IMG/VR virus record: IMGVR_UViG_3300021364_003460
Span: 62,001 to 126,000 of that record
Length of the DNA stretch: 64,000 nucleotides
From: a virus
Strand: one strand, 5' to 3'
Position numbers and translations under genes: made by a program. Shown here one piece after another: positions 1 through 64,000 of this stretch. The notes beneath the pieces were generated by a model, which ran no database searches, had not been told where the DNA came from, and was given only the letters and a program-made list of their open reading frames with translations. How positions within the stretch are numbered: the first letter of the stretch is position 1; each line of letters opens with the position of its first letter.

Positions 1-234
1 TTCTTCTTGAAATTTAGTTAGATAGTTGCCTGCATTGTAGCGGTGATTTTTAAGTTTCTTATAGCAACCTTCACAACTAGCTAAAGTATGTCTATCTAAA
101 ACAGTATAGTTTTCTTTGTTCTTACTAAAGATAAGTTTGAGAACTAGCTTTCTGTAACCAGCATTATCTTTAAGAACTGGGTAATGTTCAAGAAGAGAGT
201 TAGTTAACTCTTGAGATATTAATCTTTTTATCAT
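1..234 (-). CDS. Hypothetical protein, N-terminal 78 residues (runs off window)
   Basis: An open frame begins with the ATG at 234-232 and is still open at base 1, so only the N-terminus is visible. Residues of note are a short Cys pair (CEGCYKK) near residue 58 and many Lys/Asn. The following gene on the plus strand is divergent, so 235-292 should hold divergent promoters; it is very AT-rich, but I cannot assign boxes with confidence. No family is recognised from this fragment. Confidence 0.6.
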   Translation of the reverse strand, partial: MIKRLISQELTNSLLEHYPVLKDNAGYRKLVLKLIFSKNKENYTVLDRHTLASCEGCYKKLKNHRYNAGNYLTKFQEE

Positions 235-292
235 ATAATTAAAATATATATTGAGATTGGATTGAAATATATAAGTTAGACTTAGTAGTTAA

Positions 293-321
293 AGAGGGAG
301 TTATTAGAAGTAGCTGCCTCT
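293..321 (+). repeat. Intergenic hairpin followed by TATTTTAA
   Basis: Arms AGAGG (293-297) and CCTCT (317-321) pair, with a weaker inner AGTT/AGCT pairing. The 3' arm runs straight into TATTTTAATG. The same octamer follows hairpins elsewhere in the window (see 2822, 33823, 35290, 48812). It may be a weak terminator or an RNA-processing site. Confidence 0.45.
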
Positions 322-361
322 ATTTTAATGTATACATTTATAGTACCAAAAAGGGCTAGTT

Positions 362-511
362 ATGGCAAGGAGAAAGTGGGTTGAAAAAAGAATTAAAATA
401 AGCTTTTCACAAACAGAAATAGATAAATTAGAAGCTTATTGTGAAAAGCATGAAAGAGAATATAGTGATGTGATTAGAGAGCTAGTAAGAAATCTAAAAG
501 TGGAGGATTAA
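362..511 (+). CDS. Small ribbon-helix-helix (CopG/Arc-like) protein
   Basis: This is a 49-residue protein with a basic start (MARRKWVEKRIKISFSQ), then a helix rich in E, K and L (EIDKLEAYCEKHERE) and a second helix (YSDVIRELVRNL). The layout of one beta strand (RIKISFS) followed by two helices is the ribbon-helix-helix fold of CopG/Arc DNA-binding regulators. Such proteins dimerise and insert the paired strand into the DNA major groove. It lies two bases before the next gene, whose ribosome binding site (GGAGG, 502-506) sits in its 3' end. A role as an early transcriptional regulator is inferred. Confidence 0.7.
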   Translation: MARRKWVEKRIKISFSQTEIDKLEAYCEKHEREYSDVIRELVRNLKVED

Positions 512-513
512 AA

Positions 514-744
514 ATGACAACTTACATTGAAGTAGAATCAACCTTAGACTTGCATAATAAAGTAGATGAACTAATAGGAGACTTACCTATTGCTTGGTCT
601 ACTGCTAACAGATTACAGTATCCCCATGCAGAAGTAACTTATGAAACTTCTTATATTAATGGACTTAAAAAAGCTAAAGTTAGATTAGTTAAAGATGTAT
701 ATGATGAATCTAAAGTAGAGGAGTATGAGGTAACTTTAAAATGA
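514..744 (+). CDS. Hypothetical protein, 76 aa
   Basis: A short, acidic and Tyr-rich protein with alternating hydrophobic strands near its end (KAKVRLVKDVYDE), suggesting a small alpha/beta fold. It is preceded by a GGAGG ribosome binding site and ends overlapping the start of the cysteinyl-tRNA synthetase gene by four bases, so the two are co-translated. No family recognised. Confidence 0.7.
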   Translation: MTTYIEVESTLDLHNKVDELIGDLPIAWSTANRLQYPHAEVTYETSYINGLKKAKVRLVKDVYDESKVEEYEVTLK

Positions 745-1841
745 TTAACCTTTACCTTAAAGACAGTTTAACCAACCAACTAAAACTGTTTACTCCTATT
801 CAACCTAACCATGTAAACATATATGCTTGTGGAATAACCCCTTATGATTTCTCTCATATAGGTCATGCTAGATCAGCTATTACATGGGATATTTTAATCA
901 GGTATTTAAAGTACCTTGGTTATTCAGTCAACTACATTAACAACGTAACTGACATAGATGACAAGATTATTGAGAAAGCAAAAGTTAATAATGCTCCTGC
1001 TTTAGAAGTTAGTGATTACTACTTTAAAGAATATCAGAAAGAGTTAGCAGCTTTAAATGTGATACCTGCTGATAACTACCCTAAAGTTAGTGAAAATATA
1101 CCTCATATTATTAAGTTTATTCAAGAGTTAATTGCTAAAGAGGCAGCTTATGTGGCAGGAGATGGAGTTTACTTTAACCTCAACTCAGCAGCTAACTACG
1201 GTAAATTATCTAACAGAGATAGTCAAAGTTGCAGCTATCAAGACTTTGCTTTATGGAAATTAACTAAAGATAATGGCTGGGATAGTCTTTGGGGTTATGG
1301 TAGACCCGGCTGGCATATTGAGTGTTCTACATTTATAAAAATTTATATAGGAGATACAGTAGATATACATTGTGGAGGTAGTGATTTAGTATTTCCACAT
1401 CATGAGAATGAAATAGCACAGTCAGAAACCTTAACTGGTAAACCTTTAGCAAACTATTGGTTACATAATGGTATGGTTAAAATTGATGGTAAAAAGATGT
1501 CTAAGTCATTAGGTAATACTATTACTATCAAAGATGTGTTAGCTAAATATCATCCTCACACTCTTAGAATGTTATTCCTACAAACTGGGTATCACAAACC
1601 AGTTAACATTACAGAAGAGTCTTTAAAGGCTGCTGAAAATGCTTATCTTAAATTAGAGAAATCTGCTAACTTATCTCATACTTATATACTATCTGAAGAA
1701 AATCCTTACCTTAAAAAGTTTGAAGAATATATGTCAGACGACTTAAATACAGCTAAGGTATCTGCACTAATGTTTAAGTTAGCTAAAGAAAAAAAGTATT
1801 CTATTTTAAAACAAATAATGAATTTAGTTGGATTACTATGA
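741..1841 (+). CDS. cysS: Cysteinyl-tRNA synthetase, C-terminally shortened
   Basis: Class I aminoacyl-tRNA synthetase that would charge tRNA-Cys with cysteine. Visible are the HIGH signature (HIGH at residues 39-42, after ACGITPYDF), the KMSKS loop (252-256), and the zinc/cysteine-binding residues C30, C195 and H220. These match the catalytic core of bacterial CysRS. At 366 residues it is about 95 shorter than usual: the helical DALR region is cut short and the C-terminal anticodon-binding domain is absent. The reading frame closes cleanly with an ATGA overlap into the next gene, so the shortening looks stable rather than a recent break. It may be a reduced CysRS or a paralogue with another substrate, as MshC is in actinobacteria. 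Confidence 0.9.
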   Translation: MINLYLKDSLTNQLKLFTPIQPNHVNIYACGITPYDFSHIGHARSAITWDILIRYLKYLGYSVNYINNVTDIDDKIIEKAKVNNAPALEVSDYYFKEYQKELAALNVIPADNYPKVSENIPHIIKFIQELIAKEAAYVAGDGVYFNLNSAANYGKLSNRDSQSCSYQDFALWKLTKDNGWDSLWGYGRPGWHIECSTFIKIYIGDTVDIHCGGSDLVFPHHENEIAQSETLTGKPLANYWLHNGMVKIDGKKMSKSLGNTITIKDVLAKYHPHTLRMLFLQTGYHKPVNITEESLKAAENAYLKLEKSANLSHTYILSEENPYLKKFEEYMSDDLNTAKVSALMFKLAKEKKYSILKQIMNLVGLL

Positions 1842-2044
1842 GTAGAAAGCAAACAATAGAATTAGAGTGGTTTAATATAGAAGATAAAGAACCTGACCCT
1901 TTAACTCCTATAATTACAGATTGGGACTATTCATACATTTTAGTAAAAGAAGAAGATAGTGGATACTATGTTAAGGCTAATGACGTAGATGACTTTTCAA
2001 TAACCAAAAGTGATTTTACAGAGTGGGCTTACTATCCTTTTTAA
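1838..2044 (+). CDS. Hypothetical acidic protein, 68 aa
   Basis: Starts inside the cysS stop codon (ATGA overlap). The sequence is acidic and aromatic, with a front motif (EWFNIEDKEPDP) and an end motif (FTEWAYYPF) that faintly recall the W...P / THWMPLP frame of DUF551 proteins such as the one at 61845. The similarity is too weak to assign. Confidence 0.65.
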   Translation: MSRKQTIELEWFNIEDKEPDPLTPIITDWDYSYILVKEEDSGYYVKANDVDDFSITKSDFTEWAYYPF

Positions 2045-2047
2045 AAT

Positions 2048-2323
2048 ATGAATAGTTGGATTGCAGATTACTTTGTAGATAGCTTTAAAAGTATAGCTTC
2101 TGAACTACCTAGCTATTCTCTCTGTAAAATAAATAAAATATTAGTAGATGAAATGCTAAGTAGGTATGATAAACTTAATCAGCAAACTAATCTATCTACT
2201 AAGGAACAAAAAGAGCTGACTCTAATTAAAGACTTTATTAGAAAAGAGGATACTAGAATTGTAGAGTCTGGTAAATTGGAAGATAGAATTAATAAATATT
2301 TGGATGAACATTTACCTAAATAA
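2048..2323 (+). CDS. Hypothetical helical protein, 91 aa
   Basis: Predicted all-helical, charged, with a run of heptad-like Leu/Lys/Glu in its second half (KELTLIKDFIRKED). It begins three bases after the previous stop, in the same operon. No family recognised. Confidence 0.65.
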   Translation: MNSWIADYFVDSFKSIASELPSYSLCKINKILVDEMLSRYDKLNQQTNLSTKEQKELTLIKDFIRKEDTRIVESGKLEDRINKYLDEHLPK

Positions 2324-2328
2324 AACTT

Positions 2329-2400
2329 ATGTTTACAATCTTTATGTTAACTTGTATAGTAGTCTTTTATATGATAGCAATGAATCTATTATCTGATTAG
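2329..2400 (+). CDS. Possible 23-aa single-span membrane peptide
   Basis: An ATG-TAG frame of 23 codons encodes a nearly continuous hydrophobic segment (FMLTCIVVFYMIAMNLL). It follows the preceding gene by five bases with no clear ribosome binding site. It may be a real membrane micropeptide or chance. Confidence 0.3.
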   Translation: MFTIFMLTCIVVFYMIAMNLLSD

Positions 2401-2471
2401 TATTGCATTCTAAACAAACATAAGCTACTATAGTTAAACATTAAAATAAACAATTAAATATAAAACTAAAT

Positions 2472-2792
2472 ATGGATAGTACATTAGAAAGCCAAGTTAT
2501 TGAAACAGTTTACCCAGAAGGTAGCCCTTGTGCTAGTGGAGCTTGTCCCATGCCTGCTGAATTAGAAGTAGAAGAAACTCTAATTGCTAAAAATGACTTA
2601 GTAATCTTCAATCTTAGAGGTAATGTACGCTCAGGTAAAGTAATATCTAAAGGTAAAGTTCACTTAGGTATTGATACTATTGGTATGAAGTCTAATACTA
2701 AAATTCCTGTTACTACAGAATTAGTTCCTATGACAGTATTTGTAGAGAAAGCTATCTTAGATAGTTTGGAAGCTGAAGTAGAAGCAGCTTAA
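2472..2792 (+). CDS. Hypothetical protein, 106 aa
   Basis: An acidic N-terminus with a Cys/Pro-rich turn (CASGACPMP, residues about 20-28) is followed by a strand-rich core (LVIFNLRGNVRSGKVISKG) that could form a small beta barrel. It sits alone between AT-rich spacers and is followed by the hairpin at 2822. Family unknown. Confidence 0.7.
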   Translation: MDSTLESQVIETVYPEGSPCASGACPMPAELEVEETLIAKNDLVIFNLRGNVRSGKVISKGKVHLGIDTIGMKSNTKIPVTTELVPMTVFVEKAILDSLEAEVEAA

Positions 2793-2821
2793 ATATAATT
2801 AGTAAAATACAGTAAACAAAA

Positions 2822-2841
2822 AGCTCTCTATTAAGGGAGCT
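2822..2841 (+). terminator. Hairpin plus TATTTTAATG abutting a start codon
   Basis: AGCTCTCT pairs with AGGGAGCT (8 bp, one G-U) around an ATTA loop. The octamer TATTTTAA (2841-2848) follows at once and its last A is the A of the next start codon. This could terminate the upstream gene or restrict access to the downstream start. Confidence 0.5.
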
Positions 2842-2847
2842 ATTTTA

Positions 2848-3108
2848 ATGTCTACTAAAGGATACATATACTTCATAGTTGACTATGACAAGAGAGAAGT
2901 TAAAATAGGGTATTCAAAACACCCTCAACAAAGACTAAAAGAACTAAAAACTTCTAACTCTGGTAATCTTGTATTAGCTAAAGTAGTACCTGGAACTAGA
3001 ATAGATGAAAAGAAATATCATAGAGTTTTCTGTCATAGTAGAATACGTAGAGAGTGGTTTCAGTTAACTCTAGAAATAGAAGAGTTTATAAATAGAGAAG
3101 CTGCATGA
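2848..3108 (+). CDS. Mug113/T5orf172-type GIY-YIG-like protein
   Basis: An 86-residue protein with the order typical of Mug113/T5orf172 domains, a branch of the GIY-YIG nuclease superfamily. It has an N-terminal strand GYIYFIV, then VKIGYSKHPQQRLKELKTSN (V-K-I-G-x-S...R), then a His-containing helix and the EWF motif (RREWFQL). Members act as small nucleases or DNA-binding modules and are frequent in phages. The gene is nearly the bare domain with nothing appended. Its start lies in the hairpin/TATTTTAATG element and its stop overlaps the next gene. Confidence 0.8.
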   Translation: MSTKGYIYFIVDYDKREVKIGYSKHPQQRLKELKTSNSGNLVLAKVVPGTRIDEKKYHRVFCHSRIRREWFQLTLEIEEFINREAA

Positions 3109-3338
3109 ATTTAAAAGAGCATTATAAATGGAAAGAGTATATTAATCTACCTTTAATAGAACTTATAAAAGAATATGAAACTTGGATAGATGATATAGCT
3201 AAAGAAGAAATATCTTATAAAATCTATCAATATTATTTAAAACATAAATGTTTAACCGTTAAACAAAAAGAACAAATAGTTGCTAAATTGGTAGACTTAT
3301 ATGTTATATATGATTTAGATGAAGGCATGGTTATATGA
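3105..3338 (+). CDS. Hypothetical helical protein, 77 aa
   Basis: Overlaps its neighbours at both ends by four bases. It is helical and charged, with several Tyr/Trp. No family recognised. Confidence 0.65.
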   Translation: MNLKEHYKWKEYINLPLIELIKEYETWIDDIAKEEISYKIYQYYLKHKCLTVKQKEQIVAKLVDLYVIYDLDEGMVI

Positions 3339-4402
3339 ATCTAGGTATTTACATATCTAACTTAAAGTGTTTTGAAAAGTATGAAGATGCTAATGTTATC
3401 TTTCAGTTGTCTTCCACTTTTGAACATACTATGTCTAAAAAACTGGATAAGTATGTTGAAAGTAAAGTGCACTACAATTTTGATATAACTAATAATCCTA
3501 AATTTATTACTACATACACAAGAGAATTTGAGAAGACTCAATCTCTACCTACTGTTAATGAAAAATGTAATAAAATGTTTAATTATTACAGACCTACATA
3601 TAACTTAGAAACTGGAGAGTACAACATCTTTCCTGGTAGGGATTATCTTTTACATTACAAACTTCTGTATAGTTATCAAAGTAATAAGCTTAATGCAGCC
3701 TCTAAATTACAGAATCCTAGAGAGATTGATCTACCAGGTATTCCTCATCATTTAATATGGGATAGTTTAAAAGTACCAACTAATCTTAATAAGACTGTAA
3801 TTTTAGGTTATGTAGAAGCTTTCCATGATTTAGAGCCAGATGCTTGGGGAGAGCTTCATTATGATAAGAATTATGAGTTTGGTTGGTGGAATCATGTTAA
3901 TAAACCTATTACTTTATTAGGATGTAATTATAGTTATTGGGGTGATATCTCCTCAGTTCTCATTCATAAGTTAGCTAGCTATGGGGTAGAAAATGTACTT
4001 TACATAGGTAAATTAACTTCACTAAATGGAGTATCTGCTCATCTTAGTTCTATTGTTTCAGGTAACATATCCTATCTTAAAGGAGAAATGATTGATTGGA
4101 ATAGTAATAACTTATGTAGTGAGCTAAACCTACCTCAAGTTAGACACTATACTTTACCCAGTCACATGCTAGAGACTAAAGCATGGGCAGTAAAAGCTAG
4201 AACTATGTTTGATATTACTGATAGTAAGATTGGTTACATGGCTAAACAATCTATTAACTGTGGTATTAATTTTGGCTATATAGGTTTGATTACTAGATAC
4301 CTATTTAATGAAGAGAATGAATTAGATATACATAAGTTTAAAAGTAAGAAAAGAAAGTCATTTAGTAATATAAAAGATTTAGTTAAAAAGCTACCTATAT
4401 GA
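3335..4402 (+). CDS. Hypothetical alpha/beta enzyme-like protein, 355 aa
   Basis: A mid-sized soluble protein with strand-helix alternation in its centre (TVILGYVEAFHDL, PITLLGCNYSYWG, VENVLYIGKLTSL) that resembles a Rossmann-like core, and a basic tail (KSKKRKSF). An expected catalytic signature is not evident. It overlaps its neighbours at both ends by four bases, so it belongs to the same translated unit. Function unknown. Confidence 0.75.
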   Translation: MNLGIYISNLKCFEKYEDANVIFQLSSTFEHTMSKKLDKYVESKVHYNFDITNNPKFITTYTREFEKTQSLPTVNEKCNKMFNYYRPTYNLETGEYNIFPGRDYLLHYKLLYSYQSNKLNAASKLQNPREIDLPGIPHHLIWDSLKVPTNLNKTVILGYVEAFHDLEPDAWGELHYDKNYEFGWWNHVNKPITLLGCNYSYWGDISSVLIHKLASYGVENVLYIGKLTSLNGVSAHLSSIVSGNISYLKGEMIDWNSNNLCSELNLPQVRHYTLPSHMLETKAWAVKARTMFDITDSKIGYMAKQSINCGINFGYIGLITRYLFNEENELDIHKFKSKKRKSFSNIKDLVKKLPI

Positions 4403-4587
4403 CTACAAAACAACAAATAGAAAAGTTTAGACAATACTGGGGTATTTCTGAAGTAGAAATGTCTAAGTTGCAACAGTTAATTATAGATGATTTTCTAGAA
4501 ATAAAGAAAGCTAAGTTAGAAAAACAGTTAGAAGAATACTGTAGTCAGATTACTTTTACTAACTATCATGGAGAAGTATTGTGGTAG
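4399..4587 (+). CDS. Hypothetical helical protein, 62 aa
   Basis: Linked by an ATGA overlap to the preceding gene. Mostly one or two amphipathic helices (DDFLEIKKAKLEKQLEEY) with coiled-coil character. No family recognised. Confidence 0.65.
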   Translation: MTTKQQIEKFRQYWGISEVEMSKLQQLIIDDFLEIKKAKLEKQLEEYCSQITFTNYHGEVLW

Positions 4588-4600
4588 ATAAAAGGATAAC

Positions 4601-4780
4601 ATGAGTTAACCTTTTAGAAGTGAAGCCTACAGTAAAGAGTTTGATTTAGCAGATGATGGATTAAAGTTAACAGATGTTACTGAGGTGTTTGATTCTGCTG
4701 CTGATGCTATGATAGAAGACTTCAACATTCCTACAGATGAAGAAGTCACAGCAGTGTTTATTAGAGAGGTAAGTGAATGA
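4601..4780 (+). pseudogene. 60-codon gene with in-frame TAA at codon 3
   Basis: An AAAGGA ribosome binding site precedes ATG-AGT-TAA. After that stop the same frame stays open for 56 codons (PFRSEAYSKEF...FIREVSE) and ends in an ATGA overlap with the next gene. That junction is normal for intact genes here. A CAA to TAA change would explain the stop. The product, if made, is a small acidic protein of unknown function. Confidence 0.55.
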
Positions 4781-5226
4781 GAGGTACTTTAAGTTTACGC
4801 AACAACACTATAACAGTAAACCAAAAGTATAGATGTACAGATGCTATACTAGTTGATTTTATTACTCACCTTACATTGAACGCCCCTCCAGAGAATACTG
4901 TTACTGCTGACAGAGGTAGCTTTCAAGAGTTAGAGCAATACCTAGCAGCTAACTTTCCTGAGTATACCTTTGGATTTAAGTTAGATAAAGTAGCTCAACC
5001 CGCCAGCTTTGATAAGCTAGATAAACCCTTCTTGATAACAGAAGATTGGGTTTACTTTCAGATGTATCAAGGAGGTTTAAGACAACCTAACTTATTCCTA
5101 CTAGTAATCTCAGAAGCTAAGTCTTTAATAGAAAAAGTTAAAGGTAAACAAAGTTATCTCATCTTGAAATGTGTAGAAGACAAAGGTAAAGTCAAGTTAG
5201 TTGAAGTAAAAGATAACTATTTGTAG
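4777..5226 (+). CDS. Hypothetical protein, 149 aa
   Basis: An alpha/beta protein with a basic, strand-like N-terminus (GTLSLRNNTITVNQKYR) and C-terminal strands (LILKCVEDKGKVKLVEV). It starts in the stop of the interrupted frame at 4601. No recognised domain. Confidence 0.7.
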   Translation: MRGTLSLRNNTITVNQKYRCTDAILVDFITHLTLNAPPENTVTADRGSFQELEQYLAANFPEYTFGFKLDKVAQPASFDKLDKPFLITEDWVYFQMYQGGLRQPNLFLLVISEAKSLIEKVKGKQSYLILKCVEDKGKVKLVEVKDNYL

Positions 5227-5247
5227 TTAGTTTAAGCTGGCTGAAAT

Positions 5248-5928
5248 ATGTCAGCTATATCATATATGAAAAAAGTAACAATATGGAAAGCTATAGATAG
5301 CACAAAGTTTAGTAATGCAGCAGATTGTATTACTTATGAAAGTAAAATAAACCCTCAATATAAAGAGTACCTTACAATTACAGATTACTTAAAAGATATT
5401 TATGCTAGAGTAACTGTTCAACTTTATAAACACTATCTTACTAAAATGAATAATAGTTGGTCTTGCCTGTTGAGAAGTAGACAAGATTACGGTTACAAAA
5501 TAGCCCACTGGGTAAAGATTTTAGAGAATAATAGAGCTATTTGGGATTACACTAAAGTTCCAGCCAATATACCTTTAAGTGAGTTTATTTATAATAGAAA
5601 TCTTATTCAATCTAATTGTAGTGAGGTAGTTCAAATATACTTACCAAAGAAGCTGCTAACTTTAGACGTATTAGAAGATGTCTCTGAACAAGTAAAGTAT
5701 AAAGTTAATAATATTGAAGGATTTTATAAAGTTAGAATTGAATATGTAAGTTCTACTGTTTTTAGAGGTGCCTCTTTGTACTTATATACTTTAACTAATA
5801 AGAACAAGTTAACTTATGAAATTAGTAGAAGTTTGTATGATGTCTACTCAATCAAAGCTTACGTAAATGACACACCCACTACTTTAAAAGAACAGTATAA
5901 GAAGCTAATTATAGATTTACAAACATGA
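5248..5928 (+). CDS. Hypothetical protein, 226 aa
   Basis: Tyr/Lys-rich soluble protein with mixed secondary structure. No motif or family recognised. Its stop is overlapped by the start of the interrupted frame at 5925. Confidence 0.7.
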   Translation: MSAISYMKKVTIWKAIDSTKFSNAADCITYESKINPQYKEYLTITDYLKDIYARVTVQLYKHYLTKMNNSWSCLLRSRQDYGYKIAHWVKILENNRAIWDYTKVPANIPLSEFIYNRNLIQSNCSEVVQIYLPKKLLTLDVLEDVSEQVKYKVNNIEGFYKVRIEYVSSTVFRGASLYLYTLTNKNKLTYEISRSLYDVYSIKAYVNDTPTTLKEQYKKLIIDLQT

Positions 5929-6110
5929 AAGGAAATATAGAAAAGGGTGAACACTATGTTATAGATAGTAAACCTTATGAAGACACTACTTAGTTAGAGA
6001 GAATAGAGTTTAAAGATGGAGAGATAGTTTATACAAAAGACTATGTATTAGTAGATAGTGAAGAGGTTAACTTTCTTATTTTAGATGGAACTATATTAGT
6101 GAATTATTAA
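5925..6110 (+). pseudogene. 62-codon gene with in-frame TAG at codon 23
   Basis: The ATG overlaps the previous stop (ATGA). The frame reads 22 codons to a TAG at 5991-5993 and then continues open for 38 codons (LERIEFKDGEIV...LDGTILVNY) to TAA. The downstream half has the residue make-up of real protein. A CAG to TAG change (Gln) would explain it. It lies directly before the polymerase gene. Confidence 0.5.
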
Positions 6111-6112
6111 AA

Positions 6113-7582
6113 TTGAATATGCTTCAACTTACAGTTGGAAAGGAAGTAGATTACTTTTACATAACTAATGCTTCTGATTTAATAGAGGCAGTTAACAATA
6201 TTGAAAAAGCATTAGAATCTACAGATAAAATACTTGCAGTAGATACAGAAACCTATCCTTTATATAACATTTATGGAGATAGAGCTGATTTTAGAGACCC
6301 ACACACAACAGCTACTAGATTAATACAGGTCAATGTATCTTATAATAATACTCCTTATATCTTTGACTTCTTAAAAATAGGTAGAGAAGGTTTTCAACCT
6401 TTAGTTGATTTATTAATGAGGAAAGATATAAGAAAAGTAGGTCACAATTTTAAGTATGATATTAAGCAACTTAAAGCAAGTTTAAATGTGTGGCTACCTA
6501 ACTCCTGGTGTACTTTGGTGATGGCAGCTAGAGTTAATGTATGTACTGGATTCAGAGCAGGTCAAATGAGAGGTAACTCTTTAAAAGCATTAGCTAGAGA
6601 TTACTTTGGTATTGATTTATCTAAAACAGAACAAAAATCAGACTGGTCTAATCCTAATCTTGCTTCTGAACAGTTAGAATATGCTGCTTTAGATGTTAGT
6701 AAAGGAAAAAGCCATACTCAACTAAAGCATTCTGTACTGCTAGATTTATATTATCTATTTCACAATCTACTTTATACTCCTGCACCTAAAGGTTTTGGAG
6801 GTCACTGTAAACTTAAAGACTTTAAAGAACCTATTGAAGTAGACCAAGCAGCTAACTCTATACTTGCTAAGATTGAGTATAATGGAATGCCAGTATCTAA
6901 GAAGATGCTAGACCTAATTTACTCTACAGCTAGTAAAGAAGTAGAAGAATTAAAGTTGTATCTTTGTAAGAGCTTTGGTTTACCTATTCAACAAGCACTT
7001 GATTATACAGATGAAGGGGCTAAAGTAATCACTATTCTTAGTGAGGAAACTCAAAAGACTCTCAATAATCCTAAGAAACTAGTACAATTAGTTAATAAGA
7101 CTTTGAAGAAACAAGGGATTGAGTTAACTAATGTATTGTCAGATTCACTAGAGGAAGCTTTGAAGAAACTAAAAGCTAAAGAGTCTGAAGAAGAGCCTGA
7201 TGAAGAAGAGGAGTTTTATTGGGAAGATGAGGAGGAAAGCGTAGAGTGGAATATAGATTTAATAGACAAATTAATTAAGTATAAAGAGTTAAGTAAATTA
7301 GTTAGTATTGACTATAGAAAGTTGATTAACCCTGTTACTGGTAGAGTTCATAGTAGTTATCAATGTATTGGTGCTAGTACAGGTAGAATGAGTAGTGGAG
7401 GTAAAGGTAGCTTTAATGTGCAACAGATTTCGAGTAAAACAGTAGTTATAGAAATAGAAGAAACTGATCATCCTTATATCAGTTCTTCTCAAATAAACTT
7501 TACGCAGCTTTCTGACTTAGAAGATAATCTTGAGATTGATAAAACTGTTGAGCTTTGTCATACTTCCTCTGCATATAAATAG
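6113..7582 (+). CDS. polA: Family A DNA polymerase, N-terminal part (3'-5' exonuclease and start of polymerase domain)
   Basis: Encodes the proofreading half and the beginning of the palm/thumb of a PolA-type replicative DNA polymerase. Exo I is at D44/E46 (AVDTETYP), Exo II at N112/D116 (VGHNFKYDIKQL) and Exo III at Y190/D194 (YAALDV). Exo III is followed by an unusual 12-residue insert before VLLDLYYLF. An acidic linker (about residues 356-377) precedes the polymerase start (TGRVHSSY...STGRMSSGG...NVQQIS, residues 409-440). Family similarity stops near residue 441. The last 48 residues look unrelated and overlap an antisense homing endonuclease gene. The rest of the polymerase resumes at 8448. 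The two parts probably act as a split enzyme, unless RNA processing joins them. Confidence 0.9.
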   Translation: MNMLQLTVGKEVDYFYITNASDLIEAVNNIEKALESTDKILAVDTETYPLYNIYGDRADFRDPHTTATRLIQVNVSYNNTPYIFDFLKIGREGFQPLVDLLMRKDIRKVGHNFKYDIKQLKASLNVWLPNSWCTLVMAARVNVCTGFRAGQMRGNSLKALARDYFGIDLSKTEQKSDWSNPNLASEQLEYAALDVSKGKSHTQLKHSVLLDLYYLFHNLLYTPAPKGFGGHCKLKDFKEPIEVDQAANSILAKIEYNGMPVSKKMLDLIYSTASKEVEELKLYLCKSFGLPIQQALDYTDEGAKVITILSEETQKTLNNPKKLVQLVNKTLKKQGIELTNVLSDSLEEALKKLKAKESEEEPDEEEEFYWEDEEESVEWNIDLIDKLIKYKELSKLVSIDYRKLINPVTGRVHSSYQCIGASTGRMSSGGKGSFNVQQISSKTVVIEIEETDHPYISSSQINFTQLSDLEDNLEIDKTVELCHTSSAYK

Positions 7583-8381
7583 TAGCACCTACATACAAAT
7601 AATCTAAAAGTTTATTTAAATTAAACCTACCACCAAATCTTATATCAGAAGTATACTCATTACCATTTTTATAAGCAACAACTGAAGAAGTTATATTATG
7701 TTTTTCTAATAAGTAATCTTTAAGTTGATTACAAAATAAACTAGAACTAGTGATGCTTACTCCTGTTTTGTTAAGATCAGTTAAATTATTTATTGTTTTA
7801 GGAATAATTATACATCCGTCTCCATCTAAATAACCTCTTACAAAGTGTCTCATTAAATCAGCAGGAACTCCAATTGGCATTTCTAAGATTTTAGATTTTG
7901 CAGGAATACACCCTTTTGCAATAAGAGATTCTACAAAAGGCTTGTTGTATATACTTAATGTAGTAAAAGGGTTGCCGTTCTTTTCTCCATAACCTGCTGT
8001 TTTATAATAGGTTCTTATATCGCAATTAGATTCTAAACAATCTCTTAAATTATACAACAAGTATTCATCAGATTGAGTTAAGGTTATAGCAAACTTATGA
8101 GTATACTTATGTATGCTAGTATTTCCATCTGCAAAAATTAAACCTAAAAAGTAAGCTTTCTCTTCAGAATCTATTACTTCAAAATAAGTGTAGTTTAAAG
8201 TATGCCAACTACTAGCATCCTGATAACCCTTAATCTTAATACCTCTTCTTTTTAATACACCTAATATAGCTTGAGGAGAAACATTATATTCCCTTGACAA
8301 TTCTACAGACCTTTTTCCAGCTAAATAACTATTTACAATATCAATCTTTTGTTGATCATTCAATCTATTAGGTATTCCCAT
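7500..8381 (-). CDS. LAGLIDADG homing endonuclease with N-terminal HTH, antisense to the polymerase
   Basis: A 293-residue protein with a helix-turn-helix at residues 23-50 (RSVELSREYNVSPQAIL) and two LAGLIDADG helices at 77-86 (FLGLIFADG) and 180-189 (VRGYLDGDG), the dimer-interface and catalytic Asp motifs of a single-chain enzyme. It would cut an uninterrupted polymerase gene and drive its own copying by recombination. It lies between the two polymerase parts but on the opposite strand. Its 3' end overlaps the tail of the N-terminal part by 83 bases. It shares its plan (HTH, SEEKAY..G...DG) with the endonuclease at 21253. An AGTACA/TGTACT hairpin lies directly before its ATG. Confidence 0.88.
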   Translation of the reverse strand: MGIPNRLNDQQKIDIVNSYLAGKRSVELSREYNVSPQAILGVLKRRGIKIKGYQDASSWHTLNYTYFEVIDSEEKAYFLGLIFADGNTSIHKYTHKFAITLTQSDEYLLYNLRDCLESNCDIRTYYKTAGYGEKNGNPFTTLSIYNKPFVESLIAKGCIPAKSKILEMPIGVPADLMRHFVRGYLDGDGCIIIPKTINNLTDLNKTGVSITSSSLFCNQLKDYLLEKHNITSSVVAYKNGNEYTSDIRFGGRFNLNKLLDYLYVGATIYMQRKYDKAQQFYQSQDYLLSQKAA

Positions 8382-8412
8382 AGTACATTTAAATTAAACA
8401 TTAAAGTGTACT
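8382..8412 (-). promoter_or_regulatory. Hairpin directly upstream of homing endonuclease start
   Basis: On the minus strand AGTACA and TGTACT pair (6 bp). The second arm ends immediately before the ATG at 8381-8379, so pairing could hinder initiation. The endonuclease at 21253 has a comparable, stronger hairpin. Confidence 0.4.
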
Positions 8413-8447
8413 TTACATAGAACAAAGTAATATTAAATAGGCAATTA

Positions 8448-9461
8448 ATGAAAAAGAAAACAAGAGTAAGTTTAAGACATGCTTTTGTAGCCCCTAAAGG
8501 TATGCTTATTGCTAGTAGCGATTTCTCTGCTCAGGAATTTCGCAATGCAGGGGCATTATCTAAAGATGTAAACATAGCTAAAATTTACAAACTAGAAAAA
8601 GAATATATAGATAAAATAAGACCTAAACCCATTAACCCTTTAACTAATAAATCTTATGATGACCCTGCCTGTGACCCTCATATTCAAGCAGCAGTACCTT
8701 TAGACAATGAAGTTAAAAGAATAGTATTAGAAGAACCTTGGAGAGCTATAAAAGAAGACCTACATGTAGGACCTTGGAGGCAGAAAGGTAAGGTAATGAA
8801 TTACAGACTTATTTACTTATGTTCTGCTATGTCTTTAGCTCCAGAATTAGGAGTAAGTAAAGAAGAAGCTCAAGCTTTTATAGATAAATATTTCTCATAT
8901 CCTGATGGATTCTATGGTTTAGGTGAATATTTAAAATCAACAGCTCTTATAGGTAGTGAAGTTAGATGGGTTAGAACTGCTACAGGAGAACTTATTTTTG
9001 TGAATGAATCAAACAGCAAGGGTTTATCTGACTCAGGTGCAGCAAGTCGTAAAAGTGTAAATAGTCCAAATCAAGGTTTAGGTTCTACTCAAAAAAAGAT
9101 AGCTTTAGCTTTAGCTGATAAAAAGTTTACTAAATTAAATGATAAATATAGAAATGTAATTAGAGGAAGAGAGGGTGTACTAGGAGGAGAGATCCATGAT
9201 GAGTCGTTAGCTTTTATACCAGGAGAATGTTACTTCCACTTAGTACCTGATGAAAAGTTAAATGAAAAATATAATACTGATATCTATGTTAAACCTCAGG
9301 TAGAGTTTGATGAAAATATAGGGGAACATGCTTTAGCTTTAGAATATGGAGCAGCCTTAAAAAGTTCTATGGAAGAAGCAATGCAAGAAACCTTTGATAT
9401 TATAGGAACTGATATTCCTCCAGGAAGTTCAGTAGAAGTAGCTCCTTGGTGGATTCACTAG
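8448..9461 (+). CDS. polA: Family A DNA polymerase, C-terminal part (palm/fingers)
   Basis: Resumes the polymerase exactly where the part at 6113 leaves off (TRVSLRHAFVAPKG). Motif A is SSDFSAQEFRNAGALS near residue 25. Motif B is at about 107-120 (KGKVMNYRLIYLC), unusual in having Tyr-Arg and Leu-Cys where most family members have Phe-Gly and Tyr-Gly. Motif C is GGEIHDESLAF near residue 245. The catalytic Asp of motifs A and C are both present. The ATG has no evident Shine-Dalgarno. Together the two parts make about 780 residues of typical PolA content, so the split appears compatible with function. Confidence 0.88.
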   Translation: MKKKTRVSLRHAFVAPKGMLIASSDFSAQEFRNAGALSKDVNIAKIYKLEKEYIDKIRPKPINPLTNKSYDDPACDPHIQAAVPLDNEVKRIVLEEPWRAIKEDLHVGPWRQKGKVMNYRLIYLCSAMSLAPELGVSKEEAQAFIDKYFSYPDGFYGLGEYLKSTALIGSEVRWVRTATGELIFVNESNSKGLSDSGAASRKSVNSPNQGLGSTQKKIALALADKKFTKLNDKYRNVIRGREGVLGGEIHDESLAFIPGECYFHLVPDEKLNEKYNTDIYVKPQVEFDENIGEHALALEYGAALKSSMEEAMQETFDIIGTDIPPGSSVEVAPWWIH

Positions 9462-9504
9462 ATTAATACTTATTTTACACAACCAACACAAAAAGACAAC
9501 TTAA

Positions 9505-9708
9505 ATGAAGTTTACTTACAATCAATCATTTTTTAGTAAATACACTTTAATTATTAATGATGATGACACTGTATTTTTATCTAATAATAATTATAGTGCC
9601 AAAGACGGGTTGTGTAATGTACCTTTTATACTTCCTTTTTTAAAAGATAGAGGTTTAACTGTAGAAAACTTTACAGGATTAAAAGAATATTTAGAAGAAG
9701 ACAACTAA
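9505..9708 (+). CDS. Hypothetical protein, 67 aa
   Basis: Small protein with strand-like N-terminal half (KYTLIINDDDTVFLS). No clear ribosome binding site and no family recognised. Confidence 0.55.
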   Translation: MKFTYNQSFFSKYTLIINDDDTVFLSNNNYSAKDGLCNVPFILPFLKDRGLTVENFTGLKEYLEEDN

Positions 9709-9768
9709 ATGAAGTTTTCTAACTAAGACTTTACCTTTCTTAAGTAAACTAACTTACTCCCATAACTA

Positions 9769-9815
9769 ATACAGTTAACTAACTTATTCTTTATTTAGAG
9801 TTTAGTTAACTGTAT
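9769..9815 (+). promoter_or_regulatory. 14-bp perfect hairpin containing the next start codon
   Basis: ATACAGTTAACTAA (9769-9782) and TTAGTTAACTGTAT (9802-9815) are exact reverse complements. The 3' arm includes the A and T of the start codon at 9814, so the folded RNA would bury it. 9709-9768 holds no gene. Confidence 0.6.
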
Positions 9816-9984
9816 GAAAAAAGAAAGTATACTAACATTTATACAATTCTTATTTAGTTTTATAACTATAGTATTCTGTATGTACCAGATTAAACATACT
9901 TCAGGGGATGTATCTGTTTATATATCTTTGATATCAAGCATACTTGGTTATTGGCTACCTTCACCTATAGAAAATAAAAGATAA
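9814..9984 (+). CDS. Small two-span membrane protein, 56 aa
   Basis: ATG at the tip of the hairpin arm, TAA overlapping the next ATG (TAATG). The first hydrophobic stretch is ILTFIQFLFSFITIVFCMY, the second VYISLISSILGYWL; charged residues lie at both ends. Size and topology would suit a membrane-acting accessory peptide, but there is no lysis-gene context, so I do not call a holin. Confidence 0.6.
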   Translation: MKKESILTFIQFLFSFITIVFCMYQIKHTSGDVSVYISLISSILGYWLPSPIENKR

Positions 9985-10427
9985 TGGGAACTTACTATTT
10001 CTTATATAGAAAAGATAATAATACTGCTTTTGACTTAGGTAAAAGTAATTTTGCTACTAACTTTGGATATTCTGTATCTACTAAAGATAATATCCTAAGT
10101 ATTATAGACAAGGAGGATCTTCTAAATTGGGTAGTCTTAGCTTACTCTTACAATGAATTTGTTAATCCTGCTGATTGTTTATTAATAAGAGATAGGTTGT
10201 TAGACTTTTTAAAAGGAGCTTACAAGAGAGATGTATGTTTTATAAGAGATGAAAGTTTAGGAGACCTTTTAGAAAGAAATATTTATGAGATAGTTACTCA
10301 CGATATCTATATTAATAGAGAAGAAATAAGTAAATATGTTTTTATTAGTAATATTGAAGAGTATAGTAAAAATCCTCTTAGTTGGTTTAAGAAAAATAAT
10401 ATAAGTAAATTAGGCAGTAATGACTAA
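9984..10427 (+). CDS. Hypothetical protein, 147 aa
   Basis: Soluble, helical, Asp/Asn-rich protein starting in the stop codon of the preceding gene. No motif recognised. Confidence 0.65.
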   Translation: MGTYYFLYRKDNNTAFDLGKSNFATNFGYSVSTKDNILSIIDKEDLLNWVVLAYSYNEFVNPADCLLIRDRLLDFLKGAYKRDVCFIRDESLGDLLERNIYEIVTHDIYINREEISKYVFISNIEEYSKNPLSWFKKNNISKLGSND

Positions 10428-10590
10428 AAAAATATTCTTAATTAATGATGACAATCCTAAAGGTAAAAGAGTTTATCAGGAGTTCAAATCTAATGAAGAA
10501 GATATAGCAGATGAAATATTAGAGACTGCTGAAAAAGAAGACTTACCCTTTAGAAAGTTTACTTTATTTACTAATGATAAAAAGAAATAA
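10420..10590 (+). CDS. Hypothetical acidic protein, 56 aa
   Basis: Starts with a basic strand (TKKIFLINDD), then an acidic helix (SNEEDIADEILETAEKED) and a basic end. It overlaps both neighbours, by 8 and 17 bases. Family unknown; kept because start, length and overlaps fit the operon. Confidence 0.5.
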   Translation: MTKKIFLINDDNPKGKRVYQEFKSNEEDIADEILETAEKEDLPFRKFTLFTNDKKK

Positions 10591-11194
10591 GCCATATTGT
10601 TTTATTATCTGGGGTTACTCTGATTCAGGTAAAGATACAGTTTATTCTTTATTACAAAAACATATACCTGAATTACAAAATATAAAATGGGTTGCTCCAG
10701 CTAAGAGAATGCTAGAAGATTGGTTGCAAATACCAGTAGGCTCTCTAGATGACAAAAGTTTTAGGAAATATACTAAAGTTAAAAATACTGTTACTGAAGA
10801 GTTAGAAAGTAGAACTTATGGTGATTTAATTGTAAGTTCATTTCATGCTTGGGAACATTTAACCCCAGGAGGCTGGCTAACAGTTGGTCATGTAGTTGAT
10901 CAATTGTTAACTAACTACATAGGTAAAGATAGTAGATTTGATATAGCATTTACTGACACTAGAAAACCTATTGAATTAGAAGCTATCAAAACTAAGTTGG
11001 CATGTCACTATAATTTAGTGTTCATTAATATAGTAGGTAGAGGAGAACAAAAGTCATCTGATAAGTTTCTTAGTGTAGAAGACTTTATGTTTATAGATAA
11101 TATGTACTGGATATTTAATACACCTGATGTAACTTTAGATGAGTTAGAGTCTAAAGTGAAAAGGATATTGAATAACCTACTAAATGAAGAATAA
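10574..11194 (+). CDS. P-loop deoxynucleoside monophosphate kinase-like protein
   Basis: A 206-residue protein with a P-loop at residues 14-22 (GYSDSGKDT), the GxxxSGKDT form seen in T4 gp1-type dNMP kinases. It would phosphorylate dNMPs, dTMP included, to diphosphates. Later features fit the fold: an acceptor-side segment (IAFTDTRKPIELEAI) and a KSSDKF region before the C-terminal helix. It lies two to three genes before thymidylate synthase. Other P-loop kinases remain possible because the lid residues are not diagnostic. Confidence 0.7.
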   Translation: MIKRNKPYCFIIWGYSDSGKDTVYSLLQKHIPELQNIKWVAPAKRMLEDWLQIPVGSLDDKSFRKYTKVKNTVTEELESRTYGDLIVSSFHAWEHLTPGGWLTVGHVVDQLLTNYIGKDSRFDIAFTDTRKPIELEAIKTKLACHYNLVFINIVGRGEQKSSDKFLSVEDFMFIDNMYWIFNTPDVTLDELESKVKRILNNLLNEE

Positions 11195-11349
11195 AGAAGA
11201 AATTTTATATGAAAGAAACTTAGAAGCTATAAGTTTTTTTTCTTACCATATTAATTATCTGTCAAATCGTAGTTAGTCCTTTTGTGGCAGCTTACTTTTT
11301 TGTCAGAATAGAAAGTATAGAAAACCAATGTGATATTAAAACTAAATAA
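11184..11349 (+). pseudogene. Small single-span membrane protein, frameshifted at a T8 run
   Basis: The frame from ATG 11184 reads MKNKEEILYERNLEAIS and reaches a run of eight T (about 11229). In that frame it soon stops. One frame over, from the same T run, the sequence reads FFLTILIICQIVVSPFVAAY, a clear membrane span, then FVRIESIENQCDIKTK and TAA at 11347. One T more or less would join them. It could be mutation, sequencing error or slippage on the T run. Confidence 0.5.
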
Positions 11350-11361
11350 CAACTAAATATT

Positions 11362-12096
11362 ATGACTATAGAATTGGAAATCAAAAGCTTAGTTGAGAAT
11401 CCCACAAAACTGCAAACTAAAATTGAAAGTAAGTATGATATGAGTCTCTGCACTAAAACTTATAGTGAGCAGTTAAACCATTACTTTAGTGGAGATAAGG
11501 AAGCTTTAATTGAATTATCTACTTATGGCAGACATGCACCTTATCTTATTTTTGATAGCTACTTAGATGAACTTTTATCAGCTAGTAAGTTAGCAGTTAG
11601 AACTAGATGGGACTCTATTCAAGGTACACTACTTATATTTAAATACAGTCTAATTGATGAGAACTCAATTAATGGTACTACTAGAAAAGAACTAGAGTTT
11701 CCTTTACCTATTACTTTAGAAGAGTTAGACAAAAACTTATTACTTGCTGGTTTTACTTACCAATCTAAGTGGAGTAGAAAGAGAACTCAGTACAGTTTTG
11801 ACTCTGGTTGGACTTTATGTTGTGACCAGAATGCAGGTTTTGGAAGCATTCTTGAAGTAGAGTATATAGCTACTGAAGAAGAATATGCTGAGAAGAAAGA
11901 TTACTTGATGTACAAAGCGAAAAGGTTTTTAAAAACATTAGGTTTAATTGAGTTAGATAGTAAGTTATTAGAAAAAATGTTTAATTGGTATTCATCTAAT
12001 TATAATGAGTTCTATGGTACAGATAAGTTAATCTGGAATGACCCAGCTTTTCCCTACAGAAGAGATGGTACTCATAAATATACAGTAATTAGATAA
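11362..12096 (+). CDS. CYTH-superfamily (triphosphate tunnel) protein
   Basis: The order of conserved pieces matches CYTH/triphosphate tunnel enzymes: an acidic first strand (TIELEIKSLVE), VRTRWDS and LLIFKYSL (R-x-R and K strands), RKELEFPL (R-x-E), SRKRTQYSF (R-K-R) and a closing acidic strand ILEVEYIA. These enzymes bind and hydrolyse or cyclise nucleoside or inorganic triphosphates in a beta barrel with a metal. It sits among nucleotide genes, which suits a triphosphatase. Specificity is not readable. Confidence 0.65.
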   Translation: MTIELEIKSLVENPTKLQTKIESKYDMSLCTKTYSEQLNHYFSGDKEALIELSTYGRHAPYLIFDSYLDELLSASKLAVRTRWDSIQGTLLIFKYSLIDENSINGTTRKELEFPLPITLEELDKNLLLAGFTYQSKWSRKRTQYSFDSGWTLCCDQNAGFGSILEVEYIATEEEYAEKKDYLMYKAKRFLKTLGLIELDSKLLEKMFNWYSSNYNEFYGTDKLIWNDPAFPYRRDGTHKYTVIR

Positions 12097-12103
12097 TTAT
12101 AAA

Positions 12104-12121
12104 GGCTCCAACTTAGGAGTC
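12104..12121 (+). terminator. Short intergenic hairpin
   Basis: GGCTCC pairs with GGAGTC (one G-U) around AACTTA, and TATTTAATATG follows with the next start. It is a weaker version of the hairpin plus TATTTTAA module. Confidence 0.4.
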
Positions 12122-12129
12122 TATTTAAT

Positions 12130-12708
12130 ATGAATGAAACAATACAATTAGTTAACTTTCTAATTGAAGCGGGTAAGTTAGGTAATGTAGAAAGAAAGCT
12201 TCATGCTATAGATTCTACTAGAAGAGAGAATGTAGCAGAACATACTTATCACATGATTCTAACAGCAGTTTTATTGTTAGAAGATAAGTTATCTGCTGAA
12301 GAGTTACTTAAAGTCATTAAAATTATATTAGTACATGACTTAGGTGAGATAGGTGCAGATGACTTGGCTTTTAATAAAAAGACTGCTAATCAAGTAGAAT
12401 TAGAAAAACAAGCTTACAACAATATGGTAAGTTTACTTCCAGTAGATAAACAAAAAGAATACTTTGATTTATGGTTAGAGTTTGAGAATCTATGGAGTAA
12501 GGAAGCTTACTATGCTAAAGCTATAGATAAGTTACAGTCTCAAATAGTTGTTTACTCACATTTAATAAATAAACCTAATTATAAGTATATTAATCAGTCT
12601 ACTGTTAGTGAAACAGAAAGGTTGATATGGGATTATATTAGGTTTATTTTTGAAAGTCAGTTTGAGTTTATTATAGATAAAATAAAACCAAGTTTAGTAC
12701 AGGAATAA
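12130..12708 (+). CDS. HD-domain 5'-deoxynucleotidase (YfbR-like)
   Basis: A 192-residue HD hydrolase that would dephosphorylate dNMPs. The conserved set is RRENVAEHTYHM (Arg32, His38), VHDLGEIGADD (His69-Asp70, Glu73) and a late Asp in AIDKLQSQ, matching YfbR-type nucleotidases. It directly precedes thymidylate synthase by eight bases. In the YfbR pathway the enzyme can provide or remove dUMP, so a role in dTMP supply is likely. Confidence 0.8.
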   Translation: MNETIQLVNFLIEAGKLGNVERKLHAIDSTRRENVAEHTYHMILTAVLLLEDKLSAEELLKVIKIILVHDLGEIGADDLAFNKKTANQVELEKQAYNNMVSLLPVDKQKEYFDLWLEFENLWSKEAYYAKAIDKLQSQIVVYSHLINKPNYKYINQSTVSETERLIWDYIRFIFESQFEFIIDKIKPSLVQE

Positions 12709-12715
12709 AAATAAT

Positions 12716-13738
12716 ATGTCAGAGCAAGCTTACTTAAATTTACTTCAAGATATTTTAGATAATGGAGTAAAGAAATCTATTTATGCTGAGAATGGTAAAA
12801 CTTTACCAACAGTTGATAAAAATAAATACTATGAAGTAGACAAAAATAGTAAATACCTTTCTTCTGTAGTTGGTAAAATTCTTAGATTTGATTTAACTGA
12901 TAATAAGATTCCTCTTTATACTACTAAAGCAGTTTATTATCCTGGAGCTTTTAAAGAATTTTTATGGTTTCTTAATGACAGAGGTGATGTAAGTAAACTG
13001 CATCAAGCCGGTTTTCCTGGTTGGAATGGTTGGGCTTACAAACATTATCTAAAAAATAAAACTGAAGATGAAATTACTTTAGAATATGCTGATTTTGTAA
13101 ATCATTATCTTAGTATTCCGGGTAAACCTTATTTTGTAGAAGTACCTTATACAGATATGACTGGATGGGAGTATCCAGATTGGGCTGAATCTTTTAGACA
13201 AGGAGTACCTTGTTATAAAAAGGTTGACCAAACAAGATGGTTAATAAAATCAGTTAAAAAAGCTCCAGATAGAAAAAGCTATTTAGTTCAAGCATGGAAT
13301 CCTCTACGTTTATATGAAATGTCTAAGCAGTGTGGTAATGCTTCTGTAGAGTTAGCTGCTTGTCATTATTCTCATCAAGTTATTGTTCAAGGTGGATATT
13401 TAACTTTGATTGTTAATATCAGATCAAATGATATGCCAATTGGAAATCCGTTCAATGTTGCACAATATGGTTTACTAGCTCACATGTATGCAAAATGTAT
13501 TGGATATCCTGCTGGAGAGTTAGTAGTAATGATAGGAGATGGACATTGCTATTCAGATCAAAAAGAAGGAGTGTTAGAACAAATAGATAAACCTATAAAT
13601 AATTTAGCTCCTACATTAACTATTAAAGATAGAGGACAACAATACCTAACTGATTTTAAATATTCTGATTTTAAAGTACATAACTATTTTCCAGAAGAAA
13701 GTATTAGAATGCCTTTGACTATTGTAGGAGGGTTTTAA
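12716..13738 (+). CDS. thyA: Thymidylate synthase (ThyA type), long form
   Basis: Methylates dUMP to dTMP with methylene-tetrahydrofolate. The catalytic Cys is C216 (LAACHYSHQ), where most family members have PPCH. The nucleotide-binding segment is SNDMPIGNPFNVAQY; the Asn after PF marks a dUMP rather than a dCMP enzyme. The front motif EFLWFLNDRGD and the later GDGHCYSD also fit. At 340 residues it is longer than the usual 264-316, with extra sequence around residues 130-175 where the YGxQWR loop normally lies. DHFR is encoded 1.7 kb downstream. Just after its stop lies a homing-endonuclease remnant. Confidence 0.85.
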   Translation: MSEQAYLNLLQDILDNGVKKSIYAENGKTLPTVDKNKYYEVDKNSKYLSSVVGKILRFDLTDNKIPLYTTKAVYYPGAFKEFLWFLNDRGDVSKLHQAGFPGWNGWAYKHYLKNKTEDEITLEYADFVNHYLSIPGKPYFVEVPYTDMTGWEYPDWAESFRQGVPCYKKVDQTRWLIKSVKKAPDRKSYLVQAWNPLRLYEMSKQCGNASVELAACHYSHQVIVQGGYLTLIVNIRSNDMPIGNPFNVAQYGLLAHMYAKCIGYPAGELVVMIGDGHCYSDQKEGVLEQIDKPINNLAPTLTIKDRGQQYLTDFKYSDFKVHNYFPEESIRMPLTIVGGF

Positions 13739-13881
13739 TTACTACTCCAGATAATAAAGAAATCATAGTTGTTAATTTAAATCAGTTTTGTAAAGAAAAT
13801 AATTTAACTAGCACTAATATGTATAAAGTAGCAAAAGGAAAAACTCCTCATCATAAAAAATACAAATGTAAAATTTTATAA
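13738..13881 (+). pseudogene. Remnant of a homing endonuclease C-terminal NUMOD-type motif
   Basis: A 47-residue frame without a normal start codon reads TTPDNKEIIVVNLNQFCKEN, then LTSTNMYKVAKGK and HHKKYKC. This is the DNA-binding tail repeat seen at the C-terminus of many phage HNH and GIY-YIG homing endonucleases (a T-x-P-x-G/N-K...NL..FC...L....K...GK...H..W/Y.C pattern). The nuclease part is missing. The frame begins on the last base of the thyA stop codon, which has an AGGAGG just ahead, so translation from ATT cannot be excluded. Confidence 0.6.
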
Positions 13882-13890
13882 TTATAAAAA

Positions 13891-14163
13891 ATGTGGAACC
13901 CTTTTAAGAAACCTAAACCATCCTCCTTGCCTGAAGTAGGAGACCTATTAGGAGATGAAATAATAATAGAAGCTCAACCAACTATGGATTTAGAAAAAGG
14001 TTGGTGGACTAAAGTTACTACTGAAACTATTGAAGGTAAACAGCATGTTTATGAAAGCTGGGTAGATAACCATAAGAATAAAAGAATCTACAGAAAGAGT
14101 AAACATTATAACCCTACTTATAATGCAGAAACAGATAGTAAATTTAAAGTATTTAAGAAGTAA
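13891..14163 (+). CDS. Hypothetical protein, 90 aa
   Basis: Basic N-terminus (WNPFKKPKP), a central Trp-rich strand region (GWWTKVTTETIEGK) and a basic tail. Possibly a small beta protein. No family recognised. Confidence 0.65.
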   Translation: MWNPFKKPKPSSLPEVGDLLGDEIIIEAQPTMDLEKGWWTKVTTETIEGKQHVYESWVDNHKNKRIYRKSKHYNPTYNAETDSKFKVFKK

Positions 14164-14176
14164 GTAAACTATATTC

Positions 14177-14197
14177 AGGTCTCTAATACAGAGACCT
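14177..14197 (+). terminator. Perfect 8-bp intergenic hairpin
   Basis: AGGTCTCT and AGAGACCT flank the loop AATAC, followed by CTTTACTATG with the next start codon. Likely a weak terminator or leader hairpin. Confidence 0.5.
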
Positions 14198-14204
14198 CTT
14201 TACT

Positions 14205-14477
14205 ATGGAAACAAAACAGAAACATTTAAGACTGTTAGCTAAACATTACTTAACTAATATAGTTGCTGATCCTAACTCTGAAGCTTATTATGTACTAAAT
14301 CCTAATAAAGTTTTTGGTATATATAACAACAGTGTAGAGGAAGACATATTAGAGTTATTAGGTTTTGAAAGAGATGAAGAGTTCCAAGATACTTATCCTT
14401 TTTGGGAAACTGACTATGCTGCTGATTTATATAAAGAGTTAGGTAGCTACTTAAGACAAATAGGAGAAAACTTATGA
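14205..14477 (+). CDS. Hypothetical protein, 90 aa
   Basis: Helical acidic protein (VEEDILELLGFERDEEF). Its stop overlaps the next ATG (ATGA). No family recognised. Confidence 0.65.
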   Translation: METKQKHLRLLAKHYLTNIVADPNSEAYYVLNPNKVFGIYNNSVEEDILELLGFERDEEFQDTYPFWETDYAADLYKELGSYLRQIGENL

Positions 14478-14669
14478 GTTATAAACAACTTATATTAAAG
14501 ATACAAGCAAACTTCTACAGTAAACTCCAAGAAAAACCTAACTGGAGTAGTGTGGGCTAGACTTTATGATGACTTTGTAGGCACAGTTAATATAGATTCT
14601 AAAACATACATTAATCTCTATGGACAAGTAGTTTGTAACTTTGTTAACAGATTTGAGAGAGTACAATGA
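14474..14669 (+). pseudogene. About 65-codon gene broken by a frameshift
   Basis: Starts by ATGA overlap and ends by ATGA overlap with the gene at 14666, but no single frame joins the ends. The first frame reads MSYKQLILKIQANF...QEKPNW and stops at a TAG. One base over it continues VVWARLYDDFVGTVNIDSK...NRFERVQ to the expected TGA. The break lies near an A5 run and TGG at about 14530-14545. Confidence 0.5.
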
Positions 14670-14977
14670 TTGACTTAACTAAAATCAAACACCTAGACAT
14701 CTATAGTGATTTATATTATGAACTTCAACTAGACCTAATTGAACTTAATAGAAAACTTCCTTTATTCAATTGGGTAGTAGATAATGAGTATACTAGGTTA
14801 CTAAGAATTAATGCTACTAATACAAGTAAAGATATAAGATTCTATTGGGATGAGGCTGCTAATATTATCTGCACTGTAGATAACTTTGAAGTGGCAGCTA
14901 ACTGTACAATGCAAGAAACTATTAGTGAACTTAAAGATTACTTAGTAGAGCAATGGATAATCAAATTAGAAAACTAA
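14666..14977 (+). CDS. Hypothetical protein, 103 aa
   Basis: Mixed alpha/beta, with Trp/Tyr-rich strands (KDIRFYWDEAANIICTV). Linked by ATGA to the frameshifted gene before it and overlapping the next gene by 25 bases. Family unknown. Confidence 0.65.
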   Translation: MIDLTKIKHLDIYSDLYYELQLDLIELNRKLPLFNWVVDNEYTRLLRINATNTSKDIRFYWDEAANIICTVDNFEVAANCTMQETISELKDYLVEQWIIKLEN

Positions 14978-15483
14978 TTAGAGATAACAAAGTTGGGATC
15001 ATTATATCAGATAGCAAATGGTATACTTCTCATGGAGTAGAACAACTACTTTTCTTACCTGAACTTATAGAAACCTTAGAGTCTGAAGAATATAACAATA
15101 CTTTAAGCGAGTTAAATAAAATAGAAAAACAGGTTAGTGAACTTAAGTTTTATCTAAACAGTACAGGCAATAAATCTCCAGATAAAGTTTTACAACGCAC
15201 TAATAAGCTGAGTAAAGCTATCATAAAGAAATCAGAAGTAGAGTTAACTCTTTATACCTTAATCAAAAAAGCCCTACTAAGTTATCCCTTAATTACAGAT
15301 GATCCAGAAGACAACGTTTACTATGTAAGGTATGCAGAAAAAAATATATACATACCTCTGGGTTTAAAAGTAAAGTGGGTTAGTTTAAATACTTACTTTA
15401 GGGTAATTTATGACTGTGAATATAATGATGAGGAATATTTAGAAATCTTTGACCCTAATGAGTGGATGAAAGTAGAAGAATGA
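14953..15483 (+). CDS. Hypothetical helical protein, 176 aa
   Basis: Contains a long helical middle (NTLSELNKIEKQVSEL, about residues 49-65) and a Tyr-rich strand end. It begins inside the previous gene and its stop forms an ATGA overlap with DHFR. Function unknown. Confidence 0.65.
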   Translation: MDNQIRKLIRDNKVGIIISDSKWYTSHGVEQLLFLPELIETLESEEYNNTLSELNKIEKQVSELKFYLNSTGNKSPDKVLQRTNKLSKAIIKKSEVELTLYTLIKKALLSYPLITDDPEDNVYYVRYAEKNIYIPLGLKVKWVSLNTYFRVIYDCEYNDEEYLEIFDPNEWMKVEE

Positions 15484-15989
15484 ACTTAATAGCTTGTATA
15501 TCTTTAAATCATTGTATAGGTAAAGAAGGTAAATTAGCTGTCAGAATCCCAGAAGACTTAAAGAGATTCAAGAAGTTAACTACAGGTAACATTGTAGTAA
15601 TGGGAGCTAACACTTTCTTTGGTGATTTAAAAGGGGAGCCTTTACCTAATAGAATTAATATAGTATTAACTACAAGAACTAATGATATAGATTACAAGTT
15701 TACTTTACCTACCAACCTTTACTTTGTAGACTCTATTTCCTCTTTAAATAATTTACTTGGTACTTTTGATAAAACTAAAGAGGTTTTTATCATAGGGGGT
15801 TCACTACTGTATGAACAGTTTGTAAAGTTAGTAGATATTATGTATATTACTCATACTAACTCTATAGTAAAAGATGGTGATAGTTTCTTTAATGTAGACT
15901 GGTCTAGATGGAATGTAGAAGAAGTAGAGTTTGCTGATAGCTGCACCTTTGTAAAATATGTTAAAAAGAACAAAAATATATATACATAA
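15480..15989 (+). CDS. folA: Dihydrofolate reductase
   Basis: Reduces dihydrofolate to tetrahydrofolate with NADPH, recycling the cofactor used by ThyA. DHFR features in order: NLIACISLNHCIGKEGKL, then IPEDLKRFKKLTTG (the conserved acidic residue of the PEDL segment), VVMGANTF, LPNRINIVLTT and VFIIGGSLLYEQF (NADPH site). The usual LPW before PEDL is replaced by AVRI. I chose the ATG at 15480 because it forms the ATGA overlap used throughout. An upstream in-frame ATG at 15462 would add six unlikely residues. Confidence 0.9.
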   Translation: MNLIACISLNHCIGKEGKLAVRIPEDLKRFKKLTTGNIVVMGANTFFGDLKGEPLPNRINIVLTTRTNDIDYKFTLPTNLYFVDSISSLNNLLGTFDKTKEVFIIGGSLLYEQFVKLVDIMYITHTNSIVKDGDSFFNVDWSRWNVEEVEFADSCTFVKYVKKNKNIYT

Positions 15990-16487
15990 ATGTGGAATAA
16001 ACAAGAAGAAGCTTTAGAGTTATTAGGTGAATTAGGTAAGATTGAGTTAAACCCTACTTCTAAAGTTTATATATTAAAACAAAACATAGGTAAAGTTAAT
16101 TTACCAACTATTCCTGTTGACTTTGCTTATCTATTATTTACTTCAGATAACATTCTTAAGGCTGGTAAGTTAATAGTCTACTTTGAGAAGACAGAGTTAA
16201 ATGCTAACTTAACCTTAGATTATCAATGTTATCTAAGTGAAAAAGCATTAACCCCTGCTACCTTTCCTAAGCTTTATGCAAGTCTTAAAGAAGACTTAAA
16301 GTATTTAAAGTCTTTGATGGAAGAGTATAGAGAGTATGCAGAAAAGTTATTAACAGAAATGATGTCTACTTCCAAAAAAGGTAGTAAGAATGAAGCTACT
16401 AAAACTGAAGTAGATAGATTGGATGCGGTTAGAAAAAGTCTAGAGAATTTAGATATACTTAAAGAGGAAGATAATAATGAAAATTAA
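15990..16487 (+). CDS. Hypothetical coiled-coil protein, 165 aa
   Basis: The N-terminal half is globular. The second half is helical and charged (YASLKEDLKYLKSLMEEY, then AEKLLTEMM...KSLENLDILKEE), likely a coiled coil. It starts directly after the DHFR stop and overlaps the sliding-clamp start by 11 bases, so a replication role is possible but unproven. Confidence 0.65.
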   Translation: MWNKQEEALELLGELGKIELNPTSKVYILKQNIGKVNLPTIPVDFAYLLFTSDNILKAGKLIVYFEKTELNANLTLDYQCYLSEKALTPATFPKLYASLKEDLKYLKSLMEEYREYAEKLLTEMMSTSKKGSKNEATKTEVDRLDAVRKSLENLDILKEEDNNEN

Positions 16488-17607
16488 AGTAAATGCTGCT
16501 ACCTGGAAAACAGCAGTTACAAAAGCTAACTCACTGGCAGGTAAAGTATCAGGTAATCCTAATGAATCTTGTGTACAAATTAATATTAAAGAGAATGATA
16601 GTTATTTGTATGTAGTAGAAGCCGGAGTTCACAATACTAAAATTAACTTAACTGATATTGAGATTATTGAAGAAGGTAATTGCTACATTCAAGTTAACTC
16701 TCTATCTAACTTAACTAAAGCTTTGTTTAGTAAAGAGTTGATTATAGAAGCTAATAATAATAAACTAATTTATCATGTAGAGGGGTTAGGAGCTAACAGT
16801 GAGCCTATCTTTCACAATCAAAGTCCCTTTCATGGAATGGTGTTTGCCGCAGAAGATTACAGTTTAGTAGCTGAAGGTGAAACTACATTTAGTAAACTAT
16901 TAAAAAATAACATTAAACATTTTATTGATGACTTAGATAAGAATACTAAAACTTCTATTAATGTAGTTTTAAATGGAGAGTCCTCTGTTATCTCTGGAGA
17001 TGCTTCTTTGTCAGGAGGATTAGTGTACACTTTTACTTCTGAATTAGAAGGTAGTTTTTCTATTAAGACTTCCCTACTAAAAAGTATGTCTTTTATATTA
17101 GAAGATTTAGATAGCTTTAAATTAGAAAAGGGTAATACCACTATTAAAATATCTTCTAGTAAAGGTGAATCTATTCTTACTATTAGTAAAGTTAATGAAA
17201 CATCTCTTAACTATAGAATCAAATCCTTTACTGATACAGAAGACAGTTTAGCTATGGTTAAATCAGAAGAATTATCTAATGCAGTTAGGTGGCAGTCCTA
17301 TAATGCTGAGGATGGTAACTGCATTAGTATTCAATCTCAAGAAGATAAATTATTGATTAAAGGTGATAAGACTGAAGAGGCATCTAGCTTAGAATACAAT
17401 GAGTCTTCTCCCTTCAACTTAATTAAACTAACAGCAGATGGGTTTACTAAAGCTGTAGCTACCTTACCTAAAGATAATGTAGCCACTCTCAAAACTACAT
17501 TGACTGAGATTGTTGGTAGAGATCCTATTAAAAGCATTCTTGTTATCCATGAAACTGATGACTACACAAGTACAGCTTACCTTAGTGAACCAATGCTATT
17601 AAGCTAA
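16477..17607 (+). CDS. dnaN: DnaN-like beta sliding clamp
   Basis: 376 residues, the normal length of bacterial beta clamps. The start MKIKVNAATWKTAVTKANS has the DnaN pattern of a strand followed by the first helix. Strand-rich repeats continue through three similar thirds (e.g. VNSLSNLTKALF, IKTSLLKSMSFILED, VKSEELSNAVRW), and it ends with a strand reaching the C-terminus (TAYLSEPMLLS), as beta clamps do. It would ring DNA and tether the phage polymerase. A DnaX-like loader gene follows at 21005. The sequence is far from cellular homologues. Confidence 0.75.
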   Translation: MKIKVNAATWKTAVTKANSLAGKVSGNPNESCVQINIKENDSYLYVVEAGVHNTKINLTDIEIIEEGNCYIQVNSLSNLTKALFSKELIIEANNNKLIYHVEGLGANSEPIFHNQSPFHGMVFAAEDYSLVAEGETTFSKLLKNNIKHFIDDLDKNTKTSINVVLNGESSVISGDASLSGGLVYTFTSELEGSFSIKTSLLKSMSFILEDLDSFKLEKGNTTIKISSSKGESILTISKVNETSLNYRIKSFTDTEDSLAMVKSEELSNAVRWQSYNAEDGNCISIQSQEDKLLIKGDKTEEASSLEYNESSPFNLIKLTADGFTKAVATLPKDNVATLKTTLTEIVGRDPIKSILVIHETDDYTSTAYLSEPMLLS

Positions 17608-17615
17608 CTTTCTAT

Positions 17616-17630
17616 GGGAGTCTAACTCCC
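17616..17630 (+). terminator. Hairpin after the sliding clamp gene
   Basis: GGGAG/CTCCC around TCTAA, followed by TCTCAG and 15 bases later TATTTTAA (17645-17652), just ahead of the next gene. Probable clamp-gene terminator or processing hairpin. Confidence 0.5.
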
Positions 17631-17666
17631 TCTCAGTAAACATTTATTTTAAAAAGAGAAAGATAC

Positions 17667-18356
17667 ATGAAAACTACATTAACTTGGACTGCTGCTTCTA
17701 ACTGCCCTGCTAATCAGTTAACTCAAATTGAACCTAATAGATTTGCTATTATTGCACCTTATTCTACTTATATTAAATCACTATCAGACTCAGATAACTA
17801 TACTTGGGAAGATGGAGAGTTACTAACTAACTTAGACAGCTATTCTCTAATGGGACCTATTCAAGTTCAACAAGGTATCAGATTGGTTAACAAATATCTA
17901 GTTAAGTTCACTGATTCTGCAAGAAGAGAATTAGTTAAATACTTTAATCAAGCTGGCTTTATACAGTTTACTGAAGTTCCTGAAGGTTTCCTACTATCTA
18001 ATAATGTAGACATTAAACAGGTAGAAAAGTTAGATGGTGTTAATGCTGTTGAATCAGTAGCTATGGTGCAAAGAAGAAAGTATAAACCTACTTTAATCAA
18101 TACAGGAGTATTTATTGATAAATTACCTTGGCATCTGCTCAACCAACCAGCTAGTTTTAATCCTTTTAAACTAGCTAGTGATAGAGTAGTAATAAGCTCT
18201 ATAGGTGAATTACAGATTGCTTTGTATCCAACTAATGAAGCTGATTATAGTATTGTAAGAGAAGGTGAAATAATAGCAGAACTAATGTTATTTACTAATA
18301 ACAAAGAAGTTAAGCTAGTTAGAAAAGATAATAATATTACTGCTAATGCTATATAG
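17667..18356 (+). CDS. Hypothetical protein, 229 aa
   Basis: Mostly beta, with hydrophobic strands ending in charged turns (RVVISSIGELQIALYP, GEIIAELMLFTNNKE). The stop overlaps the start of the glycosylase gene. No family recognised; placed between the clamp and DNA repair genes. Confidence 0.65.
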   Translation: MKTTLTWTAASNCPANQLTQIEPNRFAIIAPYSTYIKSLSDSDNYTWEDGELLTNLDSYSLMGPIQVQQGIRLVNKYLVKFTDSARRELVKYFNQAGFIQFTEVPEGFLLSNNVDIKQVEKLDGVNAVESVAMVQRRKYKPTLINTGVFIDKLPWHLLNQPASFNPFKLASDRVVISSIGELQIALYPTNEADYSIVREGEIIAELMLFTNNKEVKLVRKDNNITANAI

Positions 18357-19119
18357 ATTTGAAGTAGATAAAAAGTGTAATAAATGTACACTTAATTGCA
18401 AAGAGGGAACTGTTAGTGGACAATCTAAAGTTCCCTTTTCTAATGTTAAGTTAATAGTAGTATCAGCTTACCCAGGGAATAGAGAATACAAAACTCAAAT
18501 GTCTCTGGCTAGTAATCCAGATAGAAGAGGAATACCTAACTCTAATAAGTCTCCTGTAGGTGCAGGGGAATTCTTAAGGTTCTGTATGAAGATAATAGAT
18601 AGAGAGCTACCTCAAGAGTACAGACCTATAGAAGACTTTACTTACTTTACTAATGCTATTAAATGCACTCCGCAGCATGGTAAAGATAAGATTACTGTAA
18701 CTGAAAGACATATTAAAACTTGCAGAGATAGTTGGTTACTTAAAGAACTAGATATGTTTCCTCCTAAAGTACCTATCTTTGCTTGTGCTAGTGAAGCAGT
18801 AAAAGGCTTGTTAGGTACTAAAGAATCTCTCTATAACAACAGAAATAAAGTTAACTACTACAAAGAACACCCTGTTATTGTTTCTACTAACCCAGTTGAT
18901 TGGGAAAAATATGTTATGAAATATGTTTCTGACATAGAGGAAAGCAGACAGTATGTAACTAAGCTAATGAAAACATCTTCTTTTAGTAAATATAAAAAGA
19001 AGATAGATGAAGTTATTGGAGTTAAGAAATGGGAAGCTTTACCAGGCAGCCCACTTTACTTTGTTAAACAAGACTTCAAATTAGTAACACAAGAAATTAT
19101 TAAATATATAAATAACTAA
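18346..19119 (+). CDS. Uracil-DNA glycosylase superfamily protein, family 4-like with Fe-S cysteines
   Basis: Would remove uracil from DNA. Four cysteines have the family 4 spacing: C11 and C14 (CNKC) at the N-terminus, then C107 (NAIKCTPQ) and C126 (HIKTCRDSW), expected to bind a 4Fe-4S cluster. The first active-site strand is VKLIVVSAYPGN. The usual C-terminal HPS motif is replaced by VSTNPVDWE, so catalytic activity is uncertain. It overlaps the preceding gene by 11 bases. Confidence 0.8.
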   Translation: MLYRFEVDKKCNKCTLNCKEGTVSGQSKVPFSNVKLIVVSAYPGNREYKTQMSLASNPDRRGIPNSNKSPVGAGEFLRFCMKIIDRELPQEYRPIEDFTYFTNAIKCTPQHGKDKITVTERHIKTCRDSWLLKELDMFPPKVPIFACASEAVKGLLGTKESLYNNRNKVNYYKEHPVIVSTNPVDWEKYVMKYVSDIEESRQYVTKLMKTSSFSKYKKKIDEVIGVKKWEALPGSPLYFVKQDFKLVTQEIIKYINN

Positions 19120-19131
19120 AAGGAGAAATAT

Positions 19132-20049
19132 ATGTCAGCATTACCTAAAAGACCTCAAACAGTAGATGACTTAACAGAGAGCGAAGCTTATTCTCTTGTT
19201 AAATACAATTGGTATGATTTGCAAAATAAAGTTAATAAAAATATAACTGATAAAAAAGATAAAATTAAAGATATTGAAGAACTTAGAAGAGTTAACGTAA
19301 TAGGCTTACTGTTAGGAATAAAAGCTCCTGCTTGGAAAGAGAATGAACTATATAAACTTATTCAAGGTCAATGGGATTACTTCTCTTCTATTGGAACAGT
19401 AAAAGACTTTACTTACTTACTAAGTTATAAAGCTATTGTTTATTTATTGAGATTATATGGTTACTCTCTAAAAACAAATTATGATCAGATATATTCTGTT
19501 AAAAGAGTAAAGTCAACTAGCTTTAAATATACAGAAGAACAATCCTTAGATATTCTTAAACTTAATAAAGAGAAATTAGAGGAGTCTAGTGGAGTTTCTA
19601 TTTATGAATTAAAGAATACTACTAACCTTACTAAAGCTCTCAAGACTAACCAAACTTACTTATATAGAACTCTTAAAGAAAACCTTGCTGAGTTAGAACT
19701 ATTGGGTTGCTCTAAAACTACCACTTATAATTTAACTTATAGAGGTGTAGTATTCTTATTGCTTAATGCTAAGTATCCTTTAGATTTAGATATTGAGAAG
19801 CAGCCTACAACTAAAGTAGTATATCTAAAATCAAAACAGGTTACTTCTGTAGTAGAATCAACTGTAAATACTAAACCTAACACTGAACAGATTAAAACCT
19901 TCCTCAAAAAAGCTGTTGAGGATAAGAAAGCTAAAGCTCTGGCTGACATAAAGAAAGCTAAAGATAGTAAATTAGAATTACAGATTGTTAATGATGCTTT
20001 GTGGCATATTGAGCAAGCTGAAGAATTACTACAAGAGGTTAATGTGTAA
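19132..20049 (+). CDS. Hypothetical helical protein, 305 aa
   Basis: Good ribosome binding site (AAAGGAGAAATAT before ATG). Helical throughout, Tyr/Leu-rich, with a Lys/Ala-rich helical tail (FLKKAVEDKKAKALADIKKA). It has two similar segments (DFTYLLSYKAIVYLLRL near 95 and TTYNLTYRGVVFLLLNA near 200) that may be a duplicated domain, perhaps winged-helix-like. Function unknown. Confidence 0.65.
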   Translation: MSALPKRPQTVDDLTESEAYSLVKYNWYDLQNKVNKNITDKKDKIKDIEELRRVNVIGLLLGIKAPAWKENELYKLIQGQWDYFSSIGTVKDFTYLLSYKAIVYLLRLYGYSLKTNYDQIYSVKRVKSTSFKYTEEQSLDILKLNKEKLEESSGVSIYELKNTTNLTKALKTNQTYLYRTLKENLAELELLGCSKTTTYNLTYRGVVFLLLNAKYPLDLDIEKQPTTKVVYLKSKQVTSVVESTVNTKPNTEQIKTFLKKAVEDKKAKALADIKKAKDSKLELQIVNDALWHIEQAEELLQEVNV

Positions 20050-20311
20050 TGCACGTTAGATTACAAAGAGCTATTAATGAGGCTATAGAAGAGTTAACTA
20101 TTTGTGAAGAAACTTATTACTCTGCTAGTAAACTTAAAATTGACAGAAAGTTAGCTGAAAAGATATTAGCAGAATGGATAAGTACCTTTCTTTGTAAGTA
20201 TTATTTACAAACAGTAGAGTTAAAATTAATACCTAAAGTTTTATTAGTGATGTTTTAGATAATACAGATCCTTATACGGAAGAAATAGTTAAAGAACAGT
20301 TAGGTTTATGA
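20049..20311 (+). pseudogene. About 87-codon gene frameshifted at a T4 run
   Basis: The start frame (MHVRLQRAINEAIEELTI...KLIPKV) runs into a premature stop at 20256-20258. One T more in GTTTTATT (about 20240) would give KVFISDVLDNTDPYTEEIVK...LGL, ending at TGA 20309-20311 in an exact ATGA overlap with the next gene. The restored protein is small and helical. Confidence 0.55.
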
Positions 20312-20742
20312 TACATATATTTAGTAGTGAATTTAAAGTAGATATTTTAGATGAAGTTGCTTTAACTATTCTTATAGAAGATAAGTGTAGATTAAAGTTA
20401 CATAAAACAGATAAAGGTAAATATTACTTTACTGGAGATAGTGAAGGCTGGTTAACTACAGTTCCTATTCTCAAACAAGATGCAGATAACTTAGGAATAG
20501 AAAACTACACTTTATTAGATGACTTTAATCCAACTAATCATTCTTTAGTAGAAGTGCTTTTCTTTGATGTAATATGCGCCTTATTAATTAAAAATAGCTG
20601 TATGACCTATTTTGAAGTAGATATAGATTCTCTTCAAACATGGACAACTAGAGTTTGGTCAGAGCCAGAAAATGAAATAACATGTTGTACATCAAAAAAA
20701 GAGGATTTATTTGATGCTATATATAATTCTTATAATAAATGA
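20308..20742 (+). CDS. Hypothetical protein, 144 aa
   Basis: Acidic alpha/beta protein with strand pair CRLKLHKTDKGKYYFTG. Its stop overlaps the next ATG. No family recognised. Confidence 0.65.
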   Translation: MIHIFSSEFKVDILDEVALTILIEDKCRLKLHKTDKGKYYFTGDSEGWLTTVPILKQDADNLGIENYTLLDDFNPTNHSLVEVLFFDVICALLIKNSCMTYFEVDIDSLQTWTTRVWSEPENEITCCTSKKEDLFDAIYNSYNK

Positions 20743-21008
20743 AAACTAATATTCAAGAAAACTTACAAAAGGTTAAGTCTATTGTTAGGTATCTTATTGA
20801 AAGAGATATTAAAGGAGACTTAATCTCAATAGCTAACTTTATGATTGCTAACAAGAAAGATATACAAGGTAAAGAGTTGTTGGCTTTGACTGCTTTACTA
20901 GCTATTGATGATGCCAAAGAAGGTAAGCCTACTAGTAAAAATGAAAGTTATATGTTTCTATATAACATTGCTAGAGAAGTGTTAAGTGAAACAGTGGAGG
21001 TTAAATGA
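20739..21008 (+). CDS. Hypothetical helical protein, 89 aa
   Basis: All-helical, with TALLAIDDAKEG near residue 65. ATGA overlaps link it to neighbours on both sides, directly before clamp-loader exon 1. Family unknown. Confidence 0.65.
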   Translation: MKTNIQENLQKVKSIVRYLIERDIKGDLISIANFMIANKKDIQGKELLALTALLAIDDAKEGKPTSKNESYMFLYNIAREVLSETVEVK

Positions 21009-21178
21009 ATGCAGAAAAGTTAGCTGAGAAGTTGGCTAATGAAAACAGACCTAGATTCTTTAGAGATTACTTAACTCAAGGAGAAGGAGGTCCAGTTGAT
21101 GTTATTAAAAATGTTATATCTAAAAACTTACATAGTCAGTTAGGTAATTTAGGTATATTTGGTAATAGTGGTACAGGT
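21005..21178 (+). CDS. dnaX: DnaX-like clamp loader ATPase, exon 1
   Basis: 58 codons of an AAA+ clamp loader: an N-terminal helix, the approach strand (LGNLGIFGNSG) and the first six residues of the Walker A loop (GNSGTG, residues 53-58). Unspliced, the frame would run on into intron sequence and stop after RLNSYLQN. Joining to the codon AAA at 22514 restores GNSGTG-KS and a full P-loop, so splicing is needed for an active ATPase. See exon 2 and the intron. Confidence 0.85.
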
Positions 21179-21221
21179 AGATTAAACAGTTACCTACAAA
21201 ATTAAGTAACTAATATAGTCT

Positions 21222-21255
21222 CATAATAATTACTCAATAAATAGTAATTATTATG
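21222..21255 (+). promoter_or_regulatory. 13-bp perfect hairpin burying the homing endonuclease start codon
   Basis: CATAATAATTACT (21222-21234) pairs exactly with AGTAATTATTATG (21243-21255), whose last three bases are the start codon. Loop CAATAAAT. In T4 introns comparable hairpins repress early translation of the endonuclease; the same role is inferred here. Confidence 0.65.
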
Positions 21256-22257
21256 AATAGAAAAGTAAATATTGAAGAACTATTAGGTTTGTGGAATAAA
21301 GGACTTACTAGAGAACAAATTGCTAAAATTTTAAAAGTACATGTAGCTACAGTAAGTAAACATTTAAATTCTAAATTAGATTATATAGAGAGAAGACATT
21401 CTAAAGATAAACTTATTCATCTAGATATGAATAAAGTTAAAGAGTTAAGAGAAAAAGGTTACACAAGTAAAGAAATAGAAACAGAACTAAATATTTCTGA
21501 TAGTTGTTTGTATTTAGCAGGGATGTCAAAATTTCCTTTTAAAAGAAAAGGAATACACACTTACTCAAAAGATTTAGAATTCTTTAATAAAATAGACTCT
21601 TCTGAAAAAGCATATATAATTGGATTTTTACTTACTGATGGTTCAATAAATAAAAGAGGAAATATATCAATAGAAATTAAATCAGAAGATGATTATATTC
21701 TACAAAGTATAAGAGATTTAATCTGCCCTAATAAACCTATACCTAAATCTATCAGAACAAGAACAAGAGGAAAATACACTTGGACTTCTGAAACAAGTAG
21801 ATTAAATATAAAATCTGTAGAGTATATTCAACCCCTATCTAATTTTGGTATTGTACCTAATAAAACTTACAAAGACATACAATTACCAAAATTAGATGAA
21901 AAATATATGCCTGATTTAATAAGAGGTATATTTGATGGAGATGGTTCTATCTGGTCAAATAAAACAAGAAATAGAGGGCATGCTGTTAACTTTACAGGCA
22001 ATTATGTTTTACTAAAAGATATTTTTGATTACTTAAAATCTAACAATATTATAAAAGCCAATACTTCTGTAAAGAAAAAACCTCATCAGGCTGATTCCTA
22101 TTTTGTTTTCTCTTCAAAGAAAGATGTAATTAACTTTGGTAAATATATTTATTCCACAAATTGTTCTTTATATCTAAAAAGAAAATACTTAAAATTTGTA
22201 GATGCAGGTTTGCCTGTTAACTCCATGAATTGCTGGGATAACTTGAAGGCTAGTTAA
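21253..22257 (+). CDS. Intron-encoded LAGLIDADG homing endonuclease
   Basis: 334 residues. Two N-terminal HTH-like segments (LTREQIAKILKVHVATVSKHL, about residues 18-38, and YTSKEIETELNISDSCLY, about 70-87), then LAGLIDADG helices at 121-130 (YIIGFLLTDG) and 222-231 (LIRGIFDGDG). It is expected to cut intronless clamp loader genes and spread the intron. It has the same layout as the protein encoded antisense at 7500, so the two probably share an origin. It occupies most of the intron, with about 255 bases of catalytic core after it. Confidence 0.9.
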   Translation: MNRKVNIEELLGLWNKGLTREQIAKILKVHVATVSKHLNSKLDYIERRHSKDKLIHLDMNKVKELREKGYTSKEIETELNISDSCLYLAGMSKFPFKRKGIHTYSKDLEFFNKIDSSEKAYIIGFLLTDGSINKRGNISIEIKSEDDYILQSIRDLICPNKPIPKSIRTRTRGKYTWTSETSRLNIKSVEYIQPLSNFGIVPNKTYKDIQLPKLDEKYMPDLIRGIFDGDGSIWSNKTRNRGHAVNFTGNYVLLKDIFDYLKSNNIIKANTSVKKKPHQADSYFVFSSKKDVINFGKYIYSTNCSLYLKRKYLKFVDAGLPVNSMNCWDNLKAS

Positions 22258-22513
22258 CTACAACATAATCTGTAAAGGTAAGTGTGAATGTTTGAAAATA
22301 ACTAGTTATAAGTCAATCAGCAGCCAAGCTGCCAAGGAATTGGTAGAAGGTTCAACGCATAGTACAAGGAGTCCCAACACTTAATATGTAAGTAGTGGAT
22401 GGTAAAGTACCAAGAGTGTGGAGATTTACTTTAAAAAGTAAATAAGATATATGCTGAACTACTAGGTGACTAGTAGAACTAAAAGATAAAAAGCTTTTAG
22501 GATAACATAATTG

Positions 22514-23584
22514 AAATCCGCTTTAGCTAAGTTATATGCTACATCTACACTCTGTTATAACAGACCTGAAGGAGAGTACGAACCCTGTGGAGAATGTCCA
22601 GTTTGCTTAGGTGAAGATGTCAGCAATATTTCTCACTATACTATTCACAATACTACTTCAGCTTGGGAACCTATTAGAGATTTAGTATTAAAGAGTAAGA
22701 CTGCTCCTGAAGTTAATAGAGAAGGTGTTAGAGCAGACCAATATAGAAGGTTTATTATTCTAGATGAGATACAAAATGCTAGTCCTGAACTGTTAGCTCT
22801 TCTGTATGATGCCTTAGAGTATGCTCCTTCTACTACAACTTGGATAATTATATCTATGGATTTAGATAAGTTAGTTTCCAAGAATGCTGCTACTGCTGAA
22901 GCTATTACAGGTAGGTGTGCTGAATTACATTTACCTAGCTTTGCTGACTCTACTATTGCTACTGCTATAGCTAACAAAACAGACTTGAATTATGAAGCTG
23001 CTTTAGCCATAGCTAAGTTGAGTAAAGGTAACATGAGAAAAGCCTGGACTAACTTAGCTCAATTTAAAACTTTAGTAGAAGAAGAGAGTGAGATAACAGA
23101 AGATTTAGTTCTTTATTCTAGAAGTGGTGGGGCTACTAAAGAAAACAGATTAGCTATGTGGAAAGCATTAGCTAATGGAGATGGTAAAACAGTAAAAAGA
23201 CTTATAGATGACTGGACTGAGAAAGCTGCTGACATTAAATTAGTTGGTAGCTTACTACAAATGGATATTATAGAAAACTTAAATTCTCCATCTAAAGAAA
23301 TACAGTCTTTGTTAGCTGCATTAGGTAGATGGTATACTGGATTTAACTATCCTCTAGTTACTGTTTTTATGAGTCATCTTGGTACTAAAGTTATCCAGTT
23401 TCCTAATGCTGAAGAAAGAGAGTTGAGAAAGCAAGTTAGAGAACAAAAAGTAGAAGCTGTAGTAAATGTAGCTGATGTAGTATCACAGCAGTTGATAAAA
23501 GGTCAAGCTAACACATTTAAGTTACCTCCACTGTTAATAGCTACAGATTATAAAGAGTTAATGCTGCATTATGACAGAAACTAA
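22514..23584 (+). CDS. dnaX: DnaX-like clamp loader ATPase, exon 2
   Basis: Continues from exon 1 with KSALAKLY, completing Walker A. It has the DnaX zinc module (Cys72, Cys83, Cys86 and Cys89 in spliced numbering, CGECPVC). Walker B is RRFIILDEIQNA, followed by a sensor region and TGRCAELHLP, matching the SRC-type motif of clamp loaders. The spliced protein is about 414 residues, near the size of DnaX gamma without the tau tail. It would open and load the DnaN-like clamp encoded at 16477. A TTG at 22511 could start translation without splicing, but the product would lack the Walker A loop. Confidence 0.88.
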   Translation, partial: KSALAKLYATSTLCYNRPEGEYEPCGECPVCLGEDVSNISHYTIHNTTSAWEPIRDLVLKSKTAPEVNREGVRADQYRRFIILDEIQNASPELLALLYDALEYAPSTTTWIIISMDLDKLVSKNAATAEAITGRCAELHLPSFADSTIATAIANKTDLNYEAALAIAKLSKGNMRKAWTNLAQFKTLVEEESEITEDLVLYSRSGGATKENRLAMWKALANGDGKTVKRLIDDWTEKAADIKLVGSLLQMDIIENLNSPSKEIQSLLAALGRWYTGFNYPLVTVFMSHLGTKVIQFPNAEERELRKQVREQKVEAVVNVADVVSQQLIKGQANTFKLPPLLIATDYKELMLHYDRN

Positions 23585-23846
23585 AGTAAATAGAGTAATA
23601 AGAATCTTTGATAAGTTCTCTGACTCTTTAGTAGAAGAAATTTATATAAATGTAGAAAATAAATCAAAAGAGTTAGAAATTCTACAAATTCTATTTGGAG
23701 TAGAAAAAGATAATCTCATGTATGATTGCTATCCTATTACTACAGAAGAACAGTTTAGGTTTCTAGCTTTAAATTTTGATGTACCTTTAGATACTTTTGA
23801 TGATGACACTAAAGAGTATTTTCTAGAAGCAGATGCAGTTAATTAA
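23571..23846 (+). CDS. Hypothetical acidic protein, 91 aa
   Basis: Overlaps the end of the clamp loader by 14 bases. Acidic; the helical front (RIFDKFSDSLVEEIYINVE) and DDDTKEYF end suggest a small protein-binding partner. No family recognised. Confidence 0.6.
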   Translation: MTETKVNRVIRIFDKFSDSLVEEIYINVENKSKELEILQILFGVEKDNLMYDCYPITTEEQFRFLALNFDVPLDTFDDDTKEYFLEADAVN

Positions 23847-23982
23847 GTTTAAAGAACTTCCAGTACCAACTTACTTTACTTATGAAAACATTCATTACCA
23901 AAAGATGACTAAAACTAAAGTAAGAGAGTTTGGTACTACTACAAAAAGGGTAATTAGAAGTGATCCTAAAGTTACTTATTGA
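23833..23982 (+). CDS. Hypothetical basic protein, 49 aa
   Basis: ATG within the end of the previous gene, TGA at 23980-23982. Basic and strand-like (MTKTKVREFGTTTKRVIRS). Translated by overlap; family unknown. Confidence 0.45.
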   Translation: MQLIKFKELPVPTYFTYENIHYQKMTKTKVREFGTTTKRVIRSDPKVTY

Positions 23983-24016
23983 AGACAAGACATTAATGAA
24001 ATGTTAATAGGAATTA

Positions 24017-24844
24017 ATGAAAGTAACTGATGCTCCTCTTTCTCTAGTCTCCTATCATATACAGCAAAAGGAAAAGATAATTCCCAACCTGTACAGACCT
24101 GAGACAGAGAAGGAGTTATTAAGTGTACTAAGGTTGGGGACTCCTTATGAACCAACCTTTAGTTTGATAGAGTACAAAGATAAACCACCTGCCAACTTAC
24201 AGGTAAGTGCATTTAATACAGTTTATCTTTGTACTAAAGAAGTAGATAGCTGGAGAGAACTTAATAAGAGTTGGATAGAAATACTAAAGTTATATCCAGA
24301 ACTTTATAAAGAAAACTTAAATAGATTTAAGAAACTATTTGACTTTGAAGCGCAAGATTACTTATGGGAAACCTACAAGAACTATCCCAAGAAGTTAACT
24401 TCAGAAGTAATTAAAATAGTATTAACACACCCTAAAAGAAAGCAGACTATAGAAGACTTAGGTGTAAAGAACCAAAAAGAAGTAAATGTCTTTTTAGATA
24501 TCTGTCTAAACTTAGGAAATGTAGAATACTCTAAAACTATATTTGAGTTATCAGAAAGTTCTCTCAAATTGCTATTTATTGGTAGTGATAAAAAACCTCC
24601 TTATATTTATTACTTTCTAGTAGGTAGTAAAAGGAAAACAGGTAATAACCCAGAGTTATGGCAAGCTGTACAGATATTACAGGAAGCAGTTAATAGTAAA
24701 TACATTCCTATAAATATAGGTGCAGTATTGTTTAACCAATGGGTTAGTAGTGTAACAAAGATACAACTTAATTATAAGAAGTATCAATATCAGTTTGATT
24801 GTAATAATTTAATTGAATTAGAAAGTTTACTTAAAGGATTTTAA
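24017..24844 (+). CDS. Hypothetical protein, 275 aa (possible clamp loader delta-like subunit)
   Basis: Helical protein with a repeated-helix character in its C-terminal two thirds (NPELWQAVQILQEAVNS, VLFNQWVSSVTKIQLNY). Position between the DnaX-like gene and ssDNA-binding protein, and rough size, would suit a HolA/delta-like subunit, which lacks a P-loop. No diagnostic motif is visible, so this is only a positional guess. Confidence 0.55.
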   Translation: MKVTDAPLSLVSYHIQQKEKIIPNLYRPETEKELLSVLRLGTPYEPTFSLIEYKDKPPANLQVSAFNTVYLCTKEVDSWRELNKSWIEILKLYPELYKENLNRFKKLFDFEAQDYLWETYKNYPKKLTSEVIKIVLTHPKRKQTIEDLGVKNQKEVNVFLDICLNLGNVEYSKTIFELSESSLKLLFIGSDKKPPYIYYFLVGSKRKTGNNPELWQAVQILQEAVNSKYIPINIGAVLFNQWVSSVTKIQLNYKKYQYQFDCNNLIELESLLKGF

Positions 24845-24858
24845 AAAGGAAATTAATT

Positions 24859-26025
24859 ATGTCAGATTTAGCATTAGTCAACAATGACGCTATTTTAGAT
24901 GAATTAGCTTTGTTATATGGAGTAGAAACAGAAGAACCAGAAAGACATCAAGGTAATAGAATTGTTTATACAAATAAAACTAAAGTAGATGGAATTAGAG
25001 TAGTTAAAGGTAAATCTTGGCAAGAAGGAGACACTTTTAAATGGAATGTTCCCAACTCAGAAGAAATAGAAGACTTTGAAGATGAATTACCTGCTGTACA
25101 TGAAATTGAAGGGTTTATTGTACATAGTGAAATTCAACCTAAACTAGATATAGAAAATGAAGATAACTCAGAAAGAGCTACTAAAACTATTTGTTCTGTA
25201 GTTGGCTATAAAAAAGGAGATAACTATGTTAAAGAATTACCTTCTACTATTAATTTAGGTTACAGAAATGGTTCTGTTTATGGAAGTATGTATGGTGGCT
25301 GGATTAAAACAAGTGAAAAGAGTCATCCAGATCATCTTAAACCTAATGCTGACTTAGAACAATATGGATTCTTAGGAAGTAGAGGTAAATCCTGTTTAGA
25401 TTGCATTAAATGTGGTGAATCTACCTACACTAATAATAAGGGTAAAACTTTTGAGTGTACTCCAGATGCAAGAATCTTTGTCTACGTAACTCACTTTATT
25501 AGAAATAAAAAAAATGAGCAAGTGAGAGTTTCAGTTAAAGACCTCTTAGGTGAAGATGGGGTTATTTTGATGTTTAGCCTATCTCATAAATTAGGTATGG
25601 TGGGTAATTACAACAAAGATAATCCTGAGTTAAACAGAGACTCCTACTTAAGATTCTTATCTAATTTACATAGAGCATTCTGGAGCAAAAAAGCTACTTA
25701 TGCTGAGATTGATCCTAGAGTAAATCACCAAATTAGAATTTCTATCAAACCTCCACTACCTAAAACAAAGAACACTAAAAACTATTTACATTTTACTGAA
25801 ATATTTCCTTGTGACAAAGGAGCTTTAGTGCAGGCAGCTAAGTATTGGAGAACATTATTACCCCCTAAAGAAACAGAAATCTTAGATCCCTCTAACTGGG
25901 TTATTAATGGAGTAGGAGGTACTACAGTCTACTCTTCTGCTAAAGTAGATGACTCTGTAGATTATGAAGTCTATCCTGCTTTACCTGAATCAGAAGATGA
26001 GCCCGATTCAGGTATCCCATTCTAA
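24859..26025 (+). CDS. ssb: Single-stranded DNA-binding protein with acidic IPF tail and zinc motif
   Basis: 388 residues. The last 12 residues (ESEDEPDSGIPF) are the acidic, amphipathic tip used by bacterial SSB proteins to recruit partner enzymes, and the identical IPF end is decisive. The core has a Cys cluster C179, C182, C185, C200 (CLDCIKC...C), a likely zinc site, and is strand-rich and aromatic. That recalls T4 gp32, a zinc-containing SSB, more than the small bacterial OB-fold protein. It is flanked by replication genes and followed by a strong hairpin. Confidence 0.8.
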   Translation: MSDLALVNNDAILDELALLYGVETEEPERHQGNRIVYTNKTKVDGIRVVKGKSWQEGDTFKWNVPNSEEIEDFEDELPAVHEIEGFIVHSEIQPKLDIENEDNSERATKTICSVVGYKKGDNYVKELPSTINLGYRNGSVYGSMYGGWIKTSEKSHPDHLKPNADLEQYGFLGSRGKSCLDCIKCGESTYTNNKGKTFECTPDARIFVYVTHFIRNKKNEQVRVSVKDLLGEDGVILMFSLSHKLGMVGNYNKDNPELNRDSYLRFLSNLHRAFWSKKATYAEIDPRVNHQIRISIKPPLPKTKNTKNYLHFTEIFPCDKGALVQAAKYWRTLLPPKETEILDPSNWVINGVGGTTVYSSAKVDDSVDYEVYPALPESEDEPDSGIPF

Positions 26026-26047
26026 ATTAGTCTAGTTTACTAATAGT

Positions 26048-26074
26048 ACACTTAGGTGAACTTCACCTAAGTGT
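26048..26074 (+). terminator. Strong hairpin after the ssDNA-binding protein gene
   Basis: ACACTTAGGTGAA and TTCACCTAAGTGT are exact reverse complements one base apart, followed by CTTTAACATTT. Probable intrinsic terminator. It could also act as an inverted-repeat operator. Confidence 0.6.
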
Positions 26075-26098
26075 CTTTAACATTTACAACTGAATAAG

Positions 26099-27565
26099 AT
26101 GACTAAAGTAAATATAAGATTTAATGCAGCTATCTGTAAGATAGAAGGTTTAAATAGGGATATTGTAGAAGCTATTAAATATAGATTTAGAGTTGAACTA
26201 ACTGAAGAAAGATATCAAGATTACAAAACTAAAACTAGACTACCTTTAACTAAAGAAAGTGCTAACTATTATTTAGTAGAAGAGTTTGATAAGTATATTC
26301 AGATTCCTACAGGTTTACTTTTAAAGTTAGTTAACTATCTGAAAACTATTAAAGTTGAATATAATTTACATAAACAAATTCAACCTGCTGGTTTAGATAG
26401 AAAACCTTATATATCTCTTAGAGAGGAGCAACAGTTAGCTGTAGATAAGTTTATTGCTAACAAGAGAGGTATTATTAAGGCTCCTACCTCATGGGGAAAA
26501 TCGAGAACAATAGCTGAATTATGTAGACAATTTAGTAATCAAACTAAAATACTTATTTTAGTACCTACAGTTCTTTTGCTTTATCAGATGCAGCAGGATA
26601 TAGTTGACTATATTGGTATGAGTAAAGAAGATATAGGTCTAATTGGAGATGGTAATTACATTACTAGAAATCTTATTACTGTAGCTATACCTGATACTTT
26701 AGCTAGTAAAATACAAAACTTAGACTCTGAAGTAATTAGTTATTTACATTCAGTAAATGTAGTAATAAATGATGAACAGCATACTCATTTAACTCCTACT
26801 ACTTTTGCTATCAGTGATTTTTTAGTAAATACAGAATACAGATTTGGATTATCAGCTACTCCTACTTTAGATAATTTTAGTGAAGCATTAATAGGAACTA
26901 AACTTCATGAGTTCTCTGTAAAAGAAAGTATGAAAAGTAATACTATTGAGACTCCTGAAATTATATTTCATAAGATTACAAAGAAGGTAGATATCACTCC
27001 TAAATTAGCTAACTTTAAGTTTGAACAATTTACCCCTAAAGAAATGAAAATATATAACAATCTTTATGATAAAATAATTTGTTCTAACTCATATAGAAAT
27101 CAGTTAGCAGCTTCAATAGTAGAACAAGAATTAGAAGAAGATAGGATCATATTAGTTTTAGTTAAGAAAGTAGCTACTTCTGGAGGAACAGTTAACCATG
27201 CTGAGATTATGCAAACTTATTTAGCTGCATTAGGAATTAACTTTGAGATTGTGCATGGTAAATCTAAAAACAAACAGGAGCTACTAGATAAGTTAGCTAA
27301 TGAAGAGATTAAAGGTTTAATAGCCTCTGTAGGTATTCTGTCTGAAGGAGTATCTATTAACTCTATATCTAGTTTAGTAAATCTTAGTGCTGGCTCTAAT
27401 GAAAAAGACTTTATACAAAGAGCTGGTAGAACATTAAGAAAAGGAAGACTGCAACCTAGAATACATGACTTTGTAGACTGTCAATATCCTTTTAATAATC
27501 AATCTAAAACTAGATTAGAGATTGCTAAGAAAGAGTATGGTTCAGAAAATGTAATAGTAATTTAA
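26099..27565 (+). CDS. UvsW-like superfamily 2 helicase
   Basis: 488 residues with SF2 motifs: Q-like region (LREEQQLAVDKF), Walker A APTSWGKSR (128-136), motif Ia LILVPTVLLLYQM, motif II DEQH (225-228), motif III LSATPT (251-256), and late motifs GLIASVGILSEGVS and QRAGRTLRKG (motif VI). An N-terminal non-helicase region of about 100 residues precedes it. This matches T4 UvsW and related phage ATPases that unwind branched DNA and R-loops during recombination-dependent replication. It lies between SSB and a second helicase. Confidence 0.88.
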   Translation: MTKVNIRFNAAICKIEGLNRDIVEAIKYRFRVELTEERYQDYKTKTRLPLTKESANYYLVEEFDKYIQIPTGLLLKLVNYLKTIKVEYNLHKQIQPAGLDRKPYISLREEQQLAVDKFIANKRGIIKAPTSWGKSRTIAELCRQFSNQTKILILVPTVLLLYQMQQDIVDYIGMSKEDIGLIGDGNYITRNLITVAIPDTLASKIQNLDSEVISYLHSVNVVINDEQHTHLTPTTFAISDFLVNTEYRFGLSATPTLDNFSEALIGTKLHEFSVKESMKSNTIETPEIIFHKITKKVDITPKLANFKFEQFTPKEMKIYNNLYDKIICSNSYRNQLAASIVEQELEEDRIILVLVKKVATSGGTVNHAEIMQTYLAALGINFEIVHGKSKNKQELLDKLANEEIKGLIASVGILSEGVSINSISSLVNLSAGSNEKDFIQRAGRTLRKGRLQPRIHDFVDCQYPFNNQSKTRLEIAKKEYGSENVIVI

Positions 27566-27590
27566 TAACTAAATATAAGGAGATTTAAGT

Positions 27591-28871
27591 GTGACTACTG
27601 AATTAGAGTCTATTTCAGGCTGCCCTGGTTCTGGAAAAAGCTTTCTACTTAAACAAAAACCTAATACTTTACTTACTTCAACTACAGGTATCACTGCTCT
27701 TAATTTAGGAGATAGTAATAGAACTATTAACTCTACATTAGGGTTCTTTAATAGAAAAGAGTTAGCTGCAAAGTCTAGCTTAGGAGAAGTGTTTCCTAGA
27801 TTGTTAAAAATTAGTAGTTTATATAAGTATATTGCTATAGATGAAATAAGTATGCAGTCAGGAGAAGTAACTGACTTAATTGTTAAAGAGATAGCTAACC
27901 ATAATAAAATAGTATCTGAGTCAAAAAAATATTCTAAAAAACATAATTTATTAGGTTTAATTTTAGCTGGGGATGCAGGGCAACTCCCTTATGTAGCAGA
28001 CAAAGATGATATTAGAAATGGTATATCTAATAAACCTTATTTTAAAGCAGCTACTTATAAATTCTTTAAACAGACAAATTTAACTGAAATAAAGAGACAG
28101 AATGATAAACAGTTTATTGAAGCTCTTAATTATCTCAGATATGGTAAAGCTAAAGAAGTGGTAGACTGGTTTATAGATAAAGTAGAGTTTAGTAATACTA
28201 TAGATGACAATTGGGAAGGATCTACTTTTTTTGCTATTAATAAAGAAGTAGATGAGTATAATTATGAAAGGTTAGAAAAGTTAAATACTCCTGAGAAAAC
28301 TTACTATGCAGAATACTCAGGTATACCTAATAAAGATTGGGATAGAAACATACCTAATTCTATTACAGTAAAACCAGGTATGAAAGTAATGATTCTAGTT
28401 AACAACTTTGAGGAAATGTATGCTAATGGAGATTTAGGTATTCTAATAGATTGCTTTCCTCAAGGAGTATTAGTTGAGTTAGCTAGAGATAAAAGACAAG
28501 TTTTAGTAAACTACAGAACAGTCTATAATACATCTATCTCTATTAGTAAAAAGACTGGATTGCCTTATGAAAAAAGAATAGGTAGTTGTAATTATCTTCC
28601 TATTAGACAAGGAGACAGTTCAAGTTTTCATAAAGCACAAGGACTTACTTTAGATAAAGTCCAACTATCTATAACTGGCAAAGGTGGAGACTTTTTAAAA
28701 AGACTTAGTGGGGGGCTCTATACAGGCATTACTAGAGTAACTGACTATAAAGGTCTTAGAATAGTAGGTACTAAAGATGACTTTATTAGAGCTTGTTATA
28801 TTAATCCTCTATATCTAGACTACCTACTCAAATTAGACTCACTAAATCAACCTCAACTTATGGCAGCCTAA
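27591..28871 (+). CDS. SF1B DNA helicase, Dda/Pif1/RecD2-like
   Basis: Starts at GTG 27591, with AAGGAGATT as ribosome binding site. Walker A GCPGSGKS (10-17), motif II DEIS (84-87), motif III GDAGQLPYV (127-135), and late motifs SSFHKAQGLTLDKV and YTGITRV near the end. These match Dda-type 5'-3' helicases, which remove proteins from replicating DNA. 426 residues is close to T4 Dda (439). It would cooperate with the polymerase, SSB and primase encoded nearby. Confidence 0.88.
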   Translation: MTTELESISGCPGSGKSFLLKQKPNTLLTSTTGITALNLGDSNRTINSTLGFFNRKELAAKSSLGEVFPRLLKISSLYKYIAIDEISMQSGEVTDLIVKEIANHNKIVSESKKYSKKHNLLGLILAGDAGQLPYVADKDDIRNGISNKPYFKAATYKFFKQTNLTEIKRQNDKQFIEALNYLRYGKAKEVVDWFIDKVEFSNTIDDNWEGSTFFAINKEVDEYNYERLEKLNTPEKTYYAEYSGIPNKDWDRNIPNSITVKPGMKVMILVNNFEEMYANGDLGILIDCFPQGVLVELARDKRQVLVNYRTVYNTSISISKKTGLPYEKRIGSCNYLPIRQGDSSSFHKAQGLTLDKVQLSITGKGGDFLKRLSGGLYTGITRVTDYKGLRIVGTKDDFIRACYINPLYLDYLLKLDSLNQPQLMAA

Positions 28872-28900
28872 ATTACCTATAGTTTTAGAGTAATTGTTAT

Positions 28901-30178
28901 ATGTTATCCCCTCAAGAAAGAAAAGAAAGAATACTAAGTGAAATTAAGATTAGCCAAATAGTTAATGTAAAAGATTATGGGAGTTCTACTTGTCCTTGTT
29001 GTGGTAAGTCTAATAAATTTAGTATTCATAGTAATAGAGGTAAATGCTGGTCTAGCTACTGTGAGTTAAACAAATCATTAGATGTAATTAGTCTTTATCA
29101 ATGGAAGCATAACTTAGCTGATAGATGGGAAGCTACTAAAGCTATAGAACAAGAGTTTAATTTACCTGTAGGTAGTAATAAACCTAATGAGAGAAGTCAA
29201 TTATTAGAGCAATGTTTAATTATCTACCAAAAGTATTTATGGTCTAATCAGCAAGCATTAGATTACTTAAGGAATAGAGGCTTTTTAGAAGAAACTATTA
29301 GAGAACTAGGTTTAGGTTATGCACCTGATTTTAGCTGCCTTACTAAACAGGGTATTAAAACTACTGACTTACAAAGAGAAGGATTATATAAAGAAGGTAA
29401 AGAATACTACTCTAAAAGAATCATCTTTCCTATTAGAAATAAATTTGGGCATTTAGTTCACTTTCAAGGCAGATATATATTGCCTATAGCTAAAGATGAT
29501 AAAGGTGAAGATACTATTCCTAAATATAAAGATAGTAGACCTGCTAACAATAAAACTACTAAAGACTTTCTCTATTTAGAAGAACATATAGAAAAATATC
29601 TTAAGTCTAGTAATATGTTATATGTAGCTGAAGGTTGTCCTGATACTATCTCTTTATGGCAGAAAGGATTACCTGTGGTTGGTTCACTAGGTTTAGAGAA
29701 ATTAACTAGTCACATTAATAAACTAAAGAAGTTTGATTACATAGTTTTTATGTTTGACAATGATACTTACCCTTCTCACCATCCTAAATATTCTTTAGAA
29801 TATAAAAGCTGGGTTAGAGTTATACCTCAACTAATAGACTTACAAATAGCTTTACCTACTACTAACTTTTATACTTGCTTAGTTCCTCATCATACTATCC
29901 ATAAACAAAATAAGTATGCTGTTGAGACTAAGGATATTAATGAGTGGTTAACAATAGGACAGCTAACTAAAGATGAAGTAGAAAAGTACATTAATTCTAA
30001 GAAAAAAGAGTTTGTTAGTTCTCTAGTTGAACAAGAAGGTAGTAACATTAGCTATCACTTTAACTTACTTAAACTTATTCAGGTTACTGGTAAACACTAT
30101 CTTAAAGAAGAGCTATTTAGATTCCTACCTCCAATGAAGTCTCCTATAGATTATGCTTGTGAAGTGTTGGCTGCTTAA
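28901..30178 (+). CDS. dnaG: DnaG-like primase
   Basis: Synthesises RNA primers. The N-terminal zinc module has C31, C34, C49 and C54 (STCPCCGKSNKF...KCWSSYC), the CHC2-type domain that reads template DNA. After an intermediate region (LRNRGFLEETIRELGLGYAP, typical DnaG core) comes the TOPRIM domain with E244 (YVAEGCPDTI) and D286/D288 (FMFDNDTY). The C-terminal part is not the DnaB-binding domain of bacterial DnaG. 425 residues. Confidence 0.9.
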   Translation: MLSPQERKERILSEIKISQIVNVKDYGSSTCPCCGKSNKFSIHSNRGKCWSSYCELNKSLDVISLYQWKHNLADRWEATKAIEQEFNLPVGSNKPNERSQLLEQCLIIYQKYLWSNQQALDYLRNRGFLEETIRELGLGYAPDFSCLTKQGIKTTDLQREGLYKEGKEYYSKRIIFPIRNKFGHLVHFQGRYILPIAKDDKGEDTIPKYKDSRPANNKTTKDFLYLEEHIEKYLKSSNMLYVAEGCPDTISLWQKGLPVVGSLGLEKLTSHINKLKKFDYIVFMFDNDTYPSHHPKYSLEYKSWVRVIPQLIDLQIALPTTNFYTCLVPHHTIHKQNKYAVETKDINEWLTIGQLTKDEVEKYINSKKKEFVSSLVEQEGSNISYHFNLLKLIQVTGKHYLKEELFRFLPPMKSPIDYACEVLAA

Positions 30179-30180
30179 TT

Positions 30181-30807
30181 ATGTTATATGCTTTCTCTTA
30201 CATATTAGATGAGATTAATGTAATACTTCCTTTTAATATAGTTGCTATTAAGATTCCTGAAGATAACAAAAAGGAAGTATACTCTTTAGTAAAAGATTTA
30301 GACTTAAAAAACATTAATTTTAGAACCTCTAAAAGTATACTTACTAAACTTAAAAAAGCTAATATCAAATATAGTTACTTTGAGTTAGGTAAATTTGAGG
30401 TAGAAAAATATGGACTTGAATCAGCTTACTACAGACAGATTAGATATTTTAGTAATTTAGATGACCTAACAGTAAGTAATCTAAATTCTAACCTGTCTAA
30501 CTTTCCTGAAGGTATTACCTACTTTAAAGAGTTTAGTAGTGTACCTGAATTAACAATAAGCTATCTTTACTCAAAGTACATTAGAGAATACTATTTAAAA
30601 AGAATAAATCTACAATATCCAGAACTTCAAATAATTAAACATAAAGGAAAGTTAACCAAACAACATAAGCGTATATTACTTAACTTAAATAATCTACCTA
30701 ACTTTTATAATGAAAGTTTTCTAATTAACTATTTCTTAAGTAAACAGATAGTACCTAAATGGGCTAACAACTATATTAAAACCAATTATGAGCAGCTTAT
30801 TAAATAA
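30181..30807 (+). CDS. Hypothetical protein, 208 aa
   Basis: Lys/Tyr/Leu-rich; helical C-terminal half (ELTISYLYSKYIREYYLK). It starts two bases after the primase stop and overlaps the next gene by 20 bases. No family recognised. Confidence 0.65.
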   Translation: MLYAFSYILDEINVILPFNIVAIKIPEDNKKEVYSLVKDLDLKNINFRTSKSILTKLKKANIKYSYFELGKFEVEKYGLESAYYRQIRYFSNLDDLTVSNLNSNLSNFPEGITYFKEFSSVPELTISYLYSKYIREYYLKRINLQYPELQIIKHKGKLTKQHKRILLNLNNLPNFYNESFLINYFLSKQIVPKWANNYIKTNYEQLIK

Positions 30808-31183
30808 ACTATTTATAGATTCTTTCTCTTACTTTGAGAAGAAAGAGTTGACTATACCAGAAGCTCTTAAAGTTACCGATATCTTATTGCTAAGTATAAA
30901 TGTAAATACTTCTAAGTCAGATGAGTTTACTTCTTATCTAGATAACTTTATTGAGTTAAACAAACTATTGTCTAATCACTTTCCTAACCTTACAGAAAAG
31001 GAAACAGAGATGTTAGATAACAGTAGGTATGAGTTAGTAAAAACATTAAAGGAAGAAAAGAAACCAGAGGCTTTAGCTAAGATTAAAGAAAGAAGATTAG
31101 AACTTTATAATAAACATCATTCAGAGTTAGTTAGTAAAGTCAAAGAATACAAAAATGAATTAACCAATATTAAAGCAGCATAG
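30788..31183 (+). CDS. Hypothetical helical protein, 131 aa
   Basis: Long charged helices, especially at the C-terminus (KIKERRLELYNKHHSELVSK), likely coiled coil. It sits in the replication operon between an unknown gene and DUF4258. Function unknown. Confidence 0.65.
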   Translation: MSSLLNKLFIDSFSYFEKKELTIPEALKVTDILLLSINVNTSKSDEFTSYLDNFIELNKLLSNHFPNLTEKETEMLDNSRYELVKTLKEEKKPEALAKIKERRLELYNKHHSELVSKVKEYKNELTNIKAA

Positions 31184-31192
31184 AGGAGCATA

Positions 31193-31534
31193 ATGAATGA
31201 CCAGTTTAAACAATTAGTAAATACAGATGAGAGAGTAATAAAAGGTAAACTACCTGTATTACAAAAGTCCAATGACCCAGATCACTATGAAAGGAGAAAG
31301 CAACAGAGAGCTATTACTGAGGAAATGGTAGCTTTATGTCTATCTTATGGTGAAAAGAAAAGGATTAGAGGCGCATTGACTTATACTATTCTAGATAAAA
31401 ACTTGAAAGATACTAGATACCAAAAGTACCTATCTGAATTAAGGGGGTTAAGAGTTGTTTTAAATAAGTTAAATGAAGATTCCTTATTAGGTATCCATAC
31501 AGTTTACTGGGTAGACTCTGTTAGAAAGAAGTAA
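31193..31534 (+). CDS. DUF4258-like protein
   Basis: 113 residues. The core HYERRKQQRAITEEMVALCL...YGEKKRIRGALTYTILD, followed by LRGLRVVLN and IHTVYWV, matches the H-x2-R...R-x-I...G...Y...V..... pattern of DUF4258, a small domain often seen in toxin-like or phage accessory proteins. The role is not established. It has a clear GAGGA ribosome binding site (31183-31187). Confidence 0.7.
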   Translation: MNDQFKQLVNTDERVIKGKLPVLQKSNDPDHYERRKQQRAITEEMVALCLSYGEKKRIRGALTYTILDKNLKDTRYQKYLSELRGLRVVLNKLNEDSLLGIHTVYWVDSVRKK

Positions 31535-31551
31535 AATATATTACTACTATT

Positions 31552-32124
31552 ATGCCTACTATTATTTCTATTGACCCTGGAGCTAAAGGTTTTATTACTG
31601 TATTAGAATTAGTAAAACAATATCCTGTTGAGTGTATTCCTATTCCCACTATTAAAATAAAGATTAATAAAAGAAATAGAACTAAAATTGATGAGGATAT
31701 GTTATCTAAACAGTTACATATATTAGTAGACAAATACAGACCTATTGAAATAGTTATTGAAAAACAGCAAGTTATCTCAGGCAGTAAAAATAATAAAGGT
31801 GAAATAGTTAATCAAGGTATAGTTTCATCTGCTTCTACTATGGAACACTTTGGTTGGTTAAAAGGTTTTTGTGATGGTAAACAAATTAAGAGAACTGTAG
31901 TAGCTGCTAAAACCTGGCAGACTATATATCCAGAGTATGTAAAGAAAGCAGACAAAGTAACAACTAAAGATAAAAGTAAACTGTATTGCTCTATTTTATT
32001 TCCTGACTTAGACCTTAAAAAGTCTGCTAGAAGTAAAGTAGTTAGTGATGGTAAAACAGATAGCATTCTTATTGGAGTATGGAGAGCAAGACAACTTCAG
32101 TTAGATAACCAAATAGCAGCTTAG
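31552..32124 (+). CDS. ruvC: RuvC-like Holliday junction resolvase
   Basis: Resolves four-way DNA junctions. The RNase H-like acidic set is present: D8 (IISIDPGAKG), E70 (EIVIEKQQ) and a C-terminal Asp near 166-170 (SDGKTDSILIG). An insert around residues 35-50 is basic (KIKINKRNRTK). 190 residues is close to RuvC. It would process branches made by the UvsW/nuclease recombination set. Confidence 0.88.
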   Translation: MPTIISIDPGAKGFITVLELVKQYPVECIPIPTIKIKINKRNRTKIDEDMLSKQLHILVDKYRPIEIVIEKQQVISGSKNNKGEIVNQGIVSSASTMEHFGWLKGFCDGKQIKRTVVAAKTWQTIYPEYVKKADKVTTKDKSKLYCSILFPDLDLKKSARSKVVSDGKTDSILIGVWRARQLQLDNQIAA

Positions 32125-32154
32125 TGTAAACAGCTCAATAAAACTAAATAACAA

Positions 32155-33306
32155 ATGAATATTACTAAGAAAGTAGTTCAGTTAGATAATAAACCTGAGA
32201 TGTATTCAGTTTCCAAGCTTAAAAAGTTTGGTGAATGTAGTCAAGCATATAAGTATACTTACATTGATAAAATTAAAGTATTTAGTCAATCTAACTCAAC
32301 TATTATAGGTTCTTTATTACATGACTCTTTAGAAATCTATTTACACTCAGATAACTCTTTACCTTTTATAGAAGTATTTGAGGAGCAATCTAAAAAGACT
32401 TTTATTAAAAGAAAGTACATTGTAGAAAACCTGGAAGAGGCTACTCTTAATAGACTTTATACTCAGTTAGTAGATTACTCTAGAGACATTAGAACTTTAC
32501 ATTACAGAGCTAGTGCTAACTACACTGGAAAGAATGCTATTAGGACTGCTAAAGGTGATGTACCTTCTAATCCTATGATGACTAGTGGTTGGAAACAGGC
32601 TGCTAAGAATCTTAATTTAGAGAGTAGGTATGAGGCTTTAAAAGAACAGTTTACTTTTATATCCAACTTACCTGAGATTGATTTAGTAGAAGCCTTTACT
32701 GAAGCTTACACACTAGCCTGCAATTATGAAACTCCAGTAGAGATAGTAGAAACTTTACATTTAGAGTTTCCATTATCAGATTACAACTATGAAACTAAAG
32801 AGTTTACTAACCCTGTGTTAATGCCAGATGAGTATGGTGGAGATTCAGGTATCTATCTTAATGGTTACATTGACTGGGTAGGTTATGTTAACTTTCAAGG
32901 TAAAAAGAGGTTTGCTCTTATAGATTACAAAACTAGTAAAGAGAACCTTACTGAAGATAAGTTAGAGTATCATGCTCAATTGTTAGCTTATGTTTATGCA
33001 GTGGAGAAACTATTAGGAATTGAAGTAGAAGTTATTGGGGTTCACTCTCTCAGACATAAGAAGTTAGCTTTAACTTTAGTTGATAGAGAGATACTGCAAG
33101 AAGCTAACAGAAGTCTATTTAGTAAACATAAAAAGATAGCTGCCTGTCAGTTTGAAAAAGATCATTTACCTGATAGCCAATACTCCCCATGTCTAAATAG
33201 TTTTTCCAGAGAATGCCCATACTTGTCACTCTGTTATCCTAAAATCTATAACAAATTACATCCTGAATCTTTAGCTAACCAATTAGAAAGTTTACTGGCT
33301 TCTTAG
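32155..33306 (+). CDS. RecB/Cas4-family PD-(D/E)XK nuclease with Fe-S cysteines
   Basis: 383 residues. Opening motif SVSKLKKFGECSQAYKY with C28, then GSLLHDSLE (H56), catalytic D240 (GYIDW), D257 and K259 (LIDYKTSK), and Q275 (HAQLLAYVYA), the RecB exonuclease signature. C28 with C346, C354 and C360 (CLNSFSRECPYLSLC) forms a likely 4Fe-4S clasp, as in AddB and Cas4. Residues 105-155 form an insert. It is probably a 5' or bidirectional exonuclease used in recombination or DNA degradation. No cas genes or repeats are nearby, so Cas4 proper is unlikely. Confidence 0.85.
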   Translation: MNITKKVVQLDNKPEMYSVSKLKKFGECSQAYKYTYIDKIKVFSQSNSTIIGSLLHDSLEIYLHSDNSLPFIEVFEEQSKKTFIKRKYIVENLEEATLNRLYTQLVDYSRDIRTLHYRASANYTGKNAIRTAKGDVPSNPMMTSGWKQAAKNLNLESRYEALKEQFTFISNLPEIDLVEAFTEAYTLACNYETPVEIVETLHLEFPLSDYNYETKEFTNPVLMPDEYGGDSGIYLNGYIDWVGYVNFQGKKRFALIDYKTSKENLTEDKLEYHAQLLAYVYAVEKLLGIEVEVIGVHSLRHKKLALTLVDREILQEANRSLFSKHKKIAACQFEKDHLPDSQYSPCLNSFSRECPYLSLCYPKIYNKLHPESLANQLESLLAS

Positions 33307-33351
33307 AAATGCTCACTTTATACTAGTATTTTATAGACATTTAATGCCTAC

Positions 33352-33402
33352 TTAATATACACTTTAGTAATATTAATAATATTATTTTAAAGTTTATATT
33401 AA
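33352..33402 (+). promoter_or_regulatory. AT-rich leader hairpin with 20-mer shared with 35366
   Basis: TTAATATA (33352-33359) pairs with TATATTAA (33395-33402), ending just before the ATG at 33405. The 20 bases TTATTTTAAAGTTTATATTA (33382-33401) recur exactly at 35366-35385, also directly before a gene start. A phage-specific promoter or control element is inferred. Confidence 0.55.
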
Positions 33403-33404
33403 GA

Positions 33405-33797
33405 ATGGCTAAACCTAATCCAGTATTGAATACTTTTATGAAGTATTTACGTTCAGAGTTTCCTGAACAAGGTAATTTAGATTTGAGTAATGTCTTAGAT
33501 GAAAACTTAAGTAGAGTAAAATTTACTTATCTTGAAGTTAAAGAAGCAATGTTAAAGTTCAAGACAGTAGACCCTGATTTACATAGGTTGCTGGCTTATT
33601 TTTGGCAGAGTACAAGAAGTAGAAATGCTATTGCAGAAGCCTTACACTTTGATCCTTCTACAGTTAAACGTAGAGCTAACAAAGGTATGGGAATCATATT
33701 GAACTATCTAGTAAATAGTGAAGTGACTGCTGACTTAGAACCTATTGATATCTACTGGATTGAAGCTAAAAAAAATGGTACTCTAGCTAACGCTTAG
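33405..33797 (+). CDS. Sigma-70 region 4-like HTH transcription factor
   Basis: 130 residues with a helix-turn-helix near residues 70-105 (RNAIAEALHFDPSTVKRRANKG, within LAYFWQST...GIILNYL). This resembles sigma factor region 4 and ArpU/RinA-type phage late regulators. The rest has no sigma region 2. Together with its own leader repeat it is a candidate activator of phage promoters. Other HTH families remain possible. Confidence 0.6.
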   Translation: MAKPNPVLNTFMKYLRSEFPEQGNLDLSNVLDENLSRVKFTYLEVKEAMLKFKTVDPDLHRLLAYFWQSTRSRNAIAEALHFDPSTVKRRANKGMGIILNYLVNSEVTADLEPIDIYWIEAKKNGTLANA

Positions 33798-33822
33798 AAA
33801 GTAATTAAATAAAACAAAGGAA

Positions 33823-33850
33823 AGGAAGTCTTCTGTAAAGTTGGCTTCCT
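33823..33850 (+). terminator. Intergenic hairpin followed by ATTTTAATAT
   Basis: AGGAAGTC pairs with GGCTTCCT (8 bp including a G-U) around TTCTGTAAAGTT; TATTTTAATA follows. Same module as at 2822. Probable terminator of the HTH gene. Confidence 0.5.
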
Positions 33851-33877
33851 ATTTTAATATTTATTAGAGAATAAAAT

Positions 33878-34918
33878 ATGACAACAGAAAGCTTAAACTT
33901 AGCAACTATTGAGGTTATTGAAGATATCTTTCCTCACCCTGACCCTGAAGTAGAAAGATTAGAGATTGCTAAAGTTCTCAATTTTACTTGTGTAGTAAGT
34001 AAAGGTAGTTTTAAGAAAGGAGACTTATGTATTCTTATTCAACCTGATAGTGTGCTGCCTGATGCTGAGTGGACTGAACCTTACAAGAAGTTTTGTAAGA
34101 CAAGAATTAGAGCTACTAAAATCAGGGGGTTTGTTAGCTTTGGAGTAGTAGAAAAACTAAACTTAATAGCACCTTCCTCAGTCAAAGGATTTTGGAATGA
34201 AACAGAATGGTTAGAAAGCTGTTATAAAAATAATATAGGATTAGATGTTACTAACTTATTAGGTATTACTAAATATGAACCCCCAGCAGGTAATGAGTTA
34301 GGAGCTAAAGGAAATTTACCATTTAGTATAATTAAGAGTTCAGAAACACTATGGCAGAATGTTAGAAGCCTAGATAAGTATATTGGGCAGATTGTAGATA
34401 TTTCTCTAAAAATAGATGGTGAGGCAGCAGCCTACTTCTATAAAGATGACCAGTTTGGTGTGTTAAGTAGAGGAGTAGAATATGATCCTGAAGTAAATAA
34501 TAAATATACTTCTCACATAGGTAGATATAATTTGTACTCTAAATTAGCTTCCTACTGTGAAACTCACAAAGTTAACTTATGTTTAAGAGGAGAATCCTAT
34601 GGACAAAGTATTCAAAACAGACCACTCAATCCTCACTCTAAGCTACCCCTTAACATAGCTTTCTACTCTGTATGGCTTATTGATGAAATGAGATATGCAG
34701 GTAAAGGAGAAAAGCATTACTTTGTAGATGTCTGTAAAGAGCTGGGCTTGCCAACTGTTGATATCTTAGAAGAAGATGTTGAGTTAACTTATGATTTGAT
34801 TAAGAAGTATGATGAGCATTTAGAGAAAGTGAATGGTCAACCTTTTGAAGGTGTAGTAGTTAAGGGGGCTGACTTTAGCTTTAAGATTATTAATAAACAT
34901 TATGATAGCAAGAAGTAA
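33878..34918 (+). CDS. RNA ligase, DraRnl/DRB0094-like
   Basis: 346 residues. The N-terminal region (LATIEVIEDIFPHPDPEVERL...GDLCILIQPDSV) resembles the OB-fold front of the Deinococcus RNA ligase family, followed by the nucleotidyltransferase. The active-site lysine is K178 in SLKIDGEAA (K-x-D-G), then LCLRGESYG (motif III) and FEGVVVKG (motif IV/V). It would seal RNA nicks with ATP, probably as repair of host or phage tRNA/mRNA damage. Its gene lies 370 bases before the tRNA-like element at 35290. Confidence 0.85.
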   Translation: MTTESLNLATIEVIEDIFPHPDPEVERLEIAKVLNFTCVVSKGSFKKGDLCILIQPDSVLPDAEWTEPYKKFCKTRIRATKIRGFVSFGVVEKLNLIAPSSVKGFWNETEWLESCYKNNIGLDVTNLLGITKYEPPAGNELGAKGNLPFSIIKSSETLWQNVRSLDKYIGQIVDISLKIDGEAAAYFYKDDQFGVLSRGVEYDPEVNNKYTSHIGRYNLYSKLASYCETHKVNLCLRGESYGQSIQNRPLNPHSKLPLNIAFYSVWLIDEMRYAGKGEKHYFVDVCKELGLPTVDILEEDVELTYDLIKKYDEHLEKVNGQPFEGVVVKGADFSFKIINKHYDSKK

Positions 34919-34920
34919 AT

Positions 34921-35286
34921 ATGTTTAAGCTATATACGCCAACAAGTAAAATCATAGCAGAATTATATGATTTTACTATAGAAGCTAAACCTACTACTAG
35001 TAACTTTAAGTACCTACCGTTTGCTTTAGTTTCAGAAAACTTACATTCTGAGTTAACTGAAGATATTAATATTAATAATTGCACTTTAGAACTTCCTTAT
35101 ACCGTAGATATCTTTAATAAATATTTTAGTAAACGCTGGAATAACTTTGAGGATAGAAATGACTTTAATACAATGGTTTTAAACCTAAGTATTAAGTTAC
35201 TTGTTTTTACAAAGTTATTTCCTGGTAGAAAAGTTAAATATCAATATAGACTAGAAGGTATAGTTTATTCAATAAGTTTAAAATAA
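34921..35286 (+). CDS. Hypothetical protein, 121 aa
   Basis: Follows RNA ligase by two bases. Beta-rich with Lys/Tyr (KYLPFALVSENLH, RKVKYQYRLEGIVYSIS). No family recognised. Confidence 0.65.
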   Translation: MFKLYTPTSKIIAELYDFTIEAKPTTSNFKYLPFALVSENLHSELTEDININNCTLELPYTVDIFNKYFSKRWNNFEDRNDFNTMVLNLSIKLLVFTKLFPGRKVKYQYRLEGIVYSISLK

Positions 35287-35289
35287 TTA

Positions 35290-35345
35290 AGAAAGCTGGC
35301 TAATTGGTAGCCTAATCTATCTGAGTTCAACTCTCAGGCTTTCTA
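35290..35345 (+). ncRNA. tRNA-like element lacking the anticodon arm
   Basis: Acceptor AGAAAGC (35290-35296) pairs perfectly with GCTTTCT (35338-35344), with base A next as discriminator. T97 sits at the U8 place. The D arm is GGCT-AATTGGT-AGCC (35298-35312) with the typical GG in the loop. The T arm is CTGAG-TTCAACT-CTCAG (35321-35337), five perfect pairs around a consensus 7-base T loop (TTCRANY). Between D and T arms only TAATCTAT remains, so there is no anticodon arm and no CCA. It cannot decode a codon. The next bases are the recurrent TATTTTAATG. A 3'-processing or ribosome/RNase P decoy role is possible. Confidence 0.6.
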
Positions 35346-35353
35346 TTTTAATG

Positions 35354-35388
35354 ATATAATATAAGTTATTTTAAAGTTTATATTATAT
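35354..35388 (+). promoter_or_regulatory. AT-rich leader hairpin with shared 20-mer and TATAAT
   Basis: ATATAATATAA (35354-35364) and TTATATTATAT (35378-35388) are exact reverse complements. The first arm holds TATAAT (35355-35360). The 20-mer of 33382 recurs at 35366-35385. The start codon at 35393 follows by four bases. Confidence 0.5.
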
Positions 35389-35392
35389 TTAC

Positions 35393-36097
35393 ATGACAAC
35401 TGAATACACTAATATAGTTCAGCTAGGTAACAGACTAGTTAATGAACTTAAGTTTTTTTTTGAAAATAAGAATCTAGTTGGCACTAAAGAAGCAAATTAC
35501 ATTATTGAATCTTTTGAAGAGTTTATTGAACAGCTATCTAATCCTATAGTTAGTCAGGAGTTAGATAATTATAAACTCTCTATTCAGAATCCTATTGAGA
35601 AGTTTGGTTTAGTAGAGGAAGTAGTTAAGTGCATTGAAGAAGGTAAAGACAATAAAGAGATAGCTGAAGGGTTAGCTCTTAGAGGACTACCTATTGAGTC
35701 TAAACATATATCTTCCTTTAAGAAAGAATATGAAAAAGCTGATATATTAGCTAAAATAGATAAATCTAACTCTAGTATCTTTGATACTGAAGTTCAATTA
35801 CAAATGATATTTGATACTCTACAAAATCAATTACAAGAGTTGGAGTATGCTGATGAAGAAATGTTACTTAGAGCTAGAACTACTAAGTATTCTTTAAAAA
35901 CAGAAACCTTAAGAGAGATTAGAATGGCAGCCAAAGATGCTAAAGAGTTAGCTGAAGCTGTGCTTAATCTACAGAATACTAAGAAGTTCAATCAAATAGT
36001 ATTAGAAACAGTTAATAAAGAATGTGGTCCAGTTGTCTTTAATAAAGTAGTAACTGAACTTAGGAAGCAGAAACTAATGTTTAACTTTACTCTTTAA
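35393..36097 (+). CDS. Hypothetical DNA-binding-like protein, possible small terminase
   Basis: 234 residues, helical. Residues about 79-115 (EEGKDNKEIAEGLALRGLPI) look like an HTH as in small terminase subunits, followed by long helices (about 125-200). It lies beside the structural region but converges with it (4-base overlap with the giant gene), and TerL is 11 kb away on the other strand, so the call is weak. It has a nine-T run in frame near its start (35453-35461). Confidence 0.45.
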   Translation: MTTEYTNIVQLGNRLVNELKFFFENKNLVGTKEANYIIESFEEFIEQLSNPIVSQELDNYKLSIQNPIEKFGLVEEVVKCIEEGKDNKEIAEGLALRGLPIESKHISSFKKEYEKADILAKIDKSNSSIFDTEVQLQMIFDTLQNQLQELEYADEEMLLRARTTKYSLKTETLREIRMAAKDAKELAEAVLNLQNTKKFNQIVLETVNKECGPVVFNKVVTELRKQKLMFNFTL

Positions 36098-39000
36098 CTA
36101 TAACCAGGTTTAGAATTATAACTATTAATCATACCTCTAGTTACAGCTAACTGGAGGTTATTGTTTTCAGCTACCTTATTAGTAATAACTACTTTGTTAC
36201 CTACCTGTTCTCCTTTAACAGATTTAACTAATACAGGTTGAGTGTTATGCTGTAGAGCTACTTGATTAACTTGAGCATCTATAAAAGTATTTTTAACTTC
36301 ACTAGCATCAACTTGTACTTTAGTTTTGAGGTTAGCAGATGACTTGACTACAGTATTGTTAGATTGTTTAGCCAATGCTACTAAGTTAGCTTTTAGTTGA
36401 GTATTAGATTGCTTGTTACTTAGTCTATCTTTAGTATTCTTTTGTAAAGCTTGTAACTCAGACTGTCTACTAGCATCTGCACTACTTAGCTTTTGCTGGA
36501 TAGCGGGATCCCCCATTCTGAGTTGTACAGTAAGTGCTTTTAACTCTTTATAGTTTTCAGCAGACTGTATTACCTTATCCCAAGAGGCTGCACCTACAAC
36601 TACTTGATTGTAGTATTGAGACCTAATAGTAGCTTCTCTATCTATCAGTGAGTTAACTAAACTAAAGGTAGGTTTATTAAACATTCTAGCTTTAGGTTCT
36701 AACTCACCATAAGAGTTACCATAGAAAGTAGGATTAGCAAACAAACCTTTAGTTCTGTTACCTGTCCAGTCACCTGAAGCTTCTAGATACTTAGAGGAGT
36801 CATAGGCGATCGCCATCTGAGCAGTAGCCACATAGATAGGAGCTTTATCATCATAAAACTTGGTGAAGGCTAATGGCTGTTGTGAGTTAGTAGCAAAGAA
36901 GCCTCCTATATGTGGAATGTTAGATACCCAATCCATAAAGGGAGTTAGCAAGCCATTAGTCCATCTAGATATACCAGGAAAGATACTATGAACTAAAGCT
37001 GCTGTACTACCTGCTGCTAAACCTAATAAAGCTGCTGGAGCTAAAGCCATACCTGCCACACTAGCTAACAATAATACACCTAATCCTACACCTGCAAAAG
37101 TTATTATACTACCAGGAGAAGTAAGCTCTTTTAGTACAGGTACGCTGTTAACAAATCTATCAAAAGAAAGTAATGTTTGCCCAAAGAAGTTAGTAGTACC
37201 TTCATAAACTCTACCTACACCTCCAGTAATACTTCTCACTACATTAGTATTCCTAACATCATTCCAAGCTTCTCCTATAGCTTTACCTCCTGCAATTAAT
37301 CCTGCTATTGTAGTTAAAGTAACAGCAGCAAAAAAACCAGCTTTGCCAGGTTTTCTAGCAGCAGACTGTAATGCTGACTTACCTAAAGAGGGTAAAGTTT
37401 TCATAAATAACTTAGGTAGTCTGTTTAGTATTGTAATGTTTACAGCAGTACCAAACAAAGAACCAAAGACTACTTGACCAGTAGATTCAGCAGCAAAATT
37501 AATTTCACCTTCAGTAGCATAAGGGTCTGACTCTAAAGCAGCTAGTCTATTAAAAGAAGTAAAGATATCTAAGGACTCCATACCACTAGAGAATATTGCT
37601 ACTCCTTTTAAAGTATTCTCAAACCCACCAGCTAACATTGCAGTTCTTCTAACTTTAGGAATCTGCATTCTTTCTAAAGTATCTACTAAGGTAGCAGAAG
37701 GTTTACTAATTCCATCAGGTAAGTTTACTGTAGCTGCTCTAGGAGTTGATAACTGATTATGTCTACTAAAGAAGTTTCTGTGTCCTTGTACAAACTTAAA
37801 AGGTTTAACCATTTCTAAGATTGCATTTTTAACTCTAGCTCCATAACCTAAAGCATCTTCAGATTCTAAGTAAAGTAAGTTATTATCAAGTCTACTAGCA
37901 AAGGTATCTACAACTGATCTTATCTTGTGAGCTAGTAATTTAGATAGCTGCTCTCCTCTAGCTCCTTGTACTTTAGCCAATATATCTTCACCTAACTCTT
38001 TTGATTTGTGAATCTCTTCAGCTAAGAATTGGTCAACTGCTTGGTAAATTTCCTGTTTAAGTTTCCCTTTAACAGTCTCATCTATAGGTCTCATTATTGT
38101 CATATCTTCTAATAACTTAGTATCAGTTAGTAAATCTCCAAAAGATAAATTAGAACCAGGTTGCTGTGATGTAAAAGCTTCAAAGACACTATCAATATAG
38201 TCATCTACCATATTAGTAATTTGAGGTCTTAAAGTTTCAGTAACATACTTAAACCTGTCTGAGCCTATCCATTTAGGTTGATTTGGATTAGGACTGTTAA
38301 CATCATAGAACATATCTCCTGATATTCTAAATACCCTATTAACTACTTCTTCATGAGCTTTACCTATGCTAATCTGAACGTGCTGTAAGATTTCATTAAC
38401 TGCTTGTACTTCACTTTTGCCAGTTAAGTCAAATCCTTCAGGTAAGATAACTGCAAACTGTCTACCTCCTTTACCTTTAATTTGTACTCCCATTCTGTTA
38501 CCATCAACAGTTATCCTTTTATGGGCATGGAAGTTATAAACTTTAGCTGCACCTTCCTCACCTACAGTGGCAAACATATTTCTAAATCTATAAGTAGCCT
38601 CTTCAAATCTAGTTTCCATAGGTGAGAAAGCTAATGCTCCTAAGAAACCAGCACCCATTACTACTCCAGTAAGTGCTACTGCTCCTATAGCTCCAAACCT
38701 AATCATAGTAGGGAATGCTTCAGTCATTTTCCAAGCAGACTCAGCACCTTTCCATAAGATACCCCACCAAGGTTCAGATTTCATATTAGAAGTATCTAAC
38801 TGTAAGCTGCCTCCATAAGCTAACATCTCCCCAGGGTTATCCATTACACTAGGAGATATCTCTAAAGCTTTATCTTCAGTTTTAGTAACTTTTAAATCCG
38901 TTACATGTAATCTATTATTAGTAGCAAATATAGCCCTTAGTAATTTAGCTACTTGCTTAGTATCCATAGCTTCTAAAGCTGCTTTTTGGTGAGGATTTCT

Positions 39001-42000
39001 AGGGTCATGTGGAAATGCAGCTAATGGATTTCTAATGTCTACTACATTACTTAACTCTGTTAAACTATTGATGTCAAAAGGATCTGTACTTCTACTAAGT
39101 ATGTTTTCAGGGCGTTGATAAGCTAACTCATTAGACCTTCTTATTCTTAGCTGTAAAACATGACTTAGTATACTGTCTCCACTTACTAACTCTAATGTAG
39201 GGTCATTATAAGGAGTTGAATACTTTCTAGGTTTAGCTAGTGGAGATAACTGTGCTGTGGCTGATATAACAGCTAAACTACTTGCCATTAACTTAGTTTT
39301 ATTATCTGACTTCCTAGTATCTCTAATAGCTTTCTTCATGCCTTCTAAAACTAAAAAGTTATATTGAGAGTTAGGTGTCATTCCTAATTTAAAGAAGTAT
39401 TTAGGTAGCATTGAGTAGATAGCAAAAGAGGTATCTTGTAAAGCAGACTGAGTTTGAGCATATATTCTATACCTAATACCTTTGTCTCCTGAAGATAAGG
39501 TGATGCCAACACCAGGTAAAATAGACTGGAAAGGATTCTGTGGGCTTACTACAAAAGGAGCCATTATATCTTGTAGTGCTTTAGTAACCTTTTGCTGTTG
39601 AGGGTCATTAGGATTAAGTAATCTAAACCCCTTCTGACTAATCTGCATTCCCTTGTCATCTACAAAAATAGTTGTATCTATAGGTGAACCATTGTTTCTT
39701 TTATCTTGTCTAGTTACTAACCTAAAGATATTAGCTAAACCTTCCCCAAAAGTATTACCATCTAAAGAGTTGTAAAAAGCATCAGTAGCCTTCTGACCTG
39801 TACCACCTTCTGAAGCTACATAACCCCAACCTTGCATTAGATAACTAGCAGCTTTAGGTATTAAACCTAATCCTATTATAGATAGAGTAAAAAATCTCTT
39901 AGTTCTAGCTGCTGCAACTGACTTACCACCCTTCATGTTAATAAAGTCGGCTCTACTCCATAATGCTTGTAACCCTTTGTTTAGATTAGTATCAGAAACT
40001 ATAGTATCAATAGCATTAAGTTTAATACTGTTGATTTTGTTGACTGCATCATTCAGAACTACTTCTTCTTTTATAGAATCAGACAATTGAGCAGCAGTAA
40101 TACTACCTTTGTGCACATTACCTATATAACCTAATGTCTTTTCTAAATACTTATTAACATAGTCTCTTTGTAACCAGTTTTTGTAAGTGACATAAGAAGA
40201 CCTCAAATAATCTAAAGGGTTAAGATAGTTCTTAGCTCTGACCTTATTAATATAATTAGTTCCAGCAGTATACTCTTTTAGTATCTGTGCTGGAGACTTA
40301 CCAATGTCAGCTATTTCTAAAGCAGGTATACTTAGTGCAGCAAACCCTACCATAGTTATACTTTTCTTCAGCCAGTTACTCCTTTCATCTTCTAAAGGTC
40401 TGCCATCAGCACCTGTAGTAAGATAAGTGTCTTTATCCATGTTGATAGAAACACCAAAGGTAGAATCTGTAAGTAGCCATCCATAGGCAAAGGTAGCACC
40501 TACAGTAAGTATGTAGCCTAAATTCATCTTAGGTTTAATAGTTATGTTTTCTACAACTGAGGCTAACTTAGTTTTAATAGGGTTTAACTTACCAGGAATA
40601 TCTAATCCATCTAACCTATTAGAATACATACCAAAAGCTGCTGTACCCAGTAAAGTAGTACCTGCATAAACCTTTGTTTGAGTTTCATCATCTGCACCTA
40701 GAAACTTAGCACCTGTAGTAGCTAAAGGAGCAAATAGTAAAGCAGATACACCAAAAGACCTACCTATTTTACCTAGTGTAGTAGTTCCCTCTTTAAGAAT
40801 GTTTGCACTATTTTTTACTGTTAAACCTAACTCTTGTATTACTTTAGTTTGAAAGTTGAAGTGAGAAACAGCTAAATTAGCAGAGTAAACTGGAAATGAT
40901 ACTAAATCTTCAAACAATCCATAAGAAGTTTTAAATACAGATTTAACTATGTTAGAGGTGGCTTTTAGTTCACTTGTAAGAATACCATCTTTGTTAAGTA
41001 AGTTTATAAAAGGTAGCTTTAAGAAACCTTCCATGAGGCTAATAGTAGTGAGCATACTAGCAGTTAGCACCATTAAACTGCTGCCCATGTTACCAATAGC
41101 TCCAAGGAAACTTAGTATGTTGTCTTTACCATTGTTGTGAACTAATGCTCCTTTACCTCCTAAATGATTAGGTTTATCCCAATCAATCATTATAGGAAAT
41201 AGAAAACTAATGTTAGTACCTAGAATAGGTGCTGTTTGCTGACCAGCTTTAAACTCTAATGTACCTCCTCTTACTAAGTTACCCATTTCATCATACTGTC
41301 TACCTTTAGTAACCTCAGTTGCAAAGAACTGAAAGTAAGGAGTAGGTGACTGGTGAGCTATAACTCTAGTAACTTTATCCTTAATCTTAGGATCTACTAT
41401 AGGCATTGAAGATGTAATGAAACCTAATTGATAAAGTCCTGCTGCTTCTAATGGAGTGATGTTACCTGAGTTTAATCTATCTATAAGTTGTTTCTTTAGA
41501 GAAGTTAATTCTCCCATCACTCCTATATTCTCATTAAGGAGAGCATTACCTTTCTTACCTAATACAGCTTCACCTAACCAGGGTATAGATTGAAATACTT
41601 TCATAGCATTACTTACTACCCAAGGCGCAGCAGTCCTAGCAGCTAACATTGCTGTAGAAGTCCAGACCATCATAGGTAAGAAATTACCTTTAGGTCTGGC
41701 TGATAATAGTTTGTTTCCTTTAATGATTTTAGTAAGTATAGTTTTCTTTAATTGAGATACATTAGGATCAGCTTTAATCCTTTCCAAAGCTTCTGGCGCA
41801 TTAGTTCCTAATATATATCTATCTAAATTGGGAGACCTTAATGTTGCTATACTACCTACACCTGCTCCTACTGCTAATGAGAATGCAGAGTATCCTAAAG
41901 ATGCAGCTATTGAAGTGTAACCTCCTCCCCAACCAAATACTCTAGTAGGCTCAAAATCAGGAGTAAAATTATCATTTCTATGAGTTACTGCTACTATCAA

Positions 42001-44484
42001 TTGACTTACTAAAGATGCTCCTGTGGTAGCTTTCATAACATCCTCTAGTATCATAGATGCTCCTAGAATTCCAATAGCATAAACTCCCAGATTGCTTCTA
42101 TTGTTAAGGAATCTATTACTAGTAATAAGTCTATTAGAATTCCTTAAGTGAGCTTGAGGTAAGTTCTGTTGGTCATAAAACCTAGCAGCATCTTCAATCA
42201 TTGCATCTCTAGTAACACCTAGCTTGTTATTACTTTCTAAAGTGACTTCATAATCAAGCAGACCTCTAATAAATTTCTCTACATCTTCTACATTCTCACT
42301 AGCTAACAATCTATTTTGATTCTTACTATCCCAGTGAAGTGATTTGTTTAGTAATTGTTCTTCTAGTAATAACAGCTTCTTGTGTTCTTTAAGAATACCT
42401 CCTACTCCATCTAGATTAAGTATTCTTTGTATACCTGCACCTACTATATTGACTGCTTTACCTAACAAAGTCTTAGGTACTGCAAAACTAGATAACCCTT
42501 TAGCTTTGATTCTACCTAATGCAGAAGTTTCATCAATATAAGTACCCTTGTTAACTATAGTTAAGAATTCACCACCGTAATAAAGTCTTTCTAGAGTATG
42601 AAATAACCCAGTAAAGTTAAAGACTTCAGCAGCAGATAAGAAATCTTTAGCTATTATCTTTCCTCCTGGATCTAGAGTTAGAGTTACACTATCATAGTTT
42701 TTACCCATTCTTCCCCATTTTAAAGGATTGACAGGAAGATAACTACCTAGTTCCTCTAAAGCTTCAGCTACTTTCTTAGCTTTCTCAAAACCATCATTTT
42801 GTAATATAAACTTAGCTGTATTTGGGTCTTTACTGTCAAACTCCCCAAAGATATTAGCAGTAGTAGTATTTCTGTAATTAGTTAAAGCATTTTGGAGAAA
42901 CCTATATTGACTGCTATCTGGTTTATAAGGATTAATTACATCTTCTATAAAAGGTCTGATAGTGTAGTCAAAGTTAATAGCAGCTTTAGTATTCTGTAAT
43001 AAGTTAACTCCACTAATAAAAGAGTTAAATCCTGGTCTGAAAACTTTTTCTTTTAAATTATCTTGTTCAGCCCATAAGAAGTTTCTTAGCTGAGTTGGAT
43101 CTTTTGAAGCGTGTTCCCAACCTAGAGTTAACCCTGTAGCTACCATTTGTGCAGCTCTAAAACCAGCTATTTTACTCTTACCTACAGTACCTTGTTGAAG
43201 TGCTATATCTATTAAACTTTGATAGGATGTCTTAAACATCTCAGCAGTAACAATACCAAAAGGTACACCTATCAGAAAGTAACCTAAAATTGCTTGAGTA
43301 GTTTGTACAACAAAGTTAGTAGCAAAGCTAAGTGTTGATTGAAAGAAACCTTCAGGAGGCTCAACATAAGTTCCTACAGGGTCTATTTCCTGCATTCTTC
43401 TAATATAGTCAGGAAGATTACCTCCATAGTAAACTAAAGAGTTATCTAATACTTTACCTAATGCACCTGCTAATGAAGCTAGTGGTCCAACTTCTTCTTT
43501 ATATATTCTCCCCCAACCATTAGCTATAGACCATTTGTTTACATAGTAAGATAATCCTGATGTAGCCATCTCTCTATCATAATTAGCTATGTACCAGGGA
43601 ACTGTATCTGTAGTATTACCAGCATTCTGAGCCATGTAAGTTAACTTGTAAGCTGCTGTAGCTGGACCTTCAGTGTCAGTAATATCAAAAGTAAACAGAC
43701 CTGCATTATCCCTTTGTGCAGCATATATAGCTCTCCTAAAGAAGTAAGCAGAACCATATTGAGAAGGTAGAGTGTAAGTTATTTCAGAGTTAGGATTAAA
43801 AAATGGAGTTAGCTGTTGGTTAGTAATACCATACTCTTTAGACATTTTTCTAAGAACTTGCCTATCTTTATACCTTGCTAGTTCAGGTCTTAGTCTATCT
43901 AAAGCTTTAGGAGGTAGAAAAGAAGACATCTTACCTCTTTCTATTAACCTAAAATCTGAAGGCATTAAAGCTTTTTTACTAAACAGACCTTCAGATTCAG
44001 GAGACTGTAATGCTCTTTCTACTCTTTGATAATACTCAGCTTCTACTTCTTCTGATATAGAACTATCTCTAAAAGAATCATATAAGTAAGCTGCACCTCT
44101 TCTGACTAACTCTTGGTTTACGCTAACTAGATTACCTTCTGAATCTTTTATAAAGACTTCTCCCATTACCCTGTCTTGAGAAACGTTTCCAGGAAGTCTA
44201 AGATAAACTTGATTGTTAGAAGGTATGATTTCTCTTAGTATTCTTTTACTTTCATCTCCATAATATTGACTTCTTTTATCAAGAGAGTGAGAAGTCTCAG
44301 GAGCATCTATACTTAGAAACCTTACTTTACTTCTACCTTGTAGAAATCTTTGATTAGTAGGAGAAACTCCAGTTATAGAAAAAGTATCTGCATCATAATC
44401 TCTACTAAAGTTTACTTCAGCAGGTATTAATCTACTTTTTCTATAATTTTCAAGACTACCAAAAGTTCTGTCAGAAGAATACAT
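36094..44484 (-). CDS. 2796-residue virion-like protein with N-terminal staphylococcal nuclease domain
   Basis: Residues about 20-165 form an SNase domain: FSRDYDADTF (D33), VRFLSIDAPE (R55, D60, E63) and SQDRVMGEVF (R105), the staphylococcal nuclease active site. The rest holds many hydrophobic segments of 18-40 residues (for example LGYFLIGVPFGIVTAEM, GVVMGAGFLGALAF, LGVLLLASVAGMALAPAAL) and long helical stretches (about 2610-2730). Size and hydrophobic repeats fit a tape measure or an ejected inner-virion protein. It is the last gene of the structural operon, two bases after the gene at 44486. Tape measure function is inferred; SNase is seen. It may cut host DNA on entry. Confidence 0.8.
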   Translation of the reverse strand: MYSSDRTFGSLENYRKSRLIPAEVNFSRDYDADTFSITGVSPTNQRFLQGRSKVRFLSIDAPETSHSLDKRSQYYGDESKRILREIIPSNNQVYLRLPGNVSQDRVMGEVFIKDSEGNLVSVNQELVRRGAAYLYDSFRDSSISEEVEAEYYQRVERALQSPESEGLFSKKALMPSDFRLIERGKMSSFLPPKALDRLRPELARYKDRQVLRKMSKEYGITNQQLTPFFNPNSEITYTLPSQYGSAYFFRRAIYAAQRDNAGLFTFDITDTEGPATAAYKLTYMAQNAGNTTDTVPWYIANYDREMATSGLSYYVNKWSIANGWGRIYKEEVGPLASLAGALGKVLDNSLVYYGGNLPDYIRRMQEIDPVGTYVEPPEGFFQSTLSFATNFVVQTTQAILGYFLIGVPFGIVTAEMFKTSYQSLIDIALQQGTVGKSKIAGFRAAQMVATGLTLGWEHASKDPTQLRNFLWAEQDNLKEKVFRPGFNSFISGVNLLQNTKAAINFDYTIRPFIEDVINPYKPDSSQYRFLQNALTNYRNTTTANIFGEFDSKDPNTAKFILQNDGFEKAKKVAEALEELGSYLPVNPLKWGRMGKNYDSVTLTLDPGGKIIAKDFLSAAEVFNFTGLFHTLERLYYGGEFLTIVNKGTYIDETSALGRIKAKGLSSFAVPKTLLGKAVNIVGAGIQRILNLDGVGGILKEHKKLLLLEEQLLNKSLHWDSKNQNRLLASENVEDVEKFIRGLLDYEVTLESNNKLGVTRDAMIEDAARFYDQQNLPQAHLRNSNRLITSNRFLNNRSNLGVYAIGILGASMILEDVMKATTGASLVSQLIVAVTHRNDNFTPDFEPTRVFGWGGGYTSIAASLGYSAFSLAVGAGVGSIATLRSPNLDRYILGTNAPEALERIKADPNVSQLKKTILTKIIKGNKLLSARPKGNFLPMMVWTSTAMLAARTAAPWVVSNAMKVFQSIPWLGEAVLGKKGNALLNENIGVMGELTSLKKQLIDRLNSGNITPLEAAGLYQLGFITSSMPIVDPKIKDKVTRVIAHQSPTPYFQFFATEVTKGRQYDEMGNLVRGGTLEFKAGQQTAPILGTNISFLFPIMIDWDKPNHLGGKGALVHNNGKDNILSFLGAIGNMGSSLMVLTASMLTTISLMEGFLKLPFINLLNKDGILTSELKATSNIVKSVFKTSYGLFEDLVSFPVYSANLAVSHFNFQTKVIQELGLTVKNSANILKEGTTTLGKIGRSFGVSALLFAPLATTGAKFLGADDETQTKVYAGTTLLGTAAFGMYSNRLDGLDIPGKLNPIKTKLASVVENITIKPKMNLGYILTVGATFAYGWLLTDSTFGVSINMDKDTYLTTGADGRPLEDERSNWLKKSITMVGFAALSIPALEIADIGKSPAQILKEYTAGTNYINKVRAKNYLNPLDYLRSSYVTYKNWLQRDYVNKYLEKTLGYIGNVHKGSITAAQLSDSIKEEVVLNDAVNKINSIKLNAIDTIVSDTNLNKGLQALWSRADFINMKGGKSVAAARTKRFFTLSIIGLGLIPKAASYLMQGWGYVASEGGTGQKATDAFYNSLDGNTFGEGLANIFRLVTRQDKRNNGSPIDTTIFVDDKGMQISQKGFRLLNPNDPQQQKVTKALQDIMAPFVVSPQNPFQSILPGVGITLSSGDKGIRYRIYAQTQSALQDTSFAIYSMLPKYFFKLGMTPNSQYNFLVLEGMKKAIRDTRKSDNKTKLMASSLAVISATAQLSPLAKPRKYSTPYNDPTLELVSGDSILSHVLQLRIRRSNELAYQRPENILSRSTDPFDINSLTELSNVVDIRNPLAAFPHDPRNPHQKAALEAMDTKQVAKLLRAIFATNNRLHVTDLKVTKTEDKALEISPSVMDNPGEMLAYGGSLQLDTSNMKSEPWWGILWKGAESAWKMTEAFPTMIRFGAIGAVALTGVVMGAGFLGALAFSPMETRFEEATYRFRNMFATVGEEGAAKVYNFHAHKRITVDGNRMGVQIKGKGGRQFAVILPEGFDLTGKSEVQAVNEILQHVQISIGKAHEEVVNRVFRISGDMFYDVNSPNPNQPKWIGSDRFKYVTETLRPQITNMVDDYIDSVFEAFTSQQPGSNLSFGDLLTDTKLLEDMTIMRPIDETVKGKLKQEIYQAVDQFLAEEIHKSKELGEDILAKVQGARGEQLSKLLAHKIRSVVDTFASRLDNNLLYLESEDALGYGARVKNAILEMVKPFKFVQGHRNFFSRHNQLSTPRAATVNLPDGISKPSATLVDTLERMQIPKVRRTAMLAGGFENTLKGVAIFSSGMESLDIFTSFNRLAALESDPYATEGEINFAAESTGQVVFGSLFGTAVNITILNRLPKLFMKTLPSLGKSALQSAARKPGKAGFFAAVTLTTIAGLIAGGKAIGEAWNDVRNTNVVRSITGGVGRVYEGTTNFFGQTLLSFDRFVNSVPVLKELTSPGSIITFAGVGLGVLLLASVAGMALAPAALLGLAAGSTAALVHSIFPGISRWTNGLLTPFMDWVSNIPHIGGFFATNSQQPLAFTKFYDDKAPIYVATAQMAIAYDSSKYLEASGDWTGNRTKGLFANPTFYGNSYGELEPKARMFNKPTFSLVNSLIDREATIRSQYYNQVVVGAASWDKVIQSAENYKELKALTVQLRMGDPAIQQKLSSADASRQSELQALQKNTKDRLSNKQSNTQLKANLVALAKQSNNTVVKSSANLKTKVQVDASEVKNTFIDAQVNQVALQHNTQPVLVKSVKGEQVGNKVVITNKVAENNNLQLAVTRGMINSYNSKPGYS
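36806..36813. other. HIP1 octamer GCGATCGC
   Basis: The palindrome GCGATCGC, within GGCGATCGCC, is the highly iterated palindrome of many cyanobacterial genomes. It is a rare GC-rich word in this AT-rich sequence, and supports but does not prove a cyanobacterial host. Confidence 0.5.
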
Positions 44485-44485
44485 A

Positions 44486-45301
44486 TTACCTTATAAAAGA
44501 AGAGTTAGCATACAAACTATAGTTAGCATATCCATAGTTACTTAATATAGTCTTGTTCTCATAATCTACATAAACTATATCTTCTAGAGTTAGCGGCTTG
44601 ATATAGTTGACTTCATATTCACTACCTTCAACAGGCTTATCTCCATCTAACCACTCAACAGCTACAGTAGGCTCAGTTGAAGGAACAAACTCAGGGTCAA
44701 CTACCAAAGGTTCAAAGTAAGGTCTCCAGTAAAGTGAGTTATCAGTTATCTTCCAATTAGTAAACTCAACCCCATTCTGACTAATAGATTTAATATCAAT
44801 AATATCTAAATTACTAATTAAAGAATCAAAGTTGGTATTAGTTCTAGTTAGTTTAATAGTCTCTATTTTAGGATTAGGTTTATAGAGATAGTAGTCATTA
44901 TAAGAAAGTAAATAGAATTTATCTGAAGTGGGTACTCTCCAGTATTCTGTGTGTATTAACTTCTTCTGTATCTTTGATAGGTAAGGTACTTTGCCAGCTT
45001 CATAAGGACGCTGCCATTCATAATACTCAACTGTATAACAAGAACTAATACTATAACCTATAGAAGGAGGAAGCTGTAACCTTACTTTAAATTGCAAACT
45101 AGGATGAGTTGGTATGTTAAAACTTATCTCTCCTTTTCTAGGTAAATTACAGTTAGCTGGAAACTTAATTTTAACTTGATATTCTTTAGCAGATAGCTCA
45201 GGTTCAGTAAGTTGATTTACTTCTAGTTGAGAATCAATGTTTTCTATTGGAATGGTAAATAGATTAGTAGAATAATCTAAAAATAGAGAAGTTAAAAGCA
45301 T
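44486..45301 (-). CDS. Structural-operon protein, 271 aa
   Basis: Beta-rich with Tyr/Pro (LLSYNDYYLYKP, TNWKITDNSLYWRPYF) and little helix. In the structural operon between a fibre-like gene and the giant gene. A tail or baseplate component is likely. No family recognised. Confidence 0.6.
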   Translation of the reverse strand: MLLTSLFLDYSTNLFTIPIENIDSQLEVNQLTEPELSAKEYQVKIKFPANCNLPRKGEISFNIPTHPSLQFKVRLQLPPSIGYSISSCYTVEYYEWQRPYEAGKVPYLSKIQKKLIHTEYWRVPTSDKFYLLSYNDYYLYKPNPKIETIKLTRTNTNFDSLISNLDIIDIKSISQNGVEFTNWKITDNSLYWRPYFEPLVVDPEFVPSTEPTVAVEWLDGDKPVEGSEYEVNYIKPLTLEDIVYVDYENKTILSNYGYANYSLYANSSFIR

Positions 45302-45315
45302 ATATTAAAATAACA

Positions 45316-45351
45316 AAACTTCCTAAACTATATGTAAAGAATAGGAAGTTT
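45316..45351 (-). terminator. 10-bp hairpin plus TATTTTAAT before a structural gene
   Basis: Minus-strand arms AAACTTCCTA and TAGGAAGTTT are exact; TGTTATTTTAATATATG follows, ending in the start codon at 45301. Same module as the plus-strand hairpins. Confidence 0.5.
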
Positions 45352-45374
45352 GTGTAGGATATCTAAAATATTAA

Positions 45375-46292
45375 TTAACCATAGGTTCTCATTAAAATGT
45401 AATCTCCACCTTCATCAGTTTCACTATTATTTCCTAATCTACCAACTACTTTACAGTAAATAATTCCCTGTCCAGCATAATAACCTGTAGCGTTAGCTAA
45501 GTTAAGTCTCACTGTATCTCCCAAATTAGGTGCTACTTCACTACCATCTAATTTCCATTTAAACACATTAGGTATAAAGCCATAAGGGTTATTAGTAATA
45601 GAGTCTCTTAAGTAAAACTCTACCTCTGAAGTAGTTGGAGTTCCGTCACTAAGTTTTATGTGGTCATAATTAGCATTAGCACCAAATCCATGAACAGTGT
45701 GTACTACTGAAGAATAAACATTACCCCTGGATCTATCAGCATTTCCATATGTATTAACTCTTAAGTAAAAAGAATATAAATTTTCAGGATAAGATAACAC
45801 ACTATTTTCCAAAACTCCTTGGCTTAAAAAATAATAGTCGTTATAATTAGGTGCTGTTCCTCCCACAGCCATAAACAAACTGATAGATTTAGAATTAGCT
45901 GTAGCCCATATAGGAACAGAAGAAGTAAGAGAAGTGGGATTAGTTGAAAAAGTCTGCCCATTACCTATTAAAGTTTTAGCATGGATACTTGCACCGCTTG
46001 TTGTGTAAAACAACATCATTCTAGTGTTAGCAGGAAGAGTTGGGTTAGTTCCAGGATTTTCTGTATTTGTTATAACCCCAGTTAAAGTTTCTTCAGGTAT
46101 ATTAGGTCTCCAAGCTATAGATATATTACTTGCAACATTACTATACCAAGAAGCTCTATCATCTGAACCTAAAGCAGTTCTGTGAAAGGTTTGCAACTCT
46201 TCATAAACTGTGCCAGTAAGAGAACCTAATTGCTGCCCAGCAATATAATTACCTAAATAGTAATTACCAAAAGCATCACTGTTTATAGTCAT
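45375..46292 (-). CDS. Tail-fibre-like or receptor-binding protein, 305 aa
   Basis: Asn/Gly/Ser/Thr-rich, strand-rich sequence (LPANTRMMLFYTTSGASIHAK) with few charged residues, typical of trimeric phage fibre or spike tips. Overlaps the start of the gene at 46289 by four bases. Family not recognised. Confidence 0.55.
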   Translation of the reverse strand: MTINSDAFGNYYLGNYIAGQQLGSLTGTVYEELQTFHRTALGSDDRASWYSNVASNISIAWRPNIPEETLTGVITNTENPGTNPTLPANTRMMLFYTTSGASIHAKTLIGNGQTFSTNPTSLTSSVPIWATANSKSISLFMAVGGTAPNYNDYYFLSQGVLENSVLSYPENLYSFYLRVNTYGNADRSRGNVYSSVVHTVHGFGANANYDHIKLSDGTPTTSEVEFYLRDSITNNPYGFIPNVFKWKLDGSEVAPNLGDTVRLNLANATGYYAGQGIIYCKVVGRLGNNSETDEGGDYILMRTYG

Positions 46293-46543
46293 AGTATTGT
46301 ATTATCTTGGTTTTCAAATGTTAAGTTAATAAAGTTGTCTAACAAAGCAGCTTGATTTTCAAAAGTTAATTGAGTAAAGTTATTAGGTATTGATTCAGTA
46401 TCCTGGTTTTCAAACTGTAAAGTATTAAACTCTAAAGATAAAGGATCTAAGTTTTCAAAAGTTAAAGGTGCAAACAAAGAATATATATTTTGCTCTTCAA
46501 AGTTTAATATAACTTCACTATTTATATAAAGAAATTTAGGCAT
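46289..46543 (-). CDS. Repeat protein with LTFENQ motifs, 84 aa
   Basis: At least five copies of a short motif (LNFEEQ, LTFENL, LQFENQ, LTFENQ, LTFENQ) separated by 9-16 residues, each likely a beta strand. Regular spacing suggests a small beta-solenoid or stacked fibre segment. The gene overlaps the fibre-like gene below by four bases. Its SD is paired in a hairpin (46554-46573). Confidence 0.6.
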   Translation of the reverse strand: MPKFLYINSEVILNFEEQNIYSLFAPLTFENLDPLSLEFNTLQFENQDTESIPNNFTQLTFENQAALLDNFINLTFENQDNTIL

Positions 46544-46553
46544 TAATCTATTA

Positions 46554-46573
46554 CCTCCTTTAGTAAATGGAGG
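46554..46573 (-). promoter_or_regulatory. Hairpin pairing the Shine-Dalgarno GGAGG
   Basis: In the minus-strand RNA, CCTCC pairs with GGAGG (46558-46554), the likely ribosome binding site of the repeat protein, which starts at 46543. Translation may depend on opening this hairpin. Confidence 0.5.
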
Positions 46574-46590
46574 ATTATATATAACAGTTA

Positions 46591-46932
46591 TTATGTAAAC
46601 CTAATATTAACAATAGTTTCACTAGCAGTATAAATTAATGGAGTAGTTGAAATTTCCCAAGTTATACCGTTGGAAAATAACTTTCCTTTACTACTAAAGT
46701 AATCTTAGTAATACTCCATTATTAGAGTATACTGACATACTAAGGATAGGTGTTCCTGTAGAATCAAACAACTGAAAGTATCTGACTGCATTATTAATTT
46801 CTACAATAGTAGCATTCACAGAAGGTCTAATATTTCTTCTAAAGAATTTACTATAAAAGTAGGATTTGCTGAGATAACTTGATTCTTTGAGTTTAAAAGT
46901 AATGGAAGTTTACCAGTAATTCTAGTAACCAT
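46591..46932 (-). pseudogene. 114-codon structural gene with two compensating frameshifts
   Basis: ATG 46932 and TAA 46593-46591 are in one frame, but the middle lies in another. The pieces are MVTRITGKLPLLLNSKNQVI...FIVNS, then RRNIRPSVNATIVEINNAV...NNGVLLR, then SSKGKLFSNGITWEISTTPL...NIRFT. Both switches fall at CTTTAG words (CTTTAGAAG, CTTTAGTAG). Together they read as a beta-rich tail-like protein of about 114 residues. It covers most of the TerL-to-repeat-gene gap (46544-46999). It could be mutated, an assembly error or recoded. Confidence 0.55.
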
Positions 46933-46999
46933 AAATATAAATTAAAAATATACTATTTAATATAATTAATACTTTTAGCTTTTACTACGCAGATTTGAT

Positions 47000-48805
47000 T
47001 TATCTTTGTACAGGATTACTTCTAACTTTACTTAATGCCCAACCTGTATTTTTAACTTTGTATATAGAACTAGGATTAGGGTTTTTATAGCTGGCTACTT
47101 TGTTAATAGAAGATACTAAACCAGATGAATTGGTAATCTTACCTGACTGCACCATAAAGATATAACAGTTGTAAACTGCATTACAGATAGCATCAGCTAA
47201 GTCTTTACTAAAATCTCTAGGATGGTCTATCTTTCCATTGGGTAATTGAATAATGTTTTGTAATTCAAGCTGTGCAGAAGCAGACCAGGTACTATCTTTA
47301 GGTAAAAATAATAATCCCTGATCCATTAATTGTTTAGTAATACTAAAATAAGTATTCTGCATTGAATTAGCAGTAGACATTTCAGCAGTAGAGATACCAG
47401 CTAAATGCAATCTTTGTATAGTAGACTGACTCTGAAATCCGTCAAAACTAAACTTATATATTTTTCTATGTCTGGCTATTTCTAAGAATATTTCTTCACA
47501 GTTAGTAAAACTTACTATTCTATTAATACCTCTATTTAAATCATCTGTATCTAAGTAAGGTTTCCAAAGGATAAGAGTATCTACAGAAATACCCCATTTA
47601 CCTTCTACTTCTATTGGAGAACATACAGCTAATGCTGCGCCATCTCTTTTGATCCCATAATCACAATGAGCAAAAGAAGGTAAATTAAAGTTAGTCTCTA
47701 TTCTATTAATTTTAATTCCTGTATAATATCTAGTTTCTCCTGCTTCATTAGATACATTTAAAGGTACTTGAGTAGTATCACATTTAGAGAATCCTTTAAA
47801 TGCTTTTAGTATATTATCTTGAATAAAGAAAGTACCTTGCTTAATAGTTCTAATGCCTTCATATTCTAAAGCAGCTTTAATAGGGTTTTTAATATAAGCA
47901 TCTGAAGACTTAAGTTTCTCTTCTGTTAACTGAGGATTTAAATTAACATCCCAAGTTCTTAATCTAAAACCCAATGTTTTAGGTTCTTTTTCAGATAACT
48001 CATACATTTTTTCTATGTAATCTCCTGGCTCCCAGGCAGAGGATATAGCTATTTTCATACCTTCATCCCCAAAAGCTGCTGCCCCGGCCCCCACATTTTC
48101 CCAGATTTCATCAGCTTTAGAGTTACCATATTCATCTCTTTCAAATCTAGCAGCTTCATCTATAACAAGTAATTTTAAGTTATAACCTACAAGAGATTTA
48201 CTAGAAGTATGTTTAGCATGAATATGTACATTTTTAGAATTACATCTTATTTCCTCAGTTAATATTTCTATAAATCCATCTGACTCTAGCTTTTTAAAAT
48301 AGTTAGAACCTTTAGCATACCCAGTAATAGCAGAAAATATAGTCTCTTTTACTTGATCTAAAGATTGTGCAATAACAAATATATGTAGTGGAGTTTGAGG
48401 TAAAAAACCATAGTCTACAGCAGGTTGATGTTTAGTTATTAATTTATAAAACTCATATAAAGTAATAAAACTTACACAGCTTGATTTTGTACCGCGTCTA
48501 CCTATCTCAACTACTAAGTTTTTATATTTTCTCCCATCAACCCAAGTGGTTCTAGATTTATCAGGAAAATCTTTCCAGGAGTAAAGTATTAGTAACTCAT
48601 CTTCTGTTAAAGGTTCATTATAAAAAGCTTTAAGTATAGCTTTTTGAGTAGGATAAAGTTTGCTCTCCCCATTAAATATAATCTGTTCAGCAAACTCAAT
48701 AATACTTAAAGTGCCATCTAAACTATTTAAAGATATTGAAAAAGCTTCTTCTAGTAAATTATCAAATAAATCTTCTGGGTTTACCTTCTCATTCTTTTTA
48801 GGCAT
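47000..48805 (-). CDS. terL: Terminase large subunit
   Basis: Packages DNA into heads. ATPase: Walker A GRRGTKSS (102-109) and Walker B LLVIDEAARF with D216/E217. RNase H-like nuclease: D382 (AHCDYGIKRDG), D388 and a late acidic residue (DHPRDFSKDLADAI, near residue 557). 601 residues is normal. Other structural genes lie both upstream and downstream in the same direction, so TerL is in the middle of the operon. The start follows a hairpin with ATTTTAATG. Confidence 0.92.
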   Translation of the reverse strand: MPKKNEKVNPEDLFDNLLEEAFSISLNSLDGTLSIIEFAEQIIFNGESKLYPTQKAILKAFYNEPLTEDELLILYSWKDFPDKSRTTWVDGRKYKNLVVEIGRRGTKSSCVSFITLYEFYKLITKHQPAVDYGFLPQTPLHIFVIAQSLDQVKETIFSAITGYAKGSNYFKKLESDGFIEILTEEIRCNSKNVHIHAKHTSSKSLVGYNLKLLVIDEAARFERDEYGNSKADEIWENVGAGAAAFGDEGMKIAISSAWEPGDYIEKMYELSEKEPKTLGFRLRTWDVNLNPQLTEEKLKSSDAYIKNPIKAALEYEGIRTIKQGTFFIQDNILKAFKGFSKCDTTQVPLNVSNEAGETRYYTGIKINRIETNFNLPSFAHCDYGIKRDGAALAVCSPIEVEGKWGISVDTLILWKPYLDTDDLNRGINRIVSFTNCEEIFLEIARHRKIYKFSFDGFQSQSTIQRLHLAGISTAEMSTANSMQNTYFSITKQLMDQGLLFLPKDSTWSASAQLELQNIIQLPNGKIDHPRDFSKDLADAICNAVYNCYIFMVQSGKITNSSGLVSSINKVASYKNPNPSSIYKVKNTGWALSKVRSNPVQR

Positions 48806-48811
48806 TAAAAT

Positions 48812-48840
48812 ACTACTATTATTAAAACAACAATAGTAGT
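48812..48840 (-). terminator. 9-bp hairpin directly before TerL
   Basis: Arms ACTACTATT and AATAGTAGT are exact (48812-48820 and 48832-48840). In the minus-strand RNA TATTTTAATG follows, ending in the TerL start codon at 48805. It may end the upstream transcript or limit TerL initiation. Confidence 0.5.
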
Positions 48841-48886
48841 GTGGTATTTAGTTGCACTAAGTAGGTAAGCAATCTAAATAGATAAA

Positions 48887-49828
48887 TCAGGGGACAGATA
48901 AATCTGCTTTAATATCTAAACCTTGGTAGTCATCAAAGTTAGGTAAACTAATACTGTCTAAATCAAAAGCCTGTCTTAGTAAACTCATATTAATATCTGC
49001 ATCTACAGCTATATAGTAAATTCCTGTAGCGGCTTCTATTAATTTATCTATTCCTGTACCTATTCTGTTATTTAAAGTTAATGGAGTTTCATTAGGAGAA
49101 GTTGACTGGGTAAAGACTAACCAACCTGAACTTCTAGGAGTAATAAGAAACTGATTGCTACTTTCTAAATCATAAGTAGTCTTTTGAGTAAGAGAAGAGT
49201 TAATAATAGACTGCCTACTCAAAACTACAGGTGAGCTAGTTGATAAGTAGTAAACATTAATAGGATAGTAAGGTAAGCCTGGTTTACTCATATCTCTACT
49301 ACCATTAATTAGTTTTAGAGATAGCTGGTTTAAAGTATTACCTTTAACTAATGTAGAAGATTTGTATTCTTGTAGTCTAATAGGTTTAGTAACTTGAGTT
49401 GGCAGCAATCCATTAACTAATATAATCTGCTTCCTACCTTGGTAAGTTTGATAGTCTAAGTAAAATAAGGAAGCTGGATTAAAATCTATATTTAGCAAGC
49501 CATCTAATATTGAGTTACCAAATATACCAAAGTGAGAAGACACTGAATATAATAAATCTCTATCAAAAGAGTAAACATTATAAGGTTCTTCAAAGATTAC
49601 TGCTTCTTGATCTATTACTTCATAATTATCATAAAGAGTAAACCTTTGATAGATAGGATCTATAATAACTAATTTACCTTTAAAGTTAAGTAACTCAACT
49701 AAGTATTGAGCAGCTTGTCTAGGATAAACAATAAATAAATTTTCTATAAAAGTATTAATAGTTCCAAATGCTCTTCTAAGTTGAGGGTACTTAAATTCTA
49801 ACTCTGCTATTATTTCTTCTAAAGTCAT
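48887..49828 (-). CDS. Structural-operon protein, 313 aa
   Basis: Mixed alpha/beta with Leu/Tyr strands (YNVYSFDRDLLYSVSSH) and Ser-rich middle. Overlaps the gene at 49825 by four bases. Probably a tail or connector component; family not recognised. Confidence 0.55.
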   Translation of the reverse strand: MTLEEIIAELEFKYPQLRRAFGTINTFIENLFIVYPRQAAQYLVELLNFKGKLVIIDPIYQRFTLYDNYEVIDQEAVIFEEPYNVYSFDRDLLYSVSSHFGIFGNSILDGLLNIDFNPASLFYLDYQTYQGRKQIILVNGLLPTQVTKPIRLQEYKSSTLVKGNTLNQLSLKLINGSRDMSKPGLPYYPINVYYLSTSSPVVLSRQSIINSSLTQKTTYDLESSNQFLITPRSSGWLVFTQSTSPNETPLTLNNRIGTGIDKLIEAATGIYYIAVDADINMSLLRQAFDLDSISLPNFDDYQGLDIKADLSVP

Positions 49829-50313
49829 ATAGCAATCTCTATATTAATAGTAGGACTGAAGACTACTGGATAGATTAAAGTTTGGGGTGCTGCTACTAAA
49901 GGTTCTACTTTGTAAACTGTACCTGTAGTATCTCCTCTATTGTTACCATTAATAATAGGATCAGCTCCTACTAAGTTAGCTCCTCTAGCCCAGACTACAT
50001 GAGTTACCGGACCAATAGGATTACTTTCAGTAGGAGTAAATGTAGCAGTCACGCTAACAGAAAACTTACCATCATTGTCTTCTATTATATCAGCAGGATC
50101 TATAGTAGCTATATATCTAGAATAACTAGCATCTGTCACTTCTTGAGCAGCAGCACTAGCCATAGTTAAGTTTTCTCTATTTAGTAACTCATCATTAGTT
50201 GGGGTATCTGTGTTACCTAAAGAAGGCATATTAATTAAGAAAGCTACAAGGTTATATCCTATAGTATCTGTAATAAAAAACTCTCTTATTTCTTTAGTTA
50301 TAGTTGCTGTCAT
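49825..50313 (-). CDS. Structural-operon protein, 162 aa
   Basis: Beta-rich, acidic, with GKFSVSVTATFTPTESNP and a Gly/Asn turn. Size and composition would suit a tail or connector protein. Overlaps both neighbours by four bases. Confidence 0.55.
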   Translation of the reverse strand: MTATITKEIREFFITDTIGYNLVAFLINMPSLGNTDTPTNDELLNRENLTMASAAAQEVTDASYSRYIATIDPADIIEDNDGKFSVSVTATFTPTESNPIGPVTHVVWARGANLVGADPIINGNNRGDTTGTVYKVEPLVAAPQTLIYPVVFSPTINIEIAI

Positions 50314-51203
50314 GATATTGTTAATGTATTAGTTGAACTTTGGCTAATAGTAAAACTTTGATTACTTTCTGTAGTAGGAAGAATTAAAGTAGGTTCAATA
50401 CCAACTAAACTTAATACTGATAATGCAGTACCCTTGTAATCTAATTTAGGAGATTGTTGTAATAGAAATTGAGAAGTAGAGTTAGCATACAAATAAAACT
50501 TTATATGAGAATTATAACTTGAGTCAGTGTACTGATATTGATACTCTCCTACAAAGTAGCTATCTCCTGAAATTGGATATGAATTTTCTAGTTGACACTC
50601 ATCTACAATAAGTTGATTCTCAGTTGGTATACCTAAAGGATAGTTTAAATCAGTAGGTCTTAATGGGGATAGGTAGTAGAAATCTTTTACTGAATAATAA
50701 CCTTTTAAATCTTTATATTCATACAATAAAGTTTGATTAAGTAAACATACTCTACCAGTAAACTCAAATGTAGGTAAAAAAGAATGAGTAAATCCAGAGC
50801 TAACATTAACTAAGTAAGAGCTGCCCCAACTGACTGAATTAGCTTCTATTAAGTAATTCTTAGTAGGGTAAATTAACTCTACCTCTTTAGCTTCATTCCA
50901 ACTAGAGTAATAAGGTATTTTATCTTTTAGTCTGTTAAAGTTAGCTTGAGTTGCAGAAATGTAAACAAACTGTAAGTCTTCAAAATTAGTAATGTTATTT
51001 GAGTTAACAAATTCCCAATAGTATTGATTACCTAAATACTTACAAGATAAGTAAGTAAAAGGTAAATTGATTAAGTATTGATAAGCTTCCTCTTCTGTAT
51101 AAGGAAGATAAAAGTCAGATAGTATTAAGTCTTGTTTAGGATACAAAACTTGGATGGCTTGCTGTAATCTGACTTGTGATATGTAGTTTGTTATGTTTGT
51201 CAT
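50310..51203 (-). CDS. Structural-operon protein, 297 aa
   Basis: Tyr/Ser/Leu-rich and beta-like (FTYLSCKYLGNQYYWEFV), ending in a Ser/Thr run. Lies two bases after the 1285-residue gene. Function unknown; structural by context. Confidence 0.55.
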   Translation of the reverse strand: MTNITNYISQVRLQQAIQVLYPKQDLILSDFYLPYTEEEAYQYLINLPFTYLSCKYLGNQYYWEFVNSNNITNFEDLQFVYISATQANFNRLKDKIPYYSSWNEAKEVELIYPTKNYLIEANSVSWGSSYLVNVSSGFTHSFLPTFEFTGRVCLLNQTLLYEYKDLKGYYSVKDFYYLSPLRPTDLNYPLGIPTENQLIVDECQLENSYPISGDSYFVGEYQYQYTDSSYNSHIKFYLYANSTSQFLLQQSPKLDYKGTALSVLSLVGIEPTLILPTTESNQSFTISQSSTNTLTIS

Positions 51204-51205
51204 AA

Positions 51206-54200
51206 TTATCTAAAGTTAACAACGCCTTTTTTAGTCACAACCCAATTATCTCCTATTTTAGTTAACTCTGCTGGAGAGATTAAGATAGGTGTTTTTCCTG
51301 AAGGTAATGTAGAAGGAACATCAAAATAACTTGAAAAAGCATTATAGTTAAATTCATTTAATCTTATATTAGGTTTATAAGTTAAACTAAATTGATTAGT
51401 TGTTTGTTCTACTACCCAGTAACTACCTCTAGAATTAGGTTGCATTATTGGGTTGACATTTGCCCCTAATCTTCTTTGTTCAAGAGTAGTTTCTAATTCA
51501 GTAACAGGAGTAGCTTTATTTCTAAAACTTTGAGGATTCCTATTAAAGTCATCTATCCAACTTACCTGACTAGGATTAGTAACAACAGGTTGGGGCTGCT
51601 GAACTACAGGTTGACTAACAGGATCAGGAGTATTAGTTGTAGTTGTCTGACCTTCTGGAACTGGAGGTTGAGGATTTTGAGTTACAGGTTGTTGTGGAGG
51701 TGTGGTAGTTACAGTTGGAGTAATAAAACTAGAAGACTCTATTTGAGAGTAGGGTATAGCGTTAGTGTTGTTTCTTCCTATTATTACTCCAGCTTCAGTA
51801 AATCTTAAGTCAGTAGAGGAATCTATAATAATATTATCATCTATAAAAATATTATTTCCTCCAACTTTAATAGATATATCTTTAGTACCTCTACTACCAT
51901 ATCTATTAATAAGAGTTAATACTGCTCGTTTATTATTGGTAGATAAATTTAATATAGACTGCTCTACCTTATCAGGTAAAAATAGAGCTTTGATTGCGTT
52001 ATCTAATCTTGTAGTTTGACTAACTGGACTTGAGCTGCCTCCAGTAGAAGTCTGTGTAGGATCTGAAGCTGTAGGAGAATTAGTTGTAGTAGTTACAGAA
52101 GGTTGAGTGAATACTGACTCAGGAACATTAGTAACTTCTTTTCCAGTATATATAATTCCATCATCTGCTGTTAGGAGAATTAAATCCCCTCTAGATTTGA
52201 CTTTAGTAATTGTTACTGATTTAGATACTCCATTTTTAGTAACTGTAATAGTCTGATTCTTTAAGGCATCTTCGACATCAGGTAATCCTTTTAATCTAGT
52301 TAATAAATCATCTGTTTGGTTGACTATAGTTTGAGTAACAGATTGAGAAGCATTATTATTTACAGAACTTGGTATTGAAGTGCCTTGTTTTGTACCTCTT
52401 CTTATAACAGAACTTCCAATAGCAGAAGCTCCCCCTATAATTAAATTAGCAAAAAAGTAACTTACAAAATTGTCTATTGCCGTATCACTATCTTTATTAA
52501 ATTCTTGAGTTCTCTGCCAAGCTTCACCTAATACATCAAAACCACAAGCAGTAACAGCAGGTATAAAAGTAGTACCAAACCCTGCTATAGCTCCAGCAGC
52601 AGTTCCAGCAGGTCCAGCTACAGATCCCGCTTTTGCACCAACTATAGTAGTATAAGAAGATAAAACTGCTGACGCTGCTGCACAACCTCCTACTTTACCA
52701 GCTATATCTTTAAAAGTATTAGCATTCCACCCAATTAAACCAGATATGTCCCCATCAAAGCTAGAAGAATTACCTTCACACTCATCTTCTAAAGGTTTTA
52801 TTGTTTGATTTTGATCTCCATCTAATACTCTAGTATACCTAGTAATATAATTTCCATCAGTAGCATTAAAGTTTAATTTCCAATATATCTCTTCTTTACA
52901 CCCTAAAACTACTCCTGTAAAAGAAACAACTCTACAGAATATTCTAGCTCTTACCCATAAAATATCTCCTTTGAGCCTAAAAGTAACATCATCAAAAGCA
53001 GTTCTTCCAATACTACCTAAAATACCTGTAAACCAAGAAGTCAATCCTTGAGGAGGTTTACCTGTTATATAATCTTTAAAATAATAAAGTCTACTTTCTT
53101 GTATATACTTTAAATAACCAACTAAATGTTCATAACATAATTCCTGATTTAACCTTTTTTTAGGGTCAGATATATTATTAATGCCCTCAACTATCTTATT
53201 AACTTGATCAATTAATTGAGCTTGTTCACTGTTAGGAACATTAGCTTCTGGAACTAAAGCATTACTTTCTGAACCATTCTCAGTTGTCCCCTCTTGATCT
53301 TTAGCAGTCTTCAAATCAACTTTAGCTTTGTCAATAGCAGCCTGTAAACTATTATTTAAATTAATATTGGTTTTAGAAGCCATATTAAAGTCAGTTACAT
53401 CTAAAACTAATGTATACCAAGTTCTCTCTTGAGTAGCATGATACACATCTAGGTTTCTGATAACAGCAGTAAACTGAGGATTACCTGATGTGGGGTCTTG
53501 TAACTTTAAGGATGCTGCATGAGGAGAAGATTTTATATCTCTGTAAACCTGAGCAGTATTAATCTCAACTTCAATTTGTTTACCTTCATAAGCTAACTTT
53601 TGAAAAGCTAAGTAAGAGTTGTAAGCATTGAGTTCTGCTTTAGGTTCTCTAAATGGATTGTCTGCTACAGTTCTACCTCCTAGAGTAGAGCTAAATCTAT
53701 TACTACCAAAGGCCTTAGGGTCATCTACTAAAGTTTTCTCTTCACCATCTGCTCCAGTAAAAGCACCTACTATAATAACTTGTAGTCCTTTAACACCTAA
53801 GTTTTGATAGATAGGTGAGAAGCCAGGTATTTGTTGTTTACCTACAGCAGGTACAAACTTAAAGTTAAGCCCAGGCATAGCATTAGGTACATCTCTACCT
53901 CCTTGTATAGGTACTGTAGATTGTCTAGCTGGAAGTAGGGACATATAATAGCTAGAGAAAGGTGATTGGTTTGCTGCTACTTCAGGTTGTTTAGTTGTAA
54001 ACCTAATACCCCACTCTTCCACAGGTAGTTCTTTTAGTTGTGGAGTTTTAGTTGTAGGTTTTGTATTAGTAGGAGTTTTAGTTGTGGGTTTTTTAGCGTT
54101 AGGAGTTTGATTTTTTGTAGGTTTTGTATTAGTAGGAGTAGTAGAGGTATTATTTTTAGTTGACGTAGTTTTTGAAGGTGCAGTAGACTTTTGTGTAACT

Positions 54201-55063
54201 GTAGGTAAAGGTTTAGGAGGATTAACTTTAGTGTCTTTAGAAGATTCTTTTTTAATAGATATAAATTTATTTAAATCTTGTATTACACTTTCTACTGCGG
54301 TTATATTATCTCTATATATTTTAGCATTATCTTCAGTAGAATCTATAAAATCTGCTACCTTAAACAAAGAATCATTAATAAAAGCTTTGGCTTCTTCTAT
54401 GTAACTTCTAGCTGAATTAATGTAAGTATTTGCATTAATTTCATTTGAGTCTTTACAAAAAGTTTCTTTATCATCTATAAGTCTATCTCTTACTGCTACA
54501 AATTCAGGATAATTAGTAGCCGCCCAAAAAGTATTTAAATTACATATTCTTTTAACTAAATCATCTACATCTTTAACACTATTAGTAGCTACAGCAGTCG
54601 GAGTTGTAGGTTGCTGTAGCTTAGATTCAGTTTCTTTTAATTTAGTAACTATATCTTTAATAGCTTTTAAATTAAGACTTATACTAGTAATGGAACTTCT
54701 TACTTGATTAACAATAGAAGAAACTATTTTATTACTAAAATCTCCACTAGAAGCAGTAACCTTTGTATATAAACTATTTATTATTGGAGTTATAACGTCT
54801 CTATAATATTCATCTTTGTCTGAAATAGTAGCTAAAAATTGATTATAATTACTTAGTTGAATTTTAGATAAATTAGTAATTAAAGTTTTAACTTCAGAAA
54901 GATAATTTAATACATCTTCTTTTAAGTCTTTATTTTCCTGAGAGAAGTTAGCACTATTTAGCTGAGTTAATTCTTTCTGTAGTAAAATATGAGGATTAGT
55001 GTTTCCTTCTACTACTAACTTGAGTAACTCTTTAATAATAATACTAATACTAGTCTGACTCAT
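51206..55063 (-). CDS. Large structural protein, 1285 aa, with Thr/Pro/Lys linker
   Basis: Parts in order: helical N-terminal 270 residues with coiled-coil pieces; a low-complexity Thr/Lys/Pro/Asn linker at about 280-345 (e.g. KKPTTKTPTNTKPTTKT); a beta-rich globular region (about 350-560) and helical 570-700; a hydrophobic Ala/Gly patch near 800-835 (AASAVLSSYTTIVGAKAG); and Thr/Pro/Gln-rich stretches near 1010-1030 and 1135-1190. A baseplate or tail-tip hub is likely. No enzyme motif is visible. Confidence 0.65.
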   Translation of the reverse strand: MSQTSISIIIKELLKLVVEGNTNPHILLQKELTQLNSANFSQENKDLKEDVLNYLSEVKTLITNLSKIQLSNYNQFLATISDKDEYYRDVITPIINSLYTKVTASSGDFSNKIVSSIVNQVRSSITSISLNLKAIKDIVTKLKETESKLQQPTTPTAVATNSVKDVDDLVKRICNLNTFWAATNYPEFVAVRDRLIDDKETFCKDSNEINANTYINSARSYIEEAKAFINDSLFKVADFIDSTEDNAKIYRDNITAVESVIQDLNKFISIKKESSKDTKVNPPKPLPTVTQKSTAPSKTTSTKNNTSTTPTNTKPTKNQTPNAKKPTTKTPTNTKPTTKTPQLKELPVEEWGIRFTTKQPEVAANQSPFSSYYMSLLPARQSTVPIQGGRDVPNAMPGLNFKFVPAVGKQQIPGFSPIYQNLGVKGLQVIIVGAFTGADGEEKTLVDDPKAFGSNRFSSTLGGRTVADNPFREPKAELNAYNSYLAFQKLAYEGKQIEVEINTAQVYRDIKSSPHAASLKLQDPTSGNPQFTAVIRNLDVYHATQERTWYTLVLDVTDFNMASKTNINLNNSLQAAIDKAKVDLKTAKDQEGTTENGSESNALVPEANVPNSEQAQLIDQVNKIVEGINNISDPKKRLNQELCYEHLVGYLKYIQESRLYYFKDYITGKPPQGLTSWFTGILGSIGRTAFDDVTFRLKGDILWVRARIFCRVVSFTGVVLGCKEEIYWKLNFNATDGNYITRYTRVLDGDQNQTIKPLEDECEGNSSSFDGDISGLIGWNANTFKDIAGKVGGCAAASAVLSSYTTIVGAKAGSVAGPAGTAAGAIAGFGTTFIPAVTACGFDVLGEAWQRTQEFNKDSDTAIDNFVSYFFANLIIGGASAIGSSVIRRGTKQGTSIPSSVNNNASQSVTQTIVNQTDDLLTRLKGLPDVEDALKNQTITVTKNGVSKSVTITKVKSRGDLILLTADDGIIYTGKEVTNVPESVFTQPSVTTTTNSPTASDPTQTSTGGSSSPVSQTTRLDNAIKALFLPDKVEQSILNLSTNNKRAVLTLINRYGSRGTKDISIKVGGNNIFIDDNIIIDSSTDLRFTEAGVIIGRNNTNAIPYSQIESSSFITPTVTTTPPQQPVTQNPQPPVPEGQTTTTNTPDPVSQPVVQQPQPVVTNPSQVSWIDDFNRNPQSFRNKATPVTELETTLEQRRLGANVNPIMQPNSRGSYWVVEQTTNQFSLTYKPNIRLNEFNYNAFSSYFDVPSTLPSGKTPILISPAELTKIGDNWVVTKKGVVNFR

Positions 55064-55504
55064 CTAAAACCCTCCTGTATACAATTTAGTAATAATTTCT
55101 TGTAGGCTGCTGTTATTAAAATCTAAATAGTTAGCTGCCATTTGAAACTTACTATTGTTAGCAATCTCTTCAGTATTTGTAAAAGAGTAAACTCTAGCAG
55201 ATTCAGTATCAAACAAAGGTTGTTTACTATTAAGAGTTTTCTTATTAGCTACAGGTAAATTGCTAACAGAAAGTAAAACTAAAGGTAGCTCTGTAAGAGC
55301 AATAATTTCATCATCAATAAAATCAGATAGTCTTAAATGTTGTAAGAGGATAGCTAATGCTAATAAAATTGCATGAGTAAACTGAGGGAATCTAGCTTTC
55401 AACTCAGAATACTTTTTATTGATTCTTAAACCCTGCCACTCTAGTTTATAAGTAGAATTATCAGCAGGTAGTTTCTCTAGAAAAGATAATAAATCTGGAG
55501 GCAT
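55064..55504 (-). CDS. Hypothetical protein, 146 aa
   Basis: Leu-rich and helical (HAILLALAILLQHLRLSDFI). First gene of the minus structural operon, read away from the divergent gene at 55560 across a 55-base AT-rich gap that should hold two promoters. Family unknown. Confidence 0.6.
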   Translation of the reverse strand: MPPDLLSFLEKLPADNSTYKLEWQGLRINKKYSELKARFPQFTHAILLALAILLQHLRLSDFIDDEIIALTELPLVLLSVSNLPVANKKTLNSKQPLFDTESARVYSFTNTEEIANNSKFQMAANYLDFNNSSLQEIITKLYTGGF

Positions 55505-55559
55505 ATTATGTTGTATAGAATATTCAATTTAGTGTAATTAAATAAGGAATGCAAATGTT

Positions 55560-55793
55560 ATGCGTAAATATAAAGTGACTGTAGAAGCTGAGTTAACTCT
55601 AAATGACTTTGTAGATCACATTGATGTAAATAAGTTTAGTGAGTCTTCTATTATTATTCATTTAATAAATGAAGAAAATAACCCAGAGGAATGTGAATAT
55701 AAACTATCTCTAGAGCTTTGGGACAATAGTTATGGTGAATTTATTCAAGAAGCTATTATTAAAGCTATAAATGTATCAGAAATTACAAACTAG
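55560..55793 (+). CDS. Hypothetical acidic protein, 77 aa
   Basis: Strand start (KVTVEAELTLNDFV), then acidic. Divergent from the structural operon. No family recognised. Confidence 0.6.
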   Translation: MRKYKVTVEAELTLNDFVDHIDVNKFSESSIIIHLINEENNPEECEYKLSLELWDNSYGEFIQEAIIKAINVSEITN

Positions 55794-55868
55794 TTAATTT
55801 CTAAAGTTACCCTGAAACAGAATAGATAGATTGAAGTTTATAAAATAAATATACTGGAGGATAGATAA

Positions 55869-56018
55869 ATGAAAACAAAGAAAGTATTAGCTGAATTAGT
55901 AGCCCAAAGTATTGCTGACTATGAAAAGTACATGTCTACACTTACTCCAGAACAACAAGCTATTAGAAGAAATGCTTTCTGGAGTAAAGTTAATAATGAT
56001 AACAAAGTGGCAGCCTAG
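55869..56018 (+). CDS. Hypothetical helical protein, 49 aa
   Basis: Strong GGAGG (55856-55860) before the ATG. Helical, basic start (KTKKVLAELVAQSIADYEK) and FWSKVNNDNK end. Its stop overlaps by four bases the stop of the convergent recombinase gene. Family unknown. Confidence 0.6.
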   Translation: MKTKKVLAELVAQSIADYEKYMSTLTPEQQAIRRNAFWSKVNNDNKVAA

Positions 56019-57604
56019 TATTTAAACTCTATACTAACTACCTGATTACCTTTTATGTATATTCTTCTTATACAAGACTTTAATATTTGCCCCTTCAAAG
56101 AGGTATCTAAAGTCTCCCAGTACAAAGGGTCAGAGAAAGCAGATATTATTCTCTCTTTAGATACTATATAGTTTACAGACTGAGTAGCTGTTGACTTATC
56201 TAACTCTGCTATTCTCCTTTTAGTCTGCATAATAGAGTCTTGTAAAGTTATGTCATAAGGCAGACTTTCTAAAGCAGTTAATTGGTTCTTAAGTTTCTGC
56301 AACTCTTTACTATCTACTGTAGTTACAACAGGAGTCTCTCCTATCTTAGATAACCTCTCTGCTTCCTGTATAAGTAAAAGTATTACTTGGTGTTCTAATG
56401 AGTCAGAACTAATCATAGTAGAGTTAGTACAAGTTCTAGTTCTGTAAAAGCTACACTGATAGTAATGTCTAAGATAGTTTGTACTTTTAACTAACTTTTT
56501 AGATTGTCTACTGTAAGCTGCATGGCAGTAATAACACTTTAGTAAACCAGCAAAGGGATTAAGGTATCTTTGTTCAGTAGTCCATCTATTATGTCTATTA
56601 GCAGAGATAAATGATTTTACTTGTTCATATTCCTGATAAGTAATAATAGCTTCTCCACTAGCTCCAAAAGAGTTAACAGGATAGTTAGCAGTATTGCCAT
56701 GAGTACCCCAAGATATAGTCCACTGTTCAAAGGGTTTTTTATGACCTTTAGATTTAGTATTAATATTATAAGGAGTACCACCAGCATACACAGGATTAAT
56801 GAGGGTATTCCTTAAACCAGATACAGTCCAACTTAAGCTTTTAGAAGAATAGCCAAATAAAAGAGTTCTATTAGTATCTTTGATAGATTGATAACTAAGT
56901 TCATCCTCTTGTTGAATAACATTAGGTTTCTTTTCTTTACCTTTAGTAGTAGCTTTAACTTGAATACCAAAAGTCTCATGTAACTTAGCTACTGTTTTAT
57001 TAATAGTACCTACTTCAAAGAAACAGTCAAATACATATCTAGCTAATGTTGCTTTAGTAAATACTTGCTTATTATTTAATAAGCATATAATTTCTGTATG
57101 ATCTAAAGTGTAACTATCATTAATAACCTGATAACCAAAAGGAGCGTTCCAATGAGGTTTATTTTGTGACCTTCTAAAATTAACATCATCTTTAACTCTT
57201 TTAGATAACATTTCTACTTCATATTGAGCGGCAGCTAATCTAACATTTATAGTTAGTTTGTCTGCTATGTTATCTATGTTAAAGTTTTCATCTAAAGCAA
57301 CAGAAGTTATATCTTTCTTTTTGAGAGCATCCATTAGCTGATAAAAAACTAGGTAAGAGGAAGTTAATCTATCTATTCTTATAAATATAAACTTAGATAT
57401 CTCTCCTTTTTGAGAGTAGTTTATATCTTCTATAAGTTGCAGTAACCCTCTTCTAGTATCACTTGTCCTAGATTCTATATCATAGTAGATTTTAGTAGCT
57501 TCTGCTGCCCTAACTCTCTGCATCTGTTTGATAAGAGAATTCCTGTCTTCTTGCTGTTCTTGAGTAGAAACTCTACAGTAAGCAATCACTTGAGGTTGAA
57601 ACAT
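56015..57604 (-). CDS. Large serine recombinase
   Basis: 529 residues. The resolvase catalytic domain at the N-terminus has IAYCRVSTQEQQED with nucleophile Ser13, and RIDRLTSS. The DNA-binding recombinase region follows (DDVNFRRSQNKPHWNAPFGY), then a zinc ribbon (CYYCHAAYS, YQCSFYRTRTCT) and C-terminal coiled coil. It would integrate, excise or invert DNA. It resembles phage integrases and the XisF type of cyanobacterial element recombinases. A dyad just upstream at 57628 is a likely att site. Confidence 0.9.
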   Translation of the reverse strand: MFQPQVIAYCRVSTQEQQEDRNSLIKQMQRVRAAEATKIYYDIESRTSDTRRGLLQLIEDINYSQKGEISKFIFIRIDRLTSSYLVFYQLMDALKKKDITSVALDENFNIDNIADKLTINVRLAAAQYEVEMLSKRVKDDVNFRRSQNKPHWNAPFGYQVINDSYTLDHTEIICLLNNKQVFTKATLARYVFDCFFEVGTINKTVAKLHETFGIQVKATTKGKEKKPNVIQQEDELSYQSIKDTNRTLLFGYSSKSLSWTVSGLRNTLINPVYAGGTPYNINTKSKGHKKPFEQWTISWGTHGNTANYPVNSFGASGEAIITYQEYEQVKSFISANRHNRWTTEQRYLNPFAGLLKCYYCHAAYSRQSKKLVKSTNYLRHYYQCSFYRTRTCTNSTMISSDSLEHQVILLLIQEAERLSKIGETPVVTTVDSKELQKLKNQLTALESLPYDITLQDSIMQTKRRIAELDKSTATQSVNYIVSKERIISAFSDPLYWETLDTSLKGQILKSCIRRIYIKGNQVVSIEFKY

Positions 57605-57627
57605 GATAGCTGTCTCCTAAAGATATA

Positions 57628-57671
57628 CCTGATAGTATACACTTTGGAGAACGTAAGTTTACACTATCAGG
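57628..57671. other. Putative attP or recombinase-control dyad
   Basis: 44 bp next to the serine recombinase start. Arms CCTGATAGT and ACTATCAGG are exact and the pairing continues imperfectly to the centre (16 of 22 positions). Length, imperfect symmetry and position 24 bp upstream of the recombinase fit attP of large serine integrases; a hairpin or operator is the alternative. Confidence 0.5.
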
Positions 57672-57695
57672 CAAGTGCTAGAAGACTTACTCTGA

Positions 57696-57842
57696 TTAGG
57701 TTTCAAAAAATTCATCTATTTCTTGCTTGGCTTTTATTACTCTAACTTGTTTAGTCAAAGTATTTAAGTCTGTTTTAATCTGCTGTAGTATTTTCAAGAT
57801 TTGTTCTTGAGATATTGCATCTTTATTGTCTTGTTCAATCAT
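57696..57842 (-). CDS. Small coiled-coil protein, 48 aa
   Basis: ATG 57842-57840, TAA 57698-57696. A heptad-like helix (ISQEQILKILQQIKTDLNTL) dominates, suggesting an oligomerising peptide. It ends 25 bp from the putative att dyad and reads into the recombinase, and may be a directionality factor partner, though that is a guess. There is no clear ribosome binding site. Confidence 0.5.
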   Translation of the reverse strand: MIEQDNKDAISQEQILKILQQIKTDLNTLTKQVRVIKAKQEIDEFFET

Positions 57843-57869
57843 TTTATTTAACAAAAGGAATTTAATAAT

Positions 57870-58817
57870 ATGTCTTTAAAATACACTTCTCAATTATCTA
57901 ACATTGGTACTGTTTATGAAGGTGAGACTCCTAATGAATTAGCTCAAAAAGCAGGTTTAGATTGGAATGTAATTGTAACTCCAGCTAACTATACTGTAAA
58001 TGGTACTAATTATCAAAGTAAGTCTACTAATATTATTGTAAGAGAAGATAAACCTGAAGTACAGTTAGGAGACTGTGGTACTAAATGGCAGCCACTTCAA
58101 AATGTAAATATTCTAGAAAGTGTAATTGAATTCTGTAATAATGAACCTACCTTAAAACTAGATAGGGTAGGTTGCTTTAAGAATGGTAAAACTATCTGGG
58201 CTTCTATCAAAACAGATAAAGTTATTGAACTAAAAGGTGGAGATTTAATTAGTGGTAGCTTGTTATTAGTTAACTCTCATGACTATGCTAATGGTATGTT
58301 AGTTAAACTATTACTAGATAGAGAAATCTGCTTTAATCAATTAGCTGTAGGAGTGCAAACTAAAACTAAAGTGTATGCCCACTCTAAGTTTCTTACTCAA
58401 GACAAAGTAATGTCAGTGTTAGCTGGTTTCCATAATCAGTTTAACCAATTTAAAAAAGATGCTGAAATACTTAGCAATACTGAAATAGACTTAGATTTAT
58501 TCTACAGACTAGTTATCAAAGAGTTTGGTAATATAGAAAAAATGAATCATCTGAAGGCTCACTTATCTGACTTAGATGAGCAACCTAAAGCAGTTAGACA
58601 GATTGTTCAGCTATACTCAGGAGCAGGTATGGGTAGTGATATGATAAGTGCATATAACACAATGTGGGGTTGCTTAAACGCAACAACTGAGTTTGTTAAC
58701 CATAAGTCTAAGAAAACTGGAGGAGTAGAAGGTCACATTAATAGCCTATGGTTAGAAAGTAAAGCTAGAAAGCAACAGAATATTTACAAACAGTTAGTTA
58801 GTTTAGCAAGAGTATAA
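57870..58817 (+). CDS. DUF932 (TIGR03299-like) protein
   Basis: 315 residues of the phage/plasmid DUF932 family. Conserved pieces seen: ...DWNVIVTPANYTVNG, IIVREDKPEVQLGDCGTKWQ, VIELKGGDLISGSLLLVNSH, and WGCLNATTEFVNH near the end. These proteins are common in phages and plasmids, often linked with DNA replication or defence, but the activity is not established. Strong ribosome binding site AAAGGAAT. Confidence 0.85.
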   Translation: MSLKYTSQLSNIGTVYEGETPNELAQKAGLDWNVIVTPANYTVNGTNYQSKSTNIIVREDKPEVQLGDCGTKWQPLQNVNILESVIEFCNNEPTLKLDRVGCFKNGKTIWASIKTDKVIELKGGDLISGSLLLVNSHDYANGMLVKLLLDREICFNQLAVGVQTKTKVYAHSKFLTQDKVMSVLAGFHNQFNQFKKDAEILSNTEIDLDLFYRLVIKEFGNIEKMNHLKAHLSDLDEQPKAVRQIVQLYSGAGMGSDMISAYNTMWGCLNATTEFVNHKSKKTGGVEGHINSLWLESKARKQQNIYKQLVSLARV

Positions 58818-58892
58818 ATGTAGATAATTTACGTATATAAAGGCTACATAGTAGGAGATGTTGTAATCTGCCCTACTGGTCAAGTAGGCTAA
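58818..58892 (+). pseudogene. 25-codon frame with in-frame TAG at codon 2
   Basis: ATG-TAG, then IIYVYKGYIVGDVVICPTGQ in the same frame up to TAA at 58890-58892. The peptide has the pattern of a small beta protein. CAG to TAG would explain the stop. It starts directly after the DUF932 stop. Confidence 0.35.
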
Positions 58893-59596
58893 AAAAATAC
58901 AGTATCTAGATTACCTTCTCTTAATAAGGCTTTTAGATTACTGTAGCATTCTTCTAACTGTGTTAATTTGTCTTGGTTAGAGTACCAATCTAAAGTAGGT
59001 TCTTCTAAATACTGTATTTCTATAATTCCAAAGATACCTTTCTTGCTAGTTAGCAGTCTACTATATTTTGTGTGAATACCTCTTTTCGTTAGATAGTTAA
59101 CACAAACTAGAGATAAAGAGGATTGACCTCTGTAATACTTATTAAATTTAACATCAGTAAGATGTTTTAATTCTTTGTTAATAAAACAGTCTGTTATAGG
59201 TATTTTTCTAATAAGAGTTTTTAAAGAAGGAACGTTAATTTGAGTAGCTTCATAAACTACAGAAAACTCTTTAAAAGGAATGGCATCTGTATTACAAGTA
59301 TTGTGAACTAAGGCAACAGCTACCCTACTGGCTTGAGTAATATCTAACGTCTGTTTAACTACTTCTTGTATTTTTTCATGATTGTCTATCTCTTCAAATT
59401 TTACATAGTTACTGTTAACTTTCTTTGGCTGTTTAAAAGCTACAGTAAGTAGTATCAAACTAGATATTATTAGAGATAGTAATCCAAACACTTCTTCTGT
59501 GTGATTTTTATAAAAGTCTACTAAATTATCTCTAGTAGATTTAACTTCAATTATATTCATAAAGTTAGTAAATAATATACATAGATTTACTAACAC
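58889..59596 (-). CDS. Membrane-anchored GAF-like protein
   Basis: 235 residues. A transmembrane helix at about 38-54 (VFGLLSLIISSLILLTVAF) follows a short N-terminal segment, then a linker and a soluble domain with GAF-like order (ASRVAVALVHNTCN, SVVYEATQ, GIFGIIEIQY). GAF domains bind small ligands and act in sensing. No output domain is attached. The domain call is by pattern only. Confidence 0.5.
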   Translation of the reverse strand: MLVNLCILFTNFMNIIEVKSTRDNLVDFYKNHTEEVFGLLSLIISSLILLTVAFKQPKKVNSNYVKFEEIDNHEKIQEVVKQTLDITQASRVAVALVHNTCNTDAIPFKEFSVVYEATQINVPSLKTLIRKIPITDCFINKELKHLTDVKFNKYYRGQSSLSLVCVNYLTKRGIHTKYSRLLTSKKGIFGIIEIQYLEEPTLDWYSNQDKLTQLEECYSNLKALLREGNLDTVFF

Positions 59597-59646
59597 TTAT
59601 TTATGTGCAAATTATATTTAATTTTATTTAAAAAACTTAATAGTAA

Positions 59647-60366
59647 ATGAATAACAAACCTAATGGCTTTATCTTATATGAAGGAGCCTCTACTTTTGAT
59701 GGCAGCCCCATTGTAGTTATAGTAACTGGGTATAAAACTCCTAGTGCTAACCCTAAAACTGGAGATATGTTACAAACGTGGATTATCAAATCAGATGACT
59801 TTCCTAGTAATGCTATTAAAAAAGGTAGTGATAGTTCAATTTGTGGTAGCTGTTCTCTTAGAGGTAAAATATGTTATGTCTACATGGCTCCAGTCAACAA
59901 TATATGGAGAAACTATAAAGAAGGGTGTTACCCTAAAGTAAATGATAAGATACTACAGAGGATTAAGAGAAGAAGGCGTTTAGTACGCTTAGGAAGCTAT
60001 GGCGACCCCTGTGCAGTACCTTTAGAAGTATAGCAGCCTCTTATTAAAGCTGGTGCTGGTTACACTGGTTATACTCATGCTTGGCAGTATACTGACCAAA
60101 GGTGGAAACAATACTTGATGGCTTCTGTTGAATCTACTACACTAATGGAGAAAGCGCATGACTTAGGTTGGAGAACCTTTAGAATAATAGAGTCTACTGA
60201 TGAGTTAACTGATAAAGAAACGATGTGTAAGAATTGGTTAGATGAGGATATTAAGTGTGAGGACTGCAAGCTATGTAATGGTAAAAGTAATAAACCAAGC
60301 ATAGCTAATGTAGTACATGGTGTTAAATGGAAAGTAAATAACTATAAAGAGTTAGTATTAAATTAA
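59647..60366 (+). pseudogene. Phage protein (DUF7227-like) with in-frame TAG at codon 129
   Basis: The frame of 128 codons ends VPLEV-TAG at 60031-60033, then stays open for 111 codons to TAA at 60366, with clear protein content (GYTHAWQYTDQRWKQYLMAS, GWRTFRIIES). The upstream half has Cys pairs (CGSCSLRGKICY) and LVRLGSYGDPCAVP. The two halves together match, from memory, a phage family I know as DUF7227, where Trp often precedes QPL. TGG to TAG would explain the stop. It could be readthrough, a broken gene or an error. Confidence 0.7.
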
Positions 60367-60430
60367 CCTACCAATTATAAGTAAACTTAAATTATAAATA
60401 CTTGCAATTACATTTACCATTGAGGAGATA

Positions 60431-60811
60431 ATGGCAAAGTTGCAGGTATATAATTCTCCTACAGACTTTTATGAATATGATTTAGAAGATAAATCTATAG
60501 TAACAGTAGGTAGGTCTTCTAACACTAATATAATTATACAAAGTAATTATGTTAGTAGAAGTCACTGTTCTTTTATCTTATTAGAGAAAGAAGAAGTGGC
60601 AGATAAGTTTTATTGGGTAATTAAAGATAATAGTAGCAGTAACGGTACTTGGGTTAACAATAACAAAGTAATAGTTTGCACTTTAAACAATGCAGATACT
60701 ATTACTTTTATGGGTAACTCCACATTTCCTAAAATAGTCTATATAGTTGAAGCTGAATTAGACACAGAAAGTAAAGAAACAGGAGCTTATGAGTATGCTG
60801 AGGCGTGGTAA
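60431..60811 (+). CDS. FHA-domain protein, 126 aa
   Basis: A single forkhead-associated domain, which binds phosphothreonine peptides. Signature residues in order: GRS at 27-29 (VTVGRSSNTNIII), SRSH at 42-45 (YVSRSHCSF) and NG at 71-72 (DNSSSNGTWVNNNKV). All the phosphopeptide-contacting residues are present. The rest is a short acidic tail. FHA is unusual in phages and common in cyanobacteria. A GAGGAGAT ribosome binding site precedes it; it overlaps the next, membrane coiled-coil gene by 23 bases. Confidence 0.88.
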   Translation: MAKLQVYNSPTDFYEYDLEDKSIVTVGRSSNTNIIIQSNYVSRSHCSFILLEKEEVADKFYWVIKDNSSSNGTWVNNNKVIVCTLNNADTITFMGNSTFPKIVYIVEAELDTESKETGAYEYAEAW

Positions 60812-61361
60812 CTTAATTCTATTGTGGGGATTAGTAGCCAGCATCTCAGGTTACTTTGTCCTCAACTTTCTTATTAAAAGTGTCAGTGATAGGATAGCTT
60901 TAATATCTTTTATCTTTAGTTTAGGGGCTACTATCTATGGGCTAATAGAACAAAGGAAAACAGATAACTTTAAAACTCTAAAAGAAACTAAAGATTCTAT
61001 CTTATTAGAAGTAGATGACTTAAAACAGTATACTTTAAATCAGGTTAAAGAAATAAAACATGAATCTGAAAAGAATGATACTAGACATGACAACGCTATT
61101 ATTCTGTTAACTCAACAAATAAACGCTCTTAAGATAAGGTTTGAACATCATATAGAAGAAGCTGGTCACTTATATACTACTAAGGAGTTACTTAAGTTAA
61201 AAGAACAAATAGAGTATATTAAAGCTATAGTTAATGTTCAGACTAAGTACGCTGATGTACATTTAAAATTACTTAAATTAGAGAAAATGCTTAGGGTGAC
61301 TAAAGATTATAGAAAGGTAGATTCAGAAAAGTTAAGTAAAGAAATTCACGATACTCCTTAA
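60789..61361 (+). CDS. Membrane protein with two spans and coiled coil
   Basis: 190 residues. Membrane spans at about 9-29 (LILLWGLVASISGYFVLNFL) and 35-53 (IALISFIFSLGATIYGLI), then a long charged helix (about 60-180) with heptads (LKQYTLNQVKEIKHESEK). It overlaps the FHA gene by 23 bases, so the two are probably co-translated and may form a membrane-bound phosphopeptide-sensing pair (inference). Confidence 0.65.
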   Translation: MSMLRRGNLILLWGLVASISGYFVLNFLIKSVSDRIALISFIFSLGATIYGLIEQRKTDNFKTLKETKDSILLEVDDLKQYTLNQVKEIKHESEKNDTRHDNAIILLTQQINALKIRFEHHIEEAGHLYTTKELLKLKEQIEYIKAIVNVQTKYADVHLKLLKLEKMLRVTKDYRKVDSEKLSKEIHDTP

Positions 61362-61362
61362 T

Positions 61363-61584
61363 ATGGTTAAAACTGCTGAACAAAGACACCACAATCAAAG
61401 ACTATTAAATAAGTATAGTAAGCTAGTTAGTAAAAGAAGAAAAGAATGGTTGACTTTAGGTAGAGTGTTCAAGCAAGACCCTTTTGATTGTGGTAATCCT
61501 AAGTGTGTAGTTTGTGGTAAAAATACTAAAGGTAAGAATAAAACTAAAGAGAAGTATAAGTTAGATAGTTACTATTATGAGTAG
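61363..61584 (+). CDS. Small basic protein with Cys motif
   Basis: 73 residues, highly basic, with DCGNPKCVVCG (C-x4-C-x2-C), a possible metal or nucleic-acid site. Overlaps the next gene by eight bases. Unknown family. Confidence 0.6.
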   Translation: MVKTAEQRHHNQRLLNKYSKLVSKRRKEWLTLGRVFKQDPFDCGNPKCVVCGKNTKGKNKTKEKYKLDSYYYE

Positions 61585-61843
61585 AACTTACAGACATAGA
61601 GAGCTAAATAAGTTTATAACTAATAGTTACAATACTAGAAGATACCATTACTTAAGAAGACCTAAAACTAAAAATGAGATTACTCAATTACAAAAAGCTG
61701 TAGATGAGATAACAGAAGAGGGATTTAGTGTAAACAATAGAACCCTTGCTAGAAGTAATCCTGGTAGTAGTTTAATAGTAAATGCCTGGGATGATATAGT
61801 TATAGCTGCTTTGAGTGAAGTTGATTTTGTAAAAGAAAATTAA
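61577..61843 (+). CDS. Small basic protein, 88 aa
   Basis: Basic Arg/Tyr-rich N-terminus (SRTYRHRELNKFITN...RRYHYLRRPKTKN), suggesting nucleic-acid binding, and an acidic end. Unknown family. Confidence 0.6.
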   Translation: MSRTYRHRELNKFITNSYNTRRYHYLRRPKTKNEITQLQKAVDEITEEGFSVNNRTLARSNPGSSLIVNAWDDIVIAALSEVDFVKEN

Positions 61844-61844
61844 T

Positions 61845-62114
61845 ATGTGGCAACCCGTAGAAACAGCTCCTAAAGATGGTACTAAAATTTTAGCTTGCTA
61901 TGTTACAGAGAATTCAGAGTACAACCCTATTACAGTAAAATGGAGATGCTATCATCCTAATGCTAAAGGAAAAGAATGTTGGAGAGATTCAATGAGTGAC
62001 AAAGTAATAGTAACTCATTGGATGCCTTTACCTAAACCCCCCTATACTTTTTTCTCCATTTTTATAAAACTCCTAAAAGCCTTATTACATAAAGGTTTCA
62101 GGGGTTTTATATAG
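61845..62114 (+). CDS. DUF551-like protein
   Basis: 89 residues with the DUF551 order: W-x-P...AP-K-DG-TKIL (WQPVETAPKDGTKILACY) at the front and VTHWMPLPKPP near residue 64. DUF551 is common in phages; function unknown. The last 20 residues are hydrophobic and basic (FFSIFIKLLKALLHKGFRGF), unusual for the family and possibly membrane-binding. Confidence 0.85.
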   Translation: MWQPVETAPKDGTKILACYVTENSEYNPITVKWRCYHPNAKGKECWRDSMSDKVIVTHWMPLPKPPYTFFSIFIKLLKALLHKGFRGFI

Positions 62115-62119
62115 CTATT

Positions 62120-62139
62120 GGTGCGGTAATAATAGCACC
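62120..62139. terminator. Hairpin between convergent genes
   Basis: GGTGC/GCACC around GGTAATAATA lies between the convergent stops at 62114 and 62159. A weak bidirectional terminator is plausible. Confidence 0.4.
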
Positions 62140-62158
62140 CTAACTAACTTCCTTATAA

Positions 62159-63712
62159 TTATCTATATTCCTCTTTCTCTAGTAGAAATCCTCTCTCTTC
62201 TATCTCTATCCAGTTAACTAGTCTTTGATAACTCTTACTTTCTGAATCTTTACTCTCTATAGTTAATCCATCATAGCTGTAGGTTACTATATTCTCTTTT
62301 ATTACTTCTGCTATTAATCTTTGGATTATAGATTGTTCTCTACCTTGGCAATAGAAAGCTAATAATCTGGAAGCTACTTTAACTTTATCAAATCTACCTT
62401 CTGAACCTAACTCAACTTTGTAGTTATTTAATTCAGTTTTAAGATTAAACTTTAAACCTAATGAGTTAGTGTGAATTAGCTTAGTAGCTTTAGGCTTCTC
62501 TATTAAATCTGCTGTGTACTGATTTAACCATCCATCTCTTAAATTAAGTAAAGGTTTAAGAATACCTGTAAAACATTCCTCTACTTTAGTTTTATTAACA
62601 GCATACTCAATATTGTATTTAACTTTAGCTCTTCTACTTGCAAGGTAAGGTAGCTCTGATAACTTGGCTCCAAAACAAAATCCATAGACTATTATTTTCT
62701 TGATGTCTTTTGGTAAATCTTTAGACCCAATGTGTCCCCAAATACTATCAGTTCTTATAATGTGAGCTATCTGTTCCTTGACAACCTCAGCTCCTAATAT
62801 GTCACAGAGAACTAATAACTGGGCACACTTCAAGTCTACCTCTAAGCAGTAATTATTAGGGTCAGTAGCCTTTATAAAATATTTTCTGAATTTAGTAACC
62901 AAAGCCATTGGTCCACCTCTAGTATGCAATCTACCTGGCTTCTGAAGAAAGTAAGAGTCATGGTATTGAGGTTGATTAGTCAAAGCCATCTCATTCATAG
63001 CAAACATTAGAGATAACCTTTGGTACTTATTTAAGTTTAGATTTCTAATAAATTCCTTACCTTTAAGAGAATTAAAGAGGTCTAAATCAAATCTAAACTT
63101 AGAGTTTCTTAACTTCTGCCAAGCATCTCTAGTACATGAAGGTAAATCAGATAGTTTAATATCAGGACCGCCCCATTTAGCAGGCTTAACTCCTACATTC
63201 TTACTACTCCTCAAGAAGTCAGGAGATACTTCTTTGTACTCTAAAATATCAGACACATAATTATCTACTTTTTCCTGGAGTTCATCTATCACTTTAAACC
63301 TCCTACAGTATTCTTTGTTGTAGCCTGTATATGCAACTATACTAGATAAAGGTTCAATAGTATTTTTAGTAACAGTTCCCATATATTTTTGTAAGTTGCG
63401 GTTAGAATATTCTGCTGCTTTAAAAGGAGTCATTAAAGTAAATAGAAGTTGTACAGGTATCTGAAAATAGTCTGAAGGCTCTAGTTGTTGCTCTTTATTC
63501 TTCTTTAGCTTTAGTAATTGAACTAAGTAGGTTATTTGTTCATCTGATAACTTTATACCTATCATTTCATGGGCTACTTCAGCAACTATATAAGATGTAA
63601 ATTTAGAAGCAATATTGCTTTGATAATCTGCTATCTTTTTGATATAATTATTCATATAAGAAATATTCTGTTTTTTATTTAGTTGTAAGAAGAGAGTTGT
63701 TGTCAGAGGCAT
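62159..63712 (-). CDS. Divergent family A polymerase (RNA-polymerase-like motif C)
   Basis: 517 residues with no proofreading exonuclease. Three palm/finger motifs stand in order: motif A with D293 (CLEVDLKCAQLLVLCD), motif B at 337-346 (IKKIIVYGFCFG) and motif C with D481 (YSYDGLTIES). The GRL segment (PGRLHTRGG, about 259) and a QG...IIQ helix (QGREQSIIQRLIAE) are also family A traits. The residue after Asp in motif C is Gly, as in single-subunit RNA polymerases (HDG), not Glu (HDE), and the steric-gate Glu of motif A is Gln. It could be an RNA polymerase, primase or special DNA polymerase. Start: ATG 63712; an alternative ATG is 57 bases in. It is a second polymerase besides that at 6113-9461. 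Confidence 0.75.
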   Translation of the reverse strand: MPLTTTLFLQLNKKQNISYMNNYIKKIADYQSNIASKFTSYIVAEVAHEMIGIKLSDEQITYLVQLLKLKKNKEQQLEPSDYFQIPVQLLFTLMTPFKAAEYSNRNLQKYMGTVTKNTIEPLSSIVAYTGYNKEYCRRFKVIDELQEKVDNYVSDILEYKEVSPDFLRSSKNVGVKPAKWGGPDIKLSDLPSCTRDAWQKLRNSKFRFDLDLFNSLKGKEFIRNLNLNKYQRLSLMFAMNEMALTNQPQYHDSYFLQKPGRLHTRGGPMALVTKFRKYFIKATDPNNYCLEVDLKCAQLLVLCDILGAEVVKEQIAHIIRTDSIWGHIGSKDLPKDIKKIIVYGFCFGAKLSELPYLASRRAKVKYNIEYAVNKTKVEECFTGILKPLLNLRDGWLNQYTADLIEKPKATKLIHTNSLGLKFNLKTELNNYKVELGSEGRFDKVKVASRLLAFYCQGREQSIIQRLIAEVIKENIVTYSYDGLTIESKDSESKSYQRLVNWIEIEERGFLLEKEEYR

Positions 63713-63729
63713 CTCTCTTTTTAGTTTTA

Positions 63730-63744
63730 TATAATAAGATTATA
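63730..63744. promoter_or_regulatory. Candidate divergent -10 boxes
   Basis: TATAAT on the plus strand (63730-63735) and TATAAT on the minus strand (63744-63739) lie between the divergent genes. The minus box is about 27 bases upstream of the polymerase-like gene's ATG. No convincing -35 boxes. Confidence 0.35.
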
Positions 63745-63781
63745 CTATAAGAGTAAGTAAACTTAGTAAAGATAGATATGT

Positions 63782-63832
63782 ATGACAACTGTATATGTAG
63801 TAACTTCTAGTGAATATAATGCTGGCTTTTAG
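63782..63832 (+). pseudogene. Possible truncated small gene, 16 codons
   Basis: MTTVYVVTSSEYN and then a stop at 63830-63832. The start has the pattern of a common small phage protein (VYVVTS.EY), but the rest is missing and the frame after the stop is short. Low confidence. Confidence 0.3.
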
Positions 63833-63853
63833 AAAAGAGTAAGTAGATAAATT

Positions 63854-63994
63854 ATGAATGTAGAAAAACTAAAACAACATTTTAAAAACAAGAAAAATGT
63901 TAGGTTTCATGAGCACTCAGATAGGTTACTAGTTTGTTATATAACAGAGAAAGATAACACTTCAGTAGCTATAGGTTTAACTTTTTATAGGTAA
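63854..63994 (+). CDS. Hypothetical protein, 46 aa
   Basis: MNVEKLKQHFKNKKNVRFHE start, VCYITEKDNTSVAIGLTFYR end, TAA at 63992-63994. Basic front, strand-like back. No family recognised. Confidence 0.45.
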   Translation: MNVEKLKQHFKNKKNVRFHEHSDRLLVCYITEKDNTSVAIGLTFYR

Positions 63995-64000
63995 AAGTAT

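Follow-up and report, generated by a model that had tools for sequence, protein, structure and literature searches.

An anticodon-arm-less tRNA-like element in a cyanophage-type virus and a widespread set of similar elements in phage genomes

Results

The window analysed here is a stretch of 64,000 nucleotides, bases 62001–126000 of a 190,865-base virus record. The virus is of the cyanophage type and distantly related to Microcystis phage Ma-LMM01, with a TerL 51%, the 234-aa protein introduced below 32% and a PD-(D/E)XK nuclease about 36% identical. On the + strand, a run of replication/repair-type genes, from a primase to an RNA ligase of the PHA02142 type (33878–34918; PF09414, PF21189) and a called ORF of 121 aa that matched no family (34921–35286), is closed by a 56-base tRNA-like element that has no anticodon arm (35290–35345). 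The stop codon of the 121-aa ORF lies 4 nt before the element, and a gene of 234 aa (35393–36097; phrog_32230), conserved in Ma-LMM01-like phages, starts 48 nt after it, all on the + strand. The gap that follows the element, up to the start codon at 35393, is filled by an AT-rich 15-bp hairpin (35353–35389, +), as folding of 35346–35392 shows. The initial annotation placed the element after the RNA ligase gene; the ligase is indeed upstream, but the 121-aa ORF intervenes. No gene begins at the ATG in TATTTTAATG, which reads ATG ATA TAA; the start of the next gene is at 35393.

The element has the sequence AGAAAGC U GGCUAAUUGGUAGCC UAAUCUAU CUGAG UUCAACU CUCAG GCUUUCU A, all parts being on the + strand. 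The acceptor stem is formed by AGAAAGC (35290–35296) and its complement GCUUUCU (35338–35344) through seven Watson–Crick pairs. U8 (35297) is followed by the D arm, GGCUAAUUGGUAGCC (35298–35312), in which the folds show G18G19 and a D loop, AAUUGGU(A), like that of the class described below. The T arm, CUGAG UUCAACU CUCAG (35321–35337), has five Watson–Crick pairs and the consensus UUCRANY loop, and the last base is a discriminator A (35345), without an encoded CCA. Between the D and T arms, an 8-nt linker, UAAUCUAU (35313–35320), replaces the anticodon arm and variable loop; its last base is U48, opposite A15. Sequence and fold thus confirm, with zero mismatches, the 7-bp acceptor, U8, D arm with GG and consensus T arm recognised originally, and direct reading confirms that only eight bases stand in place of the anticodon arm. 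The D arm had been called perfect. Its stem is mismatch-free and the GG is present, but it is slightly unusual in that either position 9 is absent or the D stem is of 3 bp.

Folded alone, the element adopts the tRNA-like fold at its free-energy minimum (−18.1 kcal/mol, z = −3.2). In a 250-nt context the pair probabilities of the stems are at least 0.93, except for the terminal A–U at 0.66. In 324 Mb of simulated sequence (third-order Markov, with the composition of the genome) we found one comparable element that combined T8 and a D-loop GG with acceptor and T stems free of mismatches, which corresponds to ~6e-4 expected per 190,865 bases. The 7-bp acceptor, U8, UUCRANY T arm and D-loop GG are those of a canonical tRNA, but the anticodon stem with its 7-nt loop is missing, just 8 nt being present. 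ARAGORN reported no tRNA in any piece of the 190,865-base record, and the element scores under the bar of the Rfam tRNA model, RF00005.

Viral contigs were scanned with the pattern TTGGTAGAGC N6-17 GTTCRANTC, in which half of a D arm and half of a T loop are closer than any tRNA permits, while both acceptor strands and most of the T stem are left free. The T stem and a 7-bp acceptor were correctly placed, with at most one mismatch, in 47 of the 76 matches; the number expected, by a hand estimate from pairing odds, is far less than 1. The scans of viral contigs yielded ~40 distinct elements that lack the anticodon arm and come from unrelated phages, and searches of databases added others from phages in culture. 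Named phages with such elements include Polaribacter phage Danklef_1-5, in which they are annotated as tRNA-OTHER, Lactobacillus phage Lb and many Lactococcus phages of the P335 group, the P335 and Lb forms differing in the D arm or linker. The matches listed in bacterial genomes are from isolates of Corynebacterium, Streptococcus, Lacticaseibacillus, Weissella and Butyrivibrio, among others, and several of them adjoin phage genes; in the Lactobacillaceae, 2 of 301 genomes match. As the class was found via one D-arm spelling only, these counts do not delimit its size or taxonomic range. A pattern with a D arm like that of the window element gave no match with good stems in viral contigs. Such elements are widespread in phage genomes and have, it seems, been overlooked, being missed or filed as undetermined tRNAs because tRNA finders require an anticodon. 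We found no description of a class of anticodon-less phage tRNAs in the open-access literature; one may have appeared elsewhere. Assembly gaps in the tRNAs of MAGs are a trap for scans of this kind, and armless elements containing NN in MAGs (L127, L129, L147, L150, L154, L194) were dropped as gaps inside ordinary tRNAs.

Among 42 distinct elements, two-sided compensatory changes occur in all seven acceptor pairs and in four of the five T pairs, and the covariation score is 0.82 compared with 0.16 in shuffles; this set was pre-chosen for no more than one mismatch, which inflates the percentage paired but leaves the spread of pair types unaffected. The tertiary 15–48 pair, which was outside the selection criteria, is G–C in 33 and A–U in 7 with none crossed (Fisher p 5e-8), although this correlation could be partly inherited from parent tRNAs. 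The A15–U48 read in the window element agrees with it. U8 is invariant (42/42), whereas the discriminator is mixed. Linkers are ~6–13 nt long with a peak at 8–9 nt and a few at 12–15, a distribution that the 8 nt of the window element fits. Covariation of the three stems, raised originally for related phages, is seen for the acceptor and T stems, and across unrelated phages; the GAGC strand of the D stem is fixed by the search pattern.

A covariance model, R1, was built from the 42 elements with the window left out. It scores the window element at 33.1 bits (E 3e-11), the runner-up reaching 11.1 bits; the full-sensitivity search recovered the element, which the quick first-look search had passed over. 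The window element lacks the 4-bp D stem GCUC/GAGC, A9 and A21 of the class, having a shorter D arm and no position 9, but the GAGC strand was imposed by the search pattern and hence does not truly define the class. Its membership of the anticodon-arm-less class of phage tRNA-like elements is strongly supported.

At least 64 further distinct elements have linkers of 14–20 nt. An in-register mini-hairpin of 3–6 bp is present in 40 of the 64 listed, compared with 5 in shuffles. The loops are mostly not of 7 nt and include GAAA, GAGA and UUCG (L255–L371), and these elements could not decode normally either.

The elements are intergenic, and 63 of 72 flanking genes share the strand of the element (p 4e-11). 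The neighbours are phage genes, such as those for late activators, terminases, capsid and portal, and some class members are within tRNA arrays. In a Streptococcus porci prophage, 4 nt separate the end of GOLLD RNA from an armless element that lies just upstream of terS and may define the 3' end of GOLLD (L077:6773–7223). GOLLD sits near tRNA islands (PMC12286853). A T7-like cyanophage contig has an element between its scaffold and capsid genes. The same gap holds a more reduced T-arm element in the related phage Syn5 (L244, about 1786–1841) and T-arm-like sequences in S-CBP2 and P60 (further sites at L243, about 1568, and L249, about 1121–1181); in other cyanopodoviruses it holds a conserved hairpin, GGCACCTCAGAGTCGGACC. 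The element of the Lactococcus P335 group, GGTTCTT...AAGAACC, is unannotated and has a shortened anticodon region (L372–L380, about 1494–1554; L374: 207–267). It closes the late region, downstream of the lysin gene and near the integrase, with a TATAAT-like box upstream, and the sequences of these phages diverge immediately past it. A 366-kb virus contig has a clean armless element with an encoded CCA (G316; L396:1649–1707), and the closest relative of the RNA ligase in the window is encoded on it as well. Between the window element and its neighbouring RNA ligase, proximity is the only sign of a functional link that we saw.

Searches with the RNA ligase, 121-aa, 234-aa and PD-(D/E)XK nuclease proteins returned distant relatives only, none with an element at this site. 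In the Ma-LMM01-like relatives the corresponding genes overlap and no such element is found at that site. A Microcoleus phage and two contigs have a tRNA-Arg(CCU) gene directly 3' of the nuclease gene, that of the Microcoleus phage having a ~210-nt intron in the anticodon loop (L018:5539–5824), which is probably of group I. Since relatives carry tRNA-Arg(CCU) there, the interval between the nuclease and phrog_32230 genes has a history of holding tRNAs, orthology with our element being only a candidate relationship. A 50-nt R1 match in Ma-LMM01 and its kin (145025–145074) was rejected as an orthologue, as its acceptor is poorly paired and its D arm absent. The 50-nt T-arm-like sequence of Ma-LMM01-like phages (L390:1226–1275) is conserved and lies on the strand opposite a nearby tRNA-Tyr.

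Discussion

RNase P and RNase Z require of a tRNA the stack of acceptor and T arm together with the elbow, and the part that is lost here serves decoding only. The best explanation of the element, and one that we rate a little better than even, is that it mimics a tRNA without decoding and is cut, as part of a polycistronic phage transcript, by the host RNase P and RNase Z. The element would be transcribed inside the + strand operon and fold within the mRNA, where the acceptor/T-arm stack and the D-loop/T-loop elbow would be recognised by the two enzymes without any role in decoding. Cuts by RNase P ahead of 35290 and by RNase Z behind the discriminator would yield two mRNAs with defined ends, one for the upstream genes, from primase through RNA ligase to the 121-aa gene, and the other for the 234-aa gene. 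Transcription, cleavage and any regulatory effect are what we infer from the structure, class membership and operon position described above.

Processing within the transcript is favoured because the parts retained suit RNase P and RNase Z, whereas those lost are needed solely for decoding. The initial annotation had offered a processing signal, a mimic or decoy and a relic side by side. The first fits best, since the elements are intergenic, co-oriented with their neighbours and close to GOLLD and tRNA arrays; the scaffold–capsid gap, the position upstream of terminase, the tRNA arrays and the position 4 nt after GOLLD all resemble processing sites. There is precedent for this: in bacteria, RNase P cleaves both mRNAs and RNAs of phages, plant mitochondria cut their t-elements, and the human nuclear enzyme accepts substrates that have no anticodon stem-loop (PMC4919922, PMC11143913). 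Against processing, we found no homologue at this locus, the D arm of the window element is atypical and the element falls short of the Rfam tRNA model, and class members in tRNA arrays or adjacent to a predicted promoter and the integrase (P335) also fit a free small RNA.

Several known systems are comparable. Plant mitochondrial t-elements are likewise incomplete tRNA-like structures in transcripts, where cuts by RNase P (and RNase Z) make mRNA ends, and the element of the window, like them, lies between co-oriented genes, predicted here to share a transcript. They differ in being organellar single instances of other architecture, whereas the phage elements have one form common to many phages, with the anticodon arm gone and the elbow kept. 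The mascRNA and menRNA are also tRNA-like pieces freed from a longer RNA by RNase P and RNase Z with no role in translation, but they are human nuclear RNAs that retain an arm at the anticodon position. The tRNA-like domain of tmRNA has an acceptor and T arm without an anticodon arm and is processed by tRNA enzymes. Unlike the phage element, which has a D stem, tmRNA has none, and it has a long body with a reading frame and acts as an alanyl-tRNA; in the window element there is no tag reading frame and no tRNA-Ala-like G3–U70, pair 3–70 being A–U. The phi80 M3 RNA and the C4 RNA of P1/P7 are phage RNAs cut by RNase P, but descriptions of the two do not present them as armless cloverleaves. M3 carries the annotation of an oop homologue, and we rejected it as a homologue of the element, since it is an oop-like RNA on the opposite strand. 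The 58-nt tRNA-OTHER of Polaribacter phage Danklef_1 does belong to the class (73.9 bits, as a training member of R1). Annotators have treated such undetermined phage tRNAs as odd tRNAs, unrecognised as a class.

That the element arose by chance is hardly credible. Many windows were inspected, but the simulation gave a single comparable element in 324 Mb, which already refutes chance at the scale of the genome, and the window element was picked by a covariance model built without it. It is also rather unlikely to be a relic, that is, a phage tRNA gene decaying after the loss of its anticodon arm. The tRNA-Arg(CCU) gene or tRNA-like sequences between the nuclease and phrog_32230 genes in members of the lineage speak for a relic, as does the fact that no close homologue displays conservation of the element. 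Against it, there are no mismatches across three stems, the clean excision, linker mode and 15–48 pair are common to many unrelated elements, and the second group has its in-register mini-hairpins well above shuffles. A simple relic is unlikely because the architecture recurs in phages that are unrelated, with compensation in the acceptor pairs and the 15–48 pair kept intact.

A possibility that we rate somewhat higher, though still doubtful, is a free, non-decoding tRNA mimic acting in trans, which would be cut out, perhaps given a CCA, and serve as a decoy or cofactor by binding proteins that recognise the elbow or the acceptor of tRNAs; its partners might be RNase P, the CCA-adding enzyme, RNase Z or a tRNA-attacking defence or toxin. 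The intact stems and fully retained elbow are consistent with this, as are the deletion of the decoding part or its exchange for tetraloop-type mini-hairpins, the TATAAT-like promoter upstream of the P335 members and the CCA encoded near the RNA ligase relative (G316). However, the majority of elements are packed tightly between co-oriented genes, and neither discriminator nor CCA is conserved. Equally tentative is the broader proposal that phages widely encode a dedicated class of small tRNA mimics unable to decode, some armless and others with a mini-arm capped by a tetraloop, which are excised as stable RNAs and act in trans on proteins of the host or of defence systems that bind tRNA. An element that guards the 3' end of the upstream mRNA or causes a pause, with no part for RNase P or RNase Z, would suit the stop codon 4 nt upstream and the position of the P335 members after the lysin gene, but it is improbable, since a plain hairpin would suffice and the conserved U8, A14, GG and UUCRA would be superfluous. 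More improbable still is an attachment site in the DNA that originated from the tRNA gene of a host. A large serine integrase is encoded by the phage (56015–57604) and the P335 elements are near the integrase, but the former enzyme's gene is 20 kb distant, and an attP copy keeps one half of a tRNA rather than both acceptor strands without the anticodon arm.

If the elements are RNase P/Z sites, phages punctuate their operons via the tRNA-processing enzymes of the host, and cleavage positions can be predicted in many phages, also beside GOLLD RNA. Should they act in trans, they represent a new kind of phage tRNA mimic.

Two other genes of the window, both on the − strand, deserve mention. The serine integrase is of phrog_95 and suggests that the phage is capable of integration. 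The gene at 36094–44484 encodes a protein of 2796 aa that has many hydrophobic stretches and, at its N terminus, a domain resembling staphylococcal nuclease (PF00565).

Follow-up and report, generated by a model that had tools for sequence, protein, structure and literature searches.

A TV-Pol-like family A polymerase in a cyanophage of the Ma-LMM01 lineage, with relatives on Synechococcus elongatus plasmids

The window analyzed here is a stretch of 64,000 nucleotides from a virus record of 190,865 bp, and it carries a second family A-type polymerase gene in addition to a PolA. What kind of polymerase is this, and what might it do for a phage? An earlier note on the window suggested a divergent RNA polymerase of the phage's own or a primase-polymerase. 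The gene reported there is exact in coordinates and intact: a single uninterrupted open reading frame with an ATG start.

62159-63712, minus strand: TV-Pol-like family A polymerase gene, 517 aa (open reading frame; homologs in a second phage and four plasmids; hhalign match to a TV-Pol set)

The window virus is assigned by sequence to the Ma-LMM01 (Fukuivirus) lineage of cyanophages, because its terminase shares 51% identity with the one in Microcystis phage Ma-LMM01 and its structural module is for the most part collinear with the module of the same phage.

Relatives of the polymerase are few. A tblastn search of plasmids with a loose E limit finds four Synechococcus elongatus plasmids (E down to 2e-28), whose homologs are about 30% identical over window residues 184-502. 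An alignment-based scan of viral contigs adds one further phage, L046, with 33% identity over residues 78-503 (E 1e-57). L046 is a 207,855-bp record with a related terminase (35%) and a PolA, and represents a second phage of the Ma-LMM01 lineage. Its terminase match (L047, L048; record G013, 116874-119933) comes in two pieces separated by about 1.4 kb, both in a single long open frame; this pattern is suggestive of an in-frame insertion, for example an intein. The window protein gives no match by tblastn in the phage collection and none in viral-contig scans (alone or as two fragments); two scans of the genome-contig collection give no match. Viral-contig scans with alignments return L046 as the single relative and nothing further on repeat, and the gene is not found in the whole records of the related phages searched. 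Since further scans of the viral and genome collections added no members, the subfamily counts as rare within the collections covered.

Used as a single sequence, the window protein gives no relevant match in Pfam, PHROGs, NCBIfam or PDB sequence scans; the F-box-like and DLH matches in these scans are sub-threshold and were dismissed. No exonuclease family is detected by Pfam, PHROGs or NCBIfam, in agreement with the earlier statement that no exonuclease is attached. An HMM of the five-member family has no match in PDB.

Motifs A, B and C, which the earlier note had recognized in the sequence, are all in register with those of DNA polymerase I (Pol I) in a profile-profile match. The motif regions are as follows.

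62909-62944, minus strand: motif 1 hairpin, QKPGRLHTRGGP; Arg261 corresponds to Pol I Arg668 (alignments and profile match)
62807-62842, minus strand: motif A, EVDLKCAQLLVL; predicted catalytic Asp293, with Gln298 at the Glu710 steric-gate position
62666-62710, minus strand: motif B (fingers O helix), KDIKKIIVYGFCFGA; K335, K339, Y343 (Phe762 position), F347 (Tyr766 position) and G348
62333-62347, minus strand: QGREQ, in the region of Pol I Gln849-Gly850; E459 is conserved in TV-Pols and absent from Pol I
62261-62281, minus strand: motif C, YSYDGLT; predicted catalytic Asp481, with Gly482 where Pol I has Glu883

Motif A reads E291-V-D293-L-K-C-A-Q298, motif B reads K335-x3-K339-x3-Y343-x3-F347-G348, and motif C reads Y478-S-Y-D481-G482-L. 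When Asp293 is aligned to Pol I Asp705, Gln298 sits on Glu710, and the exchange of the steric-gate Glu for Gln is thus confirmed. In the five-member alignment, residues G260-R261, D293, Q298, K335, K339, Y343, F347-G348, Q456-G457, E459 and S-Y-D481-G-L are invariant; those with a counterpart in Pol I correspond to R668, D705, E710, R754, K758, F762, Y766-G767, Q849-G850 and D882. The window polymerase shares with Pol I the register of the palm and fingers motifs, but it lacks the exonuclease and differs at E710 (Q), F762 (Y), Y766 (F), E883 (G) and R754 (K). E710 and F762 have been named as the residues of Pol I that discriminate against ribonucleotides (PMC7581432), and both of these positions, now Gln and Tyr, are changed in the window polymerase.

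Could the protein be a decayed polymerase that is kept for binding DNA or protein? The replacement of Glu710 and Glu883 is compatible with this, as is the failure to find the gene in the related phages searched, and a parallel proposal exists for RRM proteins free of catalytic residues in PolA-SSB loci. However, the two catalytic aspartates of the RRM palm, D293 and D481, are present and invariant, and so is the fingers lysine, among aligned homologs that are only 24-33% identical, indicating purifying selection on the active site. Decay is therefore very improbable, and a catalytically active DNA-templated polymerase is likely.

TV-Pols (transposon-virus polymerases) were described by Iyer, Abhiman and Aravind in 2008 as polymerases of mobile elements, one of them in Ma-LMM01, that share an Arg hairpin, two Asp and a fingers RxxxK but lack a nuclease; they were proposed to be primase-polymerases (PMC2579912). 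We take Ma-LMM01 gp030, which adjoins transposase genes, as the likely member meant there. The comparison set was grown from gp030 and a Calothrix plasmid (plasmid6) protein, and further includes proteins of a Synechocystis B12 plasmid, a Polaromonas plasmid, Vibrio phage GR7B and Dickeya phages JA11 and JA29; its members are assigned by similarity and motifs, not from the 2008 sequence list. TV-Pol-like genes of Dickeya JA11 and JA29, Vibrio GR7B and two metagenomic viral contigs (L057, L058, L059, L061-L064) are named "hypothetical protein" where they are annotated.

In hhalign, the match between the window family and the TV-Pol set spans 229 columns, beginning at motif 1 and continuing beyond motif C, and has Prob 97.7 and P 2.1e-12. 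The window protein alone also matches it (P 8.2e-9, residues 128-484). The best of 100 column-shuffled decoys scores 24 (P 0.059), as compared with 102 for the true match, and the reversed set gives P 0.86. The window family combined with the TV-Pols matches a Pol I set (E. coli, T7 gp5 and two cyanophages) along 222 columns; P is 1.3e-6, and all motifs are in register. Against gp030, divPolA2 or the phage's PolA as single sequences, the family gives no significant match; the relationship is resolved only with sets. In a tree, the TV-Pols including the window family stand apart from the PolAs (100/99), the five family members group together (100/100), and the window and L046 proteins are sisters (100/98). 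Long branches make finer placement unsure.

The residues point the same way. The gate residue is Q in the Calothrix, Synechocystis, GR7B, JA11 and JA29 TV-Pols, and H in those of gp030 and Polaromonas. The Arg hairpin before the palm (GR260-261) is aligned with Pol I and most TV-Pols. The fingers RxxxK appears as K335xxxK339, with Lys for Arg at the first position, which varies in other TV-Pols too; K339 is invariant in 17/17 sequences. Thus, the window subfamily resembles TV-Pols in its palm/fingers core, Arg hairpin, two catalytic Asp, DG in motif C and QGxE, in the lack of a nuclease, in Q (or H) at the steric gate and Y (or L) at the Phe762 position, and in its occurrence in both phages and plasmids, where several of the replicons also encode recombinases. 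It differs in its separate branch, in adjoining parAB on cyanobacterial plasmids, in that no D5 helicase is found, and in motif C, which is YDG in the window family but HDG in all collected TV-Pols that extend that far. Judged from these alignments, the gene product very probably has the family A fold and is a member of the TV-Pols. The claim of a second, exonuclease-less family A polymerase is thereby supported, and the gene product, with its changed gate, falls among the TV-Pols and not in a clade of ordinary DNA polymerases whose gate is intact. Orthology with gp030 is ruled out, as the two genes lie at different loci and on different TV-Pol branches.

The suggestion of an RNA polymerase had been drawn from motif C, read as DG "as in T7 RNA polymerase". 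This reading is wrong, since residues 811-813 of T7 RNAP are HDS and DG is a TV-Pol signature. A phage-encoded single-subunit RNA polymerase would nevertheless fit a non-Glu gate and a motif C without the second acidic residue, both of which T7 RNAP has (G542, HDS) within the same superfamily, and mitochondrial RNA polymerase is among the weak Foldseek matches described below. On the other hand, the gate residues of T7 RNAP are G542/M635/Y639 as compared with Q298/Y343/F347, there is no profile similarity to T7 RNAP (P 0.55-0.6, with a single T7 RNAP sequence as comparator), the window protein has 517 aa versus 883 aa, and the plasmid members adjoin parAB. The Q gate and DG are common to the TV-Pols of mobile elements; therefore, they are family traits and not signs of an RNA polymerase. 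A search with the Pfam family RNA_pol gave no match, but its controls were equally silent, hence it is not used as evidence. Taken together, an RNA polymerase of the phage's own is not supported and appears extremely improbable. As Q298/Y343 and YDG differ from Pol I and also from T7 RNAP (G542, M635, Y639, HDS), the window polymerase carries neither set.

Structure prediction gives no confident model. AlphaFold (AF2) gives a pLDDT of 37 with two sequences and a mean of 47 with six; in the latter model, residues ~295-465 reach about 76 and form the usable part. Ahead of residue 295 the confidence is too low for assigning the bihelical coiled-coil thumb expected of a TV-Pol. In a Foldseek search of PDB, the first three matches of this weak model are all DNA polymerases of family A, namely the T7 enzyme and two apicoplast entries; mitochondrial RNA polymerase holds ranks 5 and 7. 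With E values of 0.26-1.6 overall on a weak model, the fold search is at most corroborative of the family assignment. A BFVD fold search is uninformative.

62978-63712, minus strand: N-terminal region, about residues 1-245; predicted to be mostly helical, with no exonuclease

A D5-like helicase or an all-helical N-terminal domain, frequently with a recombinase close by, counts among the features of TV-Pols. The N-terminal half carries I-P (85-86) and CRRFKV (136-141), and IP and CRR[FY]K recur in other TV-Pols; compared alone with the TV-Pols by profile, it gives P 0.01-0.06, which is not significant. A winged-helix DNA-binding fold for this half is a guess.

The polymerase gene lies in an accessory block of ~10.7 kb, which ends at genome position ~128219 and sits between homologs of Ma-LMM01 gp110 and gp109.

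55505-64000: window part of the accessory block (gp110/gp109 homologs contiguous in Ma-LMM01 and in the related phage L027)
56015-57604, minus strand: large serine recombinase of the XisF family (phrog_95, E 5.8e-51; NF041201 XisF, 446 bits versus a cut-off of 375)

From this comparison the block is considered lineage-specific. Its ends share no repeat of 13 bp or more, and its GC and GC3 are close to those of the phage's other genes. We do not claim a discrete mobile element, because no flanking repeats are found and the base composition is that of the phage. XisF is the fdxN-element excision recombinase of heterocystous cyanobacteria. The link between the XisF-like recombinase and the polymerase is one of location. 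A search for the recombinase in six related phage records, run without a positive control, gives no match, nor is it found in the L046 phage, so that a linkage common to the two phages is not supported. The block also encodes a TIGR03299 "phage/plasmid-like protein" (57870-58817, plus strand; 128 bits versus a cut-off of 110.7) and an FHA domain protein (60431-60811, plus strand; E 3.8e-15), the latter followed by the gene of a 190-aa protein whose start resembles a transmembrane segment. The polymerase gene is alone on its strand, with no same-strand neighbor and no recognized replication genes adjoining it. A promoter scan found fewer sites than in shuffled sequences and is not used.

The phage has a replication set of its own.

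6113-7582, plus strand: PolA part 1, 3'-5' exonuclease and start of the polymerase (phrog_31382, phrog_17)
7500-8381, opposite strand: endonuclease gene in the PolA gap (phrog_4645)
8448-9461, plus strand: PolA part 2, palm, with DFSAQE and HDE intact (phrog_35406, phrog_17)
28901-30178, plus strand: DnaG-type primase (DNAG_N and Toprim_2 above cut-off; homolog of Ma-LMM01 gp134)

The conventional PolA that the earlier note placed at 6113-9461 does keep the E gate and HDE, but it is two open reading frames and not a single gene. A comparable split is found in Ma-LMM01 (gp180/gp178); intein-like tails are not obvious by eye. The phage also encodes helicases and a homolog of the Ma-LMM01 clamp loader. 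Predictions that TV-Pols are primases rest partly on linkage to a D5-type helicase, and no such helicase (D5_N) is found in the phage record.

The plasmids offer a different context. On UTEX 3055 unnamed2 and PCC 11802 p1, the polymerase homolog directly follows parA-parB on the same strand, and no other Rep is recognized on either plasmid from the annotation or from Pfam searches of chosen remaining hypothetical proteins. Because of this position and the lack of another recognized Rep on the two plasmids, the homolog is probably the replication (Rep) protein of these S. elongatus plasmids. Plasmid IITB7 carries CyRepA1 besides the TV-Pol; therefore, the TV-Pol is not necessarily the Rep of that plasmid. 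Cyanobacterial plasmids with several Reps are known (PMC10899382). Recombinases are present on the S. elongatus plasmids with homologs, and the plasmids L042, L043 and L044 carry defence systems, namely DISARM genes and type I CRISPR-Cas (Myxan and I-E).

Two characterized or described systems bear on the function. CcPol-MP and the PolA-SSB primases likewise have a family A polymerase of mobile elements; CcPol is counted by some among the TV-Pols and is the working model for primase-polymerase function (PMC7581432, PMC10061031). It is the only assayed protein so counted, and it primes DNA with its partner MP (PMC7581432). However, CcPol resembles Pol I closely and retains E710 and F762, as compared with Q298/Y343 in the window polymerase, and its partners are an OB-fold protein encoded next to it and a helicase, neither of which is seen at the window gene. 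DivPolA2 of Rheinheimera/Vibrio phages is also a second, exonuclease-less, divergent PolA beside a regular polymerase, with an N-terminal domain that lacks an assignment (PMC11348598), but its prototype keeps the E gate (DFKAFE) and FDE in motif C. The profile match to the divPolA2 (AUR84708) set covers 45 columns, with P 0.024 for the window family and P 0.004 for the family combined with TV-Pols.

Primase-polymerase function of the window protein is plausible by analogy, because it was proposed for TV-Pols (PMC2579912) and shown for CcPol-MP (PMC7581432). De novo priming by polymerases of the window family has an even chance. What speaks against it is that CcPol alone only extends primers and needs the OB-fold partner MP to prime (PMC7581432, PMC10061031), whereas the window gene has no same-strand neighbor. 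A TV-Pol that extends primers only, in repair, gap filling or bypass, would fit the finding that no SSB-like partner or D5 helicase is recognized beside or with the gene; it would also suit a phage that already has PolA and a DnaG-type primase, and a repair role was suggested by the authors for the analogous divPolA2 (PMC11348598). Yet no other recognizable Rep or primase was found on the plasmids of UTEX 3055 and PCC 11802, although some initiator is needed, and a role in repair alone leaves the position next to parAB unexplained. Extension without priming thus seems rather unlikely.

The reading that we favor, with moderate confidence, is a divergent TV-Pol that serves small replicons as a primase-polymerase or Rep-type enzyme and is present in the phage as an accessory copy. 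It would be a minimal, proofreading-free family A polymerase of palm and fingers with its own N-terminal domain, working for small mobile replicons. Asp293 and Asp481 would carry standard two-metal catalysis, and Lys339 and Arg261 would deal with the template and the nucleotide that enters. The residues that select the sugar in Pol I, Glu710/Phe762/Tyr766, would be replaced by Gln298/Tyr343/Phe347. As its role, DNA-templated primer synthesis with short extension, starting replication of the replicon, is the most likely, and in the S. elongatus plasmids the enzyme would probably act as the Rep protein beside ParAB. We infer that the phage copy was exchanged between plasmid and phage; as an accessory, it would add to the split PolA and the DnaG-type primase, and perhaps starts synthesis where that set cannot. 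A bolder version, which we consider unlikely, is that the subfamily forms a novel class of replication initiators for cyanobacterial plasmids, which are primase-polymerases in their own right and are shared with large cyanophages; their Gln/Tyr gate would let chains start with ribonucleotides or with mixed sugars, whereas CcPol uses dNTPs only.

By its sequence, the window gene adds to a known kind of polymerase, the TV-Pols, with its nearest kin on Synechococcus plasmids. The 2008 prediction for TV-Pols was that they are primase-polymerases branching near the root shared by DNA Pol I and T7 RNA polymerase (PMC2579912), and besides CcPol none had been biochemically characterized as of the 2020 CcPol paper (PMC7581432). 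Among TV-Pols, CcPol is a Pol I-like outlier that retains the Glu gate. The priming ability and sugar choice of the core could therefore be tested with a compact member whose gate is altered and which has no obvious partner. The plasmid members would allow a simple genetic test of replication and might serve as the source of a compatible cyanobacterial replicon. The case documents the sharing of an enzyme between plasmids and phages.
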